In this document: positions 1 through 56,996 of the stretch, in pieces
Position numbering within the stretch: position 1 is the first letter of the stretch
Layout: each line of letters begins with the position of its first letter
Notes under the pieces: model-generated
Database searches by the model: none
Told to the model about the DNA's origin: nothing
The model's input: the letters and a program-made list of their open reading frames with translations, nothing else
NCBI GenBank assembly: GCA_024655825.1
Contig: JANLFJ010000020.1
Coordinates: 1 to 56,996, forward strand
Origin: Peptococcaceae bacterium
GTDB taxonomy: Bacteria; Bacillota; Peptococcia; DRI-13; PHAD01
Direction: 5' to 3'
Length of the DNA stretch: 56,996 nt
Made by a program: the position numbers and the translations under genes

Positions 1-71
1 AAATATTTTTTGATTATGCTTTGGTGTTATTTTCCATCAACTGCATAACTCCTGTTTATAAGAGAATATAT

Positions 72-97
72 AAAAAAACGGGCGGCTTAAGCCGCAC
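72..97 (-). terminator. Possible leftward terminator hairpin
   Basis: A 14-base perfect palindrome (82-95) is followed, reading on the minus strand, by CCCG and a run of seven T. It has no T-run in the plus direction. No minus-strand gene lies close to its right, so what it terminates is unclear. The rest of bases 1-164 is AT-rich with nothing else recognised except the Shine-Dalgarno GGAGGG just before position 165. Confidence 0.35.
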
Positions 98-164
98 ATC
101 GCTGCTGGTCTTATTAATTCCCTGTTTGCATTTTCGCTAAATATACTGGTGCCGGAGGGAAACG

Positions 165-1202
165 ATGAGTGAAAAGCTGAAAACCCTGGGTGAGGTTAAG
201 AGTTTGCAGGTGGACAAGGAGCGGAGACTGTTCTCAGCACAACATGAGGAAATAATAAGCGGGGCTACTACGGACATCTATTTTATCAAAACCCAGGAAA
301 TACTGGCCCAAAGAGGGTTGGAGGAGACCCGGGCGGTGGCGGAGATTTTTCCACGCCGTGAGGGTATTATGGCGGGAGTCCCCGAGGTCCTGGGGCTATT
401 GCGCGACTCTCCGGTGGAAGTGTGGGCCCTGGAAGAAGGACAAGCTTTTGCCAGCAAAGAGGTGATTATGCGTATTTCCGGGAAGTACAGCGATTTTGGG
501 ATATACGAAACCGCCGTTCTTGGTATTTTGGCCAGTTCCAGCGGGTGGGCGACTGCGGCCAGAAAGGTAAAAGAGGCGGCCGGCGAAAAAAGGGTTCTCT
601 GCTTCGGCGCGCGCCATGTTCATCCGGCCGTTGCCCCGGTGATGGAACGGGCGGCGATAGTAGGGGGGGTAGATGGGGCAAGCTGCATCCTGGCGGCTAA
701 ACTGGCTGGCAAAGAGCCTTCCGGGACCGTTCCGCATGCTGTCTTCTTGATAATGGGCGATTCCGTCAAGGTCGCCCGGGCTTACCACGAAATTATGCCG
801 CCTGGAGAACCGAGGACGGTATTAGTAGACACCTTTAAAGACGAAGCGGAAGAAGCGCTTCTGGTTGCTGCAGCGCTTGGCCGGAACCTGCACGGCATAC
901 GGCTGGATACGCCCAGCGAGCGGGGCGGGGTAACTCCGGCCCTGATCAGGGAAGTGAGGTGCCGTTTGGCCCAGGCGGGGTTTGGGCATGTCAATATTTT
1001 CGTTTCCGGGGGTTTGGACCCGGAAAGAATTGTCCAGCTCAAGGAAGCGGGTGCTGATGCTTTCGGTGTGGGCAGCTATATTTCAGGGGCTTCTCCCATC
1101 GACATGACGATGGATTTAAAAGAAGTTGACGGCAGGCCCATTGCCAAGCGGGGCCGTATTCCCGGCATTACCCCGAATGAACGCCTGAAAAGAATAAAAT
1201 AA
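165..1202 (+). CDS. pncB: Nicotinate phosphoribosyltransferase, short type
   Basis: Makes nicotinate mononucleotide from nicotinate and PRPP in cytosolic NAD salvage. The 345 residues match the short NAPRTase group built on the quinolinate-PRTase fold: N-terminal ISGATTDIYF-like segment (about residues 32-41), an ARHVHP motif near residues 148-153, and the C-terminal phosphate-binding strands with VSGGLD (about 283-288) and GVGSYISG (about 300-307). The ATG sits behind GGAGGG with normal spacing. The gene is single, ending in a terminator hairpin shared with the converging thioesterase gene. Long PncB and nicotinamide-specific relatives are less likely because of the length and motif order. 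Function is assigned by family, not tested. Confidence 0.85.
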   Translation: MSEKLKTLGEVKSLQVDKERRLFSAQHEEIISGATTDIYFIKTQEILAQRGLEETRAVAEIFPRREGIMAGVPEVLGLLRDSPVEVWALEEGQAFASKEVIMRISGKYSDFGIYETAVLGILASSSGWATAARKVKEAAGEKRVLCFGARHVHPAVAPVMERAAIVGGVDGASCILAAKLAGKEPSGTVPHAVFLIMGDSVKVARAYHEIMPPGEPRTVLVDTFKDEAEEALLVAAALGRNLHGIRLDTPSERGGVTPALIREVRCRLAQAGFGHVNIFVSGGLDPERIVQLKEAGADAFGVGSYISGASPIDMTMDLKEVDGRPIAKRGRIPGITPNERLKRIK

Positions 1203-1226
1203 AACCACCCTGGGGTGGTTTTATTT
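1202..1226. terminator. Bidirectional terminator between pncB and thioesterase
   Basis: AAAACCACCC and GGGTGGTTTT form a 10-bp stem with a two-base loop, followed by ATTTTA on the plus strand. The A-rich side becomes the T-run for the minus-strand gene, so the hairpin can serve both converging genes. Confidence 0.8.
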
Positions 1227-1652
1227 TACTTTGGCTTCCAAAGGCTTGCACCTTTCCTTAACCTTGTCCATGAAAGCGTCATAGTCCACGATGTATCTTT
1301 CGTGGCTTCCGGAGCCGATCGGGCCGAGTTCGTCGAAAGCATCGATCTGAAAGAGCAGCCGGTTGCGATTGATTTCTTTGAGCGTTGCGGTCACTGTGAC
1401 CGTCATTCCGCTTGCGGTGGGATGGGAATGGGTTATGCTGACGTTTTTCCCCACCGTTATATAGCGGTCCGGGAGAAGCGGGTCCACAGCTTTAACGGAT
1501 GCTTCGATCATGAGGGCGGTGAGGGTTGGTGTGGCAAGAAGTTCTTTTAAAGCGCCGCTTCCAAAATTCAAAGCCGTGTCTTCTCTGGTGATAAGCTTCT
1601 GAACTGAGGCAGACAAACCGATTCTTAATTCCGGAAATTTCTTGCTTAACAT
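1221..1652 (-). CDS. Hotdog-fold acyl-CoA thioesterase, FlK-like
   Basis: A 143-residue hotdog protein resembling the fluoroacetyl-CoA thioesterase (FlK)-like group, which hydrolyses short acyl-CoAs in the cytosol. The family triad of Thr, Glu and His appears to be present: Thr41/Thr43 and Glu50 in the ATPTLTALMIEAS segment, and His75 or His77 in ITHSHPTA. A GTVTVTATL-like central sheet strand follows (about residues 83-91). ATG is preceded by a GGGAGGG Shine-Dalgarno on the minus strand. It is flanked by terminator hairpins on both sides, so probably transcribed alone. The true substrate cannot be told from sequence; removal of an inhibitory acyl-CoA or general CoA recycling are both possible. 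Confidence 0.75.
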   Translation of the reverse strand: MLSKKFPELRIGLSASVQKLITREDTALNFGSGALKELLATPTLTALMIEASVKAVDPLLPDRYITVGKNVSITHSHPTASGMTVTVTATLKEINRNRLLFQIDAFDELGPIGSGSHERYIVDYDAFMDKVKERCKPLEAKVK

Positions 1653-1729
1653 TTTTAACCCTCCCTTTAGAATATTTATATTACGCTTTTATTATACTAA
1701 AAAAACAGACAATAATCACAATAATAAAT

Positions 1730-1769
1730 AACAAAACCCCGTTTGAGCTGAACACACGGGGTTTTGTTA
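1730..1769 (-). terminator. Terminator after the 51-residue Cys protein
   Basis: ACAAAACCCCG and CGGGGTTTTGT form an 11-bp stem around a 13-base loop, with a T-rich tail on either strand. It closes the short riboswitch-controlled transcript and insulates it from the thioesterase gene further left. Confidence 0.8.
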
Positions 1770-1782
1770 TGCTGACATTTCA

Positions 1783-1938
1783 TTAGCGGATTTTTACCCA
1801 TGTCCGAAAGTTTTTTTGCTGCTGCTCCTGATGGTATAAAATGGCGCACTCTTCGTCGCAGAGTGAAAGAACCGTATCATTAATCACCAGCTCGAAGGCA
1901 TGGCCGTTAAGGGGGTTGCCGCAGTATGCGCACACCAT
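1783..1938 (-). CDS. 51-residue Cys-rich mini-protein, TRASH/zinc-ribbon-like
   Basis: A short gene with ATG at 1938, stop TAA at 1785-1783 and a strong GGGAGGAGG Shine-Dalgarno. The product has Cys3-x2-Cys6 and Cys27-x3-Cys31, with 20 residues between Cys6 and Cys27. That spacing resembles the TRASH/YHS metal-binding motif, so it probably binds Zn or another metal. The C-terminal 20 residues are polar with a Gln run and end in basic residues. It lies directly downstream of the lysine riboswitch and its terminator, and a second terminator follows, so it is apparently the sole target of that switch. The function is unknown; it is not a lysine biosynthesis enzyme or transporter that I recognise. 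Confidence 0.75.
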   Translation of the reverse strand: MVCAYCGNPLNGHAFELVINDTVLSLCDEECAILYHQEQQQKNFRTWVKIR

Positions 1939-1966
1939 AAATACCTCCTCCCTTATAATGTGGGAA

Positions 1967-1997
1967 ACAAGAAAAGCTTCAAGGAACTGAAGCTTTT
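1967..1997 (-). terminator. Expression-platform terminator of the lysine riboswitch
   Basis: AAAAGCTTCA (from 1997) pairs perfectly with TGAAGCTTTT around a six-base loop, then CTTGTTT on the minus strand. It lies 28 bases after the closing P1 strand of the riboswitch and about 30 bases before the mini-protein start, as expected for lysine-induced termination. Confidence 0.85.
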
Positions 1998-2024
1998 AAG
2001 CGCCACACGTCCCTCCTTTCTCCT

Positions 2025-2206
2025 GTGAGATAGCGCTCCACCAGGACGCACGGAGTATGCCCCTGGTGACAGTCCTGCACCTGTTCGATGCAGTCCCAGC
2101 CTCCGCAACTCGGGCTTGCAGGGCTTCGGCGGTGGCTCCTTTTTCTGCCCTTCATTGTTTCCCGGACTCAGGACAGTTACTCATAGACACCGCGCCTCTA
2201 CCTCAC
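2025..2206 (-). promoter_or_regulatory. Lysine riboswitch (L-box)
   Basis: Read on the minus strand, the region has the L-box order: GTGAGGTAGAGGCGCG, then AGTAAC, GCCGAAG, GGCTGGGACTGC, GTCACC and finally GGAGCGCTATCTCAC. The P1 strands (2198-2206 and 2025-2033) pair over nine bases with one G-U. A second ACCTCAC copy at 2219-2225 on the 5' side could compete with P1. Known members switch off lysine biosynthesis or transport genes when lysine is abundant. Here the downstream gene is a 51-residue Cys protein. Confidence 0.9.
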
Positions 2207-2239
2207 CCCGGAAAGAGAGTGAGGTATTTTTACTATTAA

Positions 2240-2266
2240 ATTATAAGCAATATTACCATATATCAA
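2240..2266 (-). promoter_or_regulatory. Promoter for the lysine riboswitch transcript
   Basis: On the minus strand, TTGATA (2266-2261) and TATAAT (2245-2240) are separated by 15 bases. The -10 box is perfect; the spacer is short. Transcription would begin just upstream of the riboswitch. Confidence 0.6.
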
Positions 2267-2328
2267 CGATAAATGCAAATGGTAAAAAATGAAAAATATG
2301 GAATGAAGGGTGGAGGTAATTAAAAGCA

Positions 2329-2357
2329 TTTACAAATGGAAAAATTTGAAATATAAT
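2329..2357 (+). promoter_or_regulatory. Promoter of the thi operon
   Basis: TTTACA (2329-2334) and TATAAT (2352-2357) with a 17-base spacer, about 25 bases before the TPP riboswitch. A good sigma-A type promoter, divergent from the lysine riboswitch promoter. Confidence 0.75.
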
Positions 2358-2383
2358 TAAACAGTAAAGATAATTGAATAATG

Positions 2384-2467
2384 CTAGGGGTGCCTGTTAT
2401 TAGGCTGAGAAGGACTGATCCTAACCCTTTGAACCTGATGTGGTTAGTACCACCGTAGGGAAGCGAA
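2384..2467 (+). promoter_or_regulatory. TPP (THI-box) riboswitch
   Basis: Shows the conserved TPP aptamer segments in order: GGGGTGCC, GGCTGAGA, ACCCTTTGAACCTGAT, GGTTAGTACC and CGTAGGGAAGC. It precedes thiSGH-thiE, so binding of thiamin pyrophosphate should lower expression of thiazole and thiamin phosphate synthesis. Confidence 0.97.
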
Positions 2468-2490
2468 CGCGGGAGTTTTCCGCATTATCC

Positions 2491-2519
2491 AGGCTTGCCT
2501 TCGGGCAAGCCTTATTTTT
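2491..2519 (+). terminator. TPP riboswitch terminator
   Basis: AGGCTTGCC and GGCAAGCCT form a nine-bp stem with a TTCG loop, followed by TATTTTT. It lies between the aptamer and thiS and is the likely expression platform. Confidence 0.85.
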
Positions 2520-2550
2520 GGTGCTGCAGCCGGCGAAGGGAGGTGACGAT

Positions 2551-2751
2551 GTGGAAATAACAGTAAACGGTAAAAGGATGCCGCTGCCTGGTGGAACCGC
2601 GCTTGCCGATTTCCTGGCCGATAAAGAGAACGCGCCGGATGGCATCGTGGTCGAGCTCAACCAGGAAATTGTCAAAAGGGAGAAGTGGACCAGCATAACC
2701 TTGAAAGAAAATGATATCCTGGAAATATTAAGGCTTGTGGGAGGAGGTTGA
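2551..2751 (+). CDS. thiS: Thiamin biosynthesis sulfur carrier ThiS
   Basis: A 66-residue ubiquitin-fold sulfur carrier; its C-terminal Gly-Gly becomes a thiocarboxylate that donates sulfur to ThiG for thiazole formation. The protein ends in VGGG and begins with the family pattern EITVNGK. I chose the GTG at 2551, behind GGGAGGTGA; an upstream in-frame extension would run back into the riboswitch. First gene of the TPP-controlled operon, followed five bases later by thiG. The dedicated activating enzyme ThiF is only a fragment in this operon, so ThiS must be adenylated by another E1-like protein encoded elsewhere, if at all. Confidence 0.95.
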
Positions 2752-2755
2752 TGGT

Positions 2756-3586
2756 ATGAGGGACAGGTTTGTAATCGGAGGGGTTGAACTTAACAGCCGC
2801 TTGTTCGTGGGAACCGGAAAGTACGCCTCTGATTCTCTTATCCCGGAAATCATCAGGAGATCGGGAGCCCAGGTTATTACTGTCGCCTTGCGGCGGATGG
2901 AATTCGGTTCAACGGATAACGTGATGAATTATATACCTGAAGGCGTAAGGATAATGCCGAACACGTCCGGGGCGAGAAACGCTGCCGAGGCGGTGAGGAT
3001 TGCCCGGCTGGCCAGGGAGGCGGGCTGCGGGGACTGGGTGAAAATTGAGGTGATCTCCGATAACAAGCACTTGCTGCCGGACGGGTATGAAACCGTTAAG
3101 GCCACGGAGATTTTGGCGGCAGAAGGGTTCAAGGTTTTCCCGTATATCAGCCCTGACTTGATGGTGGCCAAAAGGCTGGCGGAGGCCGGGGCGGCGGCGG
3201 TAATGCCCCTGGGCGCTCCTATCGGCACGAACCGCGGGCTCAAGACCAAGGAACTGCTCAGGATCCTGATTAAGGAGATCGAACTCCCCATTATTGTGGA
3301 CGCCGGCATAGGCAGGCCTTCCCATGCTTGTGAAGCCATGGAAATGGGAGCTGCGGCCTGCCTGTTGAATACGGCGATAGCCAGCGCCGGCAATCCCGTC
3401 CTGATGGCCGAGGCTTTCGGGAAAGCGGTCAGCGCCGGCCGGCAGGCCTACCTGGCGGGGCTTGGAGGAGCGCAGGATACGGCCCGCGCATCTTCGCCGC
3501 TGACCGGTTTTCTGTATGAAAATCGAATTGAAGAAGGAGTGAACAATGAGTTTTTATCAAGAGCTTTTGAAATACCGCGATTTTGA
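2756..3586 (+). CDS. thiG: Thiazole synthase ThiG
   Basis: Condenses 1-deoxy-xylulose 5-phosphate, dehydroglycine from ThiH and sulfur from ThiS thiocarboxylate into the thiamin thiazole phosphate. The 276 residues cover the whole TIM barrel: the VKIEVISD segment carries the Schiff-base lysine, and PLGAPIGT and [11 protein letters not shown] are the C-terminal phosphate-binding strands. Start ATG 2756 behind GGGAGGAGG, which lies inside the end of thiS. Its last 41 bases overlap thiH, indicating translational coupling. No missing residues noticed. Confidence 0.97.
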
Positions 3587-4649
3587 TTATGAGGGTTTTT
3601 TTGACAGCCTTACGGATGGAAAGCTGGAAAACGCAGCCGGCAAGGAGAAATTAACCGGCCTCGATTTTCTTACGTTGCTGTCTCCCAAAGCCGAAAAGCA
3701 TCTTGAGCCGCTGGCCAGGAAAGCCCATTGGCTTACTGTCCGGAATTTCGGCCGGACGGTCTTGCTTTTTACGCCCCTCTACATATCTAATTATTGCCAA
3801 AACCAGTGCCTTTACTGCGGTTTTAACAGGGCCAACCGGATAAAAAGGAGGAAGCTTACCCTGGATGAAGTCGAAGAAGAGGCCAGGGTCATCGCGGCGA
3901 CGGGACTCAAGCATATCCTGTTGCTTACCGGCGACGCCCGGAACGTTGCTCCTGTCGAGTATATCGGGAAATGCGTCACAATACTGAAAAAATACTTTGC
4001 GTCCATAGCCATCGAAATCTTTGCACTGACTGAGGATGAATACCGCTGGCTGGTGGAGACGGGCGTCGATGCGCTGACCATATACCAGGAGACATATAAC
4101 GAGAAGCTCTATGACCGGCTTCATCTTCAGGGACCGAAAAAGGATTTCCGGTTCAGGCTTGATGCTCCTGAGAGGGCTTGCCGGGCTTACATGAGGGCGG
4201 TAAATATCGGCGCCTTGCTGGGACTGGACGAGTGGCGGCGGGACGCTTTTTTGACGGGCCTGCATGCCAGGTACCTGCAGGATAAATACCCGCACGTGGA
4301 AATCAGCGTTTCCCTGCCCAGGCTGAGGCCTCATGCCGGCAGTTTCCAACCGGGCTGTGAGGTTTCAGACAAAAATATTGTCCAGATAATGGCAGCCTTC
4401 AGGTTGTTTATGCCCAGGGCGGGGATAACAATTTCTACCCGGGAAAAGGCCGGTTTCCGAGACAATATCATCAGGCTCGGGGTGACGAAAATGTCCGCCG
4501 GCTCGACCACTGTCGTGGGGGGACGCACCAAGGGCGAGGAAGAGACGGGACAGTTTGAAATAGCCGATCACAGGACGGTTACCGAAATGAAAGAAGCGGT
4601 TTGCAGGCTGGGTTACCAGCCGGTGTTCAAGGACTGGCACCCGCTGTGA
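3546..4649 (+). CDS. thiH: 2-iminoacetate synthase ThiH (radical SAM)
   Basis: Cleaves tyrosine to dehydroglycine (2-iminoacetate) and p-cresol using S-adenosylmethionine and a [4Fe-4S] cluster, the anaerobic route to the glycine unit of the thiazole. The 367 residues contain the radical SAM motif C-x3-C-x2-C in [12 protein letters not shown] (about residues 81-92) and the C-terminal BATS-type region ending in a KDWHPL tail. ATG 3546 follows GAAGGAGTG inside thiG. Use of ThiH rather than glycine oxidase ThiO fits an anaerobe. Confidence 0.97.
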
Positions 4650-4685
4650 TCAAGTGTGAATCGCCTTGACTGGAGATGACAATAA

Positions 4686-4832
4686 ATGAATCGTTTTCAA
4701 AATTCGCTGGCTGCTTTTATCGGCTGTGAACGGCTGGAAAAAATCCAAGCGGCCAGGATAGGCATTGCCGGGGCCGGCGGGCTGGGTTCCAACTGCGCCG
4801 TTAATTTCGTCCGCAGCGGTTTTATAAATATT
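4686..4832 (+). pseudogene. thiF: 5' remnant of thiF fused in frame to thiE
   Basis: The first ~49 codons encode the unmistakable start of ThiF/MoeB-type adenylyltransferases: an N-terminal helix followed by RIGIAGAGGLGSN (residues 24-36) and FVRSGF. The sequence then leaves the family abruptly. The ATP-binding Arg, Lys and Asp, the Cys pairs for zinc and the catalytic Cys that should follow are absent. The reading frame continues without a stop into ThiE. A deletion joining thiF and thiE explains this best; the piece cannot be an active adenylyltransferase. Confidence 0.85.
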
Positions 4833-5477
4833 ATGCCCAGGAAAAAAGCTTTTCCGGCTGCCGGCCTGTACTGCCTGACATCGCAGGAGCATTCGCTCGG
4901 CCGGAGCAATATTGAAGTGGTAAAAGAGATGGTGGAAGCCGGCGTAAAGGTCATCCAGTACAGGGAAAAAGACAAGAAGATGAGGGAAAAATTGAACGAG
5001 TGCCGAGAGATAAGGGAATTGACGAGAAGGGCCGGGGTGGTTTTTATCGTGAACGATGATATTGACCTCGCCATGCTGGTGAAGGCCGACGGGATACATC
5101 TGGGACAGGAAGACATCCCGCTGGCCGAAGCCCGCAAGCTGGCAGGGGAGGGAATGATCATCGGGGTGTCCACCCACTCGCCCCGGCAAGCGCAGGAAGC
5201 TGCTGCCGGCGGGGCAGATTATATCGGGGTGGGGCCGCTTTTCGAGACCAAGACGAAGAAGGATGTATGCCCGCCTGTCGGGCTGGAGTATTTGGACTAT
5301 GTCGTCAAGAACATCGGTATCCCTTTCGTGGCCATCGGAGGCATCAAAGAACAAAACGTCGCCGAGGTCGTAAGCAGAGGGGCCAGGTGCGTGGCCATGG
5401 TAACCGAAATAGTGGGCGCAAGGGACATAAAACAAAAAATCGCCAGCATACAAAAATTGCTGCCGGCGGGAAGCTGA
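4686..5477 (+). CDS. thiE: Thiamin phosphate synthase ThiE with ThiF-derived N-terminus
   Basis: Joins hydroxymethylpyrimidine diphosphate and thiazole phosphate to thiamin phosphate. Residues ~50-263 are a full ThiE barrel: LYCLTS first strand, VKVIQYREK, NDDIDLAM...DGIHLGQED, IGVSTHS, ADYIGVGP with FETKTKKD, and VAIGGI near the end. Residues 1-49 are the start of ThiF. The open frame starts at ATG 4686; the internal ATG at 4833 could be the original thiE start but has no clear Shine-Dalgarno, so the product is probably the 263-residue fusion. Last gene of the TPP operon. The junction could in principle be an assembly collapse. Confidence 0.9.
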   Translation: MNRFQNSLAAFIGCERLEKIQAARIGIAGAGGLGSNCAVNFVRSGFINIMPRKKAFPAAGLYCLTSQEHSLGRSNIEVVKEMVEAGVKVIQYREKDKKMREKLNECREIRELTRRAGVVFIVNDDIDLAMLVKADGIHLGQEDIPLAEARKLAGEGMIIGVSTHSPRQAQEAAAGGADYIGVGPLFETKTKKDVCPPVGLEYLDYVVKNIGIPFVAIGGIKEQNVAEVVSRGARCVAMVTEIVGARDIKQKIASIQKLLPAGS

Positions 5478-5492
5478 CATACCTTGCCCTGT

Positions 5493-6155
5493 TCAAACCG
5501 GTTTGATGGCCTCGGGCGTATTGTAGAGCGGAGAATTGACCAGCGGGGATACGGCGTAAAAGTCCATCAGTTCCGCGGGGTAAGGCGCAAGCAGCCGGTT
5601 TAAGAGGACCGGGCTTTGAACGGCCGGGTCGAGCCAGAGGTCATAGTTTTCGGGGGTAAGAATTACGGGCATCCGCTCGTGGATGCCGCGGAGGAGGGAA
5701 TTGGCCCCTGTCGTAATGATGGCGCAGGTGTACAGCGGCTCTTGCCCGGGAGGAGACCAGACCTCCCAGAGGCCGGCCATGCCGAAAGGCGACCCGTCTT
5801 TCATGATGATGCGGTAAGGTGTTTTATTGGCCCCCTCTTTTTTCCATTCAAAGAAACCGTCGGCAGGCACGAGACAGCGCCTCTGGAGGAATGAGCGCCG
5901 GAAGCTTGGCTTTTCCAGCAGGGTTTCGGCCCGCGCGTTGATCAATCTGTTCCCGACAGCAGGGTCTTTGGCCCAGGAAGGGACAAGGCCCCAGCGGTAA
6001 AAGGCCAGTCTTCTCGCTCCATCTTCCAGCACGACCGGGATATTCTGGGCAGGGGCGGCATTATATAGCGGGGCGTATTCGCCGTCGACTCTTGCAATCT
6101 TGAAGTAACGCTCTATCTGTTCCCGGTCGATGGTCGTGGTAAACCGGCCGCACAT
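5493..6155 (-). CDS. SRAP/HMCES-family DNA-protein crosslink peptidase
   Basis: SOS response-associated peptidase of the YedK/HMCES family, which crosslinks to abasic sites in single-stranded DNA through the Cys exposed after removal of Met1. I chose ATG 6155 so the protein begins MCGRF with Cys2 free; GAGGTGA lies five bases upstream. Further family features: YNAAPAQ with the Asn (about residue 34), RWGLVPSWAKD, NARAET with the conserved Glu, PADGFFEW and the catalytic His region GIHERMPVIL. 220 residues, normal length. Single gene, converging with the thi operon. Confidence 0.93.
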   Translation of the reverse strand: MCGRFTTTIDREQIERYFKIARVDGEYAPLYNAAPAQNIPVVLEDGARRLAFYRWGLVPSWAKDPAVGNRLINARAETLLEKPSFRRSFLQRRCLVPADGFFEWKKEGANKTPYRIIMKDGSPFGMAGLWEVWSPPGQEPLYTCAIITTGANSLLRGIHERMPVILTPENYDLWLDPAVQSPVLLNRLLAPYPAELMDFYAVSPLVNSPLYNTPEAIKPV

Positions 6156-6274
6156 AAGAATCACCTCATGTATCTGTTAGTACGCTCCCGAAAACTTTGA
6201 GAGCGTCTATTTTTTATTTTAAGGATCAGCAATTTAGCTTCACCTTTGCTTCTGTTTCGAAGTGGGAGCTTGAG

Positions 6275-6391
6275 ATGATGATTACCGTTAACAAATATAA
6301 ACTCATGAAGCTGAAATACTGCATTGATCGGCTTGACGGAAAAATATCTGAAGTTAAAAGACATATGTTTGCAGAGATTAACAGTGTATAA
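6275..6391 (+). CDS. Possible 38-residue protein, unknown
   Basis: Small open frame in the 350-base gap between the SRAP gene and the racemase gene. ATG 6275 (or 6278) lies six bases after GGGAG. The product is Lys-rich and probably one alpha helix. It is not clearly Spo0E-like because the SQxLD signature is absent. I see no other gene in 6156-6504; a TATAAT-like box occurs near 6388. Confidence 0.25.
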   Translation: MMITVNKYKLMKLKYCIDRLDGKISEVKRHMFAEINSV

Positions 6392-6504
6392 TTATATTTA
6401 AAGTGAAAAGTTTTTATACCGATGATAAATGATGACTTCCGGCTGTTTATTAAGCATCGTGCCCAGAGACGAATAAGTAAGAATGGAGATTAAGGAGGAG
6501 AAAA

Positions 6505-7233
6505 ATGGCCAGGGTTTTTGGAGGCAGGACCAATTATGGTGAGGCCATAGGAATAATCATGCTGGAGACAGCCTTTCCCAGGTTGCCCGGCGATGTGGGA
6601 AATGCCAGCACCTTCTCTTTCCCTGTAAGGTATAAGGTGGTGAAAGGCGCGTCCCCGCAAAAGGTGGTGAAAGAGGCTGATCCCGCCCTGCTGCAGCCGT
6701 TTATTGAGGCTGCCAGGGAACTGGAAAAGGAAGGGGTAAGGGCTATTACCACCAGCTGCGGGTTTCTTGCCATGTTCCAACGGGAGATGGCCGACGCGGT
6801 GAACGTGCCGGTGTTCAGCTCCAGTCTGCTCCAGGTACCGCTGGCTTATGCCGTGATAAGTAAATCCCAGCAGGTTGGCATACTGACGGCCAGGGTGCAG
6901 TCCCTGACGGAAAGACATTTTGCCGGGGCGGGGATTTCCGGTATTCCTGTTGTTGTTGCCGGTATGGACGATGCCCCGGAGTTTACCGGCGCTTTCATTG
7001 ACGGCAAGCCCGATCTTGACGTGGAAAAGTGCAGGCAGGAAATGATCGAGGCGGCCAAAGGGTTGAAGACAAAACATCCACGGGTTGGCGCCATCGTCAT
7101 GGAATGCACCAACATGCCTCCTTTTGCCAAAGCCGTACAGGAAGCCGTAAACCTGCCTGTTTTTGACGCGGTCACGTTGATTAACTATGTATATTCGGTG
7201 GTTGTAAGGCATGATTACCAAGGGTTCATGTAA
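6505..7233 (+). CDS. Aspartate/glutamate racemase-family protein
   Basis: A 242-residue cytosolic protein of the Asp/Glu/hydantoin racemase superfamily, which uses two cysteines as acid and base. Cys85 in TTSCGFLAMF and Cys201 in MECTNMPPF are in the right places, one per lobe. ATG 6505 follows AAGGAGG. The gene is followed 20 bases later by a response-regulator gene, possibly co-transcribed. Substrate is unknown: racemase, arylmalonate decarboxylase-like or maleate isomerase-like activities share this scaffold. Confidence 0.8.
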   Translation: MARVFGGRTNYGEAIGIIMLETAFPRLPGDVGNASTFSFPVRYKVVKGASPQKVVKEADPALLQPFIEAARELEKEGVRAITTSCGFLAMFQREMADAVNVPVFSSSLLQVPLAYAVISKSQQVGILTARVQSLTERHFAGAGISGIPVVVAGMDDAPEFTGAFIDGKPDLDVEKCRQEMIEAAKGLKTKHPRVGAIVMECTNMPPFAKAVQEAVNLPVFDAVTLINYVYSVVVRHDYQGFM

Positions 7234-7252
7234 CCAAAAGGGGATGTTTGTT

Positions 7253-7927
7253 TTGGAAGCGAATAAGATTTTGGTCATCGATGATGATCCCAAGATCAGG
7301 AGCATGCTTCAGAGGAGCCTGTCTTACTCCGGTTACCGGGTATTTACTGCGGAAGATGGGATAATGGGGTGGGACATTGCGCAAAAGGAAAAGCCGGATT
7401 TGATCATCCTGGATATTATGCTTCCGGAAATGAACGGATATGAGTTCTGCCAGCACTGGAAAAAGTTCATGGATACGCCGGTCCTTATGCTTACGGCCAG
7501 GGACGAGGTAAAAGACCGGGTGAGGGGTCTGGACTGCGGGGCCGATGATTACCTGGTCAAACCGTTTGCCCTGGAAGAACTGCTGGCGCGGGTTCGCGCC
7601 CTGCTGCGCCGTTTTCGTAAAAACAATGGTCTTCAGTTAAAATTTGGCGACCTGGAAGTGAACCCGGAAACTTATCAAGTCCGCCGCGGCGGGAGAGATA
7701 TAGAACTGACCGCTAGGGAATTCGAACTGCTGCTCCTGTTTATGAAACACCCCGGCCAGGTGCTGACACGGGAAAAGTTGATGGATTCCGTCTGGGGTTA
7801 CGGCTACGAAGGTGAATCAAATGTTCTGGAGGTTTATATCGGTTACCTGCGAAGCAAGCTGGAAGAAGCGGGAGAAAAAAGGATCATTCATACCGTGCGC
7901 GGTGTGGGATATGTCTTGAAAGAATAG
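7253..7927 (+). CDS. OmpR/PhoB-family response regulator
   Basis: DNA-binding response regulator: receiver domain (about residues 4-117) with acidic pocket DDD (10-12), phospho-acceptor Asp54 in LDIMLPEM, Thr in LMLTARD and Lys in LVKPF, then a winged-helix output domain (about 128-224). I prefer the TTG start at 7253, nine bases after AAAGGGG; ATG 7244 overlaps that Shine-Dalgarno, and ATG 7211 would overlap the racemase gene. Cognate kinase follows 10 bases downstream, then an HtrA protease, suggesting a CssRS-like envelope-stress unit (inference). Confidence 0.93.
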   Translation: MEANKILVIDDDPKIRSMLQRSLSYSGYRVFTAEDGIMGWDIAQKEKPDLIILDIMLPEMNGYEFCQHWKKFMDTPVLMLTARDEVKDRVRGLDCGADDYLVKPFALEELLARVRALLRRFRKNNGLQLKFGDLEVNPETYQVRRGGRDIELTAREFELLLLFMKHPGQVLTREKLMDSVWGYGYEGESNVLEVYIGYLRSKLEEAGEKRIIHTVRGVGYVLKE

Positions 7928-7937
7928 GGGGAAACTG

Positions 7938-9359
7938 ATGCCTGTACGCTGGCGTTTAACTTTATGGTATACCGGGCTTTTGCTTGTTATTCTCCTGGTT
8001 TTGGGCAGCGCCGTCTATTTGCTCCTGGATTATTCCCTGACTGCCGAAATAGACCGGAACCTGGAAAACAAGGCGGACGAAGTCCTTAAATCGACCAGGG
8101 TTGTAGGCACACTGCCGTTTTTCCTGAGACAGATCGTCCTTCCGGATGTGGAGGTTTTTGCGGCTCCCGACGTCTACCTCCAGGTTATGGCCGGAAACGG
8201 GGAGATTGCCGTTAAATCCCAGAACCTCGGCAATTATACGCTTCCAGCCCCCTACAATATTAAGGAAGAACTGGTCAGGGAGAAAAAGAGCTTTGTCACC
8301 CTGAGCGTGCAAAACGAAAAATTGCGGATGGTGGTCAAACCGCTGCTTCTCGGCGGGGAACTTGTCGGCATCCTGCAGGTGGCCCGCCCTTTGAAGCCGG
8401 TCACGCTGGCCCTGGCCCGGCTGCGGGGGATAATAATCCTGGGAGGATTTGTTTCGCTCTTTATTTCGCTGTTCCTGGGATGGTTTATGTCGGGCAAGGT
8501 CTTGAAGCCTATTGAAGACCTGACCGGAGAGGCCAGGGCGATAGGCGAGGAGAAAGATTTCCGAAGGCGGGTAAAATATGAGGGGCCCAAAGATGAACTG
8601 GGAGAACTGGCGGTAACCTTCAATACCATGCTGGAGAGCCTGGAAGAGGCATACGGGCGTTTGAACGCTTCGCTGCTAGCGCAGCAGCGTTTTGTGGCTG
8701 ACGCCTCCCACGAATTGAGAACACCGCTTACCTCCATCCAAGGCAACGTCGATTTCTTGCGCAAATTGTGCGAGGAAGGCCGGGACATCCAGTTGGAAAA
8801 GGAAGTGCTGTCGGATATTGATTCGGAAACAAGGCGGCTTTCGCGCCTGGTAAAGGAGCTTTTAACCCTGGCCAGGGCCGATGCCGGATTCAACTTGGAA
8901 CTCTCGCCGGTGGATATTGCGCCGCTTTTGGAAGACACTGTAAGACAGGCGCGGTACCTGGTGAAGGGACAGGTATTTGAAACGGACCTGGAGGAGGCAA
9001 GCGGTGCGGTCATTAAAGCAGACGCCGATTATTTCAAGCAGATGCTTCTGATCTTTTTCGATAATGCTTTTAAGTACACGCCAAGCGGGAAAAGAGTATT
9101 GTTTTCGGCAAAAAGAAGGGGAGAAAAACTTGCCCTTGTTTTCGAGGACGAAGGGCAGGGTATACCCCCAAAAGATATACCGCACCTGTTTGAGAGGTTT
9201 TACCGGGCAAAAGAATCGCGGACAGGTGAGGGGACTGGCCTGGGATTGGCTATCGCCAGCTGGATTGCCGGTCAGCATCACGGGGAAATAACCGTGAAAA
9301 GCGAGTACGGCCGGGGGTCGGTTTTTACGATATTGGTCCCTCTTCTCAGGTTATTCTAA
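7938..9359 (+). CDS. Sensor histidine kinase
   Basis: Membrane-bound kinase of 473 residues. Transmembrane helix 1 about residues 9-30, extracytoplasmic sensor about 31-160, helix 2 about 164-186, HAMP about 187-240, HisKA with phospho-His258 in DASHELRTP, then the ATPase domain with N box FFDNAFKYT, G1 EDEGQGIP and G2 GTGLGLAIA. It should phosphorylate the response regulator encoded just upstream. The signal is not known, but the HtrA-type protease gene that follows suggests envelope protein stress. Confidence 0.93.
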   Translation: MPVRWRLTLWYTGLLLVILLVLGSAVYLLLDYSLTAEIDRNLENKADEVLKSTRVVGTLPFFLRQIVLPDVEVFAAPDVYLQVMAGNGEIAVKSQNLGNYTLPAPYNIKEELVREKKSFVTLSVQNEKLRMVVKPLLLGGELVGILQVARPLKPVTLALARLRGIIILGGFVSLFISLFLGWFMSGKVLKPIEDLTGEARAIGEEKDFRRRVKYEGPKDELGELAVTFNTMLESLEEAYGRLNASLLAQQRFVADASHELRTPLTSIQGNVDFLRKLCEEGRDIQLEKEVLSDIDSETRRLSRLVKELLTLARADAGFNLELSPVDIAPLLEDTVRQARYLVKGQVFETDLEEASGAVIKADADYFKQMLLIFFDNAFKYTPSGKRVLFSAKRRGEKLALVFEDEGQGIPPKDIPHLFERFYRAKESRTGEGTGLGLAIASWIAGQHHGEITVKSEYGRGSVFTILVPLLRLF

Positions 9360-9415
9360 GGATATTGTGATATATATTAATCTGTGATAAAAAATAAGGA
9401 CGGAGGTTTTGGAGT

Positions 9416-10591
9416 ATGGAACGCTTGCGTGTTAACAAATTGCTTGTTGTCTACACTCTCCTTATTTTTCTAGGGGGCGTTTTGTTTACGGGGGCAGTCA
9501 TAGCCGTGAAAGGTTATGATGTTCCCTGGGTCGCTGCGCGGCCTGCTTTGGCCGAAACGCAGCAGCCTGAAAGCGCGCCTTCTCAGGACGCCTCAGCATT
9601 CTTCGGGGCTGATGCCATTCAAAAAATTGTGGAAAGAGCTGGCCCGGCTGTCGTTAAAATAGAAACTACCGCCAAAAGCAGCGGGGACGGCGCCAATCCG
9701 TTTTTCAACGACCCGTTTTTCCGGCAGTTTTTTGGCGACAGCTTCCGGATCAACCCGCAGCCCCGTATCCAGCAAGGATTAGGGTCCGGGTTCATCATCT
9801 CGACAGACGGCTATATTCTGACCAACAACCATGTGGTGGAGGGCGCCGACGAGGTGAAGGTCTACCTGACCAGCCGGCCTGAACCCTATGATGCGAAAGT
9901 GGTGGGGTCCGATGCCGAACTTGACCTGGCCGTTTTGAAAATTGAGGCCGGTTCAGAACTGCCCATACTTAAACTGGGCGATTCCAATAAGACAAAAGTG
10001 GGGAACTGGGTAATTGCCATCGGAAACCCGTACGGCCTGGACCACACCGTGACGGTTGGGGTGATCAGCGCCAAGGGGAGACCTATTAACATCGATGGAA
10101 ACGAATACAAAGACCTCATCCAGACAGATGCTTCCATCAACCCCGGTAACAGCGGCGGCCCGCTTTTGAACCTGGACGGAGAAGTAGTGGGAATCAATAC
10201 GGCGATCAACGCCCAGGCTCAGGGCATAGGTTTTGCCATCCCCAGTTCAACGGTAATGCAGGTTCTTGACCAGCTGCTGGAAAAGGGAAAGGTGGTTCGC
10301 CCCTGGCTCGGTATATACATGCAGCCCTTAACGGAAGACCTGGCCAAGTACTTCGGGCTAAACAATACGGAAGGCGCGCTTGTAGGAGCGGTTCAGGAAG
10401 GGTCGCCCGCTGACAAGGCCGGCCTGAAAAGAGGGGACATAATTCTTGAATTCAATAAGACGAAAATAGCATCACCCCAAGACCTGCAGAAGGCGGTAAG
10501 CGAGTCAAAAGTCGGCGACAAGGTCGTTTTGCTGGTTCACCGGAATAAAGCCACCATTTATGTGACAGTGACAATTGGGGAAAGGAAATAA
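9416..10591 (+). CDS. HtrA/DegP-type S1C serine protease with PDZ domain
   Basis: Membrane-anchored extracytoplasmic protease of 391 residues. N-terminal signal anchor about residues 8-30, Pro/Ser-rich linker, trypsin-like domain with His139 (TNNHVV), Asp170 (AELDLAVLK) and Ser246 (GNSGGP), and one PDZ domain (about 290-385) starting at WLGIYMQ. It degrades or refolds damaged exported proteins. ATG follows GGAGG. Downstream of a two-component system that may control it; a terminator hairpin lies at its stop codon. Confidence 0.95.
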   Translation: MERLRVNKLLVVYTLLIFLGGVLFTGAVIAVKGYDVPWVAARPALAETQQPESAPSQDASAFFGADAIQKIVERAGPAVVKIETTAKSSGDGANPFFNDPFFRQFFGDSFRINPQPRIQQGLGSGFIISTDGYILTNNHVVEGADEVKVYLTSRPEPYDAKVVGSDAELDLAVLKIEAGSELPILKLGDSNKTKVGNWVIAIGNPYGLDHTVTVGVISAKGRPINIDGNEYKDLIQTDASINPGNSGGPLLNLDGEVVGINTAINAQAQGIGFAIPSSTVMQVLDQLLEKGKVVRPWLGIYMQPLTEDLAKYFGLNNTEGALVGAVQEGSPADKAGLKRGDIILEFNKTKIASPQDLQKAVSESKVGDKVVLLVHRNKATIYVTVTIGERK

Positions 10592-10618
10592 TAAAGGAGG
10601 GGGAAACTCCTCCTTTAT
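10591..10618. terminator. Terminator after htrA, shared with the converging M23 gene
   Basis: ATAAAGGAGG and CCTCCTTTAT form a ten-bp stem with an eight-base loop; short T-rich tail. It lies between two converging genes. Confidence 0.65.
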
Positions 10619-11562
10619 GTTAATGGGTCTTTGTCCAAAAACAGCCAGGGGTTGACGAAGGTGCTCCCAATGCTGATGTTCCAGTGAAGGTGAGGGCCTG
10701 TTGAAAACCCCGTTGACCCGACTTGCCCGATAACCTGCCCCTTTTTCACTTCTTCCCCCTCTTTGACGAGGATTTTGTCCATATGGCAGTACGTGCTGTA
10801 GAGTTTTAGCCCGTGGTCGATGATGACGGTGTTGCCGGTGACGTTGAGTTTCCGGGCCAGATTGATCGTCCCGCTGTTTGCCGCTTTGACGGGCGTTCCT
10901 CTGCCGGCGGCAATGTCGAGGCCGGAGTGGCGGCCGGATTCGACGTTGTTGATATAGCGGATAAGACCGAATTCCGTGGTAATCTTGCCTTCCACCGGCA
11001 TAATGAAATTGCTGTCCCACAAGGGCTGCTTTGCGCTGGCGGACCTGGCCCTGCCGATGTGGACGGCGTCTTTTTCCCAGAGCCCGGGGTCGCGTTTTGC
11101 CTCCAGGCCGGCGGAAACTTTCAAATACTGCGAGGGAAACTCCTTGGGTTTGACGGTAATACTCTCCTGCTTATCCAGGACTGTTTCTCCAGACCTTATT
11201 ATTTTTACACAAAGATTGTATTCCCCGGGTTTGGTGGTGTAGTGGACCGGCAAAAAAGCCACCAGGCCAAAACGGTAGGGAGCAAAAGAAGGGGTGTATT
11301 TACCCAGGCCGGTTCTGGCGGTTATTTCGTCTGTCTCTTTCCCGTTTTCCAGGTAAAGAACCAGGTAGTCCCCAGGGTAAACGGAATAGCTGGAGACAAG
11401 CAACATCGGCGGTGCTGCCGCGGCTTTTTCCTGTACTTCCTCTTGCCCGGCGGGAGGCTGTGGTTCTATTTTTCTGTTTTTTCCCGCGCACCCGGAAAAA
11501 AACGGGAAAAGAAGCAGCACGGCGAGGGCAATGAGCAAAAGCCTTGGTTTTTTTATGGTCAT
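10615..11562 (-). CDS. M23-family peptidase lipoprotein
   Basis: Exported 315-residue lipoprotein with a signal peptide ending in the lipobox FFSGC (Cys25). A Pro/Glu-rich linker and a beta-rich middle domain (about 50-165) precede a C-terminal LytM/M23 metallopeptidase domain (about 195-305). Zinc-binding pattern: GRHSGLDIA supplies His and Asp, and GPHLHW supplies the HxH. It should cut peptide crossbridges in cell-wall peptidoglycan; in spore formers such proteins often act in sporulation or wall turnover. Shine-Dalgarno AGGGGAG precedes ATG 11562. It is 40 bases downstream of the thymidylate kinase-like gene and probably co-transcribed. Confidence 0.9.
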   Translation of the reverse strand: MTIKKPRLLLIALAVLLLFPFFSGCAGKNRKIEPQPPAGQEEVQEKAAAAPPMLLVSSYSVYPGDYLVLYLENGKETDEITARTGLGKYTPSFAPYRFGLVAFLPVHYTTKPGEYNLCVKIIRSGETVLDKQESITVKPKEFPSQYLKVSAGLEAKRDPGLWEKDAVHIGRARSASAKQPLWDSNFIMPVEGKITTEFGLIRYINNVESGRHSGLDIAAGRGTPVKAANSGTINLARKLNVTGNTVIIDHGLKLYSTYCHMDKILVKEGEEVKKGQVIGQVGSTGFSTGPHLHWNISIGSTFVNPWLFLDKDPLT

Positions 11563-11602
11563 GGTTTAATGCTCCCCTTGCTGAGGATAAAAAAGGGCGC
11601 TA

Positions 11603-12250
11603 TCAGGAGAATAAAGCGGAGATGGCTTTTTTGATGTCTTCGAAAACCTGCTCTTGATTACGAGAACCGTTAATTACCACTATGTTTTCACCTTCCGATT
11701 GGAGAAGCCTGGCTGTCGCCGCATAGTTTGCGCCGATTTTGGTCAGGTAATCTGTTCTTTCGTACAATTCCTCGTGGATGCGGGATTTATACCTCCGCTG
11801 GGCGGCCTCCTCCACGGGGACTTCGAGAAGAATGGTCAGGTCTGGTTTTAGACAATGGGAATTAATCTGCCGGAGCCATTCCAGTTCCACTTGCAGAGAC
11901 TGGTAGGCGAAGGAGGACAGGTAGTACCTGTCGGATACAACGTTGAACCCTTTTTTCAGGAGGGATATTATACCCTCCTTCTGCTCGTTTTCGCCGCCGC
12001 AGCAAAGGTGATCCATCCTGTCGGCGGCAAAGAGCAGGGCCATCACTCTTTCATCCAGGGGTTTCAAGCGTTTGGCCAGCGCCAGGCGAATCAAACTGCC
12101 CACCGGCCCGTCGGTCGGTTCTTTGGTGAAATAGGTGCGCCCGAAAGAGACCTCGTTTTTTCCCATCCATTCCCGCAGGCAGCCGGCCTGGGTAGAGATT
12201 CCCGAACCATCCACGCCTTCCAGGACAATAAATTTTCCTTTTGCAGTCAT
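11603..12250 (-). CDS. Thymidylate kinase-like protein with altered P-loop
   Basis: dTMP kinase family (dTMP + ATP to dTDP + ADP), 215 residues. Family features: EGVDGSG..ST P-loop near the N-terminus, TKEPTDGPVG, DRYYLSSFAYQ (the DRx motif binding dTMP) and a C-terminal lid region with RIHEELYERT. The lysine expected after GSG in the Walker A motif is Ile (codon ATC). That lysine normally contacts the ATP phosphates, so the protein may be a weakened or non-canonical nucleotide kinase. Start ATG 12250 behind GGAGGAAG. A second, canonical tmk may exist elsewhere in the genome. Confidence 0.82.
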   Translation of the reverse strand: MTAKGKFIVLEGVDGSGISTQAGCLREWMGKNEVSFGRTYFTKEPTDGPVGSLIRLALAKRLKPLDERVMALLFAADRMDHLCCGGENEQKEGIISLLKKGFNVVSDRYYLSSFAYQSLQVELEWLRQINSHCLKPDLTILLEVPVEEAAQRRYKSRIHEELYERTDYLTKIGANYAATARLLQSEGENIVVINGSRNQEQVFEDIKKAISALFS

Positions 12251-12422
12251 GTTTACACTTCCTCCGGGTTATCTGAAAAAAGAATTCTTTATTCACCGTC
12301 CAAAATCCTCTTTTGCTTCACATGTTCCGGTGCAGTGTTTATGAAACGCACACATATTATTGCCGGCCGGCGCCCATACTAATTGTAAAATAATGAAGGA
12401 AGGGAGGAATCAACCAGTAAAA

Positions 12423-12908
12423 ATGAACAGGAAAAATGTGGCTTTCATAATTCTAGCTTTGGTGATGGCGGCTTTCATCATTTTTTCATCGGCTGCCTGC
12501 AGCAAACTCAGGAGACCGGGACCGGTGACGCCGGCACCCTCGCCTGCTCAGCCGGCTCCTGCCCGTGACAGCGAGGAAATGGCAAAGGCCAGGACAATCG
12601 CGGATAAAATCAGCGCGATGAAAGAAATCAATACGGCCACGGTGGTTCTTGCCGACAATAAGGCCTGGGTGGGAGTGGACCTAAAAGCAGGTGTTGCCAA
12701 TAAGCTCACCAACGCGGTAAAGAATGAAATAACGCGCCTGGTAAAAGCCGAGGATAAGTCGGTGGATACGGTTTATGTAACTGCCGACGCCGATATGGTG
12801 ACACGCCTGAAGGAAATTGCGCGCGATATAGCCGCGGGCAAGCCGGTTTCAGGTTTTCTGGACGAGTTGAACGAGATCGGCCGGAGGATCACGCCGTCCA
12901 CTAAATGA
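12423..12908 (+). CDS. YhcN/YlaJ-family sporulation lipoprotein
   Basis: A 161-residue exported lipoprotein: hydrophobic signal segment (about 6-24) ending at SSAACS, with Cys as the lipid-modified residue, then a Pro-rich linker, then the YhcN/YlaJ domain with the typical TATVVLADNKAWVGVDL start and the VDTVYVTADADMVTRL repeat-like end. Members are found in forespore membranes and germination-related complexes. I start at ATG 12423; the GGGAGG Shine-Dalgarno is 15 bases away, so ATG 12393 is an alternative. It supports a spore-forming host. Confidence 0.82.
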   Translation: MNRKNVAFIILALVMAAFIIFSSAACSKLRRPGPVTPAPSPAQPAPARDSEEMAKARTIADKISAMKEINTATVVLADNKAWVGVDLKAGVANKLTNAVKNEITRLVKAEDKSVDTVYVTADADMVTRLKEIARDIAAGKPVSGFLDELNEIGRRITPSTK

Positions 12909-12964
12909 CCGGCTGGTGAAGATGGGCTAAACGGCAAAAAAGCATCTGGAAAAAGATTTGATTG

Positions 12965-13003
12965 GGGGAACGGGATTAACAACCTGTTCCCTTTGATTTT
13001 TCC
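12965..13003 (+). terminator. Terminator after the sporulation lipoprotein
   Basis: GGGAACGGG pairs with CCTGTTCCC (one G-U) around an eight-base loop, followed by TTTGATTTTTCC. Confidence 0.75.
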
Positions 13004-13036
13004 CCGCAGCAAGAAACACTAACCCCGGTTCAATGG

Positions 13037-13053
13037 TTGGCATAATACTTGCA
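13037..13053 (+). promoter_or_regulatory. Sigma-54 (-24/-12) promoter before the phosphotransacylase gene
   Basis: TTGGCA-N6-TTGCA, with GG and GC separated by exactly ten bases, the sigma-54 hallmark. It drives the phosphotransacylase, acyl kinase and cyclase genes. An almost identical element stands before the second cyclase operon, and a sigma-54 activator gene lies between the two. Confidence 0.88.
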
Positions 13054-13179
13054 ATAAAATTATGATAACAGGGTTGATTAACTCATGAGGAGGTGACGGT
13101 GATCCAGGAAGCGGGCTGCACACGTAAGGCTTTGGTCCGAGAAGCTAACAATTGTTTAGTGAGGGAGGAATTGTTGTTG

Positions 13180-14076
13180 ATGCGTGATTTTGATGAAATG
13201 CAGGAACTCGCCCGGCAGGTGGGGCCGAAAAAGGTTGCGGTGGTTCTGGCCCATGACGACGTTATCCTTAAAGCGGTGGATCATTGTAAAAAGAGAGGGA
13301 TCGTTAAACCTGTGCTGATCGGCGATGCGCAAAAATTGAAAGAAATAGCCAGGGCGCTTGAATACTGCCTGGATGAAGATGAAGTTATCGACGAGGCGGA
13401 CAGCGGCAAGGCCGCCGTGGCAGCAGTTGATTTAATAAACAAGGGCGGAGCGGATCTGATCATGAAAGGCAAGATACAGACTGCGGACCTGATCAAAGCC
13501 GTCCTGGACCGCAAAACAGGGATTAGGGCGGGCAGGCTGCTTAGCCAGGTGAATGTTCATTATTCTCCCGTTTTTAACCGGTTCATGTTCGTTTCCGATG
13601 CGGCGATCAACATCGCTCCCGCTCTTGAACAGAAAGTGGATATTTGCCGCAATGCCATTACTGTGGCTCATGCCCTGGGAATTGCCGAGCCGAAAGTCGC
13701 TGCCCTGACGGCGCATGAATCGGTCAGCGAGGCGATGCCGGCAACTGTCGACGCACACGAAATAAAAATGTTGAATCAACGCCAGGTGATAACAGAGGCG
13801 GTTATTGATGGACCAATCGCCTTGGATGTGGCCCTGGACGCCGCGGCAGCGGCCAAGAAAGGCATTTCTTCACCAATAGCGGGGCAGGTCGATATTCTTA
13901 TTGCTCCTAATATCGAAGCGGCCAATATTTTGACCAAAGCAATCATTTATTTCGGCCAAGCCAGGAACGCAGGCGTTGTTATGGGCGCCAAGGTGCCGAT
14001 CATTCTTCTTTCGCGTTCCGATAACGCCGATACGAAGATAAATTCCATGGCCCTAGGGGTAGTCTTGTCTGCTTGA
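13180..14076 (+). CDS. ptb: Phosphate acyltransferase, phosphotransbutyrylase type
   Basis: Converts an acyl-CoA plus phosphate into an acyl phosphate plus CoA, which a kinase then uses to make ATP. The product matches Ptb/Pta-family proteins through its whole length, including LINKGGADLIMKGKIQT, a VFNRFMFVSDAAINI segment and the C-terminal IAPNIEAANILTKA and GAKVPIILLSRSD. I choose ATG 13180 (298 residues), ten bases after GAGGGAGGA, because family proteins begin there; in-frame GTG codons at 13093 and 13099 behind AGGAGG would add 27-29 residues. Followed by an acetate-kinase-family gene. The chain length of its acyl substrate cannot be read off. Confidence 0.88.
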   Translation: MRDFDEMQELARQVGPKKVAVVLAHDDVILKAVDHCKKRGIVKPVLIGDAQKLKEIARALEYCLDEDEVIDEADSGKAAVAAVDLINKGGADLIMKGKIQTADLIKAVLDRKTGIRAGRLLSQVNVHYSPVFNRFMFVSDAAINIAPALEQKVDICRNAITVAHALGIAEPKVAALTAHESVSEAMPATVDAHEIKMLNQRQVITEAVIDGPIALDVALDAAAAAKKGISSPIAGQVDILIAPNIEAANILTKAIIYFGQARNAGVVMGAKVPIILLSRSDNADTKINSMALGVVLSA

Positions 14077-14118
14077 CTGGATGGCAAAACGACGCTAATA
14101 ACAGGGAGGTATGATTTT

Positions 14119-15342
14119 ATGAAGATTTTGGTAGCGAACGTAGGGAGCACTTCTTATAAATTTCAGTTATACTATCCGGAAACGGGCGAGTTTATTGCCG
14201 ACGGGAAAATAGACCGCATCGGTGGCGAAAATGCCGCTCTCCAGTATGTTAAAGATGACGGGTCGGGGGGAAAAACAATTTCAATGGCCCGCAGCATTAA
14301 AGACTTCGCCCAGGCTGTCAAATTATCGCTGGAACTGCTGACGGACCCCAAGGTTGGAGTCGTACAGAGCATAGAGGAGATCAGCGGGGTGGGCTTTAAA
14401 ACCGTCCACGGGGGAAAACTTAGCGGGGCAGTCTTAATTGACGATAGCGTGATCAAAGCGATGGAGGACATTAACATCGTCGTCCCGGCCCATAACAGGC
14501 CGTATATCGATACCATCAATTTTTTCAGGGAAATCCTTCCGGCCACACCCCTGGTGGCTGTCTTTGAGACCTGGTTTCACCAGAATATCCCGGATTATGC
14601 CAGGACTTACGGCATACCAAGGGAATGGACCGAAGGCCTGGGGGTGAGGAAGTATGGTTTCCACGGGGCCTCTCACCGGTTCATCGCTGAACGGGTCGCC
14701 GAAAGATGGTGGTCCAGGGAGAAACCTTTAAGATTGATTTCCTGCCACCTGGGAGGGAGTTCCTCCTTGTGCGCCATAAAAGATGGGGTGTCTATCGATG
14801 CCAGTCAGGGTTTTTCAGCTCAATGCGGCCTGCCCATGTCAAACCGGGTCGGTGACCTGGACCCCTTCGCAATTTTTTATTTGCTGGACAAGAAGGGAAT
14901 GAAACCACAAGAACTGGCGGATATACTGGTGAAAAACGGCGGGCTGAAAGGCATCTCCGGCTTGAGCGGCGACATAAGGGATTTGGAAGAAGCGCAAGAA
15001 AAAGGTGATTACGGGGCGAGCCTTGCTTTGAGAGTGTACAAGTACCAGCTTAAACTGTATATTGGAGCGTATGCCGCAGCTCTAAATGGGCTTGACGTGC
15101 TTGCCTTTACGGGGGGGATCGGAGAAAACGGCTGGCGGATAAGAGAAGATGTCTTAAATGGGCTTGGTTACCTGGGGATAAAATTCGACCCGGAAAAAAA
15201 TAAGAAGACAAGGCAGGAAGGGGTTATTTCCACCGGCGATTCGGCGGTCCTGGTTTTGGTGATTCCGGCTAATGAGGGCAAAATCGTGGGAAGGGAAACG
15301 GCCAGGGTCATCCGCGAACTGAAGGCCGGGAAACTATCCTAG
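14119..15342 (+). CDS. Acetate/propionate-family kinase with altered active site
   Basis: ASKHA-fold acyl kinase making ATP from an acyl phosphate. The 407 residues align with acetate kinase: Asn7 (VANVGSTSYK), His125 (VPAHN), His182 (YGFHGASH), Arg243 (NRVGDLDP), the FTGGIGENGW loop and the C-terminal ANE Glu. Two catalytic positions differ: the Arg of the RVVHGG motif is Lys94, and the Asp of the FDTAFHQ motif is Glu150. Both changes are conservative in charge, so an active kinase for a different acyl group is likely. It pairs with a Ptb-type enzyme rather than Pta. SD GGGAGG precedes ATG 14119. Confidence 0.87.
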   Translation: MKILVANVGSTSYKFQLYYPETGEFIADGKIDRIGGENAALQYVKDDGSGGKTISMARSIKDFAQAVKLSLELLTDPKVGVVQSIEEISGVGFKTVHGGKLSGAVLIDDSVIKAMEDINIVVPAHNRPYIDTINFFREILPATPLVAVFETWFHQNIPDYARTYGIPREWTEGLGVRKYGFHGASHRFIAERVAERWWSREKPLRLISCHLGGSSSLCAIKDGVSIDASQGFSAQCGLPMSNRVGDLDPFAIFYLLDKKGMKPQELADILVKNGGLKGISGLSGDIRDLEEAQEKGDYGASLALRVYKYQLKLYIGAYAAALNGLDVLAFTGGIGENGWRIREDVLNGLGYLGIKFDPEKNKKTRQEGVISTGDSAVLVLVIPANEGKIVGRETARVIRELKAGKLS

Positions 15343-15365
15343 AAAAATATCGAAGGGGGATTATC

Positions 15366-16340
15366 ATGACTAAAATTGACAAAGCAAAAATGGAGCACTA
15401 CGCTCAAAAGGTGAAGAACTGGAACAAGTGGGGGCCAGAGGATGAACTGGGCACCCTGAATTACGTTGCTCCAGAAGATATTGTTTCGGCAGCCTCGCTG
15501 GTTAAAAAGGGGAAAGTGTTTTCCCTGGCCATTCCCTTGGATGCCAACGGGCCGCAGTGGGGTGAAAGAGGAAGGAATAATCCCGTAAGAAGCATGATCT
15601 TCACGGGAACCGACGCTATTCTGGGCGTACAGGACTACTTGAAACTCCGCTATGCCGACGATATGGTGACCATGCCGCTGCAGTGCGCCACCCATTGGGA
15701 CGCCCTGGGCCACATCTTTTATGAATACACTGATGAGAACAACAACCGTCAGGTTGTGATGTGGAACGGTTATTCAGCCAGGCATGTAAACAGTTCTGGC
15801 TGTGAGAAGTGCGGTATAGAAAAAACTAAAGAAAAGATGGTGGGCCGGGGAGTTCTTCTTGATATGGTCCGTTATCTGAAGTGCGACTCGATGGAACCAG
15901 GGCAGGGAATCACCAACGAAGACCTGGATAAATGCGCTCAGGCCTTTAACGTGGAGATTAAACGCGGAGACTTTGTCCTGGTCAGGACCGGCCAGCTGGG
16001 GAAGCATCTCAAATCGGGCGTGTGGGGAAAATTTGCCGGTGGAGACGCACCCGGCCTGGAATTTGAGACTCTCACCTGGCTTCATGAAAAGGAAGTGGCG
16101 GCGATTGCAACCGATACATGGGGTGTGGAGGTGCGCCCGAACCGGAGCGATGATTACCTCCAGCCCTGGCATTGGCTTGCCATCCCGATGCTGGGTATTA
16201 CGATGGGCGAAATGTTTTACCTGGACGATCTGGCCGCTGACTGCGCTGCGGACGGCAGATACGAATTCCTGCTGGTGGCACCGCCGCTACCGTTTACTAA
16301 CGGCGCAGGCTCGCCGGTGAACCCGCTGGCTATAAAATGA
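15366..16340 (+). CDS. Cyclase-family metal hydrolase, long type
   Basis: A 324-residue member of the cyclase/kynurenine formamidase family (PF04199), which hydrolyses amides or cyclic amides/lactones with Mn or Zn. The metal motif is QCATHWDALGH (about residues 106-116): the Thr-His-x-Asp-x3-His core is intact, while the first His of the usual HxGTHxDxxxH is Gln, as I recall for the longer family members. Third gene of the first sigma-54 operon, 24 bases after the kinase. The substrate is unknown. Start ATG behind GAAGGGGG. Confidence 0.82.
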   Translation: MTKIDKAKMEHYAQKVKNWNKWGPEDELGTLNYVAPEDIVSAASLVKKGKVFSLAIPLDANGPQWGERGRNNPVRSMIFTGTDAILGVQDYLKLRYADDMVTMPLQCATHWDALGHIFYEYTDENNNRQVVMWNGYSARHVNSSGCEKCGIEKTKEKMVGRGVLLDMVRYLKCDSMEPGQGITNEDLDKCAQAFNVEIKRGDFVLVRTGQLGKHLKSGVWGKFAGGDAPGLEFETLTWLHEKEVAAIATDTWGVEVRPNRSDDYLQPWHWLAIPMLGITMGEMFYLDDLAADCAADGRYEFLLVAPPLPFTNGAGSPVNPLAIK

Positions 16341-16470
16341 AACAATTGAAACAATTGATAGAATAAATTCTGTCCATATAAGCAGGAGTTAATTAAACCG
16401 GAACGAATATACTCATATAACGGTAACGTAATATTTGAATCTGGCAGTACGGCAAGCGGGGGGATAGATA

Positions 16471-18306
16471 ATGTTTGTCGAAAGCCTGATCCAAAAAGAG
16501 AAACAGGACAATATGCATAACACCAATGTGGTGATGCTTTCCCCTGCCGCATCAGAGATTATCAATCTTCTACAGGAATTGAGTTACAAGAATGCCATTT
16601 ATGTGAGCATTCTGGATTCGATTAACGAAGGCATCTGTTTTGTAAACAAAGATAAAAAAATAATTTTTGCCAATAAGGAATTCTTAAAAATACACAATCT
16701 TAAAGAAGAAGACATTATTGGCAAGCCTGTAGGAGATTTGTTCCCGGGAACGGGGCATTTCAAGGTGCTGGAAACAGGTCTTCAGGATTGTATTGATGAG
16801 ATTTATTTTGAAAAGACCGGGGCCAAGGTGAGGCCGAAATATAAACCTCTCCGGGATTCTGAGAATAACCTGATGGGATCTCTAGCCCTGGTCAGAGAGA
16901 TGTCGAAGATTAAGGATTTCGCCCTGGAACTGCGCAGCCTGGCCAGCATTTACGAGCAGTTTTCCCTGGTGTTCAACAACCTCAAGGAAGCTATAGTGGC
17001 TACTGACATGGCCGGAAAAGTGGTTTACGCCAATTCGCCTTATGCCAAGATCTGCGGCTGGGAAATCGGGCAATTGGTAGGGCAAAATGTTTCTATTGAC
17101 GGGCTTGCCCAGGTCATAGAAAAGACCCTCCAGGAATCCAAACCCTGCAAAGAGAAGCTTTCTTCCCTGGCGGGAATGCACCTGGAGGTCGTTTGCCTGC
17201 CACTCATCGTAGATGATTCGCTGGTCGGTTCTGTATGTATTATCCAGGACCTTACCCAGCTGCAGAAGCTGAATGAAAAGCTGGAACATACCACCCAACT
17301 GGCCGAATATTTGAAGGACCAGCTGTACTGCAGGGAGCCGCTGCCTCCTTCCTTTGACAAAATCGTGGGTAAAAGCAGCTCCCTGAAAGAGGCCCTGGCT
17401 GTTGCCGCGAAAGCAGCGCCCACTTCCTGTAAAATCCTGATACGCGGTGAGAACGGGGTGGGTAAGGAGCTGGTGGCCAAAGCGATTCACTACTCCAGCC
17501 CCAGGGCGAACGGTCCTCTCGTTTGTGTGAACTGCGCCGCCATGCCTGACGCTCTGCTGGAAAGCGAGCTTTTCGGTTATGATGAGGGGGCTTTCACCGG
17601 GGCCCGGCGCGGTGGCAAACCGGGGAAATTCGAGCTGGCAAACGGGGGAACCCTTTTTCTTGATGAAGTGGGCGACATGAGCAGCTATATGCAGGCTAAA
17701 CTGTTGAGGGTGCTGCAAGAAATGGAAGTTGAAAGAGTGGGCGGGACCAGAAGCCGCAAGCTTGATGTCCGTGTTATAGCCGCAACCAACAGGGACCTGG
17801 AAAAGATGATCGAGAAAAGGCAATTCCGGGAGGACCTGTATTACCGGTTAAATGTGGTGGCGGTGATTATTCCCGCCTTAAGAGACAGGAAGGAGGATAT
17901 ACCCCCGTTGGTAGACTTTTTCCTGGAGCAGTATTCCCAGCGATATAACAGGAAACTTGAGGTCTCTGACGCAGTCCTGCAGATTCTAAACAATTACAAC
18001 TGGCCGGGAAACATCAGGGAGTTGAGCAACGTCATTGAAAGGGCTACCGTCCTGGCCGAGGAGGGAGTAATACAGACGTATCACCTGCCGTCTTACCTGA
18101 GAAAAAACCAGGAATACGAAGGTGAGAATCCTGTCCTTATTCTCGGCGGCGCTTCCTCCCTGGAGCAAATCATGATGGAATGCGAAAAACAGGCGATTAT
18201 CAAAGCTTTACAGGAATCCGAGAACAATAAAAGCAAGGCGATGAAAATCCTGAACTTAAGCCGCAGGGCTTTTTACTATAAGGCAAAGAAACACGGGATC
18301 ATCTAG
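16471..18306 (+). CDS. Sigma-54-dependent activator (PAS-PAS-AAA-Fis)
   Basis: Enhancer-binding protein of 611 residues. PAS domain about 45-145, second PAS about 165-262, a short coiled linker, then the AAA+ domain (about 295-530) with Walker A GENGVGKE (326-333), the sigma-54-contacting GAFTGA (373-378) and Walker B GTLFLDEVGD (393-402), and a Fis-type helix-turn-helix at the end. It has no receiver domain, so it should sense a small molecule or redox state through PAS. It sits between two operons that both have -24/-12 promoters and very likely activates both. ATG 16471 lies behind GCGGGGGG. A direct repeat GAAACAATT occurs upstream (16338-16359). Confidence 0.94.
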   Translation: MFVESLIQKEKQDNMHNTNVVMLSPAASEIINLLQELSYKNAIYVSILDSINEGICFVNKDKKIIFANKEFLKIHNLKEEDIIGKPVGDLFPGTGHFKVLETGLQDCIDEIYFEKTGAKVRPKYKPLRDSENNLMGSLALVREMSKIKDFALELRSLASIYEQFSLVFNNLKEAIVATDMAGKVVYANSPYAKICGWEIGQLVGQNVSIDGLAQVIEKTLQESKPCKEKLSSLAGMHLEVVCLPLIVDDSLVGSVCIIQDLTQLQKLNEKLEHTTQLAEYLKDQLYCREPLPPSFDKIVGKSSSLKEALAVAAKAAPTSCKILIRGENGVGKELVAKAIHYSSPRANGPLVCVNCAAMPDALLESELFGYDEGAFTGARRGGKPGKFELANGGTLFLDEVGDMSSYMQAKLLRVLQEMEVERVGGTRSRKLDVRVIAATNRDLEKMIEKRQFREDLYYRLNVVAVIIPALRDRKEDIPPLVDFFLEQYSQRYNRKLEVSDAVLQILNNYNWPGNIRELSNVIERATVLAEEGVIQTYHLPSYLRKNQEYEGENPVLILGGASSLEQIMMECEKQAIIKALQESENNKSKAMKILNLSRRAFYYKAKKHGII

Positions 18307-18349
18307 TATAAAGCAGTTTTACGGGAGTCTGAAGCCGGTGTTACAAAAA

Positions 18350-18385
18350 ATAAACACCACCCGTTACCAGGGGTGGTGTTTTTAT
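18350..18385 (+). terminator. Terminator after the sigma-54 activator gene
   Basis: AAACACCACCC pairs with GGGTGGTGTTT around a short loop, followed by TTTAT. Confidence 0.85.
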
Positions 18386-18455
18386 AACTGTTTCCTGGCA
18401 GATCCGGGGCGGAGGGAGCAGCAAGCGCTGCGCCGGATATTTCATTGGTCACAAA

Positions 18456-18465
18456 ATGTATACAT
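18456..18465. promoter_or_regulatory. Candidate activator binding site (palindrome)
   Basis: A ten-base perfect palindrome ATGTATACAT lies about 100 bases upstream of the -24/-12 promoter, the usual distance for an enhancer site. I did not find the same motif before the other sigma-54 promoter, so this is only a candidate. The rest of 18390-18565 shows nothing else I can name. Confidence 0.3.
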
Positions 18466-18565
18466 AATTAACGGAAGGAACAAAAAGTAAACAATTATTC
18501 ACGCCGGTTATTCTATATATACCCTTTTGGCGTTTGCAGGGCGGTTATTTAACATGCTCAAAGGT

Positions 18566-18582
18566 TTGGCATGTTATTTGCA
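18566..18582 (+). promoter_or_regulatory. Sigma-54 promoter before the second cyclase/TRAP operon
   Basis: TTGGCA-N6-TTGCA with GG-N10-GC spacing, about 110 bases before the cyclase gene. It matches the element at 13037-13053 at almost every conserved base. Confidence 0.9.
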
Positions 18583-18694
18583 AAAGTAATAGACGGCGGG
18601 AAGATTCACTATACCGGGGAGGTGACACCGGTTAGGAGGCGCGGCTGAAGGACCGCAACACTGTTATCCATATTATATAAAGGGGAGATTGAAG

Positions 18695-19378
18695 TTGGTG
18701 AAAATAATCGACTTGTCGCAGGAAATCTATCAGGGGATGCCTGTTTGGCCAGGCCACATCAAAACTGTAATTTGGGATCATGATACCCATGAAAGCACTG
18801 CTGCCAACGGCTATTCCTGGATGTCCAAGGGTATAATGATGTGCGATCACGGCCCCACCCATGTTGATGCCATCAACCATATCGATCCCACGCCCGGTGC
18901 ACCAGCTATTAATGAAATTCCTTTAGAGAAGTTTTATACCGACGGATTGTGTTTGGATGTCTCCGAAGTGGAACCGGGTAAATACATAACAAAAGGTGTT
19001 TTGCAAAAAGCCTGCGAAAAAGCCGGCCTCACCATCAAGAAGGGTGACACCGTAATCCTCTACACAGGGCATTATCCCAGGCGTTACAACACCCCGGAAT
19101 GGCTGACCAACTATGCGGGGCTGGACAGGGAAGGGACTCTTTGGCTTTGTGACCAGGGTATTGTAAACATCGGGATTGACGCCCCCAGCATTGACACGCC
19201 AAAGGACAGGACCTTCCCGGCTCATGTCGCCTGCCGCGAAAGGTCTATGCTGAACATAGAAAACCTGGGCGACCTGAGGCCTGTGGTTGGCAAAAGGTTC
19301 AAATTCATTGGTTTCCCGCTGAAGATCAGGGGAGGTACCGGTTCGCCCATCAGGGCGGTAGCCATTCTGGATGAATGA
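18695..19378 (+). CDS. Cyclase-family metal hydrolase, kynurenine-formamidase-like
   Basis: A ~227-residue cyclase-family (PF04199) hydrolase. The metal motif H-x-x-T-H-x-D-x3-H is complete in DHGPTHVDAINH (about residues 50-61). Other family features: DLSQEIYQGMPVWPG at the N-terminus and GIDAPSID near residue 165. Relatives include N-formylkynurenine formamidase and isatin hydrolase. I place the start at TTG 18695 or GTG 18698 behind AGGGGAGA; TTG 18689 is too close. First gene of an operon with a TRAP transporter and a beta-keto-acid cleavage enzyme, so the substrate is probably imported and hydrolysed first. Confidence 0.85.
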   Translation: MVKIIDLSQEIYQGMPVWPGHIKTVIWDHDTHESTAANGYSWMSKGIMMCDHGPTHVDAINHIDPTPGAPAINEIPLEKFYTDGLCLDVSEVEPGKYITKGVLQKACEKAGLTIKKGDTVILYTGHYPRRYNTPEWLTNYAGLDREGTLWLCDQGIVNIGIDAPSIDTPKDRTFPAHVACRERSMLNIENLGDLRPVVGKRFKFIGFPLKIRGGTGSPIRAVAILDE

Positions 19379-19449
19379 TGAGCCGGCAGGCAGGAGGATA
19401 TAATATTGTCCAAGGATAACCGGTGAAAATGATGGGGGGAGGGAATCGT

Positions 19450-19992
19450 TTGGGCTTAAAATTTGTTGACAGGTTGATGGTAAAGATAGCGGCGGTATCA
19501 AGTTATATCGGGGCAGTGTGGATTTTCTGCGTAATGGTTTTAGTCAATTCGGACGTTTTAGGCAGGCTGTTCTTTAACAGCCCCATCAAAGGCACGCCGG
19601 AAATTGTGCAGAATTCCATAGCGGGGTTGGCTTTTTTGATGATGGGTTGGGCAACTTACCAGGGGCGGCATGTTCGTTCAACTATGGTTAAGGACAAGCT
19701 GCCGCCCGGGGCAGGCGATGCAGTAGAGCTTATTTCTTGTATAATCGGGGGAATACTTTTTATCGGCATTGTGATTGCCAGCTGGAAACCGATGTTGCTG
19801 GCCTGGGAGATCAAGGATTTCCAGGGGGAAGGGGCTCTAAGGGTACCCACATATCCCCTGTGGTGGATCGTGATTTTTGGCGCGATGCTGTCGAGCTGGC
19901 AATGCTTTAGCAAGGTCGTAAAGCTGCTCGGTTATTTTCTGGGAAAAGCCCCGCGGCCAGATGACAATAAAGGAGATGTGGAACCGCTATGA
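19450..19992 (+). CDS. TRAP transporter small permease (DctQ family)
   Basis: Four-helix small membrane subunit of a tripartite ATP-independent periplasmic-type transporter, which uses an ion gradient to import organic acids captured by a binding protein. About 180 residues with hydrophobic segments near the N-terminus, around residues 50-65, 85-110 and 130-150, and the family MGWATYQGRHVR and YPLWWIVIFGA segments. I choose TTG 19450 behind GGGGGAGGG; GTG 19423 would add nine residues. The last four bases overlap the large permease gene. Confidence 0.9.
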   Translation: MGLKFVDRLMVKIAAVSSYIGAVWIFCVMVLVNSDVLGRLFFNSPIKGTPEIVQNSIAGLAFLMMGWATYQGRHVRSTMVKDKLPPGAGDAVELISCIIGGILFIGIVIASWKPMLLAWEIKDFQGEGALRVPTYPLWWIVIFGAMLSSWQCFSKVVKLLGYFLGKAPRPDDNKGDVEPL

Positions 19993-21326
19993 TCTCGATA
20001 GCCGTACTTACAATAGTTCTCCTGTTTATCCTGATAATCTTGGGAGTCCAAATAGGCTTTTCCCTGGCTGTAATGAGTTTCATCGGCGTCTGGCTCATGT
20101 CCGGAAAACTCACCGTAGCGCTGGCCATATTGGCCACAACCTCTTTTGAAGCAATTAGGGAATATGTCTTTGCCGTCCTTCCACTGTTCATATTGATGGG
20201 CGCCTTTATGAGCAATTCAGGTGCAGCCAAGGATTTGTTCAGCGCGTCGAACTATCTGCTGAAAAGGCTCCCGGGGGGAATGGGAGTAGCAACCGTGGCC
20301 GCCAATGCGGTATTTGCCGCGGTGACGGGGGTCAGCGTTGCTTCCGCCGCCGTATTCAGCAAAATCAGCCTGCCGGAAATGGTCCGTTTAAACTACGATA
20401 AAAAATTTGCCGTGGGAGCCGTTGCAGGGAGCTCGGTGCTGGGTATGCTGATCCCGCCAAGTGTTTTGTTGATTATTTTCGGCATGCTTTCAGAGGCGTC
20501 GATCGGCAAACTCTTTGTGGCAGGAGTCATGCCCGGCGTTGTGCTGGCATTAATTTACAGTATCGGGATTGTCACGATGAGCGTTGTGAAGCCGGAAATA
20601 GCCGGGAGAAAAAAGGCCGCCGGCGACACCGCTGCCGCTGCGGAACAAGCAAAAACCGCAGCGGAGGGAGAAAAGTTCGGGATCACGGCCGTCAAGTCCC
20701 TACCTGTTTTCATCCTGGTTATCCTGGTTTTGGGCGGGATTTGGGGCGGTCTCTTCACACCGACGGAAGCAAGTGCGGTAGGCGCTCTTGGAGCTATGGT
20801 CGTGGCCTTTTTTAAAAAAATCAGTTTTCAGCAGCTTAAAGAAGTGCTGCTTGAAACCGCGGCCACCAGTTCGACGATACTTTTCCTGCTTATCACCGCC
20901 CAGATGTATTCGCGGATGCTGTCCATGAGCGGGCTGGTAGTATGGTTAGGCGACCAGGTGGCTGCATCCAATGTAAGCTCCGGAGTGGTCATGTTCCTGC
21001 TTTGTATTCTCTTGCTTATTCTGGGGTGCATCCTGGATTCCACTTCAATTCTTCTCTTGACGGTTCCCTTGATTTTGCCTATAGCCGCGCATTTCCAGTG
21101 GGACCTGCTCTGGTTGGGCATCGTTATGGTTATGGTGACGGAAATGGGACTGCTGACCCCGCCGTTTGGCATGGTTGCCTTTGCCATGAAGGCAACCCTG
21201 GGCGATGCGGTGGCCTTGGAGGATATATTCCGGGGTTCATTGCCGTTCCTGCTGATGATGGCTATCGGCGTGCTGGTTGTTATCGCCTTCCCCGTTTTAT
21301 CCACATGGCTGCCAAGTTTAATGTGA
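19989..21326 (+). CDS. TRAP transporter large permease (DctM family)
   Basis: The 445-residue, about 12-helix transport subunit of the TRAP system. It has the family starts FALSxGxxG-like region, IFAAVTGVSVASAA, LIPPSVLLIIFG and FTPTEASAVGA, plus LLTPPFGMVAFAMK near the C-terminus. A soluble insert rich in Ala/Lys lies about residues 200-230. ATG overlaps the small permease stop, so translation is coupled. Followed 42 bases later by the binding-protein gene. Confidence 0.95.
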   Translation: MISIAVLTIVLLFILIILGVQIGFSLAVMSFIGVWLMSGKLTVALAILATTSFEAIREYVFAVLPLFILMGAFMSNSGAAKDLFSASNYLLKRLPGGMGVATVAANAVFAAVTGVSVASAAVFSKISLPEMVRLNYDKKFAVGAVAGSSVLGMLIPPSVLLIIFGMLSEASIGKLFVAGVMPGVVLALIYSIGIVTMSVVKPEIAGRKKAAGDTAAAAEQAKTAAEGEKFGITAVKSLPVFILVILVLGGIWGGLFTPTEASAVGALGAMVVAFFKKISFQQLKEVLLETAATSSTILFLLITAQMYSRMLSMSGLVVWLGDQVAASNVSSGVVMFLLCILLLILGCILDSTSILLLTVPLILPIAAHFQWDLLWLGIVMVMVTEMGLLTPPFGMVAFAMKATLGDAVALEDIFRGSLPFLLMMAIGVLVVIAFPVLSTWLPSLM

Positions 21327-21368
21327 GCGTGTAGTTTTTATCATAAAAAAATTAAGGAGGAGAGTTTT

Positions 21369-22472
21369 GTGAAAAGATGGAAAAAAACGGTAAGCTTGTT
21401 GTTGATCCTGTTGTTCACCATGGGCCTGGCAGCAGGGTGCGGCGGCCAAAAGAAAGCTGAACCGGCCGGCCCGCAGACCATCGAACTGAAAATTGGCGGC
21501 GGTCACCCGGCAAACGGCATGACCTATACCCAGGCTGCCGTCGAGTACTTCCAGCCTGAAATCGCCAAGCGGGTGGCGGAGAAGACCAACTACCGGATCA
21601 AGTGGACGGAAGCTTACGGGGGGACAGTGGCCAAACTGGCCGAGGCATTGGGAGCTACCCAGTCCGGCCTGCTGGATGTTTGCGTTAACTCCTTTGCTTT
21701 CGAACCTGCCAAACTGTTTTTGATGAATATGAACTACTACGTGCCTTTTGCCAGTTCGGATCCGGTACTGGTTACCAAGGCCTCGAGGAAGGTCATGGAC
21801 GAAAACAAAGAGGTGTATGACAACCTGTGGAAAAAGTATAACCAGAAATTCCTGGCCCTTGGTCCCACCGGCAGTTATGAACTTATCACCACCTTCCCGG
21901 TGAGCAAGGTCACGGACCTGAAAGGGCGCAAGATTGCCGCAGCCGGTCCAAATTTGACCCTTTTGGAAGGCACAGGCGCCATTCCCGTGCAGTCCAACTT
22001 AAATGAAGCATACACCGCTATGCAAACCGGCGTTTATGAAGGCTGGATCATGTGGCCGGACTCTTCATACAGGTTCAAACTGCACGAGGTTGGCAAATAT
22101 TATACCATTGTAGGTTTCGGGGCAGACGCGATTCAGGGGATTTCCGTCAACCTGGATGTCTGGAACAAGCTTCCCAAAGAAGTACAGGACATATTTATTG
22201 AAGTCAGCAAGGAATACGAGATCAAGTCCGCGGAGATGGCGAAGCAATATGATATAGATGCCCTGGAAAAAATGAGGCAGGCGGGCGTGAAGGTTAATGT
22301 GCTCTCTGATGAAGAGAAAGCGAAATGGGCTGCTGCAATCCCCAACGTTCCTCAACAGAAAGCGGAAGAAGCCGAGAAACTGGGTTATCCAGGCAAGAAG
22401 ATCTGGGCTTCTTACATCAAGAATCTCGAAGACCTGGGTCATAAATTCCCCCGCAAGTGGGAGATCAAGTAA
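21369..22472 (+). CDS. TRAP substrate-binding lipoprotein (DctP family)
   Basis: Extracytoplasmic solute receptor of 367 residues, with signal peptide and lipobox LAAGC (Cys about 24). It contains the DctP fold, including LKGRKIAAAGP, a YTAMQTGVYEGW segment and the C-terminal helices. GTG 21369 is behind AAGGAGGAG. It delivers a carboxylate-type ligand to the permease encoded just upstream. The usual DctP Arg that contacts the carboxylate is not clearly identifiable in the RKIAAAGP segment, so a less typical ligand is possible. Confidence 0.92.
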   Translation: MKRWKKTVSLLLILLFTMGLAAGCGGQKKAEPAGPQTIELKIGGGHPANGMTYTQAAVEYFQPEIAKRVAEKTNYRIKWTEAYGGTVAKLAEALGATQSGLLDVCVNSFAFEPAKLFLMNMNYYVPFASSDPVLVTKASRKVMDENKEVYDNLWKKYNQKFLALGPTGSYELITTFPVSKVTDLKGRKIAAAGPNLTLLEGTGAIPVQSNLNEAYTAMQTGVYEGWIMWPDSSYRFKLHEVGKYYTIVGFGADAIQGISVNLDVWNKLPKEVQDIFIEVSKEYEIKSAEMAKQYDIDALEKMRQAGVKVNVLSDEEKAKWAAAIPNVPQQKAEEAEKLGYPGKKIWASYIKNLEDLGHKFPRKWEIK

Positions 22473-22499
22473 TACCGGCAGACGTTTTTACCGGAGAAT

Positions 22500-22521
22500 G
22501 GCCCGGGGCTTTACCCGGGCC
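22500..22521 (+). other. Intercistronic GC hairpin between the TRAP receptor and BKACE genes
   Basis: GGCCCGGG and CCCGGGCC form a perfect eight-bp stem with a six-base loop. No T-run follows, so it is not an intrinsic terminator. It may protect the 3' end of the receptor message from exonucleases and so raise receptor yield, as seen in many binding-protein operons (inference). Confidence 0.6.
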
Positions 22522-22550
22522 GTTCAACCACCAAAAGGAGCTGAATCGAA

Positions 22551-23474
22551 ATGAGCGATAAAAGAATAGTCACTGCTGCTATTACCGGAGCTATTCACGT
22601 TCCCAGCATGTCCGAGTATTTACCGATAACCCCAGAACAGATAGCCGACGAGGCCGTGCGGGCTTTCGAAGCAGGTGCCGCTGTCGCCCATATCCATGTA
22701 AGAAATCCCCTGAACGGCAAACCCATTACCGACTTGAAAATGTTCAGGGAAGTAGCCTCGAGCATTAAAAAACGGTGCAACATGGTTGTTTGTATAACCA
22801 CCGGCGGAGCGCCAACAATGCCCGTTGAAGAAAGACTATCCCCCGTCACGGAACTGCAGCCGGAATTGGCTTCATGCAATGGCGGCACAATAAATTTCGC
22901 TCTTCACCCCCTGGCGGAAAAGATCGCGGAATTTAAGTTCGACTGGGAAAAACCACACCTGGAGTGGACTGAGGAGCAGATATTCCCCAACACTTTCAAA
23001 TCCCTGCGGATATACCTTAAAACATTTTATGAAAACCGCACCAAGCCGGAATTTGAGATATATGACGTGGGACAAATCAACAATCTGGCTCATCTTTTGG
23101 AGCGCGGGCTGTTCAAAAGGCCCGTCTATCTCCAGTTCATCATGGGAATCTTAGGCGGTATACCGGCAACTGTTGAAAATCTTGTTTATCTGGCGGAAAC
23201 AGCGCGCAAGACCATCGGAGACTTCCAGTGGTCCGTAGGCGTAGCGGGCAAGAACCAGTTCAAGCTTGGTACTGTAGCCCTGGCCATGGGCGGCCATGTT
23301 CGCGTGGGACTGGAAGATAACCTCTGGCTGGAAAAGGGCGTTAAAGCCAAAAGCAATGCGGAACAAGTAAGCAAAATCATTCGGATTGCCAGGGAATTGG
23401 GAATTGAACCGGCGACTCCTGACGAAGCGCGCCAGATCCTTGGTCTGAAAGGGTCGGAAAACGTAAACTTTTAA
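22551..23474 (+). CDS. Beta-keto acid cleavage enzyme (BKACE, 3-keto-5-aminohexanoate cleavage family)
   Basis: A 307-residue TIM-barrel Zn enzyme that reacts a beta-keto acid with acetyl-CoA to give acetoacetate and a new acyl-CoA. Family features: the Zn pair in AHIHVRNP (His47 and His49), CITTGGAPTM, GTINF, the MGGHVRVGLEDN stretch with the third metal ligand Glu, and an N-terminal VTAAITGAIH. It follows the TRAP receptor gene behind a GC hairpin. Its acyl-CoA product is a logical substrate for the Ptb-type transferase and kinase of the partner operon. The actual keto acid is unknown. Confidence 0.9.
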   Translation: MSDKRIVTAAITGAIHVPSMSEYLPITPEQIADEAVRAFEAGAAVAHIHVRNPLNGKPITDLKMFREVASSIKKRCNMVVCITTGGAPTMPVEERLSPVTELQPELASCNGGTINFALHPLAEKIAEFKFDWEKPHLEWTEEQIFPNTFKSLRIYLKTFYENRTKPEFEIYDVGQINNLAHLLERGLFKRPVYLQFIMGILGGIPATVENLVYLAETARKTIGDFQWSVGVAGKNQFKLGTVALAMGGHVRVGLEDNLWLEKGVKAKSNAEQVSKIIRIARELGIEPATPDEARQILGLKGSENVNF

Positions 23475-23557
23475 TTCTGGCATAATCAGGCATATTGAAT
23501 GTGGATGATAAAAGGCCCGTGGGGGCGTGCTTCTTGCACTTTATTTAGGAGGTTAAA

Positions 23558-25309
23558 ATGCGGAAAACGAAGATAATCTGCACTATAGGACCGGCCAGCG
23601 AAGAGCTGGGAATACTTAAAGAAATGCTCAAGAAGGGCATGAATGTCGCTCGGCTGAATTTCTCCCACGGGTCTCATGAGGAGCACCAGAAACGCTTGGT
23701 CAGTATTCGCCAGGCATCCCTGGAGACGGGGATACCTGTGGCCGTCATGCTGGATACCAAAGGACCCGAAATACGGATCGGGCTGTTGGAGGGCGGATCT
23801 GTCCGGCTGGAAGAAGGGAAGCAATTAGTGCTTACCACAGAAGATGTCCTTGGTACGCCCGAAAGGATCGGTGTGAGCTATGCTGGCTTGCCGCGGGATG
23901 TCAAAGAAGGCGATAGGATTCTTTTGGATGACGGTTTAATTTCCCTGCGGGTGCAAAGGGTTAAAGGTGCCGAAATCTCCTGCGTGGTGGAGAATGGGGG
24001 TGAAATCAGCGACAGGAAAAGGATTAACATCCCCCAGGTCAACGTTAACCTGCCCGGCTTGTCGGCGAAAGATTATGCCGATATTATTTTCGGCGTCCAA
24101 GAGGGGGTTGATTTTATTGCCGCATCCTACATCAGGTCCGCTGCTGATGTTTTAGCCATCCGCAAAATACTGGAAGAACTTCAGTCCGACATTCAAATAA
24201 TATCCAAGATAGAGAACCGGCAGGGAGTGAATAATATAGATGAAATAATCCAGGTTTCCGATGGGATCATGGTGGCTAGGGGGGATTTGGGCGTTGAGTT
24301 CCCTGCTGAGGAGGTTCCGGTTGTCCAGAAAATGCTGATCCAAAAATGCAACCTGGCGGGCAAACCGGTGATAACGGCTACCCAAATGCTTGATTCCATG
24401 ACCAGGAACCCAAGGCCCACCAGGGCTGAAGCGAGCGATGTGGCCAACGCCATCTATGACGGCAGCGATGCCATCATGCTTTCGGGCGAAACGGCCAGCG
24501 GCAAATACCCTGTCCTTGCGGTGGAGACGATGTCCCGGATCGCTTGCCGCGCCGAGGAATCGCTGAGCTTAAGCGAGCGGAACAAAGACAGGGTGGGCCC
24601 GGCTGCCGGGTCCACAACGGAAGCGATAAGCTTCGCGACCTGCAGCATAGCCATTAACCTGGGGGCTTCGGCAGTAATAACCGCGACAAAATCGGGTTCC
24701 ACGGCGAGGTTTGTCTCCAAATACCGCCCCAAGACGCCGATTGTTGCTGTGACTCCGGACGAGTGCGTATGCAGGAGGCTTCTCCTGGTATGGGGCGTCT
24801 ATCCGCTGCTGGGCACCGACCACAAATCTACCGACGGGATGATCTCATCAGCCATTGATACGGCCCTGGAAGCGAATCTGATCAAAGACGGTGATCTGGT
24901 CGTGATAACGGCCGGGGTTCCCTCCGGCATTCCCGGGACAACGAACCTGATCAAGGTTCATACCGCCGGCAAAGTGCTGGCCAGGGGCACGGGCATTGGC
25001 CGGGGTTCGGTTTCCGGCAGGGTTTTGGTTGCCGGGACGGGCGCAGAAGCACTGGAAAGGATAAACCAGGGCGATATCCTGGTGACAACTGCTACCGATA
25101 GGGACTTTGTGCCTGCGCTGGAAAAAGCCGTGGCGTTGATAACGGAAGAGGGAGGGCTAACCTCTCACGGGGCCATTGCTGGTCTTGAACTCGGAATCCC
25201 GGTTATTGTCGGAGTGGAGAGAGCCACAACGGTTTTAAGCCAGGAGCAGGTTGTTACGGTAAATCCGGCGAGCGGAATTATTTACAGGGGAAATGCCAGG
25301 ACTTTGTAA
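23558..25309 (+). CDS. pyk: Pyruvate kinase with C-terminal phosphohistidine-like domain
   Basis: Makes ATP and pyruvate from phosphoenolpyruvate in glycolysis. The 583-residue form is the Bacillus/Clostridia type: barrel with RLNFSHG and MLDTKGPEIR at the start, a beta domain (about 70-170), MVARGDLGVE (about residue 240), KPVITATQMLDSM, then the C domain and an extra domain like PEP synthase with GGLTSHGAI at the end. ATG is behind AGGAGG, 84 bases after the BKACE gene. Whether it is read from the sigma-54 promoter or its own is not clear; I see no terminator in the gap. Confidence 0.97.
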   Translation: MRKTKIICTIGPASEELGILKEMLKKGMNVARLNFSHGSHEEHQKRLVSIRQASLETGIPVAVMLDTKGPEIRIGLLEGGSVRLEEGKQLVLTTEDVLGTPERIGVSYAGLPRDVKEGDRILLDDGLISLRVQRVKGAEISCVVENGGEISDRKRINIPQVNVNLPGLSAKDYADIIFGVQEGVDFIAASYIRSAADVLAIRKILEELQSDIQIISKIENRQGVNNIDEIIQVSDGIMVARGDLGVEFPAEEVPVVQKMLIQKCNLAGKPVITATQMLDSMTRNPRPTRAEASDVANAIYDGSDAIMLSGETASGKYPVLAVETMSRIACRAEESLSLSERNKDRVGPAAGSTTEAISFATCSIAINLGASAVITATKSGSTARFVSKYRPKTPIVAVTPDECVCRRLLLVWGVYPLLGTDHKSTDGMISSAIDTALEANLIKDGDLVVITAGVPSGIPGTTNLIKVHTAGKVLARGTGIGRGSVSGRVLVAGTGAEALERINQGDILVTTATDRDFVPALEKAVALITEEGGLTSHGAIAGLELGIPVIVGVERATTVLSQEQVVTVNPASGIIYRGNARTL

Positions 25310-25441
25310 AAGGGTGTTGATTGAGCACGCAACAATTAGAGATGGTGGAAGAGGAAGAGGGCAGGTGAAAAATGGTCTGCTTTCTTCTTCTTTTTAGATT
25401 AAAACAACGGTTTCGATACAAGATATAAGTTATGGAAGCAT

Positions 25442-25469
25442 TTGACGGGGGCCGTATCTGAGGTATAAT
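25442..25469 (+). promoter_or_regulatory. Promoter of the ktrB operon
   Basis: TTGACG (25442-25447) and TATAAT (25464-25469) with a 16-base spacer, 45 bases before ktrB. A strong sigma-A type promoter. The 205-base gap after pyk holds no riboswitch that I recognise. Confidence 0.8.
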
Positions 25470-25514
25470 AAGTCGTAGGCTTGTTGGCCTTATGGATGTT
25501 TCGGAGGAATTTAT

Positions 25515-26885
25515 GTGCGCGAAGTGCAAATTGAGTTGAAAAAAAACAAGCCCGACGGGCAGGGGATTTTCACGCCTGCCCAGATGCTGGCCCTTGGTTT
25601 TATAGCTGTTATCTTTATTGGGGCGGCACTTTTGTCGCTGCCGTACTCGTCGGCCGACGGAAAGGGTCTGCCGTTCATTGATGCTCTTTTTACATCAACT
25701 TCGGCGGTGTGCGTAACAGGCCTGGTTGTTGTGGATACGGGCACGTATTTTTCTGCCTTCGGCCAGCTGGTCATACTTCTGTTGATTGAGATTGGCGGGC
25801 TGGGATTTATGACTTTCGCCACACTATTTGCCATTTTATTGGGGAGAAAGATAACGCTCAAGGAAAGGATTCTCCTGCAGGAGGCGCTTAACCAGCTCTC
25901 GCTGGAAGGGATTGTTCGCCTGGCCAAGCATGTGATGAAAATTGCCTTTGTAATCCAGGCCACAGGCGCGGTGCTGTTAAGCCTGGCCTGGTGGAAGGAA
26001 CTGGGACCCGGTCGAGCAGTTTATTACGGTATTTTCCATGCTGTTTCCGCTTTTAATAATGCCGGATTTGACCTGTTTGGAGATTTCCGCAGCCTTGAGG
26101 CGTATGCCGGTGATATCATGACAAACCTGGTGGTGGCGGCCTTGATAATTACGGGCGGGCTGGGTTTTGTAGTCCTTGCTGAACTTTACGCCAAACGCAA
26201 AAGTAAGCTGTCCCTTCATTCACACCTGGTGATAATCGCTTCGGCTGCCTTAATCATATTCGGTACATTTGCTATCCTGATTCTGGAGTACAGTAACCCT
26301 AAAACCCTGGCTTTACTGGAACCTCAGGACAGGGTGCTGGCCTCTTTCTTCCAGGCAGTCACCCCGCGTACGGCGGGATTCAGCACCTTGCCGATCAGCG
26401 GAATGAGGGATACCACTCTGCTTGTGCTGATCGTTTACATGTTCATTGGGGCTGCCCCCGGCTCCACGGGGGGCGGGATTAAGGTAACCACCTTTGTTTC
26501 GCTAGCGGCATCCGTTGCTGCCAGTTTTAAGGGAAAAGTGGAAGTAGTAATCGGGGAGCGCGCGCTTCCCCCTGTAATTATCCAGAAGGCTGTGGCAGTA
26601 GCTTTATCGGCTCTTGTCCTGGTCCTTGTCGTGACAGGAGTGTTGACCATGACGGAAGAAGCGGGTTTTCTTCCCCTCCTCTTTGAAGCTGTTTCGGCGT
26701 TCGGGACGGTCGGCCTTTCAACGGGCGTTACACCCCAGCTGACTGCGGCAGGTAAAACTGTCATCATTTTTACCATGTACGCCGGGCGGATAGGCCCGGT
26801 AACCTTGGCCTATGCCCTGGCGCAAAAGCGAAAAATTTCGCTTGCCCATATCAAGTACCCTGAAGAAAAGATTCTGATAGGCTAG
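25515..26885 (+). CDS. ktrB: Potassium uptake channel subunit KtrB
   Basis: Membrane K+/Na+ symport channel of the Trk/Ktr/HKT family, 456 residues. It has four repeated pore motifs; recognisable filters are TSTSAVCVTGLVV (about residues 57-69), AFNNAGFDLFG, TPRTAGFST and SAFGTVGLSTGVTP, each with a central Gly. GTG 25515 lies behind CGGAGGAA. The regulatory subunit gene ktrA follows after 14 bases. Length and the single-RCK partner favour Ktr over TrkH. Confidence 0.95.
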   Translation: MREVQIELKKNKPDGQGIFTPAQMLALGFIAVIFIGAALLSLPYSSADGKGLPFIDALFTSTSAVCVTGLVVVDTGTYFSAFGQLVILLLIEIGGLGFMTFATLFAILLGRKITLKERILLQEALNQLSLEGIVRLAKHVMKIAFVIQATGAVLLSLAWWKELGPGRAVYYGIFHAVSAFNNAGFDLFGDFRSLEAYAGDIMTNLVVAALIITGGLGFVVLAELYAKRKSKLSLHSHLVIIASAALIIFGTFAILILEYSNPKTLALLEPQDRVLASFFQAVTPRTAGFSTLPISGMRDTTLLVLIVYMFIGAAPGSTGGGIKVTTFVSLAASVAASFKGKVEVVIGERALPPVIIQKAVAVALSALVLVLVVTGVLTMTEEAGFLPLLFEAVSAFGTVGLSTGVTPQLTAAGKTVIIFTMYAGRIGPVTLAYALAQKRKISLAHIKYPEEKILIG

Positions 26886-26899
26886 GAGGAAAGAAGCGC

Positions 26900-27547
26900 A
26901 TGCGAAAACAGTTTGCCGTGATTGGCCTGGGCCGTTTTGGGAAGAGTGTGGCCCTAACCCTGAGTGAACTGGGACATGACGTATTGGCCATCGACAATGC
27001 AGAAAGCAATATCCAGGAGGTCGCAAATTCGGTAACCCATGCCGTGCAGGCCGACGCTCGCGAGGAAGAGACGCTGCGAGCCCTGGGCATCCGTAATTTC
27101 GATGTCGTCATCGTAGCCATAGGCAACGATATTGAGGCCAATATTCTAATTACTCTAATGTTAAAAGAAATGGGGGTCAAGTTTGTGGTCTCCAAGGCCA
27201 TGAACGCGCTGCACGGCAAGGTATTGGGAAAAATCGGCGCCGATAAAATCGTTTTCCCGGAAAAGGACATGGGAATAAGATTGGCCCACAACCTGGTAAC
27301 GTTTAACGTCATGGACTATATCGAGCTGGCTCCTGGCTACAGCGTTCTGGAAACAATGACTCCCTCCAGGTTTGTCGGAAAGTCGCTGGGCGAATTGAAT
27401 TTACGGGCTCGCTACGGGATCAGCGTAATGGCCATAAAGAAAGCCGGAACCGTTGTAATTGCTCCCGGAGCCGGGGCCGTTCTTGAAGAGAAAGACATTT
27501 TGATCGTGGTCGGAGAAAATGAAGACCTGGCCAGGCTGCAGGATTAG
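26900..27547 (+). CDS. ktrA: Potassium uptake regulatory subunit KtrA
   Basis: Cytosolic 215-residue gating ring subunit: RCK_N Rossmann domain with IGLGRFGKS (residues ~8-16) and acidic Asp at the end of the second strand (LAIDNAE), binding ATP/ADP or NAD(H), then an RCK_C domain (about 135-215) that can bind c-di-AMP in Firmicutes homologues. It opens the KtrB channel. Behind AGGAGGAAAG, in one operon with ktrB and a ZIP transporter gene. Confidence 0.95.
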   Translation: MRKQFAVIGLGRFGKSVALTLSELGHDVLAIDNAESNIQEVANSVTHAVQADAREEETLRALGIRNFDVVIVAIGNDIEANILITLMLKEMGVKFVVSKAMNALHGKVLGKIGADKIVFPEKDMGIRLAHNLVTFNVMDYIELAPGYSVLETMTPSRFVGKSLGELNLRARYGISVMAIKKAGTVVIAPGAGAVLEEKDILIVVGENEDLARLQD

Positions 27548-27550
27548 AGT

Positions 27551-28291
27551 TTGCGGAGGGTTGAAAAGGAAGGGGTGGTTCTTATTTCCATATTGCTGCT
27601 TAGTTTTTTGGCTGGACTGGTTACGGGAGTGGGAGCCCTCATTGCCGTTTTTATTAAAAATCCCTCGAAAAAAGCGCTTTCTTTTTCTTTAGGTTTTGCT
27701 TCCGGCATCATGCTGGGCATTTCCACTTTAAGCCTTATTCCGGAAAGCGTGACCGCCGGGGATTTGGCCACCTGCTTTGCCGGGATTGTAGGGGGAGCCG
27801 CGTTTTTATGGCTTGTCGACATGCTTCTTCCTCATATTCATAAAACCGAAACCGAGCGCGATATTTATATGAAGCTTGGCAGTTTCATCGCCCTGGGCAT
27901 TGCTTTTCATAACCTTCCGGAGGGGATCGCTATAGGGGCCAGCAACCAGGTTTCGGCGCAGCTTGGTTTTTACACCGCCTTTTCCATCGGTATCCACAAC
28001 ATTGCCGAAGGGTTAAGTGTTGCCATGCCCCTTTGCCTGGGAAAGATGGACAGGATGAAAATCGTATTTATTACCACTTTGACGGGGCTAGCCACTCTTG
28101 GGGGAACGGTTCTTGGCAGCAGCCTGGTTTCCGTTTCCGGCTTTTTCATCTCGGTTTCCTTGGCCTTTGCCGCGGGAGCAATGATATATATCGTCAGCGA
28201 TGAACTGATTCCTTTAAGCCATCACGCTCATAGTCACTTTGCGAATATTGGAATAGTGCTGGGAATAATTATGGCTTTGGGCGTAAAATAA
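27551..28291 (+). CDS. ZIP-family divalent metal transporter
   Basis: Integral membrane protein of the ZIP (ZupT-like) family, moving Zn2+ or similar cations into the cytosol. Eight hydrophobic segments are visible. Helices four and five carry the metal-site motifs HNLPEGIAIGAS and HNIAEGLSVAMP, both complete with His-Asn and Glu. The region between helices three and four has few His. The start is uncertain: TTG 27551 overlaps the ktrA end, GTG 27575 is a good alternative just before the first helix. It ends in a terminator; an ArsR-type regulator gene converges on it. Confidence 0.88.
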   Translation: MRRVEKEGVVLISILLLSFLAGLVTGVGALIAVFIKNPSKKALSFSLGFASGIMLGISTLSLIPESVTAGDLATCFAGIVGGAAFLWLVDMLLPHIHKTETERDIYMKLGSFIALGIAFHNLPEGIAIGASNQVSAQLGFYTAFSIGIHNIAEGLSVAMPLCLGKMDRMKIVFITTLTGLATLGGTVLGSSLVSVSGFFISVSLAFAAGAMIYIVSDELIPLSHHAHSHFANIGIVLGIIMALGVK

Positions 28292-28323
28292 AAAAGAAGC
28301 CCGGTTTATGCCGGGTCTTTTTT
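28292..28323. terminator. Bidirectional terminator between ZIP and ArsR genes
   Basis: CCCGG and CCGGG stem with a six-base loop flanked by A-rich and T-rich runs (AAAAAAG / TCTTTTTT), usable from both sides. Confidence 0.8.
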
Positions 28324-28325
28324 GG

Positions 28326-28631
28326 TTATTCGGAAACGTCGGGGAGAAGGGTTTTTACCACGTTAATGGCGTCCTGGTTAATGGCATAGTATGTGATTTC
28401 TGTTCCCGACCTTTTTCCTTCAACTATGCCGTAAGCTTTCAGTTTGCTCAGGTGCTGAGAAATAGTAGACTGGGGCATGGTCAGGCAGCCCTGCATTTTT
28501 GTGACGTTGCAGCCCCCGCTGTCGATGAGGTTCTTCACTATGCAGAGACGAATCGGATGAGCAAGGGATTTCAGCAGTTCGGCTTTCGTTTCCAGCAACT
28601 TCTTTTGTTTTCCTTTCATGGTCAAAGGCAT
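28326..28631 (-). CDS. ArsR-family helix-turn-helix regulator
   Basis: A 101-residue winged-helix repressor. Helix-turn-helix about residues 45-68 with TMPQSTISQHLSKLKAYGIV, and the N-terminal HPIRLCIVKNL helix typical for ArsR/SmtB. Two cysteines (CNVTKMQGC) just before the recognition helix could bind metal or a thiol signal. Start ATG 28631 behind AAAGGGG. It is divergent from the sufCB operon and converges with the ZIP gene; either could be its target. An eight-base palindrome TTCATGAA lies at 28671-28678 in the divergent promoter region. Confidence 0.9.
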   Translation of the reverse strand: MPLTMKGKQKKLLETKAELLKSLAHPIRLCIVKNLIDSGGCNVTKMQGCLTMPQSTISQHLSKLKAYGIVEGKRSGTEITYYAINQDAINVVKTLLPDVSE

Positions 28632-28827
28632 AATTTCAACCCCTTTGGTTTTTAATACTTTTTTATAAAATTCATGAAATATTCGCTACAGTTATGATAA
28701 ACCAAATAAATAAATATAGCAATTACTTTTATTGTCTCTGGACGGATAATTATCTTTTTGAGAAAATAATCGTGTAAACGCCAGGCGAGCAAATCGTGGA
28801 AAAAGGATCGACAAGGAGGCAAACGCT

Positions 28828-29562
28828 GTGCTTGAACTGCAAAACGTTTCGTATAACGGCGAAGATGATACCCCGGTTTTGAAGGATATAAACCTGACGC
28901 TTCAGGACAGGAAGTTTTACGTTATAACCGGGCCCAACGGGGGGGGCAAATCTTCGCTGGCCAAGGTGATTATGGGGATTTACCAGCCGTCTGCGGGAAG
29001 GATTGTCCTGGACGGAGAAGACATTACCGGTCTTGGTGTTACGGAAAGGGCCCGGCGTGGTATCGGCTTTGCTTTCCAGCACCCTCCCCGTTTCAAAGGG
29101 ATTACGGTAGGCGAACTTCTCCACTTGGCCGGCGGTTCACAGAAGACTGCCGCCGGCTGCAACCAGCTCGTCGATGTGGGCCTGTGCCCCAAGGACTATA
29201 CCGGCAGAGAAGTAAACGGCAGCCTTTCCGGCGGGGAGTTAAAACGCGTGGAGATCGCTACGCTTTTGGGCAGGAAGCTGAAAATAGCCATCTTTGACGA
29301 ACCGGAGGCCGGGATAGACCTGTGGAGTTTCGGCCGCCTCACTGAAACCTTCCGCCGGATCCATGCCAGTAACGAGCAGACGACGGTAATAATCTCTCAC
29401 CAGGAGAGAATACTCGAACTGGCCGACGAGATCATCTTAGTAGCCGAAGGGCAGGTGCAGGAAAGAGGGGAGAAAGAAAAGCTTCTTGCCAGGATCCTGC
29501 AAGAGTGCGACTGCAGCAAAAATTGCCTGGAAAGGGCGGTCGGAGCAAATGAATGCCGTTGA
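28828..29562 (+). CDS. sufC: SufC-like ABC ATPase of a minimal SufCB system
   Basis: Cytosolic ABC ATPase working with SufB in iron-sulfur cluster assembly. Walker A GPNGGGKSS (about 36-44), signature NGSLSGGELKR (about 130-140), Walker B IAIFDEPEAGID and an H-loop IISHQE. The C-terminal tail holds three clustered cysteines in ECDCSKNC, which ordinary SufC lacks. GTG 28828 is behind AAGGAGG. The gene overlaps the SufB-like gene, and no sufD, sufS or sufU follows. This matches the two-gene SMS arrangement described in archaea and anaerobic bacteria. Confidence 0.9.
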   Translation: MLELQNVSYNGEDDTPVLKDINLTLQDRKFYVITGPNGGGKSSLAKVIMGIYQPSAGRIVLDGEDITGLGVTERARRGIGFAFQHPPRFKGITVGELLHLAGGSQKTAAGCNQLVDVGLCPKDYTGREVNGSLSGGELKRVEIATLLGRKLKIAIFDEPEAGIDLWSFGRLTETFRRIHASNEQTTVIISHQERILELADEIILVAEGQVQERGEKEKLLARILQECDCSKNCLERAVGANECR

Positions 29563-30466
29563 GAGAAGAATACTTAAAGAGGTAGCAGGTCTGCACGATA
29601 TTCCCAGGGGAGCCTATAACATCAGGAAGAACGGGGAGGGGATGGGCCGCGAGTCGACGGCCAATATAGAAATACGGTCCAAGGAGGACAAGCCGGGGAT
29701 CGACGTTATTATAAAACCGGGCACGAAAGGGGAAAGCGTCCATATCCCCGTCATCATCACGGAAACCGGCCTGGAAGATGTGGTTTACAACACGTTTTAC
29801 GTGGGCGAAGGTTCCGATGTCCTGATTGTCGCTGGCTGCGGCATCCACAACCCTGGCGCTCGCAAGTCCCAGCACGACGGCATCCATGATTTTATCATCT
29901 GCAGGGGGGCAAGGGTGCGCTATGTGGAAAAACATTACGGCGAAGGAGAAGGGACGGGGGGGCGGGTTCTTAACCCCAAAACCGTGGTGGAAATAGAAGA
30001 GGGCGGTTATGCGGAATTTGAACTGGTTCAGATCAAAGGCGTCGATTCCACTAAACGCCGCACCGAAGCGGTAATACACAAGAACGGGCATATCGTCATT
30101 ACGGAAAGGCTGCTGACGCACGGCAATCAGCAGGCGGAATCCGAAATGCTTGTGGAACTGGTAGGCGAGAACTCGGCCGCCCAGATCGTCTCGCGCTCGG
30201 TGGCCCAGGAGGAATCAAGCCAGGTCTTTTATCCCCGCATGGCGGGCTTTGCCAAATGCCGGGGCCACGTGCAGTGCGACGCAATCATTATGGACAGGGC
30301 CGTGGTGAGGGCCATACCGGAGATCGCGGCCCATCACGCTGATGCCCAGCTGGTCCATGAGGCGGCCATCGGCAAGATCGCCGGCGAGCAGATTATCAAG
30401 CTGATGTCTCTCGGCTTGACGGAGAAGGAAGCGGAGGAGACGATCCTGCAAGGGTTTTTAAAATAG
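29549..30466 (+). CDS. sufB: SufB/SufD-like Fe-S scaffold subunit
   Basis: A 305-residue beta-helix protein of the SufBD family, shorter than classical SufB (about 470) because the N-terminal domain is missing. Family features: VIITETGLEDVVYNTFYVGEGSDV, GCGIHN, HDGIHDF, and the C-terminal RAVVRAIPEIAAHH and VHEAAIGKI..EQI..LMSLGLTEKEAE segment. I choose ATG 29549, which overlaps the end of sufC, rather than an upstream in-frame start. Forms a complex with the SufC-like ATPase. Confidence 0.9.
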   Translation: MNAVERRILKEVAGLHDIPRGAYNIRKNGEGMGRESTANIEIRSKEDKPGIDVIIKPGTKGESVHIPVIITETGLEDVVYNTFYVGEGSDVLIVAGCGIHNPGARKSQHDGIHDFIICRGARVRYVEKHYGEGEGTGGRVLNPKTVVEIEEGGYAEFELVQIKGVDSTKRRTEAVIHKNGHIVITERLLTHGNQQAESEMLVELVGENSAAQIVSRSVAQEESSQVFYPRMAGFAKCRGHVQCDAIIMDRAVVRAIPEIAAHHADAQLVHEAAIGKIAGEQIIKLMSLGLTEKEAEETILQGFLK

Positions 30467-30570
30467 CCGCCGGCTGATTCCTGATCGGAGAAGGCAATAA
30501 AGCGGGCAATTGGCGGGAGAACTTTTAGGGCTATGACTTCAGTGAAAAATATGCTTATTGGAGGTTAACC

Positions 30571-32292
30571 ATGAAAATCCTGCGGGTAAATATGAGGACA
30601 AAGGCAACAATTAAGGAAGAACTGCCCAGGGAATGGGAGTTGTACGGCTGCAGGGGCTTGGTCGCCAAGGTGCTTTTGAAAGAGGTGCCTCCCGCCTGCG
30701 AGCCGCTAGGTCCTTTCAACAAACTGGTCTTTGCCAACGGGCCGATGGCCTTCCCCAATGTTTCCAGCGCGGGAAGATTCTCCGCCGGCGGAAAGAGCCC
30801 CCTGACCGGCGGCATAAAGGAGGCGAATTCCGGCGGTATCGCTGGTCTCAGGTTGGCCGGGCAGGGCTTCCGGGCCGTGATTATTGAAGACAAGCCGGAA
30901 AACCGGGAAGAGCTTTACGTATTGCATATCGGCAGGGACCGGATTCGGCTGGAGAACGCCGCCGAATATAAACTGATGGGGGTTCATGAACTGGCGGAAA
31001 AACTGTTCGCCAGGTACGGCAAAGATGTAAGCCTGACGATGATAGGTCCGGCCGGTGAAATGCTGATGTCGTCGGCGGCGATAGTTAATGTGGACAAAGA
31101 CGGCAATCCCAGCCGATGCTGCGCGCGCGGCGGGCTGGGAGCGGTGATGGGCTCCAAGGGGCTCAAGGCGGTGGTTGTGGAAAACGACGGCGACTTCCGG
31201 CAGGAAATAAAAGACCCTAAAAAGTTTAATGAAACTGTGAAGGCATACGCCGAACTGCTGCGGACCAGCCACCAGACGAGCGTAGCCTATACGCTGTACG
31301 GAACGGCGGGCCTGATTGCCACCATCAACGAGCTGGGAGGGATGACCTCATATGCGTTCAGGAGCGGCTCCTTCGACAAGGTTGAGGAAATCACCGGAGA
31401 GAAGCTCTATGATGTAATAAACGAACGGGGCGGCGAGGGGACGCCGACCCATGCCTGCATGCCGGGATGCCTGATCAGGTCTTCCAACGTTTTCGCCGGC
31501 AAGGACGGCAAAAAGAAGGTCGCTTCCTTTGAATATGAAACCATCGCCATGCTCGGTTCCAACCTGGGCATTGGCAATTTCGACGAAATAGCCGAACTGA
31601 ATTATTTATGCAACGATTACGGGATCGATACCATCGAGATCGGCGCGGCGCTTGGCGTATACATGGACCTGGGATTGGCCAGGTTCGGGGATGCCGCGGC
31701 GGCCGCCGGCCTGATCAAAGAGGTGGGGAGCGGCACCCTGCTGGGGAAGGTGCTTGGTGAAGGCGCTGCCGTAACAGCCAGGATTTTCAAGTCGCTGCGG
31801 GCGCCGGTCGCCAAAGGTCAGAGCATTGCCGCCCACGAACCGCGTTCCATCAAAGGGATGTCGGTAACTTATGCCACCTCGCCGATGGGTGCGGACCATA
31901 CGGCAGGGGTGACGACCAGGGCCAAGGTAAACCAGCTCGACCCCAACGGGCAGATGGAACTGTCCCGCAGCACCCAGGTGAGAATGGCGGCTGTTGATAC
32001 GCTGGGGGTATGCATGTTTGTTACAACTGCTGGGATGAAAGCCCTGCTTTACCTGGTGGAGATGCTAAACGCCGTCTATGGAACGGAGCATACCGTGGAA
32101 TTCATTAACAAGCTGGGGAAGGATGTTATCCTTACGGAGAGGGAGTTTAATACCAGGGCCGGCTTTAACGGGTATGACGACAGAATGCCGGAGTTTATGA
32201 TGTATGAAGCCATTCCTCCCCATAACGCCGTTTCCGACATACCCAAGGAGCATTACAAGTTGTTCTGGGATGATGATTATTGGAAAAAATGA
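30571..32292 (+). CDS. Aldehyde:ferredoxin oxidoreductase family protein
   Basis: Tungsten/molybdenum bis-pterin enzyme oxidising aldehydes to acids with ferredoxin, 573 residues. N-terminal pterin-binding domain with KSPLTGGIKEANSGG (about 75-89), then GLGAVMGSKGLKAV (about 188-201). In the middle domain the Fe-S site shows Cys296 and Cys300 (ACMPGC) and Cys481 (LGVCMF); the position of the first Cys of the canonical CxxCxxxC is Thr293. Either the cluster has a different ligand or is altered. ATG behind TGGAGG. The stop overlaps the MoaD-like carrier gene. Confidence 0.9.
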   Translation: MKILRVNMRTKATIKEELPREWELYGCRGLVAKVLLKEVPPACEPLGPFNKLVFANGPMAFPNVSSAGRFSAGGKSPLTGGIKEANSGGIAGLRLAGQGFRAVIIEDKPENREELYVLHIGRDRIRLENAAEYKLMGVHELAEKLFARYGKDVSLTMIGPAGEMLMSSAAIVNVDKDGNPSRCCARGGLGAVMGSKGLKAVVVENDGDFRQEIKDPKKFNETVKAYAELLRTSHQTSVAYTLYGTAGLIATINELGGMTSYAFRSGSFDKVEEITGEKLYDVINERGGEGTPTHACMPGCLIRSSNVFAGKDGKKKVASFEYETIAMLGSNLGIGNFDEIAELNYLCNDYGIDTIEIGAALGVYMDLGLARFGDAAAAAGLIKEVGSGTLLGKVLGEGAAVTARIFKSLRAPVAKGQSIAAHEPRSIKGMSVTYATSPMGADHTAGVTTRAKVNQLDPNGQMELSRSTQVRMAAVDTLGVCMFVTTAGMKALLYLVEMLNAVYGTEHTVEFINKLGKDVILTEREFNTRAGFNGYDDRMPEFMMYEAIPPHNAVSDIPKEHYKLFWDDDYWKK

Positions 32293-32531
32293 TGGAATTA
32301 AAAGTCAGGGTTCATTCTTCTTTGAACATATGTCTTGACAAGGAGCTCAGGCACGGGTGGTTTGAAATCAAGGTCCCCGACGGGTTGAGCGCTGCCAGCC
32401 TGGCAGACGTTTTGCGGCTGCCGGCAAATGAGATCATGTTTGTCGTTGTGAACGGCAGCAAGGCCGACCCCACGCGTGTTTTAAAAGAAGGCGACAGGGT
32501 TGAAGTCTTCCCGGTGATCTCGGGCGGGTAA
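32289..32531 (+). CDS. MoaD/ThiS-like sulfur carrier linked to AOR
   Basis: An 80-residue beta-grasp protein ending in SGG, the form needed for C-terminal thiocarboxylation in pterin-cofactor synthesis. Segments NEIMFVVVNGSKAD and EGDRVEVFPVISGG are typical MoaD/ThiS. The ATG overlaps the stop of the oxidoreductase gene (ATGA), so the two are coupled, and the carrier probably serves the tungsten/molybdenum cofactor of that enzyme. Confidence 0.87.
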   Translation: MMELKVRVHSSLNICLDKELRHGWFEIKVPDGLSAASLADVLRLPANEIMFVVVNGSKADPTRVLKEGDRVEVFPVISGG

Positions 32532-32676
32532 ACAATGCCTGCGGCTTTTGACCCTGTTTGCTGATACTGCCAAAAATGCCATAAATTAAGCCGCGGGAAA
32601 GCAGAAAACAAGCAGGTTTTTTTGACCCCGGTGTATAATTAAGGTATAGTATTGCGCGCAGGCAGGAGGGGTTGAA

Positions 32677-33612
32677 ATGCTGAAAAGGCTGGCGGCAATA
32701 GCGCTGGCGGTTATACTAGTGGTTAGTTTTGCAGCGTGCGGCCAAAAAGGAAACCAGGTCAAGAAAATTGGCGACGTGGAGATCGAGGTGCTCGACCCTG
32801 CCGGTTTAAAGAATCAAGAGCTGAAAAAATGGTACGAGGAAAGTTACCGCGTGAGATTCAGTCACAGCGTTAGCTTTGTGGACGGGTATAAGTATGTGCT
32901 GGTTTGCGCCGGGGAAATGCCTTCGACTGGTTATTCGGTAGACATTGTCAATGCGCTCCGGGAAAACGGCATGGTGATCTTTTATGCTAGGCTGATACCG
33001 CCCAAGGAAGATGAGAAAACTGGGACGGCAGTCTCTTATCCCCACATTTTTTTCAGATTAAAGGAAAAAGAGGAGATAACGGTTCGGGTCGAGCTGGATA
33101 TGGGCGGAGCGGAAAGAAAGGGAGAGAATTATCCTGACAGGTTCAGCGGCATCAACGGGGTCTATATAGGACTGGCCGATAATAACTTTGTGGAAATCAG
33201 CGTGGATAAAAGCGTGAACTTTCCTCAAACCTCTAAGATGACCGTTTTTAAACTATCGGACGAAGTTAGAAAAATGTTTGAAAAGGAAAACCCGGAGTAC
33301 CAGGAGTTTAAGGAAAACGATCCGGTTAGTTTCGATTGCGTCAGGACCAAAGACGGACAGTGGGAAATAACGAAGATGGTGAATCTTTCCGGTTTCATCC
33401 AGCAAGAAGAGGCGTCTGGCGAATATGTGGGACAGATTGACGCCAATTCGGTGGAGATAAAGATACAGGGAGTTCCGCGCGCCTTCAGGTTGTCAGATCC
33501 GCTTAGGACATATTTTGAGAGTAACGAAGTTAAAACCGGGACGCCTGTAACAATAAAGTATGTAAAAGAGGGAGAAAGCCTGAAAATCGTTGATTTCAAA
33601 GTGGTTCAATAG
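32677..33612 (+). CDS. Exported lipoprotein with PrcB-like domain
   Basis: A 311-residue secreted lipoprotein: signal peptide with lipobox SFAAC (Cys about 21). Residues about 55-135 match the PrcB C-terminal domain pattern (YVLVCAGEMPSTGYSVDI, then a Pro-rich IPPKED and SYPHIFFRL). The last ~150 residues form two similar beta-rich stretches, each with an AxxVEI-type strand and an FxLSDxxRxxFE segment (about 190-202 and 268-279), so an internal duplication is likely. Function unknown; envelope location. GCAGGAGGGG precedes ATG. Confidence 0.75.
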   Translation: MLKRLAAIALAVILVVSFAACGQKGNQVKKIGDVEIEVLDPAGLKNQELKKWYEESYRVRFSHSVSFVDGYKYVLVCAGEMPSTGYSVDIVNALRENGMVIFYARLIPPKEDEKTGTAVSYPHIFFRLKEKEEITVRVELDMGGAERKGENYPDRFSGINGVYIGLADNNFVEISVDKSVNFPQTSKMTVFKLSDEVRKMFEKENPEYQEFKENDPVSFDCVRTKDGQWEITKMVNLSGFIQQEEASGEYVGQIDANSVEIKIQGVPRAFRLSDPLRTYFESNEVKTGTPVTIKYVKEGESLKIVDFKVVQ

Positions 33613-33636
33613 AGCGGGATAACGGCGGGTGAAAGC

Positions 33637-33948
33637 GTGAAAAGAATAAAAGCGGCAGCATTGAGAAAAGTGTTGGCGGCAGCAGCGGCAGTTTTGATTA
33701 ATCTCAGCCTGGTCCCTGTTTCGGAAGCCGTTGAAAGCGGGACAACATTACAGGAGCTGGAAGACTTTGTCTGCGGAAGGAAGAACCTGCCGGAAAAAAG
33801 CGTGCTGCTGACTTTTGACGACGGCTACCAGTCCAACTATATCTATGCCTATCCCATTTTAAAGATGTATTCAAATTTGCAAGCCATACGCACGTTTTGC
33901 ATAATGTTACAGGTAATCAAAAGGTTAGAAAAGGCGACAATCCCTTGA
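33637..33948 (+). pseudogene. Truncated polysaccharide deacetylase
   Basis: Starts like an exported NodB-type carbohydrate deacetylase: signal peptide (about 10-30), then a LLTFDDGYQSNYIYAYPILK strand with the metal-binding Asp-Asp. After about residue 80 the similarity stops and the frame ends at residue 103. The His-x3-His metal ligands and the catalytic C-terminal motifs are gone, and the following 240 bases have no continuation in any frame. So the gene is a remnant, apparently cut by a deletion. Confidence 0.75.
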
Positions 33949-34045
33949 AACTGAAAAGGTATGGTTTATAACCCTTAAACTGTTCCGGGAATACTTGAAG
34001 TAAGAGCACAGCCCCTTTATTGACACCTGGGTGTTTTACCTGACG

Positions 34046-34093
34046 AAAAAACAGGCTGAATGCGCTTGTCTGGCGACAGTGAGCCTGTTTTTT
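34046..34093. terminator. Terminator-like hairpin between deacetylase remnant and BsuPI gene
   Basis: AAAAAACAGGCT and AGCCTGTTTTTT pair over 12 bases with a 24-base loop. It gives T-runs on both strands and can serve both converging genes. Confidence 0.7.
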
Positions 34094-34188
34094 GCCTGTT
34101 AACGGGAAGCGGAAACTTAAAGGAAAATGGGAAAACTGCGGATGAAGAAAAGTGTTTAGCAGATGATCTAGAACAAGGTCCTTTTTTA

Positions 34189-34998
34189 TCAGTTGACGGT
34201 GAACTTTACCCAGTCAACCAGGTCTTTATAGGTGCGGTCAAGGAAATAAACGTAAGCTGTATAACTGCCGGATGGCATATCGGGCAGGTAGATGTAGTAG
34301 GACCTGTATACACCGGCTTTCAGGTCTTCGCTGCGGGGGGACCGGTCAAAGGACTGGTTTGCGGAATACCGCCAGTAATAGCCGCTGCTGCCGAGGACGA
34401 TCACTTCGTATCTTTGCCCCGTCGGGTATTCCAGCCTGACGGTGTTATTTGTCCGGTTATATACCGACAAAACGATCCTGGGCTGGGTTCCTCCACTGTA
34501 CCAGGCATTGAATTCAAGTCCGCCAATGGTAATGCCGTTATTTACAGTAAACTGCGCGTAAGCAGCCGGGCTGCTGTTCCCACGGCCGTAGAAGTAAGCG
34601 TAAGCGATATATTTGCCGGCCCTGAGCCTGGGTAATTTCGCCTTGAAGGTTTTGGCCTGCCAGGGATAGAGCCATTCGTTCTGTATGGCCTGGGTATAGG
34701 TACGGCCGTCTGAATAACGCCACACCTTTTGTCCCTGGTCGTTATAGACAACCAGATCAAACTGTTTGCCGCTCGAATAACTCAGGTAGTACGGCCAAAA
34801 TGTGTTGTTGGTGACCGTGAAAACAAGTTCGCCGGCGGAGCTGTCGTGCTTCAGGTCATAGGAGAGCCCCCTGTTTTGATAAGCAGGGTAAACATAGGGG
34901 TAACCGGGTTTCGTTTGGGCGGCGGCGGGAACGGTGAAAAGGGAAAGAAGAAGGGCGCACAGCAGTATTAGTGCTGCTGCTTTAGCGAATGATTTCAT
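34189..34998 (-). CDS. Secreted protein with two BsuPI-like domains
   Basis: A 269-residue exported protein: signal peptide about 5-28 ending VPAAAQ. Two tandem immunoglobulin-like repeats (about 33-148 and 150-269) follow, each with the BsuPI pattern: VTNNTFWPYYLSYSSGKQFDLVV..GQKVWRYS in the first and VYNRTNNTVRLEYPTGQRYEVIV...YYWRYS in the second. BsuPI is an intracellular proteinase inhibitor in Bacillus; exported multi-copy versions are of unknown role. ATG 34998 is behind GGAGGT; an in-frame ATG 48 bases earlier lacks a good site. Confidence 0.78.
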   Translation of the reverse strand: MKSFAKAAALILLCALLLSLFTVPAAAQTKPGYPYVYPAYQNRGLSYDLKHDSSAGELVFTVTNNTFWPYYLSYSSGKQFDLVVYNDQGQKVWRYSDGRTYTQAIQNEWLYPWQAKTFKAKLPRLRAGKYIAYAYFYGRGNSSPAAYAQFTVNNGITIGGLEFNAWYSGGTQPRIVLSVYNRTNNTVRLEYPTGQRYEVIVLGSSGYYWRYSANQSFDRSPRSEDLKAGVYRSYYIYLPDMPSGSYTAYVYFLDRTYKDLVDWVKFTVN

Positions 34999-35126
34999 CT
35001 GGCGATACCTCCATTGTTTTTGTTTATCAGGCTGCCTTTCTGGCACCTCTTAAAAGAAATAGACTGCTGTTGTTGTAAAAAGTTTCAGGTAATTTGTGGA
35101 GGAATGCTATTTTATATTAAGGATAG

Positions 35127-35160
35127 AAAAAGAGTTGGCCTGTCTGGCCAGCTCTTTTTG
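35127..35160. terminator. Terminator after the IclR gene
   Basis: AAAGAG-TTGGCC and GGCCA-GCTCTTTTT form a long stem with a five-base loop, T-run on the plus strand and A/T-rich on the minus. It marks the left border of the AT-rich island. Confidence 0.75.
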
Positions 35161-35208
35161 GTATGTTTCATTTACATATGATGTTTCCGTTAGAGTCGAA
35201 ATTTAAGA

Positions 35209-35991
35209 TTACTCTGGAGTTTCAAAAATTTGCTTGAATTCGTTAGTAATATTTTGAGCGGTTCCAATAACCAGTTGAATAAGATTGTCCTTATTGTCGG
35301 TATTGACTCTAACCTTAGGAATTGTGACACTAAGCGCTGCCACCACCTTTTGAAACCCGTAAATTGGTGCGGCAACGCAATAAAGGCCAAGCTGGAATTC
35401 TTCATCGTCAATAATATAACCTTCCTTTTTAATTTTGCGCAGGTCTTTTATTATGTCCTGCAGGTCTGTTTTTGTATTGGGTGTCATTTTTTTTAAAGTG
35501 TAGGGGAACAGGTAGGGCAGTTTATCCTCCGGGAAGTCCGAAATGAGGCACTTGCCTAGGCCCGTACAGTACAGCGGATAACGTGCACCTACCACGAAAG
35601 TGGGTCTGAGAAGGTGTTGTGTTTCCACTTTTGCTACGTAGACCAGTTGGTCTTCATCGCGTATGGCGATGTTCACCGTTTCGTCGCACTGTTCATTTAG
35701 ATAAGTCGTGTGCTTTTTAGCTTTTTCTATCCACAGGGTCATGTGTTTGATGGAATTATCCATTTTCAACAGTTTTAACGCTAGACGATATTTTTTAGTG
35801 TTTGGATTTTGATAAATATAGCCCTTGAATTCAAGGGTGTTTATTATTCTTTGTACAGTGCTTTCGGGCATATCAACAAGAGAACTCAATTCTGTGATAC
35901 CGTATTCTTCCATGTCGCTTTTAAAACAATCAAATACCGTTAAACCTTTCGTCAACGTTTGAATTAAATATTTATTATCATTATATTCCAA
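35209..35991 (-). CDS. IclR-family transcriptional regulator
   Basis: Winged-helix regulator: N-terminal HTH (about residues 10-65 of this start) with ITELSSLVDMPESTVQRIINTLE, then an IclR effector domain with HLLRPTFVVGARYPLYCTGLGK and a Cys in the LGLYCVAAPIYG segment. I prefer TTG 35991 (260 residues), nine bases after AAGGGG. ATG 36036 has no Shine-Dalgarno and lies upstream of the transcription start predicted from TATAAT at 36038-36043. The gene is divergent from the catabolic cluster and probably controls it, with the substrate or an intermediate as ligand. Confidence 0.92.
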   Translation of the reverse strand: MEYNDNKYLIQTLTKGLTVFDCFKSDMEEYGITELSSLVDMPESTVQRIINTLEFKGYIYQNPNTKKYRLALKLLKMDNSIKHMTLWIEKAKKHTTYLNEQCDETVNIAIRDEDQLVYVAKVETQHLLRPTFVVGARYPLYCTGLGKCLISDFPEDKLPYLFPYTLKKMTPNTKTDLQDIIKDLRKIKKEGYIIDDEEFQLGLYCVAAPIYGFQKVVAALSVTIPKVRVNTDNKDNLIQLVIGTAQNITNEFKQIFETPE

Positions 35992-36037
35992 ACCTATCGA
36001 CCCCTTACATGTAGAATTAATATCTCCATTTCTCATT

Positions 36038-36043
36038 ATTATA
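36038..36043 (-). promoter_or_regulatory. -10 box of the IclR gene promoter
   Basis: A perfect TATAAT on the minus strand. The 17 bases upstream include TATTCCATTT, the complement of the repeated 10-mer AAATGGAATA. No good -35 box is visible, so the promoter may be activator-dependent or self-controlled. Confidence 0.55.
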
Positions 36044-36052
36044 CTATGAGTT

Positions 36053-36480
36053 AAATGGAATATCTAGTGTGATCGTATATTCTTCTCGTCATAAACTATC
36101 GATATAAATAAATTTATTAGCCGATATACGAAAAGGCGAAGATTGCACGCTCTATTTATTATTAATTTGGAATAAAGCTGGCTGCTTGCCAACTATATAG
36201 TAATATCACGAGAAAATAATACTGATACAAATTAAAAAAAATAATTAAATGAAGAAGGAAATTTCATATATACAGAGAATAACATTATATAAATGGAATA
36301 CAGCATACCGAAATATGGCACCAACAAGAAAAGCATTAGGGAAACAATTTATAAAATAACAATAGAAGTTGAGATTATTTGAAACAAAAGGCCAGATTAA
36401 AACAATTAAGAGTTGCTTAAAACCATGGATGCGTTGTTAAAAATTAATATCAACTCATTGAGTAATAAGAAAATGGAATA
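36053..36480. repeat. AAATGGAATA repeated in the intergenic region (candidate operators)
   Basis: The 10-mer AAATGGAATA occurs exactly at 36053-36062, 36291-36300 and 36471-36480, with a shorter form TTGGAATA at 36167-36174, all on the same strand. The ~530-base gap (36037-36563) is very AT-rich and otherwise holds only a Shine-Dalgarno (GGGAGG) before 36564. The half-site resembles the TGGAAAT half of the E. coli IclR site, so these may be binding sites for the adjacent regulator. Confidence 0.5.
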
Positions 36481-36563
36481 AAGTTTTCTAGATATGCATT
36501 TACAAAATATGGTGGATTAGATTTGCGGCTTAAAAGAGGGGAAAAACGGGAGGATAAAATATT

Positions 36564-37754
36564 ATGAAATTTATGGGTTTCATGAGAGAAAACGGCACGG
36601 TGGGAATTAGGAATCATGTGGCGGTTATACCAGCCATGGGTTGTGCAAACGAAATAGCAGCTGAAATTGCGCGTGGGGTCAAAGGGGCTTTGCCGCTTCT
36701 ACATGATCATGCTTGTATTAGAATTGGGCAGGACATCGAAAGAGCGGAAAGAATAATAATCGGGCTGGGAACAAATCCAAACGTATTTTCCGTGCTGATG
36801 GCTGGTATCGGTTGTGAAAAAAAGGCTGCTGAGGATTTAGGCCATGAAATAAGCAAGTCGAAAAAGCCAGTGGAAGTAGTTACTATAGATGGAACGGGAG
36901 ACTTTGATCAAACGATTTTAAGGGGACGGGAACTATTATCTGACATGGTTCGCAAAGCATCAGCAGTTGAAAGGGAATTATGTGATGTTGCCTCGCTAAC
37001 CATGGGGATTAAATGCGGGGGTTCTCATGCCGCGTCAGCGATAGCGGGAAATCCCGCAGCAGGAAAAGCTGCCGATATCCTGACAGCTCATGGAGGTACT
37101 GTCATTTTTTCCGAAACAGCAGAAATACTGGGCGCCGAAAAGGTATTGGCGAAGAGAGCGTCATCTCCAGAGGTGGGAGAAAAACTGTTAAAAATGGTGT
37201 CTCAACTGGAAGACGAGATAAAAAGAAGCGGGGTTGACATTAGAGGATCCGAGCCTACTCCTGGTAATATCCAGGGAGGACTGACCACCCTAGAGGAAAA
37301 ATCGCTGGGGGCTATTGTTAAATGTGGAACAGGCCCTCTTCAAGGCGTGGTGGATTATGCAGTGAACCCGGCGGGGAAGGGTCTTTACCTGATGGATGGT
37401 TCGGCGTTAACCTCTCAGTTGTTCCTGGGCACTGCTGCCGCAGGAGCACAAATACAGCTGTTCATATTTGGAGGGGGATTACCGGCACGTTTCCGGGGAC
37501 TGCCGGCATTTCCCTGCGGCTTGAACATTCTGCCCACGATTAAGATTTTAAGCAGTCCAATGGAAAAAACGGAGCTAAAATACTTTGATGTTTATGCGGG
37601 GGATATTATTGAGGGCAGTTCTTCCATAGAGGAAGTGGGGAGAAGACTGTTTGACGAAATAATTGCTGTGGCCTCCGGAAAACTGGTAGTTACGGAAATC
37701 CGCGGCAGTTATTCCGAACCATTGCATTTTTATGCAACAGGTTTGCTTATGTAA
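36564..37754 (+). CDS. UxaA-family dehydratase large subunit 1
   Basis: Iron-dependent lyase of the altronate/galactarate dehydratase and sulfolactate lyase (SuyB) family, removing water (or sulfite) from a 2-hydroxy acid to give a 2-oxo acid. The 396 residues contain the conserved Cys segments AMGCANE (about 25-31), GIGCEKK and MGIKCGGSHAAS, then TPGNIQGGLTTLEEKSLG. Relative to the other two copies, an insertion of about 13 residues (PARFRGLPAFPCG region, about 307-322) stands in the TGxGxPxG loop. The N-terminal SAF domain of fused UxaA is encoded separately by the next gene. First gene of the island operon. Confidence 0.88.
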   Translation: MKFMGFMRENGTVGIRNHVAVIPAMGCANEIAAEIARGVKGALPLLHDHACIRIGQDIERAERIIIGLGTNPNVFSVLMAGIGCEKKAAEDLGHEISKSKKPVEVVTIDGTGDFDQTILRGRELLSDMVRKASAVERELCDVASLTMGIKCGGSHAASAIAGNPAAGKAADILTAHGGTVIFSETAEILGAEKVLAKRASSPEVGEKLLKMVSQLEDEIKRSGVDIRGSEPTPGNIQGGLTTLEEKSLGAIVKCGTGPLQGVVDYAVNPAGKGLYLMDGSALTSQLFLGTAAAGAQIQLFIFGGGLPARFRGLPAFPCGLNILPTIKILSSPMEKTELKYFDVYAGDIIEGSSSIEEVGRRLFDEIIAVASGKLVVTEIRGSYSEPLHFYATGLLM

Positions 37755-37777
37755 TCCCAAATGAAAGGAGCGGAAAG

Positions 37778-38113
37778 ATGAAAAAGGCTATTGTTATGGA
37801 GGATATTGACAACGTTGCAACTGCTCTGGAAGCCGTTGCGGCTGGAGAAGTTATTCAGTTGTTATCTAGAAAAAATGAAGACATAGGCCAATTGAAAGCA
37901 ATTGAATCAATACCATTTGGCTATAAAGTAGCCATAACAGAGATTGCCGGGGATGATTTTGTTATAAAATACGGGGCAAAAATCGGGAAAGCCTTAATAA
38001 CAATTAAGCAGGGTGAACTTGTTCATGTACATAATGTTGTCAGTATGCGAGTTGTTTTACCAGAAACGGTTAAAAGAGAAGTGCTGGCGGAAATAAACTA
38101 TAAAAAGATTTAG
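37778..38113 (+). CDS. UxaA/SuyA small subunit (SAF domain) 1
   Basis: A 111-residue SAF-domain protein, the separated N-terminal part of altronate-dehydratase-type enzymes. It shows DNVATALEAVAAGEVI, IPFGYKVAITEI, IKYGAKIGKALITI and the terminal HVHNV motif. It lies between two large-subunit genes and could serve either. Behind GAAAGGAG. The spacing to both neighbours is about 20 bases, so one transcript is likely. Confidence 0.88.
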   Translation: MKKAIVMEDIDNVATALEAVAAGEVIQLLSRKNEDIGQLKAIESIPFGYKVAITEIAGDDFVIKYGAKIGKALITIKQGELVHVHNVVSMRVVLPETVKREVLAEINYKKI

Positions 38114-38133
38114 CGTAAGAAGGGGATGAGCGC

Positions 38134-39318
38134 ATGCTTTTCAAGGGTTATCAAAGGCCTGACGGCAGTGTGGGTGTAAGGAACATAGTCTTGATTATGG
38201 CTGTAACTGACTGCGTTGAGGGGGTAGCTAGAAAGATTTCTGAAAAAATCAGAGATTCAGTGGTAGTTACACAGAATCACGGGTGCTTAGTTGTCGGAAA
38301 TGAACAGGTTATTCATAATATGGTTGGCGTTGCCGAGAACCCCAATGTTGCTGCGGTACTGTTGTTGGGAATGGGTTGTGAAAGCTTACGGCCTGAAATA
38401 CTTGCCGAACGCATCAGTAAAAGCGGAAAACCAGTGGAAGTTTTAAGCTGCACAAGGGAAGGGGGGACAATAAGACTTATTGAAAAAGGAATTAAGGTTG
38501 CTGCCGGCATGAGAGCGGAAGCGGACAAATTAGTCCGTCAAAACGCGGAAGTATCCGAATTGATTGTTGCCGTTAAATGCGGCGGTTCCGACACAAGTTC
38601 GGGAATTGCCGCTAATCCAAGCGTGGGCGCCGCGGTTGACCGGTTGGTTGCAGCAGGAGGGAGAGTTATTTTTAGTGAACCTATCGAGGCTATCGGTGGA
38701 GAAGAAGAGCTATGTAAAAGAGCGGTCAATAAAAAAGTAGCTGAACAGATCAGGGAATTAGTGCTTTCTGAAGATAAAAGGTTCAATGTACATGGCGCGA
38801 AAATGGAATTCATGTGCAAAGGCAACATTCTAGGGGGTCTTACTACTATCGAGGAAAAATCCTTTGGTTCGCTGCATAAAACTGGAAGCGCACAGCTGGC
38901 AGGTGTGCTGAGAAATGACCAGTTAATTCTTGAAAAGCCTGGGCAGTCTGGTGTTTATTTACAGGAAGGAACGCATTATGATGCTATGACCGCTGCTCAT
39001 TTTGTGGCCGCGGGTGCCCAGATAATCGTCTTCACAACCGGGGTGGGCGCGGGTTTTTCAAATATTATTTCGCCGACCATAAGGGTGTGTGGCAATAGCC
39101 AAGTGATAGATAAGGTAAGTGCTGATATAGATATTGATGCGAGCAATATTATGAGGGGAAAGGAAAGCATCGAGAAAGTGGGAGAAAGGATCTTCCGCGA
39201 GATTATCGAGGTAGCAAGCGGGAAAAAAACAAAAATAGAGGACTATGGTTATTCATCATTTGTGTTTTATAGGAAGGACCCGAGACTGGAATATTATTTG
39301 TTTGATTCAAAAAGATAA
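38134..39318 (+). CDS. UxaA-family dehydratase large subunit 2
   Basis: A second iron-dependent dehydratase large subunit of 394 residues. Same plan as its neighbours: GVRNIVLIMAVTDC at the N-terminus, GMGCESLRPE, AVKCGGSDTSSGIAANP, GNILGGLTTIEEKSFG and FTTGVGAGFSNIISPTIRV. The first conserved Cys sits as TDCVE instead of GCAN. It differs widely from subunit 1, so the two probably act on different substrates or stereoisomers rather than being a recent duplication. Confidence 0.87.
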   Translation: MLFKGYQRPDGSVGVRNIVLIMAVTDCVEGVARKISEKIRDSVVVTQNHGCLVVGNEQVIHNMVGVAENPNVAAVLLLGMGCESLRPEILAERISKSGKPVEVLSCTREGGTIRLIEKGIKVAAGMRAEADKLVRQNAEVSELIVAVKCGGSDTSSGIAANPSVGAAVDRLVAAGGRVIFSEPIEAIGGEEELCKRAVNKKVAEQIRELVLSEDKRFNVHGAKMEFMCKGNILGGLTTIEEKSFGSLHKTGSAQLAGVLRNDQLILEKPGQSGVYLQEGTHYDAMTAAHFVAAGAQIIVFTTGVGAGFSNIISPTIRVCGNSQVIDKVSADIDIDASNIMRGKESIEKVGERIFREIIEVASGKKTKIEDYGYSSFVFYRKDPRLEYYLFDSKR

Positions 39319-39335
39319 GGAAGGGAGAAGTTAAA

Positions 39336-40457
39336 ATGAAAAAAACCGTGATTATGTTGTTGGTTTTAGCGCTGATCATGGCCCTGGTGTTGCCGGCTTG
39401 TTCGAGCGAGAAGAAGGAACAGGCCCAGGAAGCAAAAGAATCTCCAAAGAATATCAAATTGACCTATGCCAGTTATTTAAAGGAGGACTTTTCAAACAAC
39501 CTTACCACAAAGTGGTGGATGGATGAGGTTACAAAAAGAACGAACGGTCAAGTGGTTTTCGAAACGTACTACTCAGGAATATTGTTAAAAGGAGAGGAAT
39601 TGTTGAAGGGTTGTGGGCGCGGACAGGCCGATATAGTCCTTGCTCCTGATTCATATACTGCTGATTTGACGCCTTTGTCCATGGTGCAGGTACTTCCTTT
39701 TATGAGCGATAAAATGGATTCCTATATGAATGCCATTTATGAAATGTTTACCACAGAACCACTGCTCTTAGAAGAGTTCAAAAAGAACGGCGTCCATTTT
39801 CTGGCGGAAATACCTGTTGCGGCAAATATTCTTGGAGCTAAACAAAACATCGATTCCATGGAAAAGCTTAAAGGTAAAAGGATTAGGTGTATGAATGTTA
39901 TAGCTGCTGTTATGCAAAAATTGGGTGCCGTGCCTGTTGGTCTGCCGCTCGGCGATGTGTATGACGGTATTTCCAAGGGTGTTATTGACGGCTATTCACT
40001 TACCGATTTTACGCTGGCTACAATGAATAAACTCTATGAGGTTGCGCCGTACATGATCGATACGGGAATGGGAGAGTTTGGCGGCATGTGGTTCGTCATC
40101 AATGAAAATAAGTGGCAGAGCCTTCCCGAAGATGTAAAAAAGGTTATGACGCAAGTGGCTCAAGAGGCTATTCAAAAACATGTTGCTCTGTATGAAGGCA
40201 TAGAGTCGCAAAAGGTTGAGGAAGCTTATAAAGGTAAAGCAAAAGTTGTAATATGGAGCGAAATGGAAAAAGAGAAATTGAAGAATACCGTGGCCCAGAA
40301 AATTTGGGACGACTGGGCCAAAGACCTGGATAACAAGGGACTTAAAGGAACGTATATCCTTAATAAATGGAAGGAGATTGTAGAAAAGCATAACAAAGAA
40401 AGCAAATATGTATCCCCTTACCAAAAATTTGTTGATAAATATGGAGCTGTTAAATAA
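39336..40457 (+). CDS. TRAP substrate-binding lipoprotein 2 (DctP family)
   Basis: Extracytoplasmic receptor of 373 residues: signal peptide with lipobox VLPAC (Cys about 22), then the DctP fold. The KLKGKRIRCMN segment has the Arg that usually binds the ligand carboxylate, followed by VPVGLPLGDVYDGISKGVIDG. ATG is behind AAGGGAG. The permease genes follow directly, so this is the receptor of the first island transporter, in P-Q-M order. Confidence 0.92.
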   Translation: MKKTVIMLLVLALIMALVLPACSSEKKEQAQEAKESPKNIKLTYASYLKEDFSNNLTTKWWMDEVTKRTNGQVVFETYYSGILLKGEELLKGCGRGQADIVLAPDSYTADLTPLSMVQVLPFMSDKMDSYMNAIYEMFTTEPLLLEEFKKNGVHFLAEIPVAANILGAKQNIDSMEKLKGKRIRCMNVIAAVMQKLGAVPVGLPLGDVYDGISKGVIDGYSLTDFTLATMNKLYEVAPYMIDTGMGEFGGMWFVINENKWQSLPEDVKKVMTQVAQEAIQKHVALYEGIESQKVEEAYKGKAKVVIWSEMEKEKLKNTVAQKIWDDWAKDLDNKGLKGTYILNKWKEIVEKHNKESKYVSPYQKFVDKYGAVK

Positions 40458-40476
40458 GGAAGAAAGGAGAACTGTT

Positions 40477-40995
40477 TTGGCTGATAAAAGCTTTTTTCAA
40501 AAGGTATTAGTCTCCTACCGGGTACTCCTCAAGTACTGCGCAGTTCTCACCGGGATTTGTATTATGCTCATGGTTTTTACCATTGTACCTGATACGCTGG
40601 GGAGAAAATATTTTGCTCATCCCCTCCAAGGGACTCTTGAATTCAATGAAATGCTGATGGTAATTGTGATTTTCGTGGGTTTAGCCTGGACCCAATCAGA
40701 ACGAGGACATGTATGTGTTGAAGTGTTTACCTCGAGAATGAAAGCAAAAACTGCAAGGATAGTCGGATGCACAGTGTGGTTTTTATGTTTCTTGTTTTTT
40801 GCATTGATAACTGCTGCAAGTGTTGTTGAAGCCTGCCGCTCTATTGCGCTGCAGGAAACAGTATGGGGTATAGCCAAACTGCCTGTCTGGCCGGTTAAAA
40901 TAATACTTGCCCTTGGCTGTTTTCTCCTCAGTTTTCAGTTTCTTCTTGATGTTATTGCGGATGCTGCTTGCTTAAACGTACAAAAAGGAAAGTGA
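40477..40995 (+). CDS. TRAP small permease 2 (DctQ family)
   Basis: Four-helix small subunit of about 172 residues, with VLLKYCAVLTGICIMLMVF, MLMVIVIFVGLAWTQSERGHV and KLPVWPVKIILALGC segments typical of DctQ. I place the start at TTG 40477, six bases after AAAGGAGA; upstream in-frame codons would overlap the receptor gene. The next gene is separated by an 18-bp hairpin. Confidence 0.88.
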   Translation: MADKSFFQKVLVSYRVLLKYCAVLTGICIMLMVFTIVPDTLGRKYFAHPLQGTLEFNEMLMVIVIFVGLAWTQSERGHVCVEVFTSRMKAKTARIVGCTVWFLCFLFFALITAASVVEACRSIALQETVWGIAKLPVWPVKIILALGCFLLSFQFLLDVIADAACLNVQKGK

Positions 40996-41018
40996 TCACT
41001 GCGGTTTTTAAACTAGTG

Positions 41019-41062
41019 GTTCGTTTGGACAAGCGGGATTACCCCCGCGTGTCCAAACGAAC
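41019..41062 (+). other. Strong intercistronic hairpin between dctQ and dctM
   Basis: GTTCGTTTGGACA-GCGGG pairs with CCCGC-TGTCCAAACGAAC: 18 base pairs with one A/G mismatch and a six-base loop. No T-run follows; the next bases are GAGGGGG, the ribosome site of the large permease gene, only two bases past the stem. It may set the ratio of small to large permease or protect mRNA ends. Confidence 0.7.
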
Positions 41063-41077
41063 TGAGGGGGCTTTGTC

Positions 41078-42385
41078 ATGGAAATATATGTCGGTGTATT
41101 AATGATTGTGCTTCTTTTGGTTTTAATTGCCGTAGGGATGCCTATTGCTCTATCTCTTGGGATATCAGGTGTTCTTTGCTTGCTTGTCGTAAAGGGATGG
41201 AACATAACCTGGGGTTTCCTGCAGACGGTGCCTTATAATACCGGTTTTAACTGGGCCTATGTTGTCTTACCGCTGTTTATCCTGATGGGTGAACTGGCTT
41301 TTTATGCCGGAATAAGCACAAGCGCTTTTGATATGGCCAACAAGTGGTTTGGCAAAATAAAAGGTGGTCTGGCCATGGCTACTATTGCGGCCTGCGGAAT
41401 ATTTGGAGCCACTTCAGGTTCGAGTATTGCCGCTGCAGCAGCCATGGGAAAAGTTACAATCCCCGAAATGAAAAAATATAACTACAGCATTGAGCTTGCT
41501 GCAGGTGCGGTTGCTGCAGGCGGAACCCTTTCAGTGATGATTCCTCCAAGCGGTATACTTGTCATATATGGGCTTATTACGGAAGAGTCAATCGGGAAGC
41601 TGCTTATCGCCGGTATTCTGCCGGGTATTCTTTCAATAATGATATACTGCGTGGGCATATCCATCTGGTGCAGGATAAATCCTACGTTGGTGCCACAGCA
41701 AGGAGAAAGATTCTCCTGGCGGGAGCGTTTTTCTTCCTTAAGGCAAAGTTACGGAGTCGTAATCATTTTTGGTATTGTGGTCGGCGGGATTTACACCGGG
41801 CTGGCTACTCCCAATGAAGCCTCGGCTTTTGGCGCGCTGGCTGCTTTAATACTGCTGTTGATTAACGCCAGTAAAAAATGGAACAGCCTGGGGCAAGCTT
41901 TAGCCAGCACATCGAAAGTGACCTGTATGTTTATGCTGATAGTGGTGTGCGCGGCTTTCTTTACTCTAGGTCTAACAGTGACAGGGATACCTAAAGCGTT
42001 AACTGATTTTTTAGTGGGGTTAGATATTTCGCCGCGTTTGCTGGTCTTCTTGTTATTGCTGCCCTATATACCCCTGGGGATGTTCTTGGATACCCTTTCC
42101 ATGATGTTCATAACCTTGCCGGTGATTTTTCCGGTCATAAAAGCTCTGGGTTTTAGCGGCATTTGGTTTGGGATACTGGTGACAAAGTTGATCGAGGTAT
42201 CGTTGATGACGCCTCCACTTGGACTTAATGTTTACGTAATTAATGGGATAATGCCCGATGTGCCTCTTGGCAAAATATTCAGGGGATGTATTCCTTTCTT
42301 ACTAATGGACGCTGTTACTCTTGGCTTGCTGTTTTTCATTCCGGAAATATCCACATGGCTGCCCAATACAATGTTAAGCCAATAG
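41078..42385 (+). CDS. TRAP large permease 2 (DctM family)
   Basis: A 435-residue membrane subunit with about 12 helices. Family motifs: ALSLGISGVLCL, IFGATSGSSIAAAAAMG, MIPPSGILVIYGLITEESIG, LATPNEASAFGA and LMTPPLGLNVYVINGI. ATG is behind GAGGGGG, right after the hairpin. Completes the first island transporter, which should import the substrate of the dehydratases. Confidence 0.95.
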   Translation: MEIYVGVLMIVLLLVLIAVGMPIALSLGISGVLCLLVVKGWNITWGFLQTVPYNTGFNWAYVVLPLFILMGELAFYAGISTSAFDMANKWFGKIKGGLAMATIAACGIFGATSGSSIAAAAAMGKVTIPEMKKYNYSIELAAGAVAAGGTLSVMIPPSGILVIYGLITEESIGKLLIAGILPGILSIMIYCVGISIWCRINPTLVPQQGERFSWRERFSSLRQSYGVVIIFGIVVGGIYTGLATPNEASAFGALAALILLLINASKKWNSLGQALASTSKVTCMFMLIVVCAAFFTLGLTVTGIPKALTDFLVGLDISPRLLVFLLLLPYIPLGMFLDTLSMMFITLPVIFPVIKALGFSGIWFGILVTKLIEVSLMTPPLGLNVYVINGIMPDVPLGKIFRGCIPFLLMDAVTLGLLFFIPEISTWLPNTMLSQ

Positions 42386-42426
42386 ATTAAAGATTGGATG
42401 TTTGTAATGCAAGGGGGAGAAAGGCA

Positions 42427-43194
42427 ATGAACTATCAACTTGATTTCAGAAATAAAACCGTATTAGTAACCGGCGCGGGAAGAGGGATTGGAAAAAGCAT
42501 TTCCATTGGTTTCGGTTCGTTGGGTGCACATGTAATACTAGTCAGCCGAACAAGAGATCAGTTGGAGACCGCAGCGCAAGAGGTTGTTGAAGCGGGGGGC
42601 AAGGCTGACGTAATAACAGCTGATTTATCGAGCATTGATAACATCAAGGCGATTGTAACCGAGGTTAAGCATAGGTTCAAAAAGCTCGATGTCTTAATTA
42701 ATAATGCCGGGATTACGAAGAGGATGCCTTCGGAGGATGTTGGCGAAGAAGACTGGGACCGTATTCTAAATACAAATCTGAAAGCCCTGTTCTTTATGTG
42801 TTCACGGGTTGCCAAGGAAATTATGATACCACAGGGTTTCGGCAAAATTGTCAACATGGCTTCTGCCGGCGGCATTCAAGGGATCACATATTCTGCGCCT
42901 TACTGTGCGACCAAGGGAGGGATAGTCTTACTGACAAAGGTGCTTGGCTGTGAATGGGCAAAATACAATATCCAGGTAAACGCGGTAGGTCCTGCCTATA
43001 TCAGTACCGAACTTGTCGAGGGTTTTATGACGGAGGAATTTAGGAAAAGAGTGATCAACCGTACGCCAGCCGGGCGTTTGGGCACGCCGGAAGAGGTAGT
43101 CGGAGGCTTTTTATTCCTGGCCTCGAATTTAGCGAATTATATTACCGGGCATACACTCTTGATTGACGGTGGTTTAACGTCATTCTTTATATAA
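42427..43194 (+). CDS. Short-chain dehydrogenase/reductase 1
   Basis: NAD(P)-dependent oxidoreductase of 255 residues. Cofactor motif VTGAGRGIGKS (about 13-23), NNAGITK, catalytic Ser in MASAGG and Tyr-x3-Lys in YCATKGG, and the C-terminal ITGHTLLIDGG. The best-known relatives act on sugar acids such as gluconate (5-keto reductases) or on 3-oxoacyl groups. An Arg after the second strand (VSRTRDQ) suggests NADP. ATG 42427 is behind GGGGGAG. In the island it probably interconverts hydroxy and oxo acids ahead of the dehydratases. Confidence 0.9.
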   Translation: MNYQLDFRNKTVLVTGAGRGIGKSISIGFGSLGAHVILVSRTRDQLETAAQEVVEAGGKADVITADLSSIDNIKAIVTEVKHRFKKLDVLINNAGITKRMPSEDVGEEDWDRILNTNLKALFFMCSRVAKEIMIPQGFGKIVNMASAGGIQGITYSAPYCATKGGIVLLTKVLGCEWAKYNIQVNAVGPAYISTELVEGFMTEEFRKRVINRTPAGRLGTPEEVVGGFLFLASNLANYITGHTLLIDGGLTSFFI

Positions 43195-43273
43195 AAGAAG
43201 ATTATTTTTATAGTACTCTAAAGCATCTGATCTGAGCAAAGAATCATAAGGGTCATGAAATGGGGGCTTAAAT

Positions 43274-44026
43274 ATGGCGCGGTTGGCAGTGAGCGGTCCA
43301 GTAAATTTAGTGGATAAAAAGGCCCTGGTCGTAGGAGGAAGCGGTTCCATAGGAAGCGCAATTTGCAGAGCGCTGGCCAGGGAAGGGGCTCATGTGTTGG
43401 TGGCGGATGTTGCTGGGATGGATAAAGTCAAAGCCGAAATAGAAAAACTGGGAAATAAGGTTTTAGAGTATTACTGTGACTTAACCAGAGAAGAAGAGAT
43501 CAAAACACTCGTGAGTACAATCATCAATGAGCATGATCGCATTGATATCTTAGTCTATGCTGCGGGAATAATGCATCCTACGCATCTTGAAAAAATCACG
43601 CTGGAGGAATGGAACCTGGAACTGGCTATTAACCTGACTGGTGCATTTCTACTTGTTCGCAGCGTCTTACCTATAATGAAAAAACAAGGGGGAGGCAAGA
43701 TAGTTTTTCTAGGGTCTGTTGCCGGTAAAATAGGGGGAATAAAATCAGGCGCCCATTATGTTGTAACAAAGGCTGGCTTACATGCCCTGGCTAAGTGGAT
43801 AGCCCGCGATGGAGGGCCTTATGGGGTTTACGCCAATAGTGTCGCTCCCGGGCCTGTTGTTAGTAAAATGACAGATGGCCTGGATATCAGCCCCGATTCG
43901 TTTCCCCTTGGCCGGCTTGGTAAGCCTGAGGATATTGCGGAGGCAGTGGTATATCTGGCCTCAAATGCATCCAACTGGGTTACTGGAACAGTCTTTGATG
44001 TTAACGGTGGGATTTTAATGGAATAG
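43274..44026 (+). CDS. Short-chain dehydrogenase/reductase 2
   Basis: A second SDR of 250 residues. Cofactor loop VGGSGSIGSA instead of the usual TGxxxGIG, an Asp after strand two (LVADVAG) favouring NAD, YAAGIMHPTH in place of NNAG, catalytic Ser in GSVAG, and Tyr-x3-Lys in HYVVTKAG. C-terminal VTGTVFDVNGG. The preceding 79-base gap carries no terminator. Product and substrate unknown; a role in oxidising a hydroxy-acid substrate is plausible from context. Confidence 0.87.
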   Translation: MARLAVSGPVNLVDKKALVVGGSGSIGSAICRALAREGAHVLVADVAGMDKVKAEIEKLGNKVLEYYCDLTREEEIKTLVSTIINEHDRIDILVYAAGIMHPTHLEKITLEEWNLELAINLTGAFLLVRSVLPIMKKQGGGKIVFLGSVAGKIGGIKSGAHYVVTKAGLHALAKWIARDGGPYGVYANSVAPGPVVSKMTDGLDISPDSFPLGRLGKPEDIAEAVVYLASNASNWVTGTVFDVNGGILME

Positions 44027-44038
44027 GAGGAGTTGCTG

Positions 44039-44596
44039 TTGAAAGAAATCAGGATTCACGGCAGAGGCGGCCAGGGTTCGGTTGTAACCGCCGAGCTGTT
44101 TGCGATTGCCGCTTTCCAAAGCGGTAAATACAGCCAGGCTTTTCCGTACTTAGGCGGCGGAGGGGAAAGAAGGGGAGCGCCGGTTCAGGCCTTTGCCAGG
44201 ATTGATCAAAAACCCATCCGGCTGCGCAGTAAAATCCACGAACCGGATTACGTTATTGTTCAAGATATCACTTTGCTTGACGTGGTGGACGTTACCTCCG
44301 GACTTAAACCCGAAGGAATGATCATTATCAATACTGAAAAAGAAATAGGAGAGCTGGGATTACCCGGAAAATTGCGTGTTAAAACAGTACCCGCAACCAA
44401 GTTGGCCCTTGAAGTGTTGAAACGTCCCATCATGAATACGGCGCTGTTAGGAGCATTTGCTGCTTTTACTGGCGAGTTCAGTATTGAAGCGATAAAGAAG
44501 GCCATTATGGAGAAATTTTATGGTACTGTTGCCGAGATGAATGTTCTCGCAGCCGAAAAAGCTTATGAACACGTATGCAGATGTCAAATGAAATAA
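44039..44596 (+). CDS. 2-oxoacid:ferredoxin oxidoreductase gamma subunit
   Basis: Gamma subunit of a four-subunit pyruvate-type oxidoreductase, which converts a 2-oxo acid and CoA to acyl-CoA and CO2 with reduction of ferredoxin. It has the signature IRIHGRGGQGSV at the N-terminus and YLGGGGERRGAPVQAFARID. I choose TTG 44039, eight bases after AGGAGG. It is the first of four subunit genes in the order gamma-beta-delta-alpha. Confidence 0.93.
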   Translation: MKEIRIHGRGGQGSVVTAELFAIAAFQSGKYSQAFPYLGGGGERRGAPVQAFARIDQKPIRLRSKIHEPDYVIVQDITLLDVVDVTSGLKPEGMIIINTEKEIGELGLPGKLRVKTVPATKLALEVLKRPIMNTALLGAFAAFTGEFSIEAIKKAIMEKFYGTVAEMNVLAAEKAYEHVCRCQMK

Positions 44597-44616
44597 ATGA
44601 TGGGGGGTTTTTGAAC

Positions 44617-45498
44617 ATGGCTGCAGTTGAAAGACTGAACTTGCTGTCTCCCGGGCATCGCGCCTGCCCCGGGTGTGGCGCGGCTATTGCGCTTAGACTG
44701 ATCCTGAGAGCGCTGGGAAAGGATACTATTGTAGTTTCAGCTACAGGTTGTGTAGAAACTTTTACTTCACCCTTCGGGCAGTCAGCCTGGGAAGTTCCCT
44801 GGATGCATTCGCTGTTCGAAAATTCAGCAGCAGTTGCTTCAGGCATAGAAGCTGCTTTAGAGATGTTGGGAGAAAAGAGCACGGTTGCAGTTATCAGCGG
44901 TGACGGCGGTACTTTCGATATTGGAATGGGCGCCATGTCGGGAATGTTTGAAAGAAAAAGCAACATTCTATATATCTGTTATGACAATGAGGCCTATATG
45001 AACACTGGAGTCCAACGGAGCGGGGCCACGCCCTTTGGAGCCTCAACAACAACCAGCCCTCCCGGGAAGATTTCCTGCGGCAAAATCGAAAATAAAAAAG
45101 ACCTGCCGGCAATAGCTGTGGCGCATGATGTGGAATATGTGGCAACAGCTTCGATTGCTTATCCCCAGGACCTGATGAACAAAATAATCAAGGGTAAAAA
45201 GATGCGTGGGCCGAAATATATACAAGTGCATACACCATGTAATATCGGTTGGGGTTTTGAACCTTCCGAGACCATAGAAATAGCCAGACTGGCTGTAGAA
45301 ACAGGGATGGTTCCTATTTTTGAAATGGAAAAGGGAAAAAGTATTATGGTCAAAAAAATTGCCAGGAAAAAACCAGTAGAACAGTATTTAAAAAAGCAAA
45401 ACAGGTTCAAGCATCTTTTCAATGAAAAAGAAAGGGAAGATGTAATAAGAGAACTGCAAAGAATTTGTGACTATAACATCAGTCGGTACGGTATTTAA
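44617..45498 (+). CDS. 2-oxoacid:ferredoxin oxidoreductase beta subunit
   Basis: Thiamin-pyrophosphate and [4Fe-4S] subunit, 293 residues. HRACPGCGAAI gives the first two cluster Cys, SATGCVE another, and the TPP/Mg motif is GDGGTFDIGMGAMSGM...NEAYMNTG. Cys in HTPCNIGWGF is the fourth ligand. ATG 44617 is nine bases after TGGGGGG; an earlier ATG at 44575 overlaps the gamma gene and has no site. Confidence 0.95.
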   Translation: MAAVERLNLLSPGHRACPGCGAAIALRLILRALGKDTIVVSATGCVETFTSPFGQSAWEVPWMHSLFENSAAVASGIEAALEMLGEKSTVAVISGDGGTFDIGMGAMSGMFERKSNILYICYDNEAYMNTGVQRSGATPFGASTTTSPPGKISCGKIENKKDLPAIAVAHDVEYVATASIAYPQDLMNKIIKGKKMRGPKYIQVHTPCNIGWGFEPSETIEIARLAVETGMVPIFEMEKGKSIMVKKIARKKPVEQYLKKQNRFKHLFNEKEREDVIRELQRICDYNISRYGI

Positions 45499-45537
45499 GT
45501 CTTGTTTATGATAGTTGAGACAAATGGAGGTATTAAA

Positions 45538-45789
45538 ATGCTGCCTTTAGGAGCCGTGTGTAAGGCCGGAGGGGCTCGCAGCAATAAAACCGGCAGTTGG
45601 AGAGATTTCAGGCCGAATGTCACGGAGATATGTAACGGTTGTGGAATTTGTGAACTGTTTTGTCCTGACAGCTGTATTTCGATAGAGGAAAATAAATGCG
45701 TGATTAATTATGATTATTGTAAAGGCTGTGGCATATGCAACAAGGAATGCCCGAGAGGGGCGATAAAAATGCAGGAAGAGAGGAAATAG
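45538..45789 (+). CDS. 2-oxoacid:ferredoxin oxidoreductase delta subunit (2[4Fe-4S])
   Basis: An 83-residue ferredoxin-like subunit with two CxxCxxCxxxC-type clusters: CNGCGICELFC and CKGCGICNKEC, each followed by CP or a distant Pro. The N-terminus NKTGSWRDFRP is typical of PorD. ATG 45538 is behind TGGAGG. It relays electrons from the beta-subunit cluster to free ferredoxin. Confidence 0.95.
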   Translation: MLPLGAVCKAGGARSNKTGSWRDFRPNVTEICNGCGICELFCPDSCISIEENKCVINYDYCKGCGICNKECPRGAIKMQEERK

Positions 45790-45790
45790 C

Positions 45791-46972
45791 GTGAGTAAAA
45801 TATCTGTTATGGAAGGCTCAATTGCTGTTGCCCAGGCAGTCAAGGCTTGCAGGCCCAAAGTGGTTTCCGCTTACCCTATTAGCCCTCAGACTCATATTGT
45901 TGAAGAACTGGCAAAAATGGTGGCTGATGATGAATTAAAAGCAAAGTATATACGGGCAGATTCGGAATTTTCGGCGGCTTCGGTCGTTTACGGTTCAAGT
46001 GCAACAGGCGTTCGTTCCTATACGGCTTCTTCGTCGCAAGGGTTACTGCTCATGACCGAGGTTCTTTATGCTATGGCGGGAACTAGGCTGCCGGTTGTCC
46101 TGACAGGTGTTAACAGGACAGTTTCAGCGCCCATTACAATCCAGCCGGACCATCAGGATACTATGTCTCTAAGGGATACCGGAGTTATCCAGTTGTACGT
46201 TGAGAACAGCCAGGAGGCTTATGCCACGCATATCCAGGCGTTCAAGATTGCCGAGGACCATGATGTTTTATTACCGGTCATGGTCTGCATGGATGGCTGG
46301 ATCCTGACCCATTCTTATGAACCTATCAAAATTGAGGACCAAGAACGTATTGATTCTTATTTGCCGGATTATGATCCAGTTTACCGGCTTGATACGAAAA
46401 ACCCCTTAACGTACGGCTCTTATGCTGATGATGAAGTGCCCGAATTCAGATTGATGATGCATTTTGCCATGGAAAGAGCTAAAAAGAAGATCAAGGCAGC
46501 GGCTGAAGAATATAAAGAGGTTTTCGGTGATTATTTTGGCGATCTCATCGAGGAGTATTGCTGCCATGACGCGGAGATAATTCTCGCGGCAATGGGCTCG
46601 GTGGTAGGTACGATAAAGGAAGCCGTCGATTTGCTGCGAGAAGATGGAATAAAAGTGGGACTGCTGAAAGTAAGAGCATACCGTCCTTTCCCTGGGGAAG
46701 AAATTATTGCCGCTGTAAAGCAGGCAAAAGTTGTAGTCGTACTGGATAAAAGCATTTCGGTCGGTCAGGGCGGGCAGCTGGCTACCGATATAAAGGCGGG
46801 TTTTGCCAGTAAAGCAGCGCCAATGGTCCTAAGTTGTATTGCTGGTATGGGCGGCAGGGAGGTAAGGATAGAGACCATAAAAAATATTGTCGGTATAGCG
46901 CAAAAAGCGCTGGAAAAGGGAAATGTGCCGGATATAGAGTTTATAGATTTGAAAGAACAATATTTACGTTAA
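45791..46972 (+). CDS. 2-oxoacid:ferredoxin oxidoreductase alpha subunit
   Basis: A 393-residue alpha subunit with the pyrimidine-binding domain (AYPISPQTHIVEELA, DSEFSAASVVYGSSATGVRSYTASSSQGL) and the C-terminal transketolase-type domain (VVVLDKSISVGQGGQL). GTG 45791 follows the delta stop by two bases. The substrate-facing RxTAS loop is present in the form RSYTASSSQG, close to that of pyruvate enzymes, but small changes could give another 2-oxo acid. The gene context argues for a product of the neighbouring dehydratases. Confidence 0.95.
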   Translation: MSKISVMEGSIAVAQAVKACRPKVVSAYPISPQTHIVEELAKMVADDELKAKYIRADSEFSAASVVYGSSATGVRSYTASSSQGLLLMTEVLYAMAGTRLPVVLTGVNRTVSAPITIQPDHQDTMSLRDTGVIQLYVENSQEAYATHIQAFKIAEDHDVLLPVMVCMDGWILTHSYEPIKIEDQERIDSYLPDYDPVYRLDTKNPLTYGSYADDEVPEFRLMMHFAMERAKKKIKAAAEEYKEVFGDYFGDLIEEYCCHDAEIILAAMGSVVGTIKEAVDLLREDGIKVGLLKVRAYRPFPGEEIIAAVKQAKVVVVLDKSISVGQGGQLATDIKAGFASKAAPMVLSCIAGMGGREVRIETIKNIVGIAQKALEKGNVPDIEFIDLKEQYLR

Positions 46973-46992
46973 GAATATTACGAGGAGGCTAG

Positions 46993-47550
46993 ATGATGGA
47001 TAAGATTTATAACGTTTTAAAGGAAATGAGTAAGGACAATTTTCAGAAACTATATGACCGCGGTTTTGAAGCAGAGAAGATTTATTTCAACTGCGGTCAG
47101 TGCGTACTAGTGCCATTTGTCGAATATCTTGGGTTTGATGAGGTTCTGTTTAAAGCAGGTTCAGGGATGGCTGCAGGGATAGGGCAAATGGGGGATGCTT
47201 GCGGGGCGTATACAGGCGGAGCACTTCTCTTAGGCGTTCTTTTTGGCAGGTCTTACCGGGACCTGGAGGGCGATATTGAGACTGGAAAAGCCAAATTCCG
47301 CAATGCTTGCAGGCTGGTGCGGGAATTTAGAGAAAAATTCGTGAACGAATACAAGGGGATTAACTGCAGGGAGGTTCAAACGACAATATTTGGCAGGTCC
47401 TATAATCTTTTGGACATGGACAAGGATTTTCCCGCTTTTGAAGCGGCCGGCGGTCACACGACGAAATGTACGGATGTTATTGGGAAAACAACAAGGATGA
47501 TTGCGGAAGTTATGCTTAAAGAATTGGAAAAACAGCATAACGCTAATTGA
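46993..47550 (+). CDS. C_GCAxxG_C_C family redox protein
   Basis: A 185-residue cytosolic protein with the spaced cysteines of the C_GCAxxG_C_C family: NCGQCV (about 34-38), DACGAYTGGALL (about 61-72), INCREV and TKCTDVIGKTT. Such proteins are common near anaerobic oxidoreductases and may carry a metal or a redox disulfide. Function is not established. ATG 46993 is behind GAGGAGG, 20 bases after the alpha subunit gene. Confidence 0.8.
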   Translation: MMDKIYNVLKEMSKDNFQKLYDRGFEAEKIYFNCGQCVLVPFVEYLGFDEVLFKAGSGMAAGIGQMGDACGAYTGGALLLGVLFGRSYRDLEGDIETGKAKFRNACRLVREFREKFVNEYKGINCREVQTTIFGRSYNLLDMDKDFPAFEAAGGHTTKCTDVIGKTTRMIAEVMLKELEKQHNAN

Positions 47551-47621
47551 ATTACAGGGTTGTTATATAAAAGTGCAGTTGTTGGAATACACCGGCCTTG
47601 TGAAAGGGGAGATAAAAGAGA

Positions 47622-49055
47622 ATGATGACAGGAAGGGAATATATTGAGAGTTTAAAGGAGTTAAAACCTCGTGTCTATTATCAAGGGGTATTGATAAACA
47701 GCGTGGTCGGTCATCCCGCGATTCAACCCCATATTAATTCGGCTGCAGTTACTTACGACGCAGCTAATGAACCAGCCTTTGAGGACCTGGGCGTGACGAT
47801 ATCGCATATTACAGGAAAAAGAATTAACCGGTTTACACATATTCATCAGACGCCCGACGATCTGGTAAAAAAAGTAAAATTATTGCGAATGATCGGCCAA
47901 AATACGGGTTCCTGCTTCCAGCGGTGTGTAGGGTTTGATGCTTTAAATGCGCTTTATTCCACTACTTATGATATGGATTGTAAACTGGCGACTATTTATC
48001 ATAAACGGTTCTTGGAATACCTGGTGAACGTCCAAGAAAAAGACTTGATGATTGCGGGGGCTATGACTGATCCGAAAGGCGACAGGAGCTTGAGACCTGG
48101 ACAGCAGGCTGATCCGGACCTTTTCGTTCGGGTGGTCGATAAAAACGATCAAGGCATAGTTATACGGGGAGCCAAGTGTCATATGACGGGAATGGTGAAT
48201 TCCCATGAAATGCTGATTATGCCAACGACAGCATTGACTGAAGAAGATAAGGATTATGCAGTTTCCTGCGCTGTGCCGGTGGATGCCCCCGGTGTCCTCC
48301 ACATCTTTGGCCGCCAGACCAATGACGACAGGAAGTTGGATAGTATTGATCAGGGCAACTTTAAATTCGGTGCTGTGGGGGGCGAATGCTTGACGGTTCT
48401 TGAAGATGTATTCGTACCATGGGAAAAGGTGTTTATGTGTGGTGAATACCAGTTTGCCGGAATCCTGGTGGAACGGTTTGCATCCTTTCATCGCCAAAAC
48501 TACGGCGCCTGCAAGGTAGGTCTAAGTGATGTCATCATCGGCGCTTCCGCCTTACTGGCTGAATACAACGGCGTAGCTAAGGCGGCCCACATAAAGGACA
48601 AAATAATCGAGATGATTCAGCTCAGTGAAACTCTTTACTGCTGTTCTCTAGCCTGTTCGGGAGAAGGAAGAAAACTTCCGTCGGGCGCCTGCTATGTAGA
48701 TCCTTTGCTGGCAAATGTGGTTAAGCAGAATATTACAAGGTATATTTATGAAATTTGCCGATTGAGTCATGACATTGCCGGTGGATTTATCGCCACACTG
48801 CCCTCGGAGAAAGACTTGCGGCATCCTGAGCTTGGAAAATATGTGGAGAAATACTTCAAAGGAGTTGCAGGTGTACCGGCAGAAAAGCGCTATCGCCTAG
48901 CCAGGCTTGTAGAGAATATGACTGGGGGCACAGCCCTGGTGGAAAGTATGCATGGAGCGGGTTCCCCGCAAGCGCAGCGTGTAATGCTGGCCCGCCAGGC
49001 AAACCTTGAGCATAAAAAGCAGTTGGCCAAAAAACTGGTCGATATAGAAGAATGA
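47622..49055 (+). CDS. 4-Hydroxybutyryl-CoA dehydratase-type flavin/Fe-S enzyme
   Basis: A 477-residue protein of the 4-hydroxyphenylacetate hydroxylase/4-hydroxybutyryl-CoA dehydratase family. The four ligands of the [4Fe-4S] cluster in the clostridial dehydratase (Cys99, Cys103, His292, Cys299) have counterparts at Cys98 and Cys102 (GSCFQRC) and His290 and Cys297 (HRQNYGAC). The FAD-binding segment and HMTGMVNSHE core are also kept. So it should dehydrate a 4-hydroxyacyl-CoA through a ketyl radical to a 2-enoyl-CoA, rather than be an O2-using hydroxylase. ATG behind GAAAGGGGAG. It is followed two bases later by the CGNCNPRI-thiolase gene. Confidence 0.88.
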   Translation: MMTGREYIESLKELKPRVYYQGVLINSVVGHPAIQPHINSAAVTYDAANEPAFEDLGVTISHITGKRINRFTHIHQTPDDLVKKVKLLRMIGQNTGSCFQRCVGFDALNALYSTTYDMDCKLATIYHKRFLEYLVNVQEKDLMIAGAMTDPKGDRSLRPGQQADPDLFVRVVDKNDQGIVIRGAKCHMTGMVNSHEMLIMPTTALTEEDKDYAVSCAVPVDAPGVLHIFGRQTNDDRKLDSIDQGNFKFGAVGGECLTVLEDVFVPWEKVFMCGEYQFAGILVERFASFHRQNYGACKVGLSDVIIGASALLAEYNGVAKAAHIKDKIIEMIQLSETLYCCSLACSGEGRKLPSGACYVDPLLANVVKQNITRYIYEICRLSHDIAGGFIATLPSEKDLRHPELGKYVEKYFKGVAGVPAEKRYRLARLVENMTGGTALVESMHGAGSPQAQRVMLARQANLEHKKQLAKKLVDIEE

Positions 49056-49056
49056 G

Positions 49057-50592
49057 ATGGCAGTTATTGGCGTAAAATACTGCGGCAACTGTAATCCTCG
49101 GATAGATGGTCCGGAATTGGTGGAGAAACTGAAAAAAATGATGCCGGGTTCAGTCTTTTCTTTTTACGATTCTCCGGGATATGAAGTGCTGCTAATTGTA
49201 AGCGGGTGCCCGGTAGATTGTGCCGCAAGGCCGAATTTTTGCGGGCATGTGGTTGTTGTGGCCGGTGATAACGTAGACCATGTTCCTTGCGAAACGACCG
49301 AACTGGCAGATAAAGTCAAGACAAAACTGGAGATTATAATCAATAACTTAGCTGAGAAGAAAACAATCGGGATCAGGAGGGATAGGGTGAAAAACCGGGA
49401 AGTTGTCATGGTCAGCGCCTGCAGAACAGCCATTGGCAAATTCATGGGAGGACTTGCCGCCGTAAGTGCCCGGGATATGGCTATTACTGTGGGGAAAGCT
49501 GCTATTGAAAGAGCTGGTATTTTACCAGAGATGGTGGACGAAATCGTTATGGGGCAGCTTTATACCGGGATGCAGGGCTCGCTGCCGGCTCGTCAGGTAG
49601 GAATGAGAATAGGGCTGCCGCACAGGAGCGGTGCAGTATCTGTAAACCAGAACTGCGCATCAGGGATGCGAGCCCTGGAGATTGCCTGCCAAAACATCAT
49701 GCTCGGAAAAACGGAAGTCGGTCTGGTGATAGGAGTAGAAAGCATGACCAATGCGCCTTATCTTTTGCCCAAGGGACGCATGGGTTACAGGATGGGACCA
49801 GGTACGATTGAGGATTCGATGATTCATGACGGCTTACACGACGAACTGGTGCCAGGGCATATGGGAATAACAGCCGAAAATGTGGCGGCAAAGTACGGGA
49901 TAACTCGCCAGGAATGCGATGAGTTGGCCCTGATGAGTCATAATCGGGCTGCAAGGGCTATAAGAGAAGGGAGATTCAAGAGGGAAATCATACCAGTGGA
50001 GATTAAAAACAAGAAGGGAGTAAGCCTTTTTGAAGAAGATGAACATCCCATCAGGGATGCCAGCCTGGAAGCAATAAGCAAGCTGCAGGCCGTTTTTAAA
50101 AAAGACGGCGTTGTCACAGCGGCCAATGCTTCTGGCATTAATGACGGGGCTGCTGCTGCCGTCGTTATGTCTAAGGAAAAGGCTGGAGAGTTAGGTATTA
50201 AACCTCTCCTGAAGCTGGTTAATATTTGTACGGAAGGCGTAGATCCTGTGGTAATGGGATTGGGACCAGCCGTGGTTATTCCCAAATGTTTAAAAGAGGC
50301 AGGCTTGTTATTTGACGATATTGAGTACTGGGAAATCAACGAGGCCTTTGCCGCACAGTGGCTGGGTGTTAAAAGAATGCTCGAAGAAGACCTCGGCCTG
50401 AAACTCGACCTGGAAAAAGTCAACCACAACGGGTCGGGTATTGCTCTCGGACACCCGGTGGGCTGTACCGGTCTGAGAATTATTGTCACTTTGTATTATG
50501 AAATGGAGAGAATGGGCTTGACATTAGGCGGGGCTTCGCTGTGCGTGGGAGGCGGGCCTGCCATGGCGTCGTTATGGACGAGAGATGTTTAA
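49057..50592 (+). CDS. Thiolase preceded in frame by a CGNCNPRI Cys-rich domain
   Basis: One open frame of 511 residues. Residues 1-~105 form a small Cys-rich domain: KYCGNCNPRIDG (about 7-18), SGCPVDCAARPNFCG (about 49-63) and VPCETTE. From about residue 111 it is a complete ~401-residue thiolase: nucleophile Cys in NQNCASGMRALE, NEAFAAQ, GHPVGCTG with the catalytic His, and Cys in LCVGGG. The thiolase cleaves 3-oxoacyl-CoA with CoA to acetyl-CoA plus a shorter acyl-CoA. An ideal Shine-Dalgarno and GTG (49387) inside the frame suggest the thiolase is also, or only, started separately. Confidence 0.88.
   Translation: MAVIGVKYCGNCNPRIDGPELVEKLKKMMPGSVFSFYDSPGYEVLLIVSGCPVDCAARPNFCGHVVVVAGDNVDHVPCETTELADKVKTKLEIIINNLAEKKTIGIRRDRVKNREVVMVSACRTAIGKFMGGLAAVSARDMAITVGKAAIERAGILPEMVDEIVMGQLYTGMQGSLPARQVGMRIGLPHRSGAVSVNQNCASGMRALEIACQNIMLGKTEVGLVIGVESMTNAPYLLPKGRMGYRMGPGTIEDSMIHDGLHDELVPGHMGITAENVAAKYGITRQECDELALMSHNRAARAIREGRFKREIIPVEIKNKKGVSLFEEDEHPIRDASLEAISKLQAVFKKDGVVTAANASGINDGAAAAVVMSKEKAGELGIKPLLKLVNICTEGVDPVVMGLGPAVVIPKCLKEAGLLFDDIEYWEINEAFAAQWLGVKRMLEEDLGLKLDLEKVNHNGSGIALGHPVGCTGLRIIVTLYYEMERMGLTLGGASLCVGGGPAMASLWTRDV
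49375..49389 (+). promoter_or_regulatory. Internal ribosome site and GTG start for the thiolase
   Basis: AGGAGG (49375-49380), six bases, then GTG (49387-49389), in frame with the upstream Cys-rich domain. This is exactly where other thiolases begin. No stop codon separates the two parts. Confidence 0.7.
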
Positions 50593-50612
50593 TAAATCGG
50601 GGGAATGCCGTT

Positions 50613-51467
50613 GTGATAAAGAAGATACTCGTTCTTGGTGCAGGTACAATGGGATCAGCGATTGCCCAGCTTGCAGCACAATCCGGGTTTGAAGTGATAA
50701 TGCGGGATTTGGAAACCAGGTTTATTGAAAAAGGATTGGTTGAAATTGAAAAAAGCTTGAACAGGCTTGTGAACAAGGGAAAACTTTCTGGGGAAGAAAA
50801 AGAGGGCGTAATATCAAGGATAAGAGGAACTACTGCGCTTTCAGAAGGCAAAGACGCGGATTTTGTCATCGAAGCGGTGATAGAAAATATGGAGTTTAAA
50901 AAAGAAGTATACCGGGAGTTGGATAGAGTTGTCCAGCCGGCGGCTATTCTGGCTTCCAACACTTCTAGTCTCAGCATTACTGAATTAGGTGCGGTGACTG
51001 CGCGACCTGACAGGGTTATTGGGATGCATTTTTTCAACCCTATCCCCGTGATGCAACTTGTGGAAGTGATAAAAGGCGCAGCAACGTCAGAGGAAACATT
51101 TTCGACAGCTTTAGAGTTAACTAAAAAGATGAATAAAGTACCGGTGGGAGTAAAAGAGACACCAGGTTTTGTCGTAAACAGGCTGCTGGTCCCTTTGATT
51201 AATGAGGCTGCCTTCCTGCTGATGGAAGGAGCAGCCGGCGCTGAGGAAATTGACACGGCTATGAAGCTGGGAGCTAACCATCCCATAGGGCCCCTGGCAC
51301 TAGGTGACTTGATAGGACTGGATGTTTGCCTGGCTGTAATGGAAGTCCTCCACATGGAATTTGGCGAAAGCAAGTACAGGCCCTGTCCGCTATTGCGTAA
51401 AATGGTCAGGGCTGGTTACCTGGGCCGCAAGACAGGCAGGGGCTTCTTCAGCTATTCGGTTAAGTAA
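50613..51467 (+). CDS. hbd: 3-Hydroxyacyl-CoA dehydrogenase (Hbd type)
   Basis: NAD(P)-dependent oxidation of 3-hydroxyacyl-CoA to 3-oxoacyl-CoA, 284 residues. Rossmann motif LGAGTMGSAIA (about 8-18), ASNTSSLSIT, catalytic His in GMHFFNPIPVM with the Glu of LVEVI, and the C-terminal domain GPLALGDLIGLDVCL. GTG 50613 behind GGGGGAA is the natural start; the longer in-frame extension overlaps the thiolase. Product feeds the thiolase encoded upstream. Confidence 0.95.
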   Translation: MIKKILVLGAGTMGSAIAQLAAQSGFEVIMRDLETRFIEKGLVEIEKSLNRLVNKGKLSGEEKEGVISRIRGTTALSEGKDADFVIEAVIENMEFKKEVYRELDRVVQPAAILASNTSSLSITELGAVTARPDRVIGMHFFNPIPVMQLVEVIKGAATSEETFSTALELTKKMNKVPVGVKETPGFVVNRLLVPLINEAAFLLMEGAAGAEEIDTAMKLGANHPIGPLALGDLIGLDVCLAVMEVLHMEFGESKYRPCPLLRKMVRAGYLGRKTGRGFFSYSVK

Positions 51468-51489
51468 AATTTTGAGGTGATTGGGAAAA

Positions 51490-51546
51490 ATGAGTCGGGT
51501 AATGCAGTTTGCCAGGAAGGGAGGAATATCAGATAAGAGGCCTTGA
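51490..51546 (+). CDS. Possible 18-residue peptide
   Basis: ATG 51490 eight bases after GAGGTGAT, stop TGA at 51544-51546. The product is basic and unlike anything I know. It lies in the 116-base gap between hbd and the next TRAP operon; it may be a leader peptide or the start of a deleted gene. Confidence 0.2.
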   Translation: MSRVMQFARKGGISDKRP

Positions 51547-51583
51547 GATTTTATTGATTATTTATAATCGGGGGGGTTATTGA

Positions 51584-52111
51584 ATGCACAAGTTTATTAG
51601 AATTGTTAACGCTTTTAGCGAGTGGACGGGCCAAGTTGTAAAATGGCTTGTGCCAATCTTGATCATTACTATTTGCTACGATACTGTTATGCGGTATTTC
51701 TTTAACAAGCCGACAATTTGGTCATTTACTCTTAGCTACATGATCGGCGGAACTTTTTTTGTGATAGGACAAGCTTACCTGCAAAAACATAAGGGCAATG
51801 TTCGCGTTGATTTGTTTTATGCGAAATATTCATCAAATATAAAATTGCTTTTTGATGCTATAAGCAGTTTGCTTGTTTTTTTGCCGGTATATATTTATTT
51901 GACTAAAACGTTTTGGATGGATTTTTTTCAAGCCTATCAGCGCATGGAGGTAGATATCAGTTCTACCTGGTATGCTCCCCTGTGGCCGTTCAAATTGTTT
52001 ATTGCTGTTGGATTTACAATCTTTCTAATCCAGTTTATTGCAGATATTCTGCAGAACATTCTTGAATACCGGAAAACCCGCTCCGCGGAAGGTGGTGAAG
52101 GAAAGTGCTAG
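51584..52111 (+). CDS. TRAP small permease 3 (DctQ family)
   Basis: A 175-residue four-helix subunit: helices about 20-40, 50-65, 88-110 and 130-155, with YDTVMRYFFNKPTIW and YAPLWPFKLFIAVG typical of DctQ. ATG is behind GGGGGGG. Its end overlaps the start of the large permease by seven bases. Part of the second island transporter in Q-M-(dehydratase)-P order. Confidence 0.9.
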   Translation: MHKFIRIVNAFSEWTGQVVKWLVPILIITICYDTVMRYFFNKPTIWSFTLSYMIGGTFFVIGQAYLQKHKGNVRVDLFYAKYSSNIKLLFDAISSLLVFLPVYIYLTKTFWMDFFQAYQRMEVDISSTWYAPLWPFKLFIAVGFTIFLIQFIADILQNILEYRKTRSAEGGEGKC

Positions 52112-53439
52112 AATTTACCCCGGAATTCACTACGATAATCATGTTTGGAGGAGCGATGGCCGGAATACTGGCCGGAATGCCCATCGCCTTTGCTTTGGCG
52201 GGGATTTCCGCGGCGGTTGGCGTTTTAACCCAAGGTCCGCAGGTGTTCGAAATGTTTCGCCTCGGAGTTTACTCAATCTTGGGAGATTACATCTTCCTGG
52301 CTGTGCCTCTCTTCGTTTTTATGGGTGGGATGATAGAAAAAACAGGTATTACCCAAAGAATGTTTGACACGCTCTATATTTGGATGGGCGGCTTGCGAGG
52401 CGGCCTTGCTATTGTCACGATAATTATCGGGACTATACTGGCCGCCTGTGTAGGTGTTGTTGCCGCTTCTGTTATCATGCTGGGTATGATTGGCATTCCT
52501 GCAATGTTAAATAAAGGGTATGACAAAAAATTGATATGTGGTGCTATTTGCGCTAGCGGGTCTTTAGGCATTCTCATCCCACCCAGCGTAATGATCGTCA
52601 TGTATGGGCCTACTGCTTCCCTTTCCGTGGGCAAGTTGTTCATGGCGGCGTTTACACCGGGAGTGCTGCTTTCCGGGCTGTATATCCTCTATGTATATGT
52701 GCGCTGCCTGATTAAACCCGAGCTGGGTCCGCCTGTCTCCATTGAAGAACGGCAGATTCCTTTTGTGAAAAAGTTAGTGATGCTTTTAACCTCGCTGTTC
52801 CCTCCTTTGTTATTGATATTTGCGGTTCTTGGATCGATCATATTTGGTTTGGCCACTCCTACGGAAGCATCTGCCGTCGGGGCACTGGCTTCTGTTTTGC
52901 TGGCGGCCGGTTACCGTTCATTGACCTTGGAAGCGTTAAAAGACGTGTGTTTGAGTACTGTTAAAGTATCCTGCCTTGCCCAAATGGTTGCATGGGGAGC
53001 AAAGATGTTTACCAACTTGTTTCTTAAAATGGGATGCGGTGATGTGGTGACAAATGCTCTGCTCTCAATACCCTTGGGAAAATGGGGAACATTCTTTGTT
53101 ATTATGGCCTTACTTTTTGTGCTGGGGATGTTCATTGACTGGCTGGGGATAATTTTCATCATGGTGCCCATTGTTACGCCTCTGGCTAAGGTGCTGGGAT
53201 TTGATCCTATCTGGTTTGCGATGATGATTATCGTCAATCTCCAGTTCTCGTTCATTACTCCGCCGTTTGCCTATGCCATTTTCTATCTGAAAGGAATTGT
53301 CAAGGATGAGTGGGGTATTGCGACTAAAGATATTATCTCAGGCATAATACCATATTTGGGCCTGATTGCCATCGCTATTATTCTTTTTATAGCCTTTCCC
53401 AATATTATACTTTGGCTTCCTAATTTAAAGTTTAATTAA
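52105..53439 (+). CDS. TRAP large permease 3 (DctM family)
   Basis: A 444-residue, about 12-helix transport subunit. Motifs include MPIAFALAGISAAVG, LIPPSVMIVMYGPTASLSVG, LATPTEASAVGALASV and FSFITPPFAYAIFYLKGI. GTG 52105 overlaps the small permease gene and lies behind AAGGAAA. The matching receptor is probably the DctP encoded about 1.7 kb downstream after the dehydratase pair. Confidence 0.95.
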   Translation: MLEFTPEFTTIIMFGGAMAGILAGMPIAFALAGISAAVGVLTQGPQVFEMFRLGVYSILGDYIFLAVPLFVFMGGMIEKTGITQRMFDTLYIWMGGLRGGLAIVTIIIGTILAACVGVVAASVIMLGMIGIPAMLNKGYDKKLICGAICASGSLGILIPPSVMIVMYGPTASLSVGKLFMAAFTPGVLLSGLYILYVYVRCLIKPELGPPVSIEERQIPFVKKLVMLLTSLFPPLLLIFAVLGSIIFGLATPTEASAVGALASVLLAAGYRSLTLEALKDVCLSTVKVSCLAQMVAWGAKMFTNLFLKMGCGDVVTNALLSIPLGKWGTFFVIMALLFVLGMFIDWLGIIFIMVPIVTPLAKVLGFDPIWFAMMIIVNLQFSFITPPFAYAIFYLKGIVKDEWGIATKDIISGIIPYLGLIAIAIILFIAFPNIILWLPNLKFN

Positions 53440-53481
53440 GTCATATGGTATGAATAATTCAAGAAAAAAGAGGGGTTTGAA

Positions 53482-53784
53482 ATGGAAAGCAAAGGAAAAG
53501 CAATAATTATTGATTCCAAGGATAATGTGGCTACATTGCTGGACGACGTAAAGAAAGGGATGATTATCCAGGCGCAATCAGATAAAGAAAAAATCATTCT
53601 AAAAGTTCAGGATGATATAGCATTTGGGCATAAAATCGCGCTTGGCGATATTGACAAAGGCGAACCGATCATCAAATACGGCGAGATAATCGGGCAGGCT
53701 TCGAAAGATATCAAAAAGGGTGAGCATGTTCATGTTCACAACGTTGACAGCCAGAGGGGACGCAGTGAGGCAAAAGACGATTGA
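53482..53784 (+). CDS. UxaA/SuyA small subunit (SAF domain) 2
   Basis: A 100-residue SAF-domain protein resembling the one at 37.8 kb but clearly diverged: DNVATLLDDVKKGMII, IAFGHKIALGDIDKG, IKYGEIIGQASKDI and the HVHVHNVDSQRG end. The His-rich HVHVHNV motif is the metal or substrate site in SuyA-like subunits. Followed 53 bases later by its likely large subunit. Confidence 0.9.
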   Translation: MESKGKAIIIDSKDNVATLLDDVKKGMIIQAQSDKEKIILKVQDDIAFGHKIALGDIDKGEPIIKYGEIIGQASKDIKKGEHVHVHNVDSQRGRSEAKDD

Positions 53785-53837
53785 ACAGGCAGAATGTGTT
53801 TAAACACTGAAGATTATGTGCTGCGGGAGTGAAAAAC

Positions 53838-54995
53838 ATGGAACTGATGGGTTATCAGCGTGCCAATGGTCAGTTTGGATTCAGAAATTATGTGGCGGTT
53901 CTTCCGGCAGTAGGGTGTGCAAATGATGTGGTTAACCGCCTGGGACAAATGTACCCGGGGGTGTTGGTTTTGAACCATAGGGAGGGATGCGCTCAGCTGG
54001 GGGAAGATAAAGAACAGACAGCGAGAACTCTGGTTGGGCTGGGGAAGAATCCCAATATTGCAGCCATACTAGTGGTTGGATTGGGATGTGAATCCATTAC
54101 GGCTGATTACCTGGCGAATGAAATAGCAAAGACAGGTAAGGTTGTAGAAAGCTTGGTGGTTCAAGATGAAGGCGCAAATCTTCAGGCTATAGCCAGGGGA
54201 AATATCATCTTAAAAAATATGATACATGAAGTATCCAAAATTAAAAGAATACCGTGTGATTTATGCAATTTAACCTTAGGGATAAAGTGCGGTTTAACCG
54301 ATACAACGTCTGGGATTTCATCCAATCCAGCAACAGGAATTGCAGCGGATAGAATAATCGAAGCCGGAGGGACGGTTATTTTTGGAGAAACGCCGGAAGT
54401 AATCGGAGCGGAACACATTTTGAGCAAAAGGGCCATTAATGAAGAAGTGAAAAAAAAGCTTTATCATTATGTGGAGCTTTGTGAAAAAAGGGTAAAAGCA
54501 TCCGGAATGGATATCAGAGGGGCTAATCCAGCACCCGGTAACATCAAAGGGGGCATAACAAGCATTGAAGAAAAATCATTGGGAGCCATCAAAAAAGCCG
54601 GGAGTAAACAGCTGCAAGGGGTGATAGGGTATGGTGAAATTCCCTGCGGGAGAGGACTCTTCTTTATGGATGGCCCCGGCAGGACTCCGGAAGCGCTTAC
54701 CGGGCTAAATGCCGCAGGAGCCCAGGTTATTGTTTTTTCCACAGGGGGCGGCTCGCCGGCAGGAACGCGTATTTCTCCGGTCATCAAGGTTACCGGTAAT
54801 CCAAAAACCGCTGAAGTAAAGAAAGACCATATAGATGTGAGTGTTGACGCGATTATCAAAGGGAGGATGACCATCCAGGAAGGGGGGGAAATAATTCTTA
54901 ATGAAATCATTGAAGTGGCTTCGGGGAAAATGTCGAAGGCCGAGGTTTTTGGTTATGGAAACATAAGCATTTGGAATATCGGGGTACATATGTAA
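53838..54995 (+). CDS. UxaA-family dehydratase large subunit 3
   Basis: The third iron-dependent dehydratase large subunit, 385 residues from ATG 53838 (GTG 53829 would add three). Conserved Cys segments PAVGCAND, GLGCESIT and GIKCGLTDTTSG are complete, with APGNIKGGITSIEEKSLG and FSTGGGSPAGTRISPVIKV. Together with the preceding SAF protein it forms a complete SuyAB/altronate-dehydratase-type enzyme. It sits between the permease and receptor genes of a TRAP system, which ties its substrate to that transporter. Confidence 0.9.
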   Translation: MELMGYQRANGQFGFRNYVAVLPAVGCANDVVNRLGQMYPGVLVLNHREGCAQLGEDKEQTARTLVGLGKNPNIAAILVVGLGCESITADYLANEIAKTGKVVESLVVQDEGANLQAIARGNIILKNMIHEVSKIKRIPCDLCNLTLGIKCGLTDTTSGISSNPATGIAADRIIEAGGTVIFGETPEVIGAEHILSKRAINEEVKKKLYHYVELCEKRVKASGMDIRGANPAPGNIKGGITSIEEKSLGAIKKAGSKQLQGVIGYGEIPCGRGLFFMDGPGRTPEALTGLNAAGAQVIVFSTGGGSPAGTRISPVIKVTGNPKTAEVKKDHIDVSVDAIIKGRMTIQEGGEIILNEIIEVASGKMSKAEVFGYGNISIWNIGVHM

Positions 54996-55098
54996 AAAGA
55001 GGGGGTATGCCATGGATTAATACAGGAGAAATGAACGAGGAGTAACAAAAAATGTTGTTCACTGAAGAATCATTTTAAAATGAAGGGGAGTGGTAGCT

Positions 55099-56211
55099 GT
55101 GAAAAAAAGAATAATGGGTTCCTTGTTCATTGTTTTGTTTGTTTTTTCAATGGTTCTTACGGGGTGTTCAGTTAAAAAAGAAGAACCTGCCAAGACCGGA
55201 GAAAAGGAGCCTGCGGCAAAAACTTATAAGTTGACCATGCAGATTTCAGCTGCTGCAGGGACCCCGTACATGACCTGCGCGCAGCAATTTGCTCAAGCGG
55301 TAAAAGAATCAAGCGGGGGAAGGCTTATTATCGATGTGCAGGCCGGAGGTGCCATAGTGCCTGCCCATGAAGTAACGGACGCCGTTAAGGGAGGAGTGTT
55401 GGATATTGCGGCTCCTAATCCATCCATGGATCAAGGCCGTCTGGGGGCAAAAGCGCTGCTTTTTGGCGCATCAGGCACACCGGGAGGACCAAATGCCATT
55501 GAGTACCTTGGCTGGTTTTACAAGGGAGACGGCATGACTATGGCCAATGATCTGTACAAAGACTTTAATGCTGAGGTTATTGGTGTTGTTACTGCTGCTC
55601 CGGCCGAGCTGTTTTGCCATTCCAACAAACCGATAACAAGCCTGAAGGATTTCCAGGGATTGAAGTTTCGCACGATGGGACTGTGGGGCGAAGTCATGAA
55701 GAGCCTGGGAGCTTCCGTTATTACCGTGGCTGGCGGCGAGATTTATCAGGCCATGGAGCGCGGTGTTGTTGACGCTTTTGAATACTGCGGTCCTGGTGTC
55801 GACTGGGATATGGGATTCCATGAAGTTACCAAGTATATTGGCGTACCGGGGATTCATTCTCCTCTGAGCAGCAACCTGCTCATAGTCAATAAAAACAAGT
55901 GGGACCAGCTTCCAGATGACCTTAAGGAATTGTTAAAACATGAAGCTATGGCTGCTTCTCTGCGCGATTATCTTGAGTTTTCATATGCGGATGTTAATGG
56001 TTTACAAAAATACAAGGATTATGGCACAAAAATATTCGTTCTTCCGGATGACATACAGAAAGAAATTGCCGCCCGGGCTAAAGCCATAATGGAAAAATAT
56101 GCCCAAGAAGATGCTGCCTTCAAAAAAATATATGACAATCAGCTTGATTTCATCAAGAAGTGGAAAAACCGTGAGGACAGCCTGCAACCCAAATACAGTT
56201 TATTTAATTAG
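55099..56211 (+). CDS. TRAP substrate-binding lipoprotein 3 (DctP family)
   Basis: Extracytoplasmic receptor of 370 residues: signal peptide with lipobox VLTGC, then DctP fold with FQGLKFRTMGLWGEVMKSLGAS (Arg of the ligand site) and GEIYQAMERGVVDAFEYCGP. It resembles receptors with MASE...YQ-type ligand pockets for 2-oxo acids (tentative). GTG 55099 is behind AGGGGAG; GTG 55090 would overlap that site. Last gene of the island, followed by a hairpin. Confidence 0.92.
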   Translation: MKKRIMGSLFIVLFVFSMVLTGCSVKKEEPAKTGEKEPAAKTYKLTMQISAAAGTPYMTCAQQFAQAVKESSGGRLIIDVQAGGAIVPAHEVTDAVKGGVLDIAAPNPSMDQGRLGAKALLFGASGTPGGPNAIEYLGWFYKGDGMTMANDLYKDFNAEVIGVVTAAPAELFCHSNKPITSLKDFQGLKFRTMGLWGEVMKSLGASVITVAGGEIYQAMERGVVDAFEYCGPGVDWDMGFHEVTKYIGVPGIHSPLSSNLLIVNKNKWDQLPDDLKELLKHEAMAASLRDYLEFSYADVNGLQKYKDYGTKIFVLPDDIQKEIAARAKAIMEKYAQEDAAFKKIYDNQLDFIKKWKNREDSLQPKYSLFN

Positions 56212-56283
56212 AAAGACACAATATGACCGATCTTGGGCAAATGTCAATTTAATAATATAGTAAATATTTATACAGTTAAACCA

Positions 56284-56312
56284 AGGGGGGGTCTTTGATA
56301 ACCCCTCCTATT
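56284..56312 (+). terminator. Terminator-like hairpin at the end of the island operon
   Basis: AGGGGGGGT pairs with ACCCCTCCT (one G-U) around an eight-base loop; only a short T stretch (ATTTG) follows. The rest of 56212-56515 is AT-rich, and I see no gene in it before the transposase. I could not locate the inverted repeat of the IS element. Confidence 0.55.
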
Positions 56313-56515
56313 TGCTGGTATTGCTGAGATTGATTAATTATATTAATTCACTAGCGTTGCAATAAATTAAAATCTGTTTGTCAACCAACGAATACACGAG
56401 ATAATCGAAGAATAATGACCGATACTTGCCAATAATTGCGAAGAACAAGAAAAATCCTTTATAATAGAGATACAAGGTAGTTCTTGCCCAAATCTCTAAA
56501 ATAAAGGAGAACAAA

Positions 56516-56996
56516 ATGCAAGGCAAGGATACCACAATATCCACATTTCATCAACTATTTGGACCAATCTCAACTGAAAAATTTCTGACGCAAGTAGAAC
56601 AAATGGAGGTTGATAAATACGCCAAGAAACTGCACACCTTACAACTCATTGAACTTATAGCTCACGCTCAATTAGAACAGCACCATGGTTTACGGGATAT
56701 CAGCCATAGTCTAGATGACGATAAGATTAGCGAAGCAATTGGCCTTGATTCCATCAGCGCTTCCCAGATTTCCCGCAAGCTAAGGGAACTGCCAACAAAA
56801 GTTCTACAGTTGCTGTTTAATGACGTCAAAGCTAAAGCCGGAAAAGAAATTGGTGTTGATACCGTTAGCCAAGGGTTAGGACGTCTTCGTCTAATTGATT
56901 CCACGACCATCAGCTTATGTCTTTCCCAGTTCCTTTGGGCTAAGTTTAGAAAGACCAAAGGTGGTATCAAGATACATCTGGGTCTTAGATTTTTTG
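56516..56996 (+). mobile_element. IS4-family transposase, 5' part, cut by window end
   Basis: ATG behind AAAGGAGA, open to the window edge (160 codons visible). The N-terminal ~60 residues match the DUF4372-type region of IS4-like transposases, with a LRDISHSL motif, followed by SISASQISRKLRELP. The LRLIDSTTISL segment carries the first Asp of the DDE catalytic triad and is typical of IS4 transposases. The other catalytic residues would lie beyond the window. Its position next to the AT-rich catabolic island is consistent with mobile DNA at that border. Confidence 0.88.

Follow-up and report, generated by a model that had tools for sequence, protein, structure and literature searches.

Lysine riboswitches are well studied, and the targets described for them are genes of lysine synthesis or transport. 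LysW, a zinc protein linked to lysine in another way, is the amino-group carrier of the AAA lysine pathway, and its substrates are carried on the C-terminal Glu of the EDWGE motif. Single "hypothetical" genes have been reported behind lysine riboswitches and argued to encode membrane transporters (PMC5584792). Here we analyzed a 56,996-nucleotide stretch of a Peptococcaceae bacterium (contig JANLFJ010000020.1, referred to as the window), in which a lysine riboswitch is followed by a gene for a 51-residue Cys protein. An earlier note on this DNA had taken such a target to be undescribed, and the open-access papers searched do not contradict it: among them, none was found that describes a Cys mini-protein behind a lysine riboswitch. 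As far as searched, the mini-protein is a real, conserved, and new type of target for a known riboswitch. We consider it probable that the locus is a one-gene lysine-responsive unit whose Cys4 treble-clef product binds a partner in the response to lysine shortage.

The lysine riboswitch and its transcription unit

A covariance scan of the minus strand (cmscan, RF00168) placed a full-length lysine riboswitch aptamer (L-box) at positions 2023 to 2208, with 116.6 bits where the gathering score is 30 (E = 1.6e-30, model positions 1 to 182); the aptamers of five relatives score 116 to 130 bits. The P1 stem, read from the sequence, has 9 bp formed by GTGAGGTAG (2206 to 2198) and CTATCTCAC (2033 to 2025), including one G-U pair. 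The intrinsic terminator of the expression platform lies at 1997 to 1972 and consists of the hairpin AAAAGCTTCAGTTCCTTGAAGCTTTT (11 pairs, 4-nt loop) followed by CTTGTTT; a leader terminator with a T-run is present between aptamer and mini-gene in all six genomes that carry the mini-gene (the carriers). In each of the six leaders, the 3' strand of P1 and the purine tract behind it could alternatively pair into the terminator, the antiterminator duplex being predicted at -22.2 kcal/mol for the window and at -14 to -21 kcal/mol for the relatives. Because unconstrained minimum-energy folding of the isolated region prefers the terminator form in three of the six leaders, the window included, the modeled antiterminator is possible but not clearly favored in energy. 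The score above the gathering threshold, together with a platform terminator for which the 3' strand of P1 has a predicted alternative pairing, confirms at the sequence level that 2023 to 2208 is a lysine riboswitch.

Sequence inspection and a script located a candidate promoter of sigma-A type on the same strand, with TTGATA (2266 to 2261) and TATAAT (2245 to 2240) separated by 15 nt and 11 of 12 positions matching the consensus. The stock promoter scan considers spacers of 16 to 18 nt only, and the pair is therefore unlisted there; a promoter for the unit at 2266 to 2240 is plausible, and the promoter-like AT-rich matches in the other carriers reach just 8 or 9 of 12. The mini-gene itself starts with an ATG at 1938 and runs to 1783 (51 codons for amino acids), preceded by the Shine-Dalgarno sequence GGGAGGAGG at 1952 to 1944; a GGAGG-type Shine-Dalgarno sequence is found in all six carriers. 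Because a terminator with a 15-bp stem, a loop, and a T-rich tail stands directly after the gene (approximately 1770 to 1730), the unit appears monocistronic.

An additional element, TACCTCAC at 2226 to 2219 on the minus strand, is complementary to the 5' strand of P1. This arm, TACCTCA[C/T] or a wobble version of it, occurs just upstream of the aptamer in six of six carriers, where its duplex with the P1 5' strand is predicted at -12.7 to -16.1 kcal/mol, values reached by at most 1.5% of shuffles. It also precedes most biosynthetic L-boxes of the class: the arm duplex is -10.7 kcal/mol or better in about 57 of 78 class leaders (equaled by at most 1.5% of shuffles), most of the others have none, and absence is found mainly before the riboswitches of transporters, the second type of lysA, and ddh. 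One family has an apparently matched variant, GCCTTGTCT with AGATAGGGT. These patterns suggest that the upstream arm forms a hairpin competing with P1 (anti-P1) in the expression switch; a limited literature search on this point found no description of an upstream anti-P1 arm.

Under the interval 1783 to 2206, the earlier note had described an L-box aptamer whose P1 has 9 bp, together with a perfect terminator hairpin and a promoter, all pointing to a small Cys-x2-Cys...Cys-x3-Cys gene with a strong Shine-Dalgarno sequence, and a second terminator following the gene. The aptamer, both hairpins, and the gene were all confirmed, with the amendments that the aptamer reaches 2208 and the conserved arm falls outside the interval; its promoter is found as a near-consensus pair outside the list of the stock scan and is plausible rather than shown.

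A TPP riboswitch (2376 to 2478, plus strand, 78.7 bits) begins some 170 nt away from the lysine riboswitch, which is on the other strand, and precedes an apparent thiamine synthesis cluster with thiS, thiG, thiH, and thiE-like frames. At the start of the thiE-like frame (4686 to 5477, plus strand), a short segment resembling MoeB/ThiF, IGIAGAGGLGSNCAVNFVRSGF, runs straight into thiamine-phosphate synthase-like sequence, as if thiF had been deleted or both had been fused.

Conservation of the pairing and the lysine regulon of the class

The mini-protein was searched in 150 related genomes and in 398 genomes phylum-wide, and a profile of it was run against all 46 class genomes in the set. Six of the 46, belonging to five genera, encode it (G000, which is the window genome, G002, G003, G010, G031, and G038), with profile E values of 1e-28 to 1e-31 and 41 to 63% identity to the window protein. 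The earlier note had proposed to look for the protein behind L-boxes in relatives, and there the frame proved conserved: in every carrier the gene shares its strand with a lysine riboswitch, and its start codon lies 83 to 93 nt behind the aptamer. The carriers form a small set of Clostridia-like bacteria that are uncultured, and the named relatives are all metagenome-assembled genomes labeled Clostridia or Clostridiaceae (JAHDQS010000005.1, JAHDSQ010000015.1, LADT01000092.1 [BRH_c20a], and JASKKI010000004.1). The mini-protein is rare, since a scan of 84,980 species with one short peptide pattern yielded only these four further named genomes; searches of plasmids and of viral contigs found no relatives. 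Weak phylum-wide matches (E = 7e-4 to 0.01) covered the profile partially, had no lysine riboswitch nearby, and were taken as chance.

When 78 lysine aptamers of the class were placed in a tree, those of the six mini-genes formed one clade (support 0.945), and its subgroups, G003 with G010 and G031 with G038, mirror those of the proteins. The units of G000, G002, G003, and G010 adjoin a nicotinate phosphoribosyltransferase gene, and those of G031 and G038 lie at another type of locus, near an AbrB-type membrane protein gene. Because the six aptamers form one clade while the flanking genes differ, sensor and mini-gene appear to share a history and to have travelled together; chance adjacency of the two is ruled out by the six-of-six co-occurrence and the monophyly of the aptamers. 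No conserved neighbor or fusion hinting at a partner of the mini-protein was found among the carriers.

The 46 genomes contain 79 lysine riboswitches, whose targets were read from the first downstream frame, one by one by eye, with ten representatives compared with NCBIfam and some with Pfam. Sixty-nine of them were read as preceding dap, asd, lysA, ddh, or lysine-transporter genes: the biosynthetic targets are dapB (30), lysA (17), asd (5), dapA (4), and diaminopimelate dehydrogenase (3), and the transporters are of the NhaC type (5) or have ABC-binding proteins (5). The remainder comprises six mini-proteins, a hydrogenase operon (2), a disrupted duplicate (1), and a contig end (1). With the three other lysine riboswitches of the window genome preceding dapB, asd, and lysA, and with such targets prevailing elsewhere, the mini-protein is an addition to a lysine regulon that is ordinary in other respects, and we read it as the sole recurrent non-lysine target in the class, apart from the doubtful hydrogenase case.

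In that case, the riboswitches L112 (360-1273) and L113 (G016:C31:16059, G014:C65:13252), both of which have a terminator of their own, are situated about 200 to 300 nt upstream of an [FeFe] hydrogenase operon that includes NuoE/NuoF-like subunits; their control of the operon is doubtful because a conserved promoter-like pair stands just before it. L114 (G002:C1:2181450-2181633), a second lysine riboswitch near that of dapA, is followed by a terminator and a group II intron-like sequence and looks like a disrupted duplicate.

A place in the lysine regulon is also what would be expected if the mini-protein specifically regulated lysine/DAP-pathway enzymes or lysine transport, which is a narrow version of the explanation we prefer. 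A transporter under a lysine riboswitch is found in none of the six carriers, compared with 9 of 33 other L-box genomes (P = 0.30, not significant), and kamA-like aminomutase genes (PF12544) are found in all six, compared with 15 of 40 (P = 0.006, uncorrected for kinship or genome size). However, kinship and genome size confound these associations where they are not simply weak, a lysine exporter of the PF03956 type is absent from the carriers, and co-occurrence with PF03956, PF12544, and NhaC-type PF03553 in the class genomes gave no clean correlate and named no partner. We regard so specific a role as rather unlikely.

The mini-protein and its coding frame

The window protein has a treble-clef-like CX2C-X20-CX3C arrangement (Cys 3, 6, 27, and 31), and the alignment of the six members contains 14 invariant columns, including C3, C6, C27, C31, Q39, Q40, F44, T46, and W47. 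No Pfam or NCBIfam model matches the mini-protein above its curated cut-off, and no family of lysine synthesis or transport is matched in either collection. An AlphaFold2 model of medium confidence (pLDDT 68, pTM 0.38) has two strands (residues 15 to 19 and 22 to 27) and a helix (29 to 42), with Cys 27 and Cys 31 placed at the helix start. Foldseek with this model returned nothing below E = 1 (best E = 1.1), and the VIA-align fold comparison gave Z values of at most 3.8, its top rows being scattered zinc-binding and other folds that give no guide to function. The TRASH models PF08394 and PF24273 give no match to the window protein at E values up to 1; across the family, TRASH models reach E = 0.0036 to 0.011 in one or two of the six members, under the curated cut-off, and the DUF2116 probable treble clef (PF09889) scores 15.4 bits with the window protein, below its cut-off of 26.8. 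The term "TRASH-like" used in the earlier note is fair as a description of the fold, but neither TRASH nor any other model exceeds its cut-off. A Cys4 treble clef, with eL24/TRASH as the nearest shape, is a reasonable, if tentative, reading.

The resemblance to eL24 raises the alternative that the mini-protein is a ribosome- or RNA-associated treble clef adjusting translation in lysine shortage. Among solved structures (PDB), archaeal eL24 gives the best matches to the profile (E = 0.0015, Cys part only), PF01246 (L24e) matches two of the six members (best E = 0.013, under the curated cut-off), and NCBIfam L24e matches three of six weakly. However, NF034186 (L24e) scores only 14.6 bits with the window protein against a cut-off of 73, treble clefs occur in numerous proteins that are unrelated to one another, and eL24 does not stand out in the fold comparison, all of which makes a role of this kind improbable. 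The wider proposal, a partner-binding product made in lysine shortage, accords with composition: the six members have 0 to 3 Lys per 51 to 57 residues, and such a lysine-poor product suits expression when lysine is short.

The next same-strand gene of the window, about 130 nt past the mini-gene stop, encodes an FlK-type thioesterase (1652 to 1221), and were it the true target, the small frame would be a leader peptide or passenger. This is very improbable, as the 15-bp terminator separates the two genes, a terminator-like hairpin follows soon past the mini-gene stop in the other five carriers too, and the thioesterase occupies that place in the window genome alone; the next gene is convergent in G002, G003, and G010, and in G031 a same-strand DUF3870 gene comes next but past a terminator. 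Read-through to the thioesterase was rejected because of the terminators and the non-conserved neighbors. Conservation of the frame and read-through were the two refutation tests that the earlier note had named beforehand for the mini-gene as target; both were run, and neither refuted it.

Equally hard to credit is a short lysine-regulated transcript acting as a regulatory RNA with an incidental frame; the whole unit is indeed a short isolated transcript bounded by terminators, but the strong Shine-Dalgarno sequence and the invariant Cys pairs in frame speak for translation, and changes cluster at third codon positions (first/second/third, 12/4/26 for G031/G038 and 14/10/30 for G000/G002). With dN/dS of about 0.06 for G031/G038 (dN 0.16, dS 2.7) and dN of 0.04 against dS of 0.16 for G003/G010, the substitution pattern indicates that the mini-protein frame is under purifying selection.

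Proposed mechanism and comparison with known systems

Our model of a one-gene lysine-responsive unit builds on the aptamer, the hairpins, the conserved gene and gene order, and the purifying selection, all evident in the sequences. From established L-box behavior, we infer that the unit is OFF with lysine and ON without it. When lysine is plentiful, the aptamer would close P1, the leader terminator would form, and transcription would stop; when lysine is scarce, the 3' strand of P1 and the purine tract would pair into the terminator and transcription would continue, and pairing of the upstream arm with the P1 5' strand may favor the ON fold. The read-on transcript would be translated from the strong Shine-Dalgarno sequence into the 51-residue protein, which is predicted to fold as a Cys4 zinc treble clef with a zinc knuckle, a β-hairpin, and a helix, and which, through its conserved Gln-rich helix and F-x-TW tail, probably binds a protein or RNA partner in lysine shortage. 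The Cys spacing points to metal (zinc) binding, and the invariant Gln/Trp tail points to partner binding as an adaptor. More tentatively, the mini-protein might serve this class as a small effector dedicated to the response to lysine shortage, a metal-binding adaptor made only at low lysine. The small-protein target is conserved, monocistronic, and passed on together with a riboswitch lineage of its own, which suggests that an RNA sensing lysine is able to drive an effector of this small kind; if true, such a dedicated role goes beyond the synthesis and import functions that make up the repertoire of lysine riboswitches, and lysine control provides a testable handle on an otherwise unannotated protein family.

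The mini-protein shares with eL24/TRASH/FCS-type treble clefs the CX2C and CX3C pairs separated by about 20 residues, the YCG knuckle, and the modeled hairpin and helix; it differs in the Gln-rich helix end and the F-x-TW tail, which extend beyond the matched stretch, and in matches below curated cut-offs. Like LysW, it is small, has Cys pairs, and is linked to lysine, but its tail reads T-W-[VI]..., an EDWGE-type motif occurs in none of the six tails, and, unlike the AAA pathway setting of LysW, its carriers have L-box-controlled DAP pathway genes. The cases of PMC5584792 likewise have a lysine riboswitch before one uncharacterized gene, whereas the gene here encodes a 51- to 57-residue Cys protein without a transporter match. 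The window L-box resembles the canonical one (RF00168) in its full aptamer, 9-bp P1, terminator before the gene, and an alternative partner for the P1 3' strand; it departs from it in the extra upstream arm, which is complementary to the P1 5' strand, and in its target, which is a stand-alone Cys mini-protein instead of a downstream lysine synthesis or transport gene.
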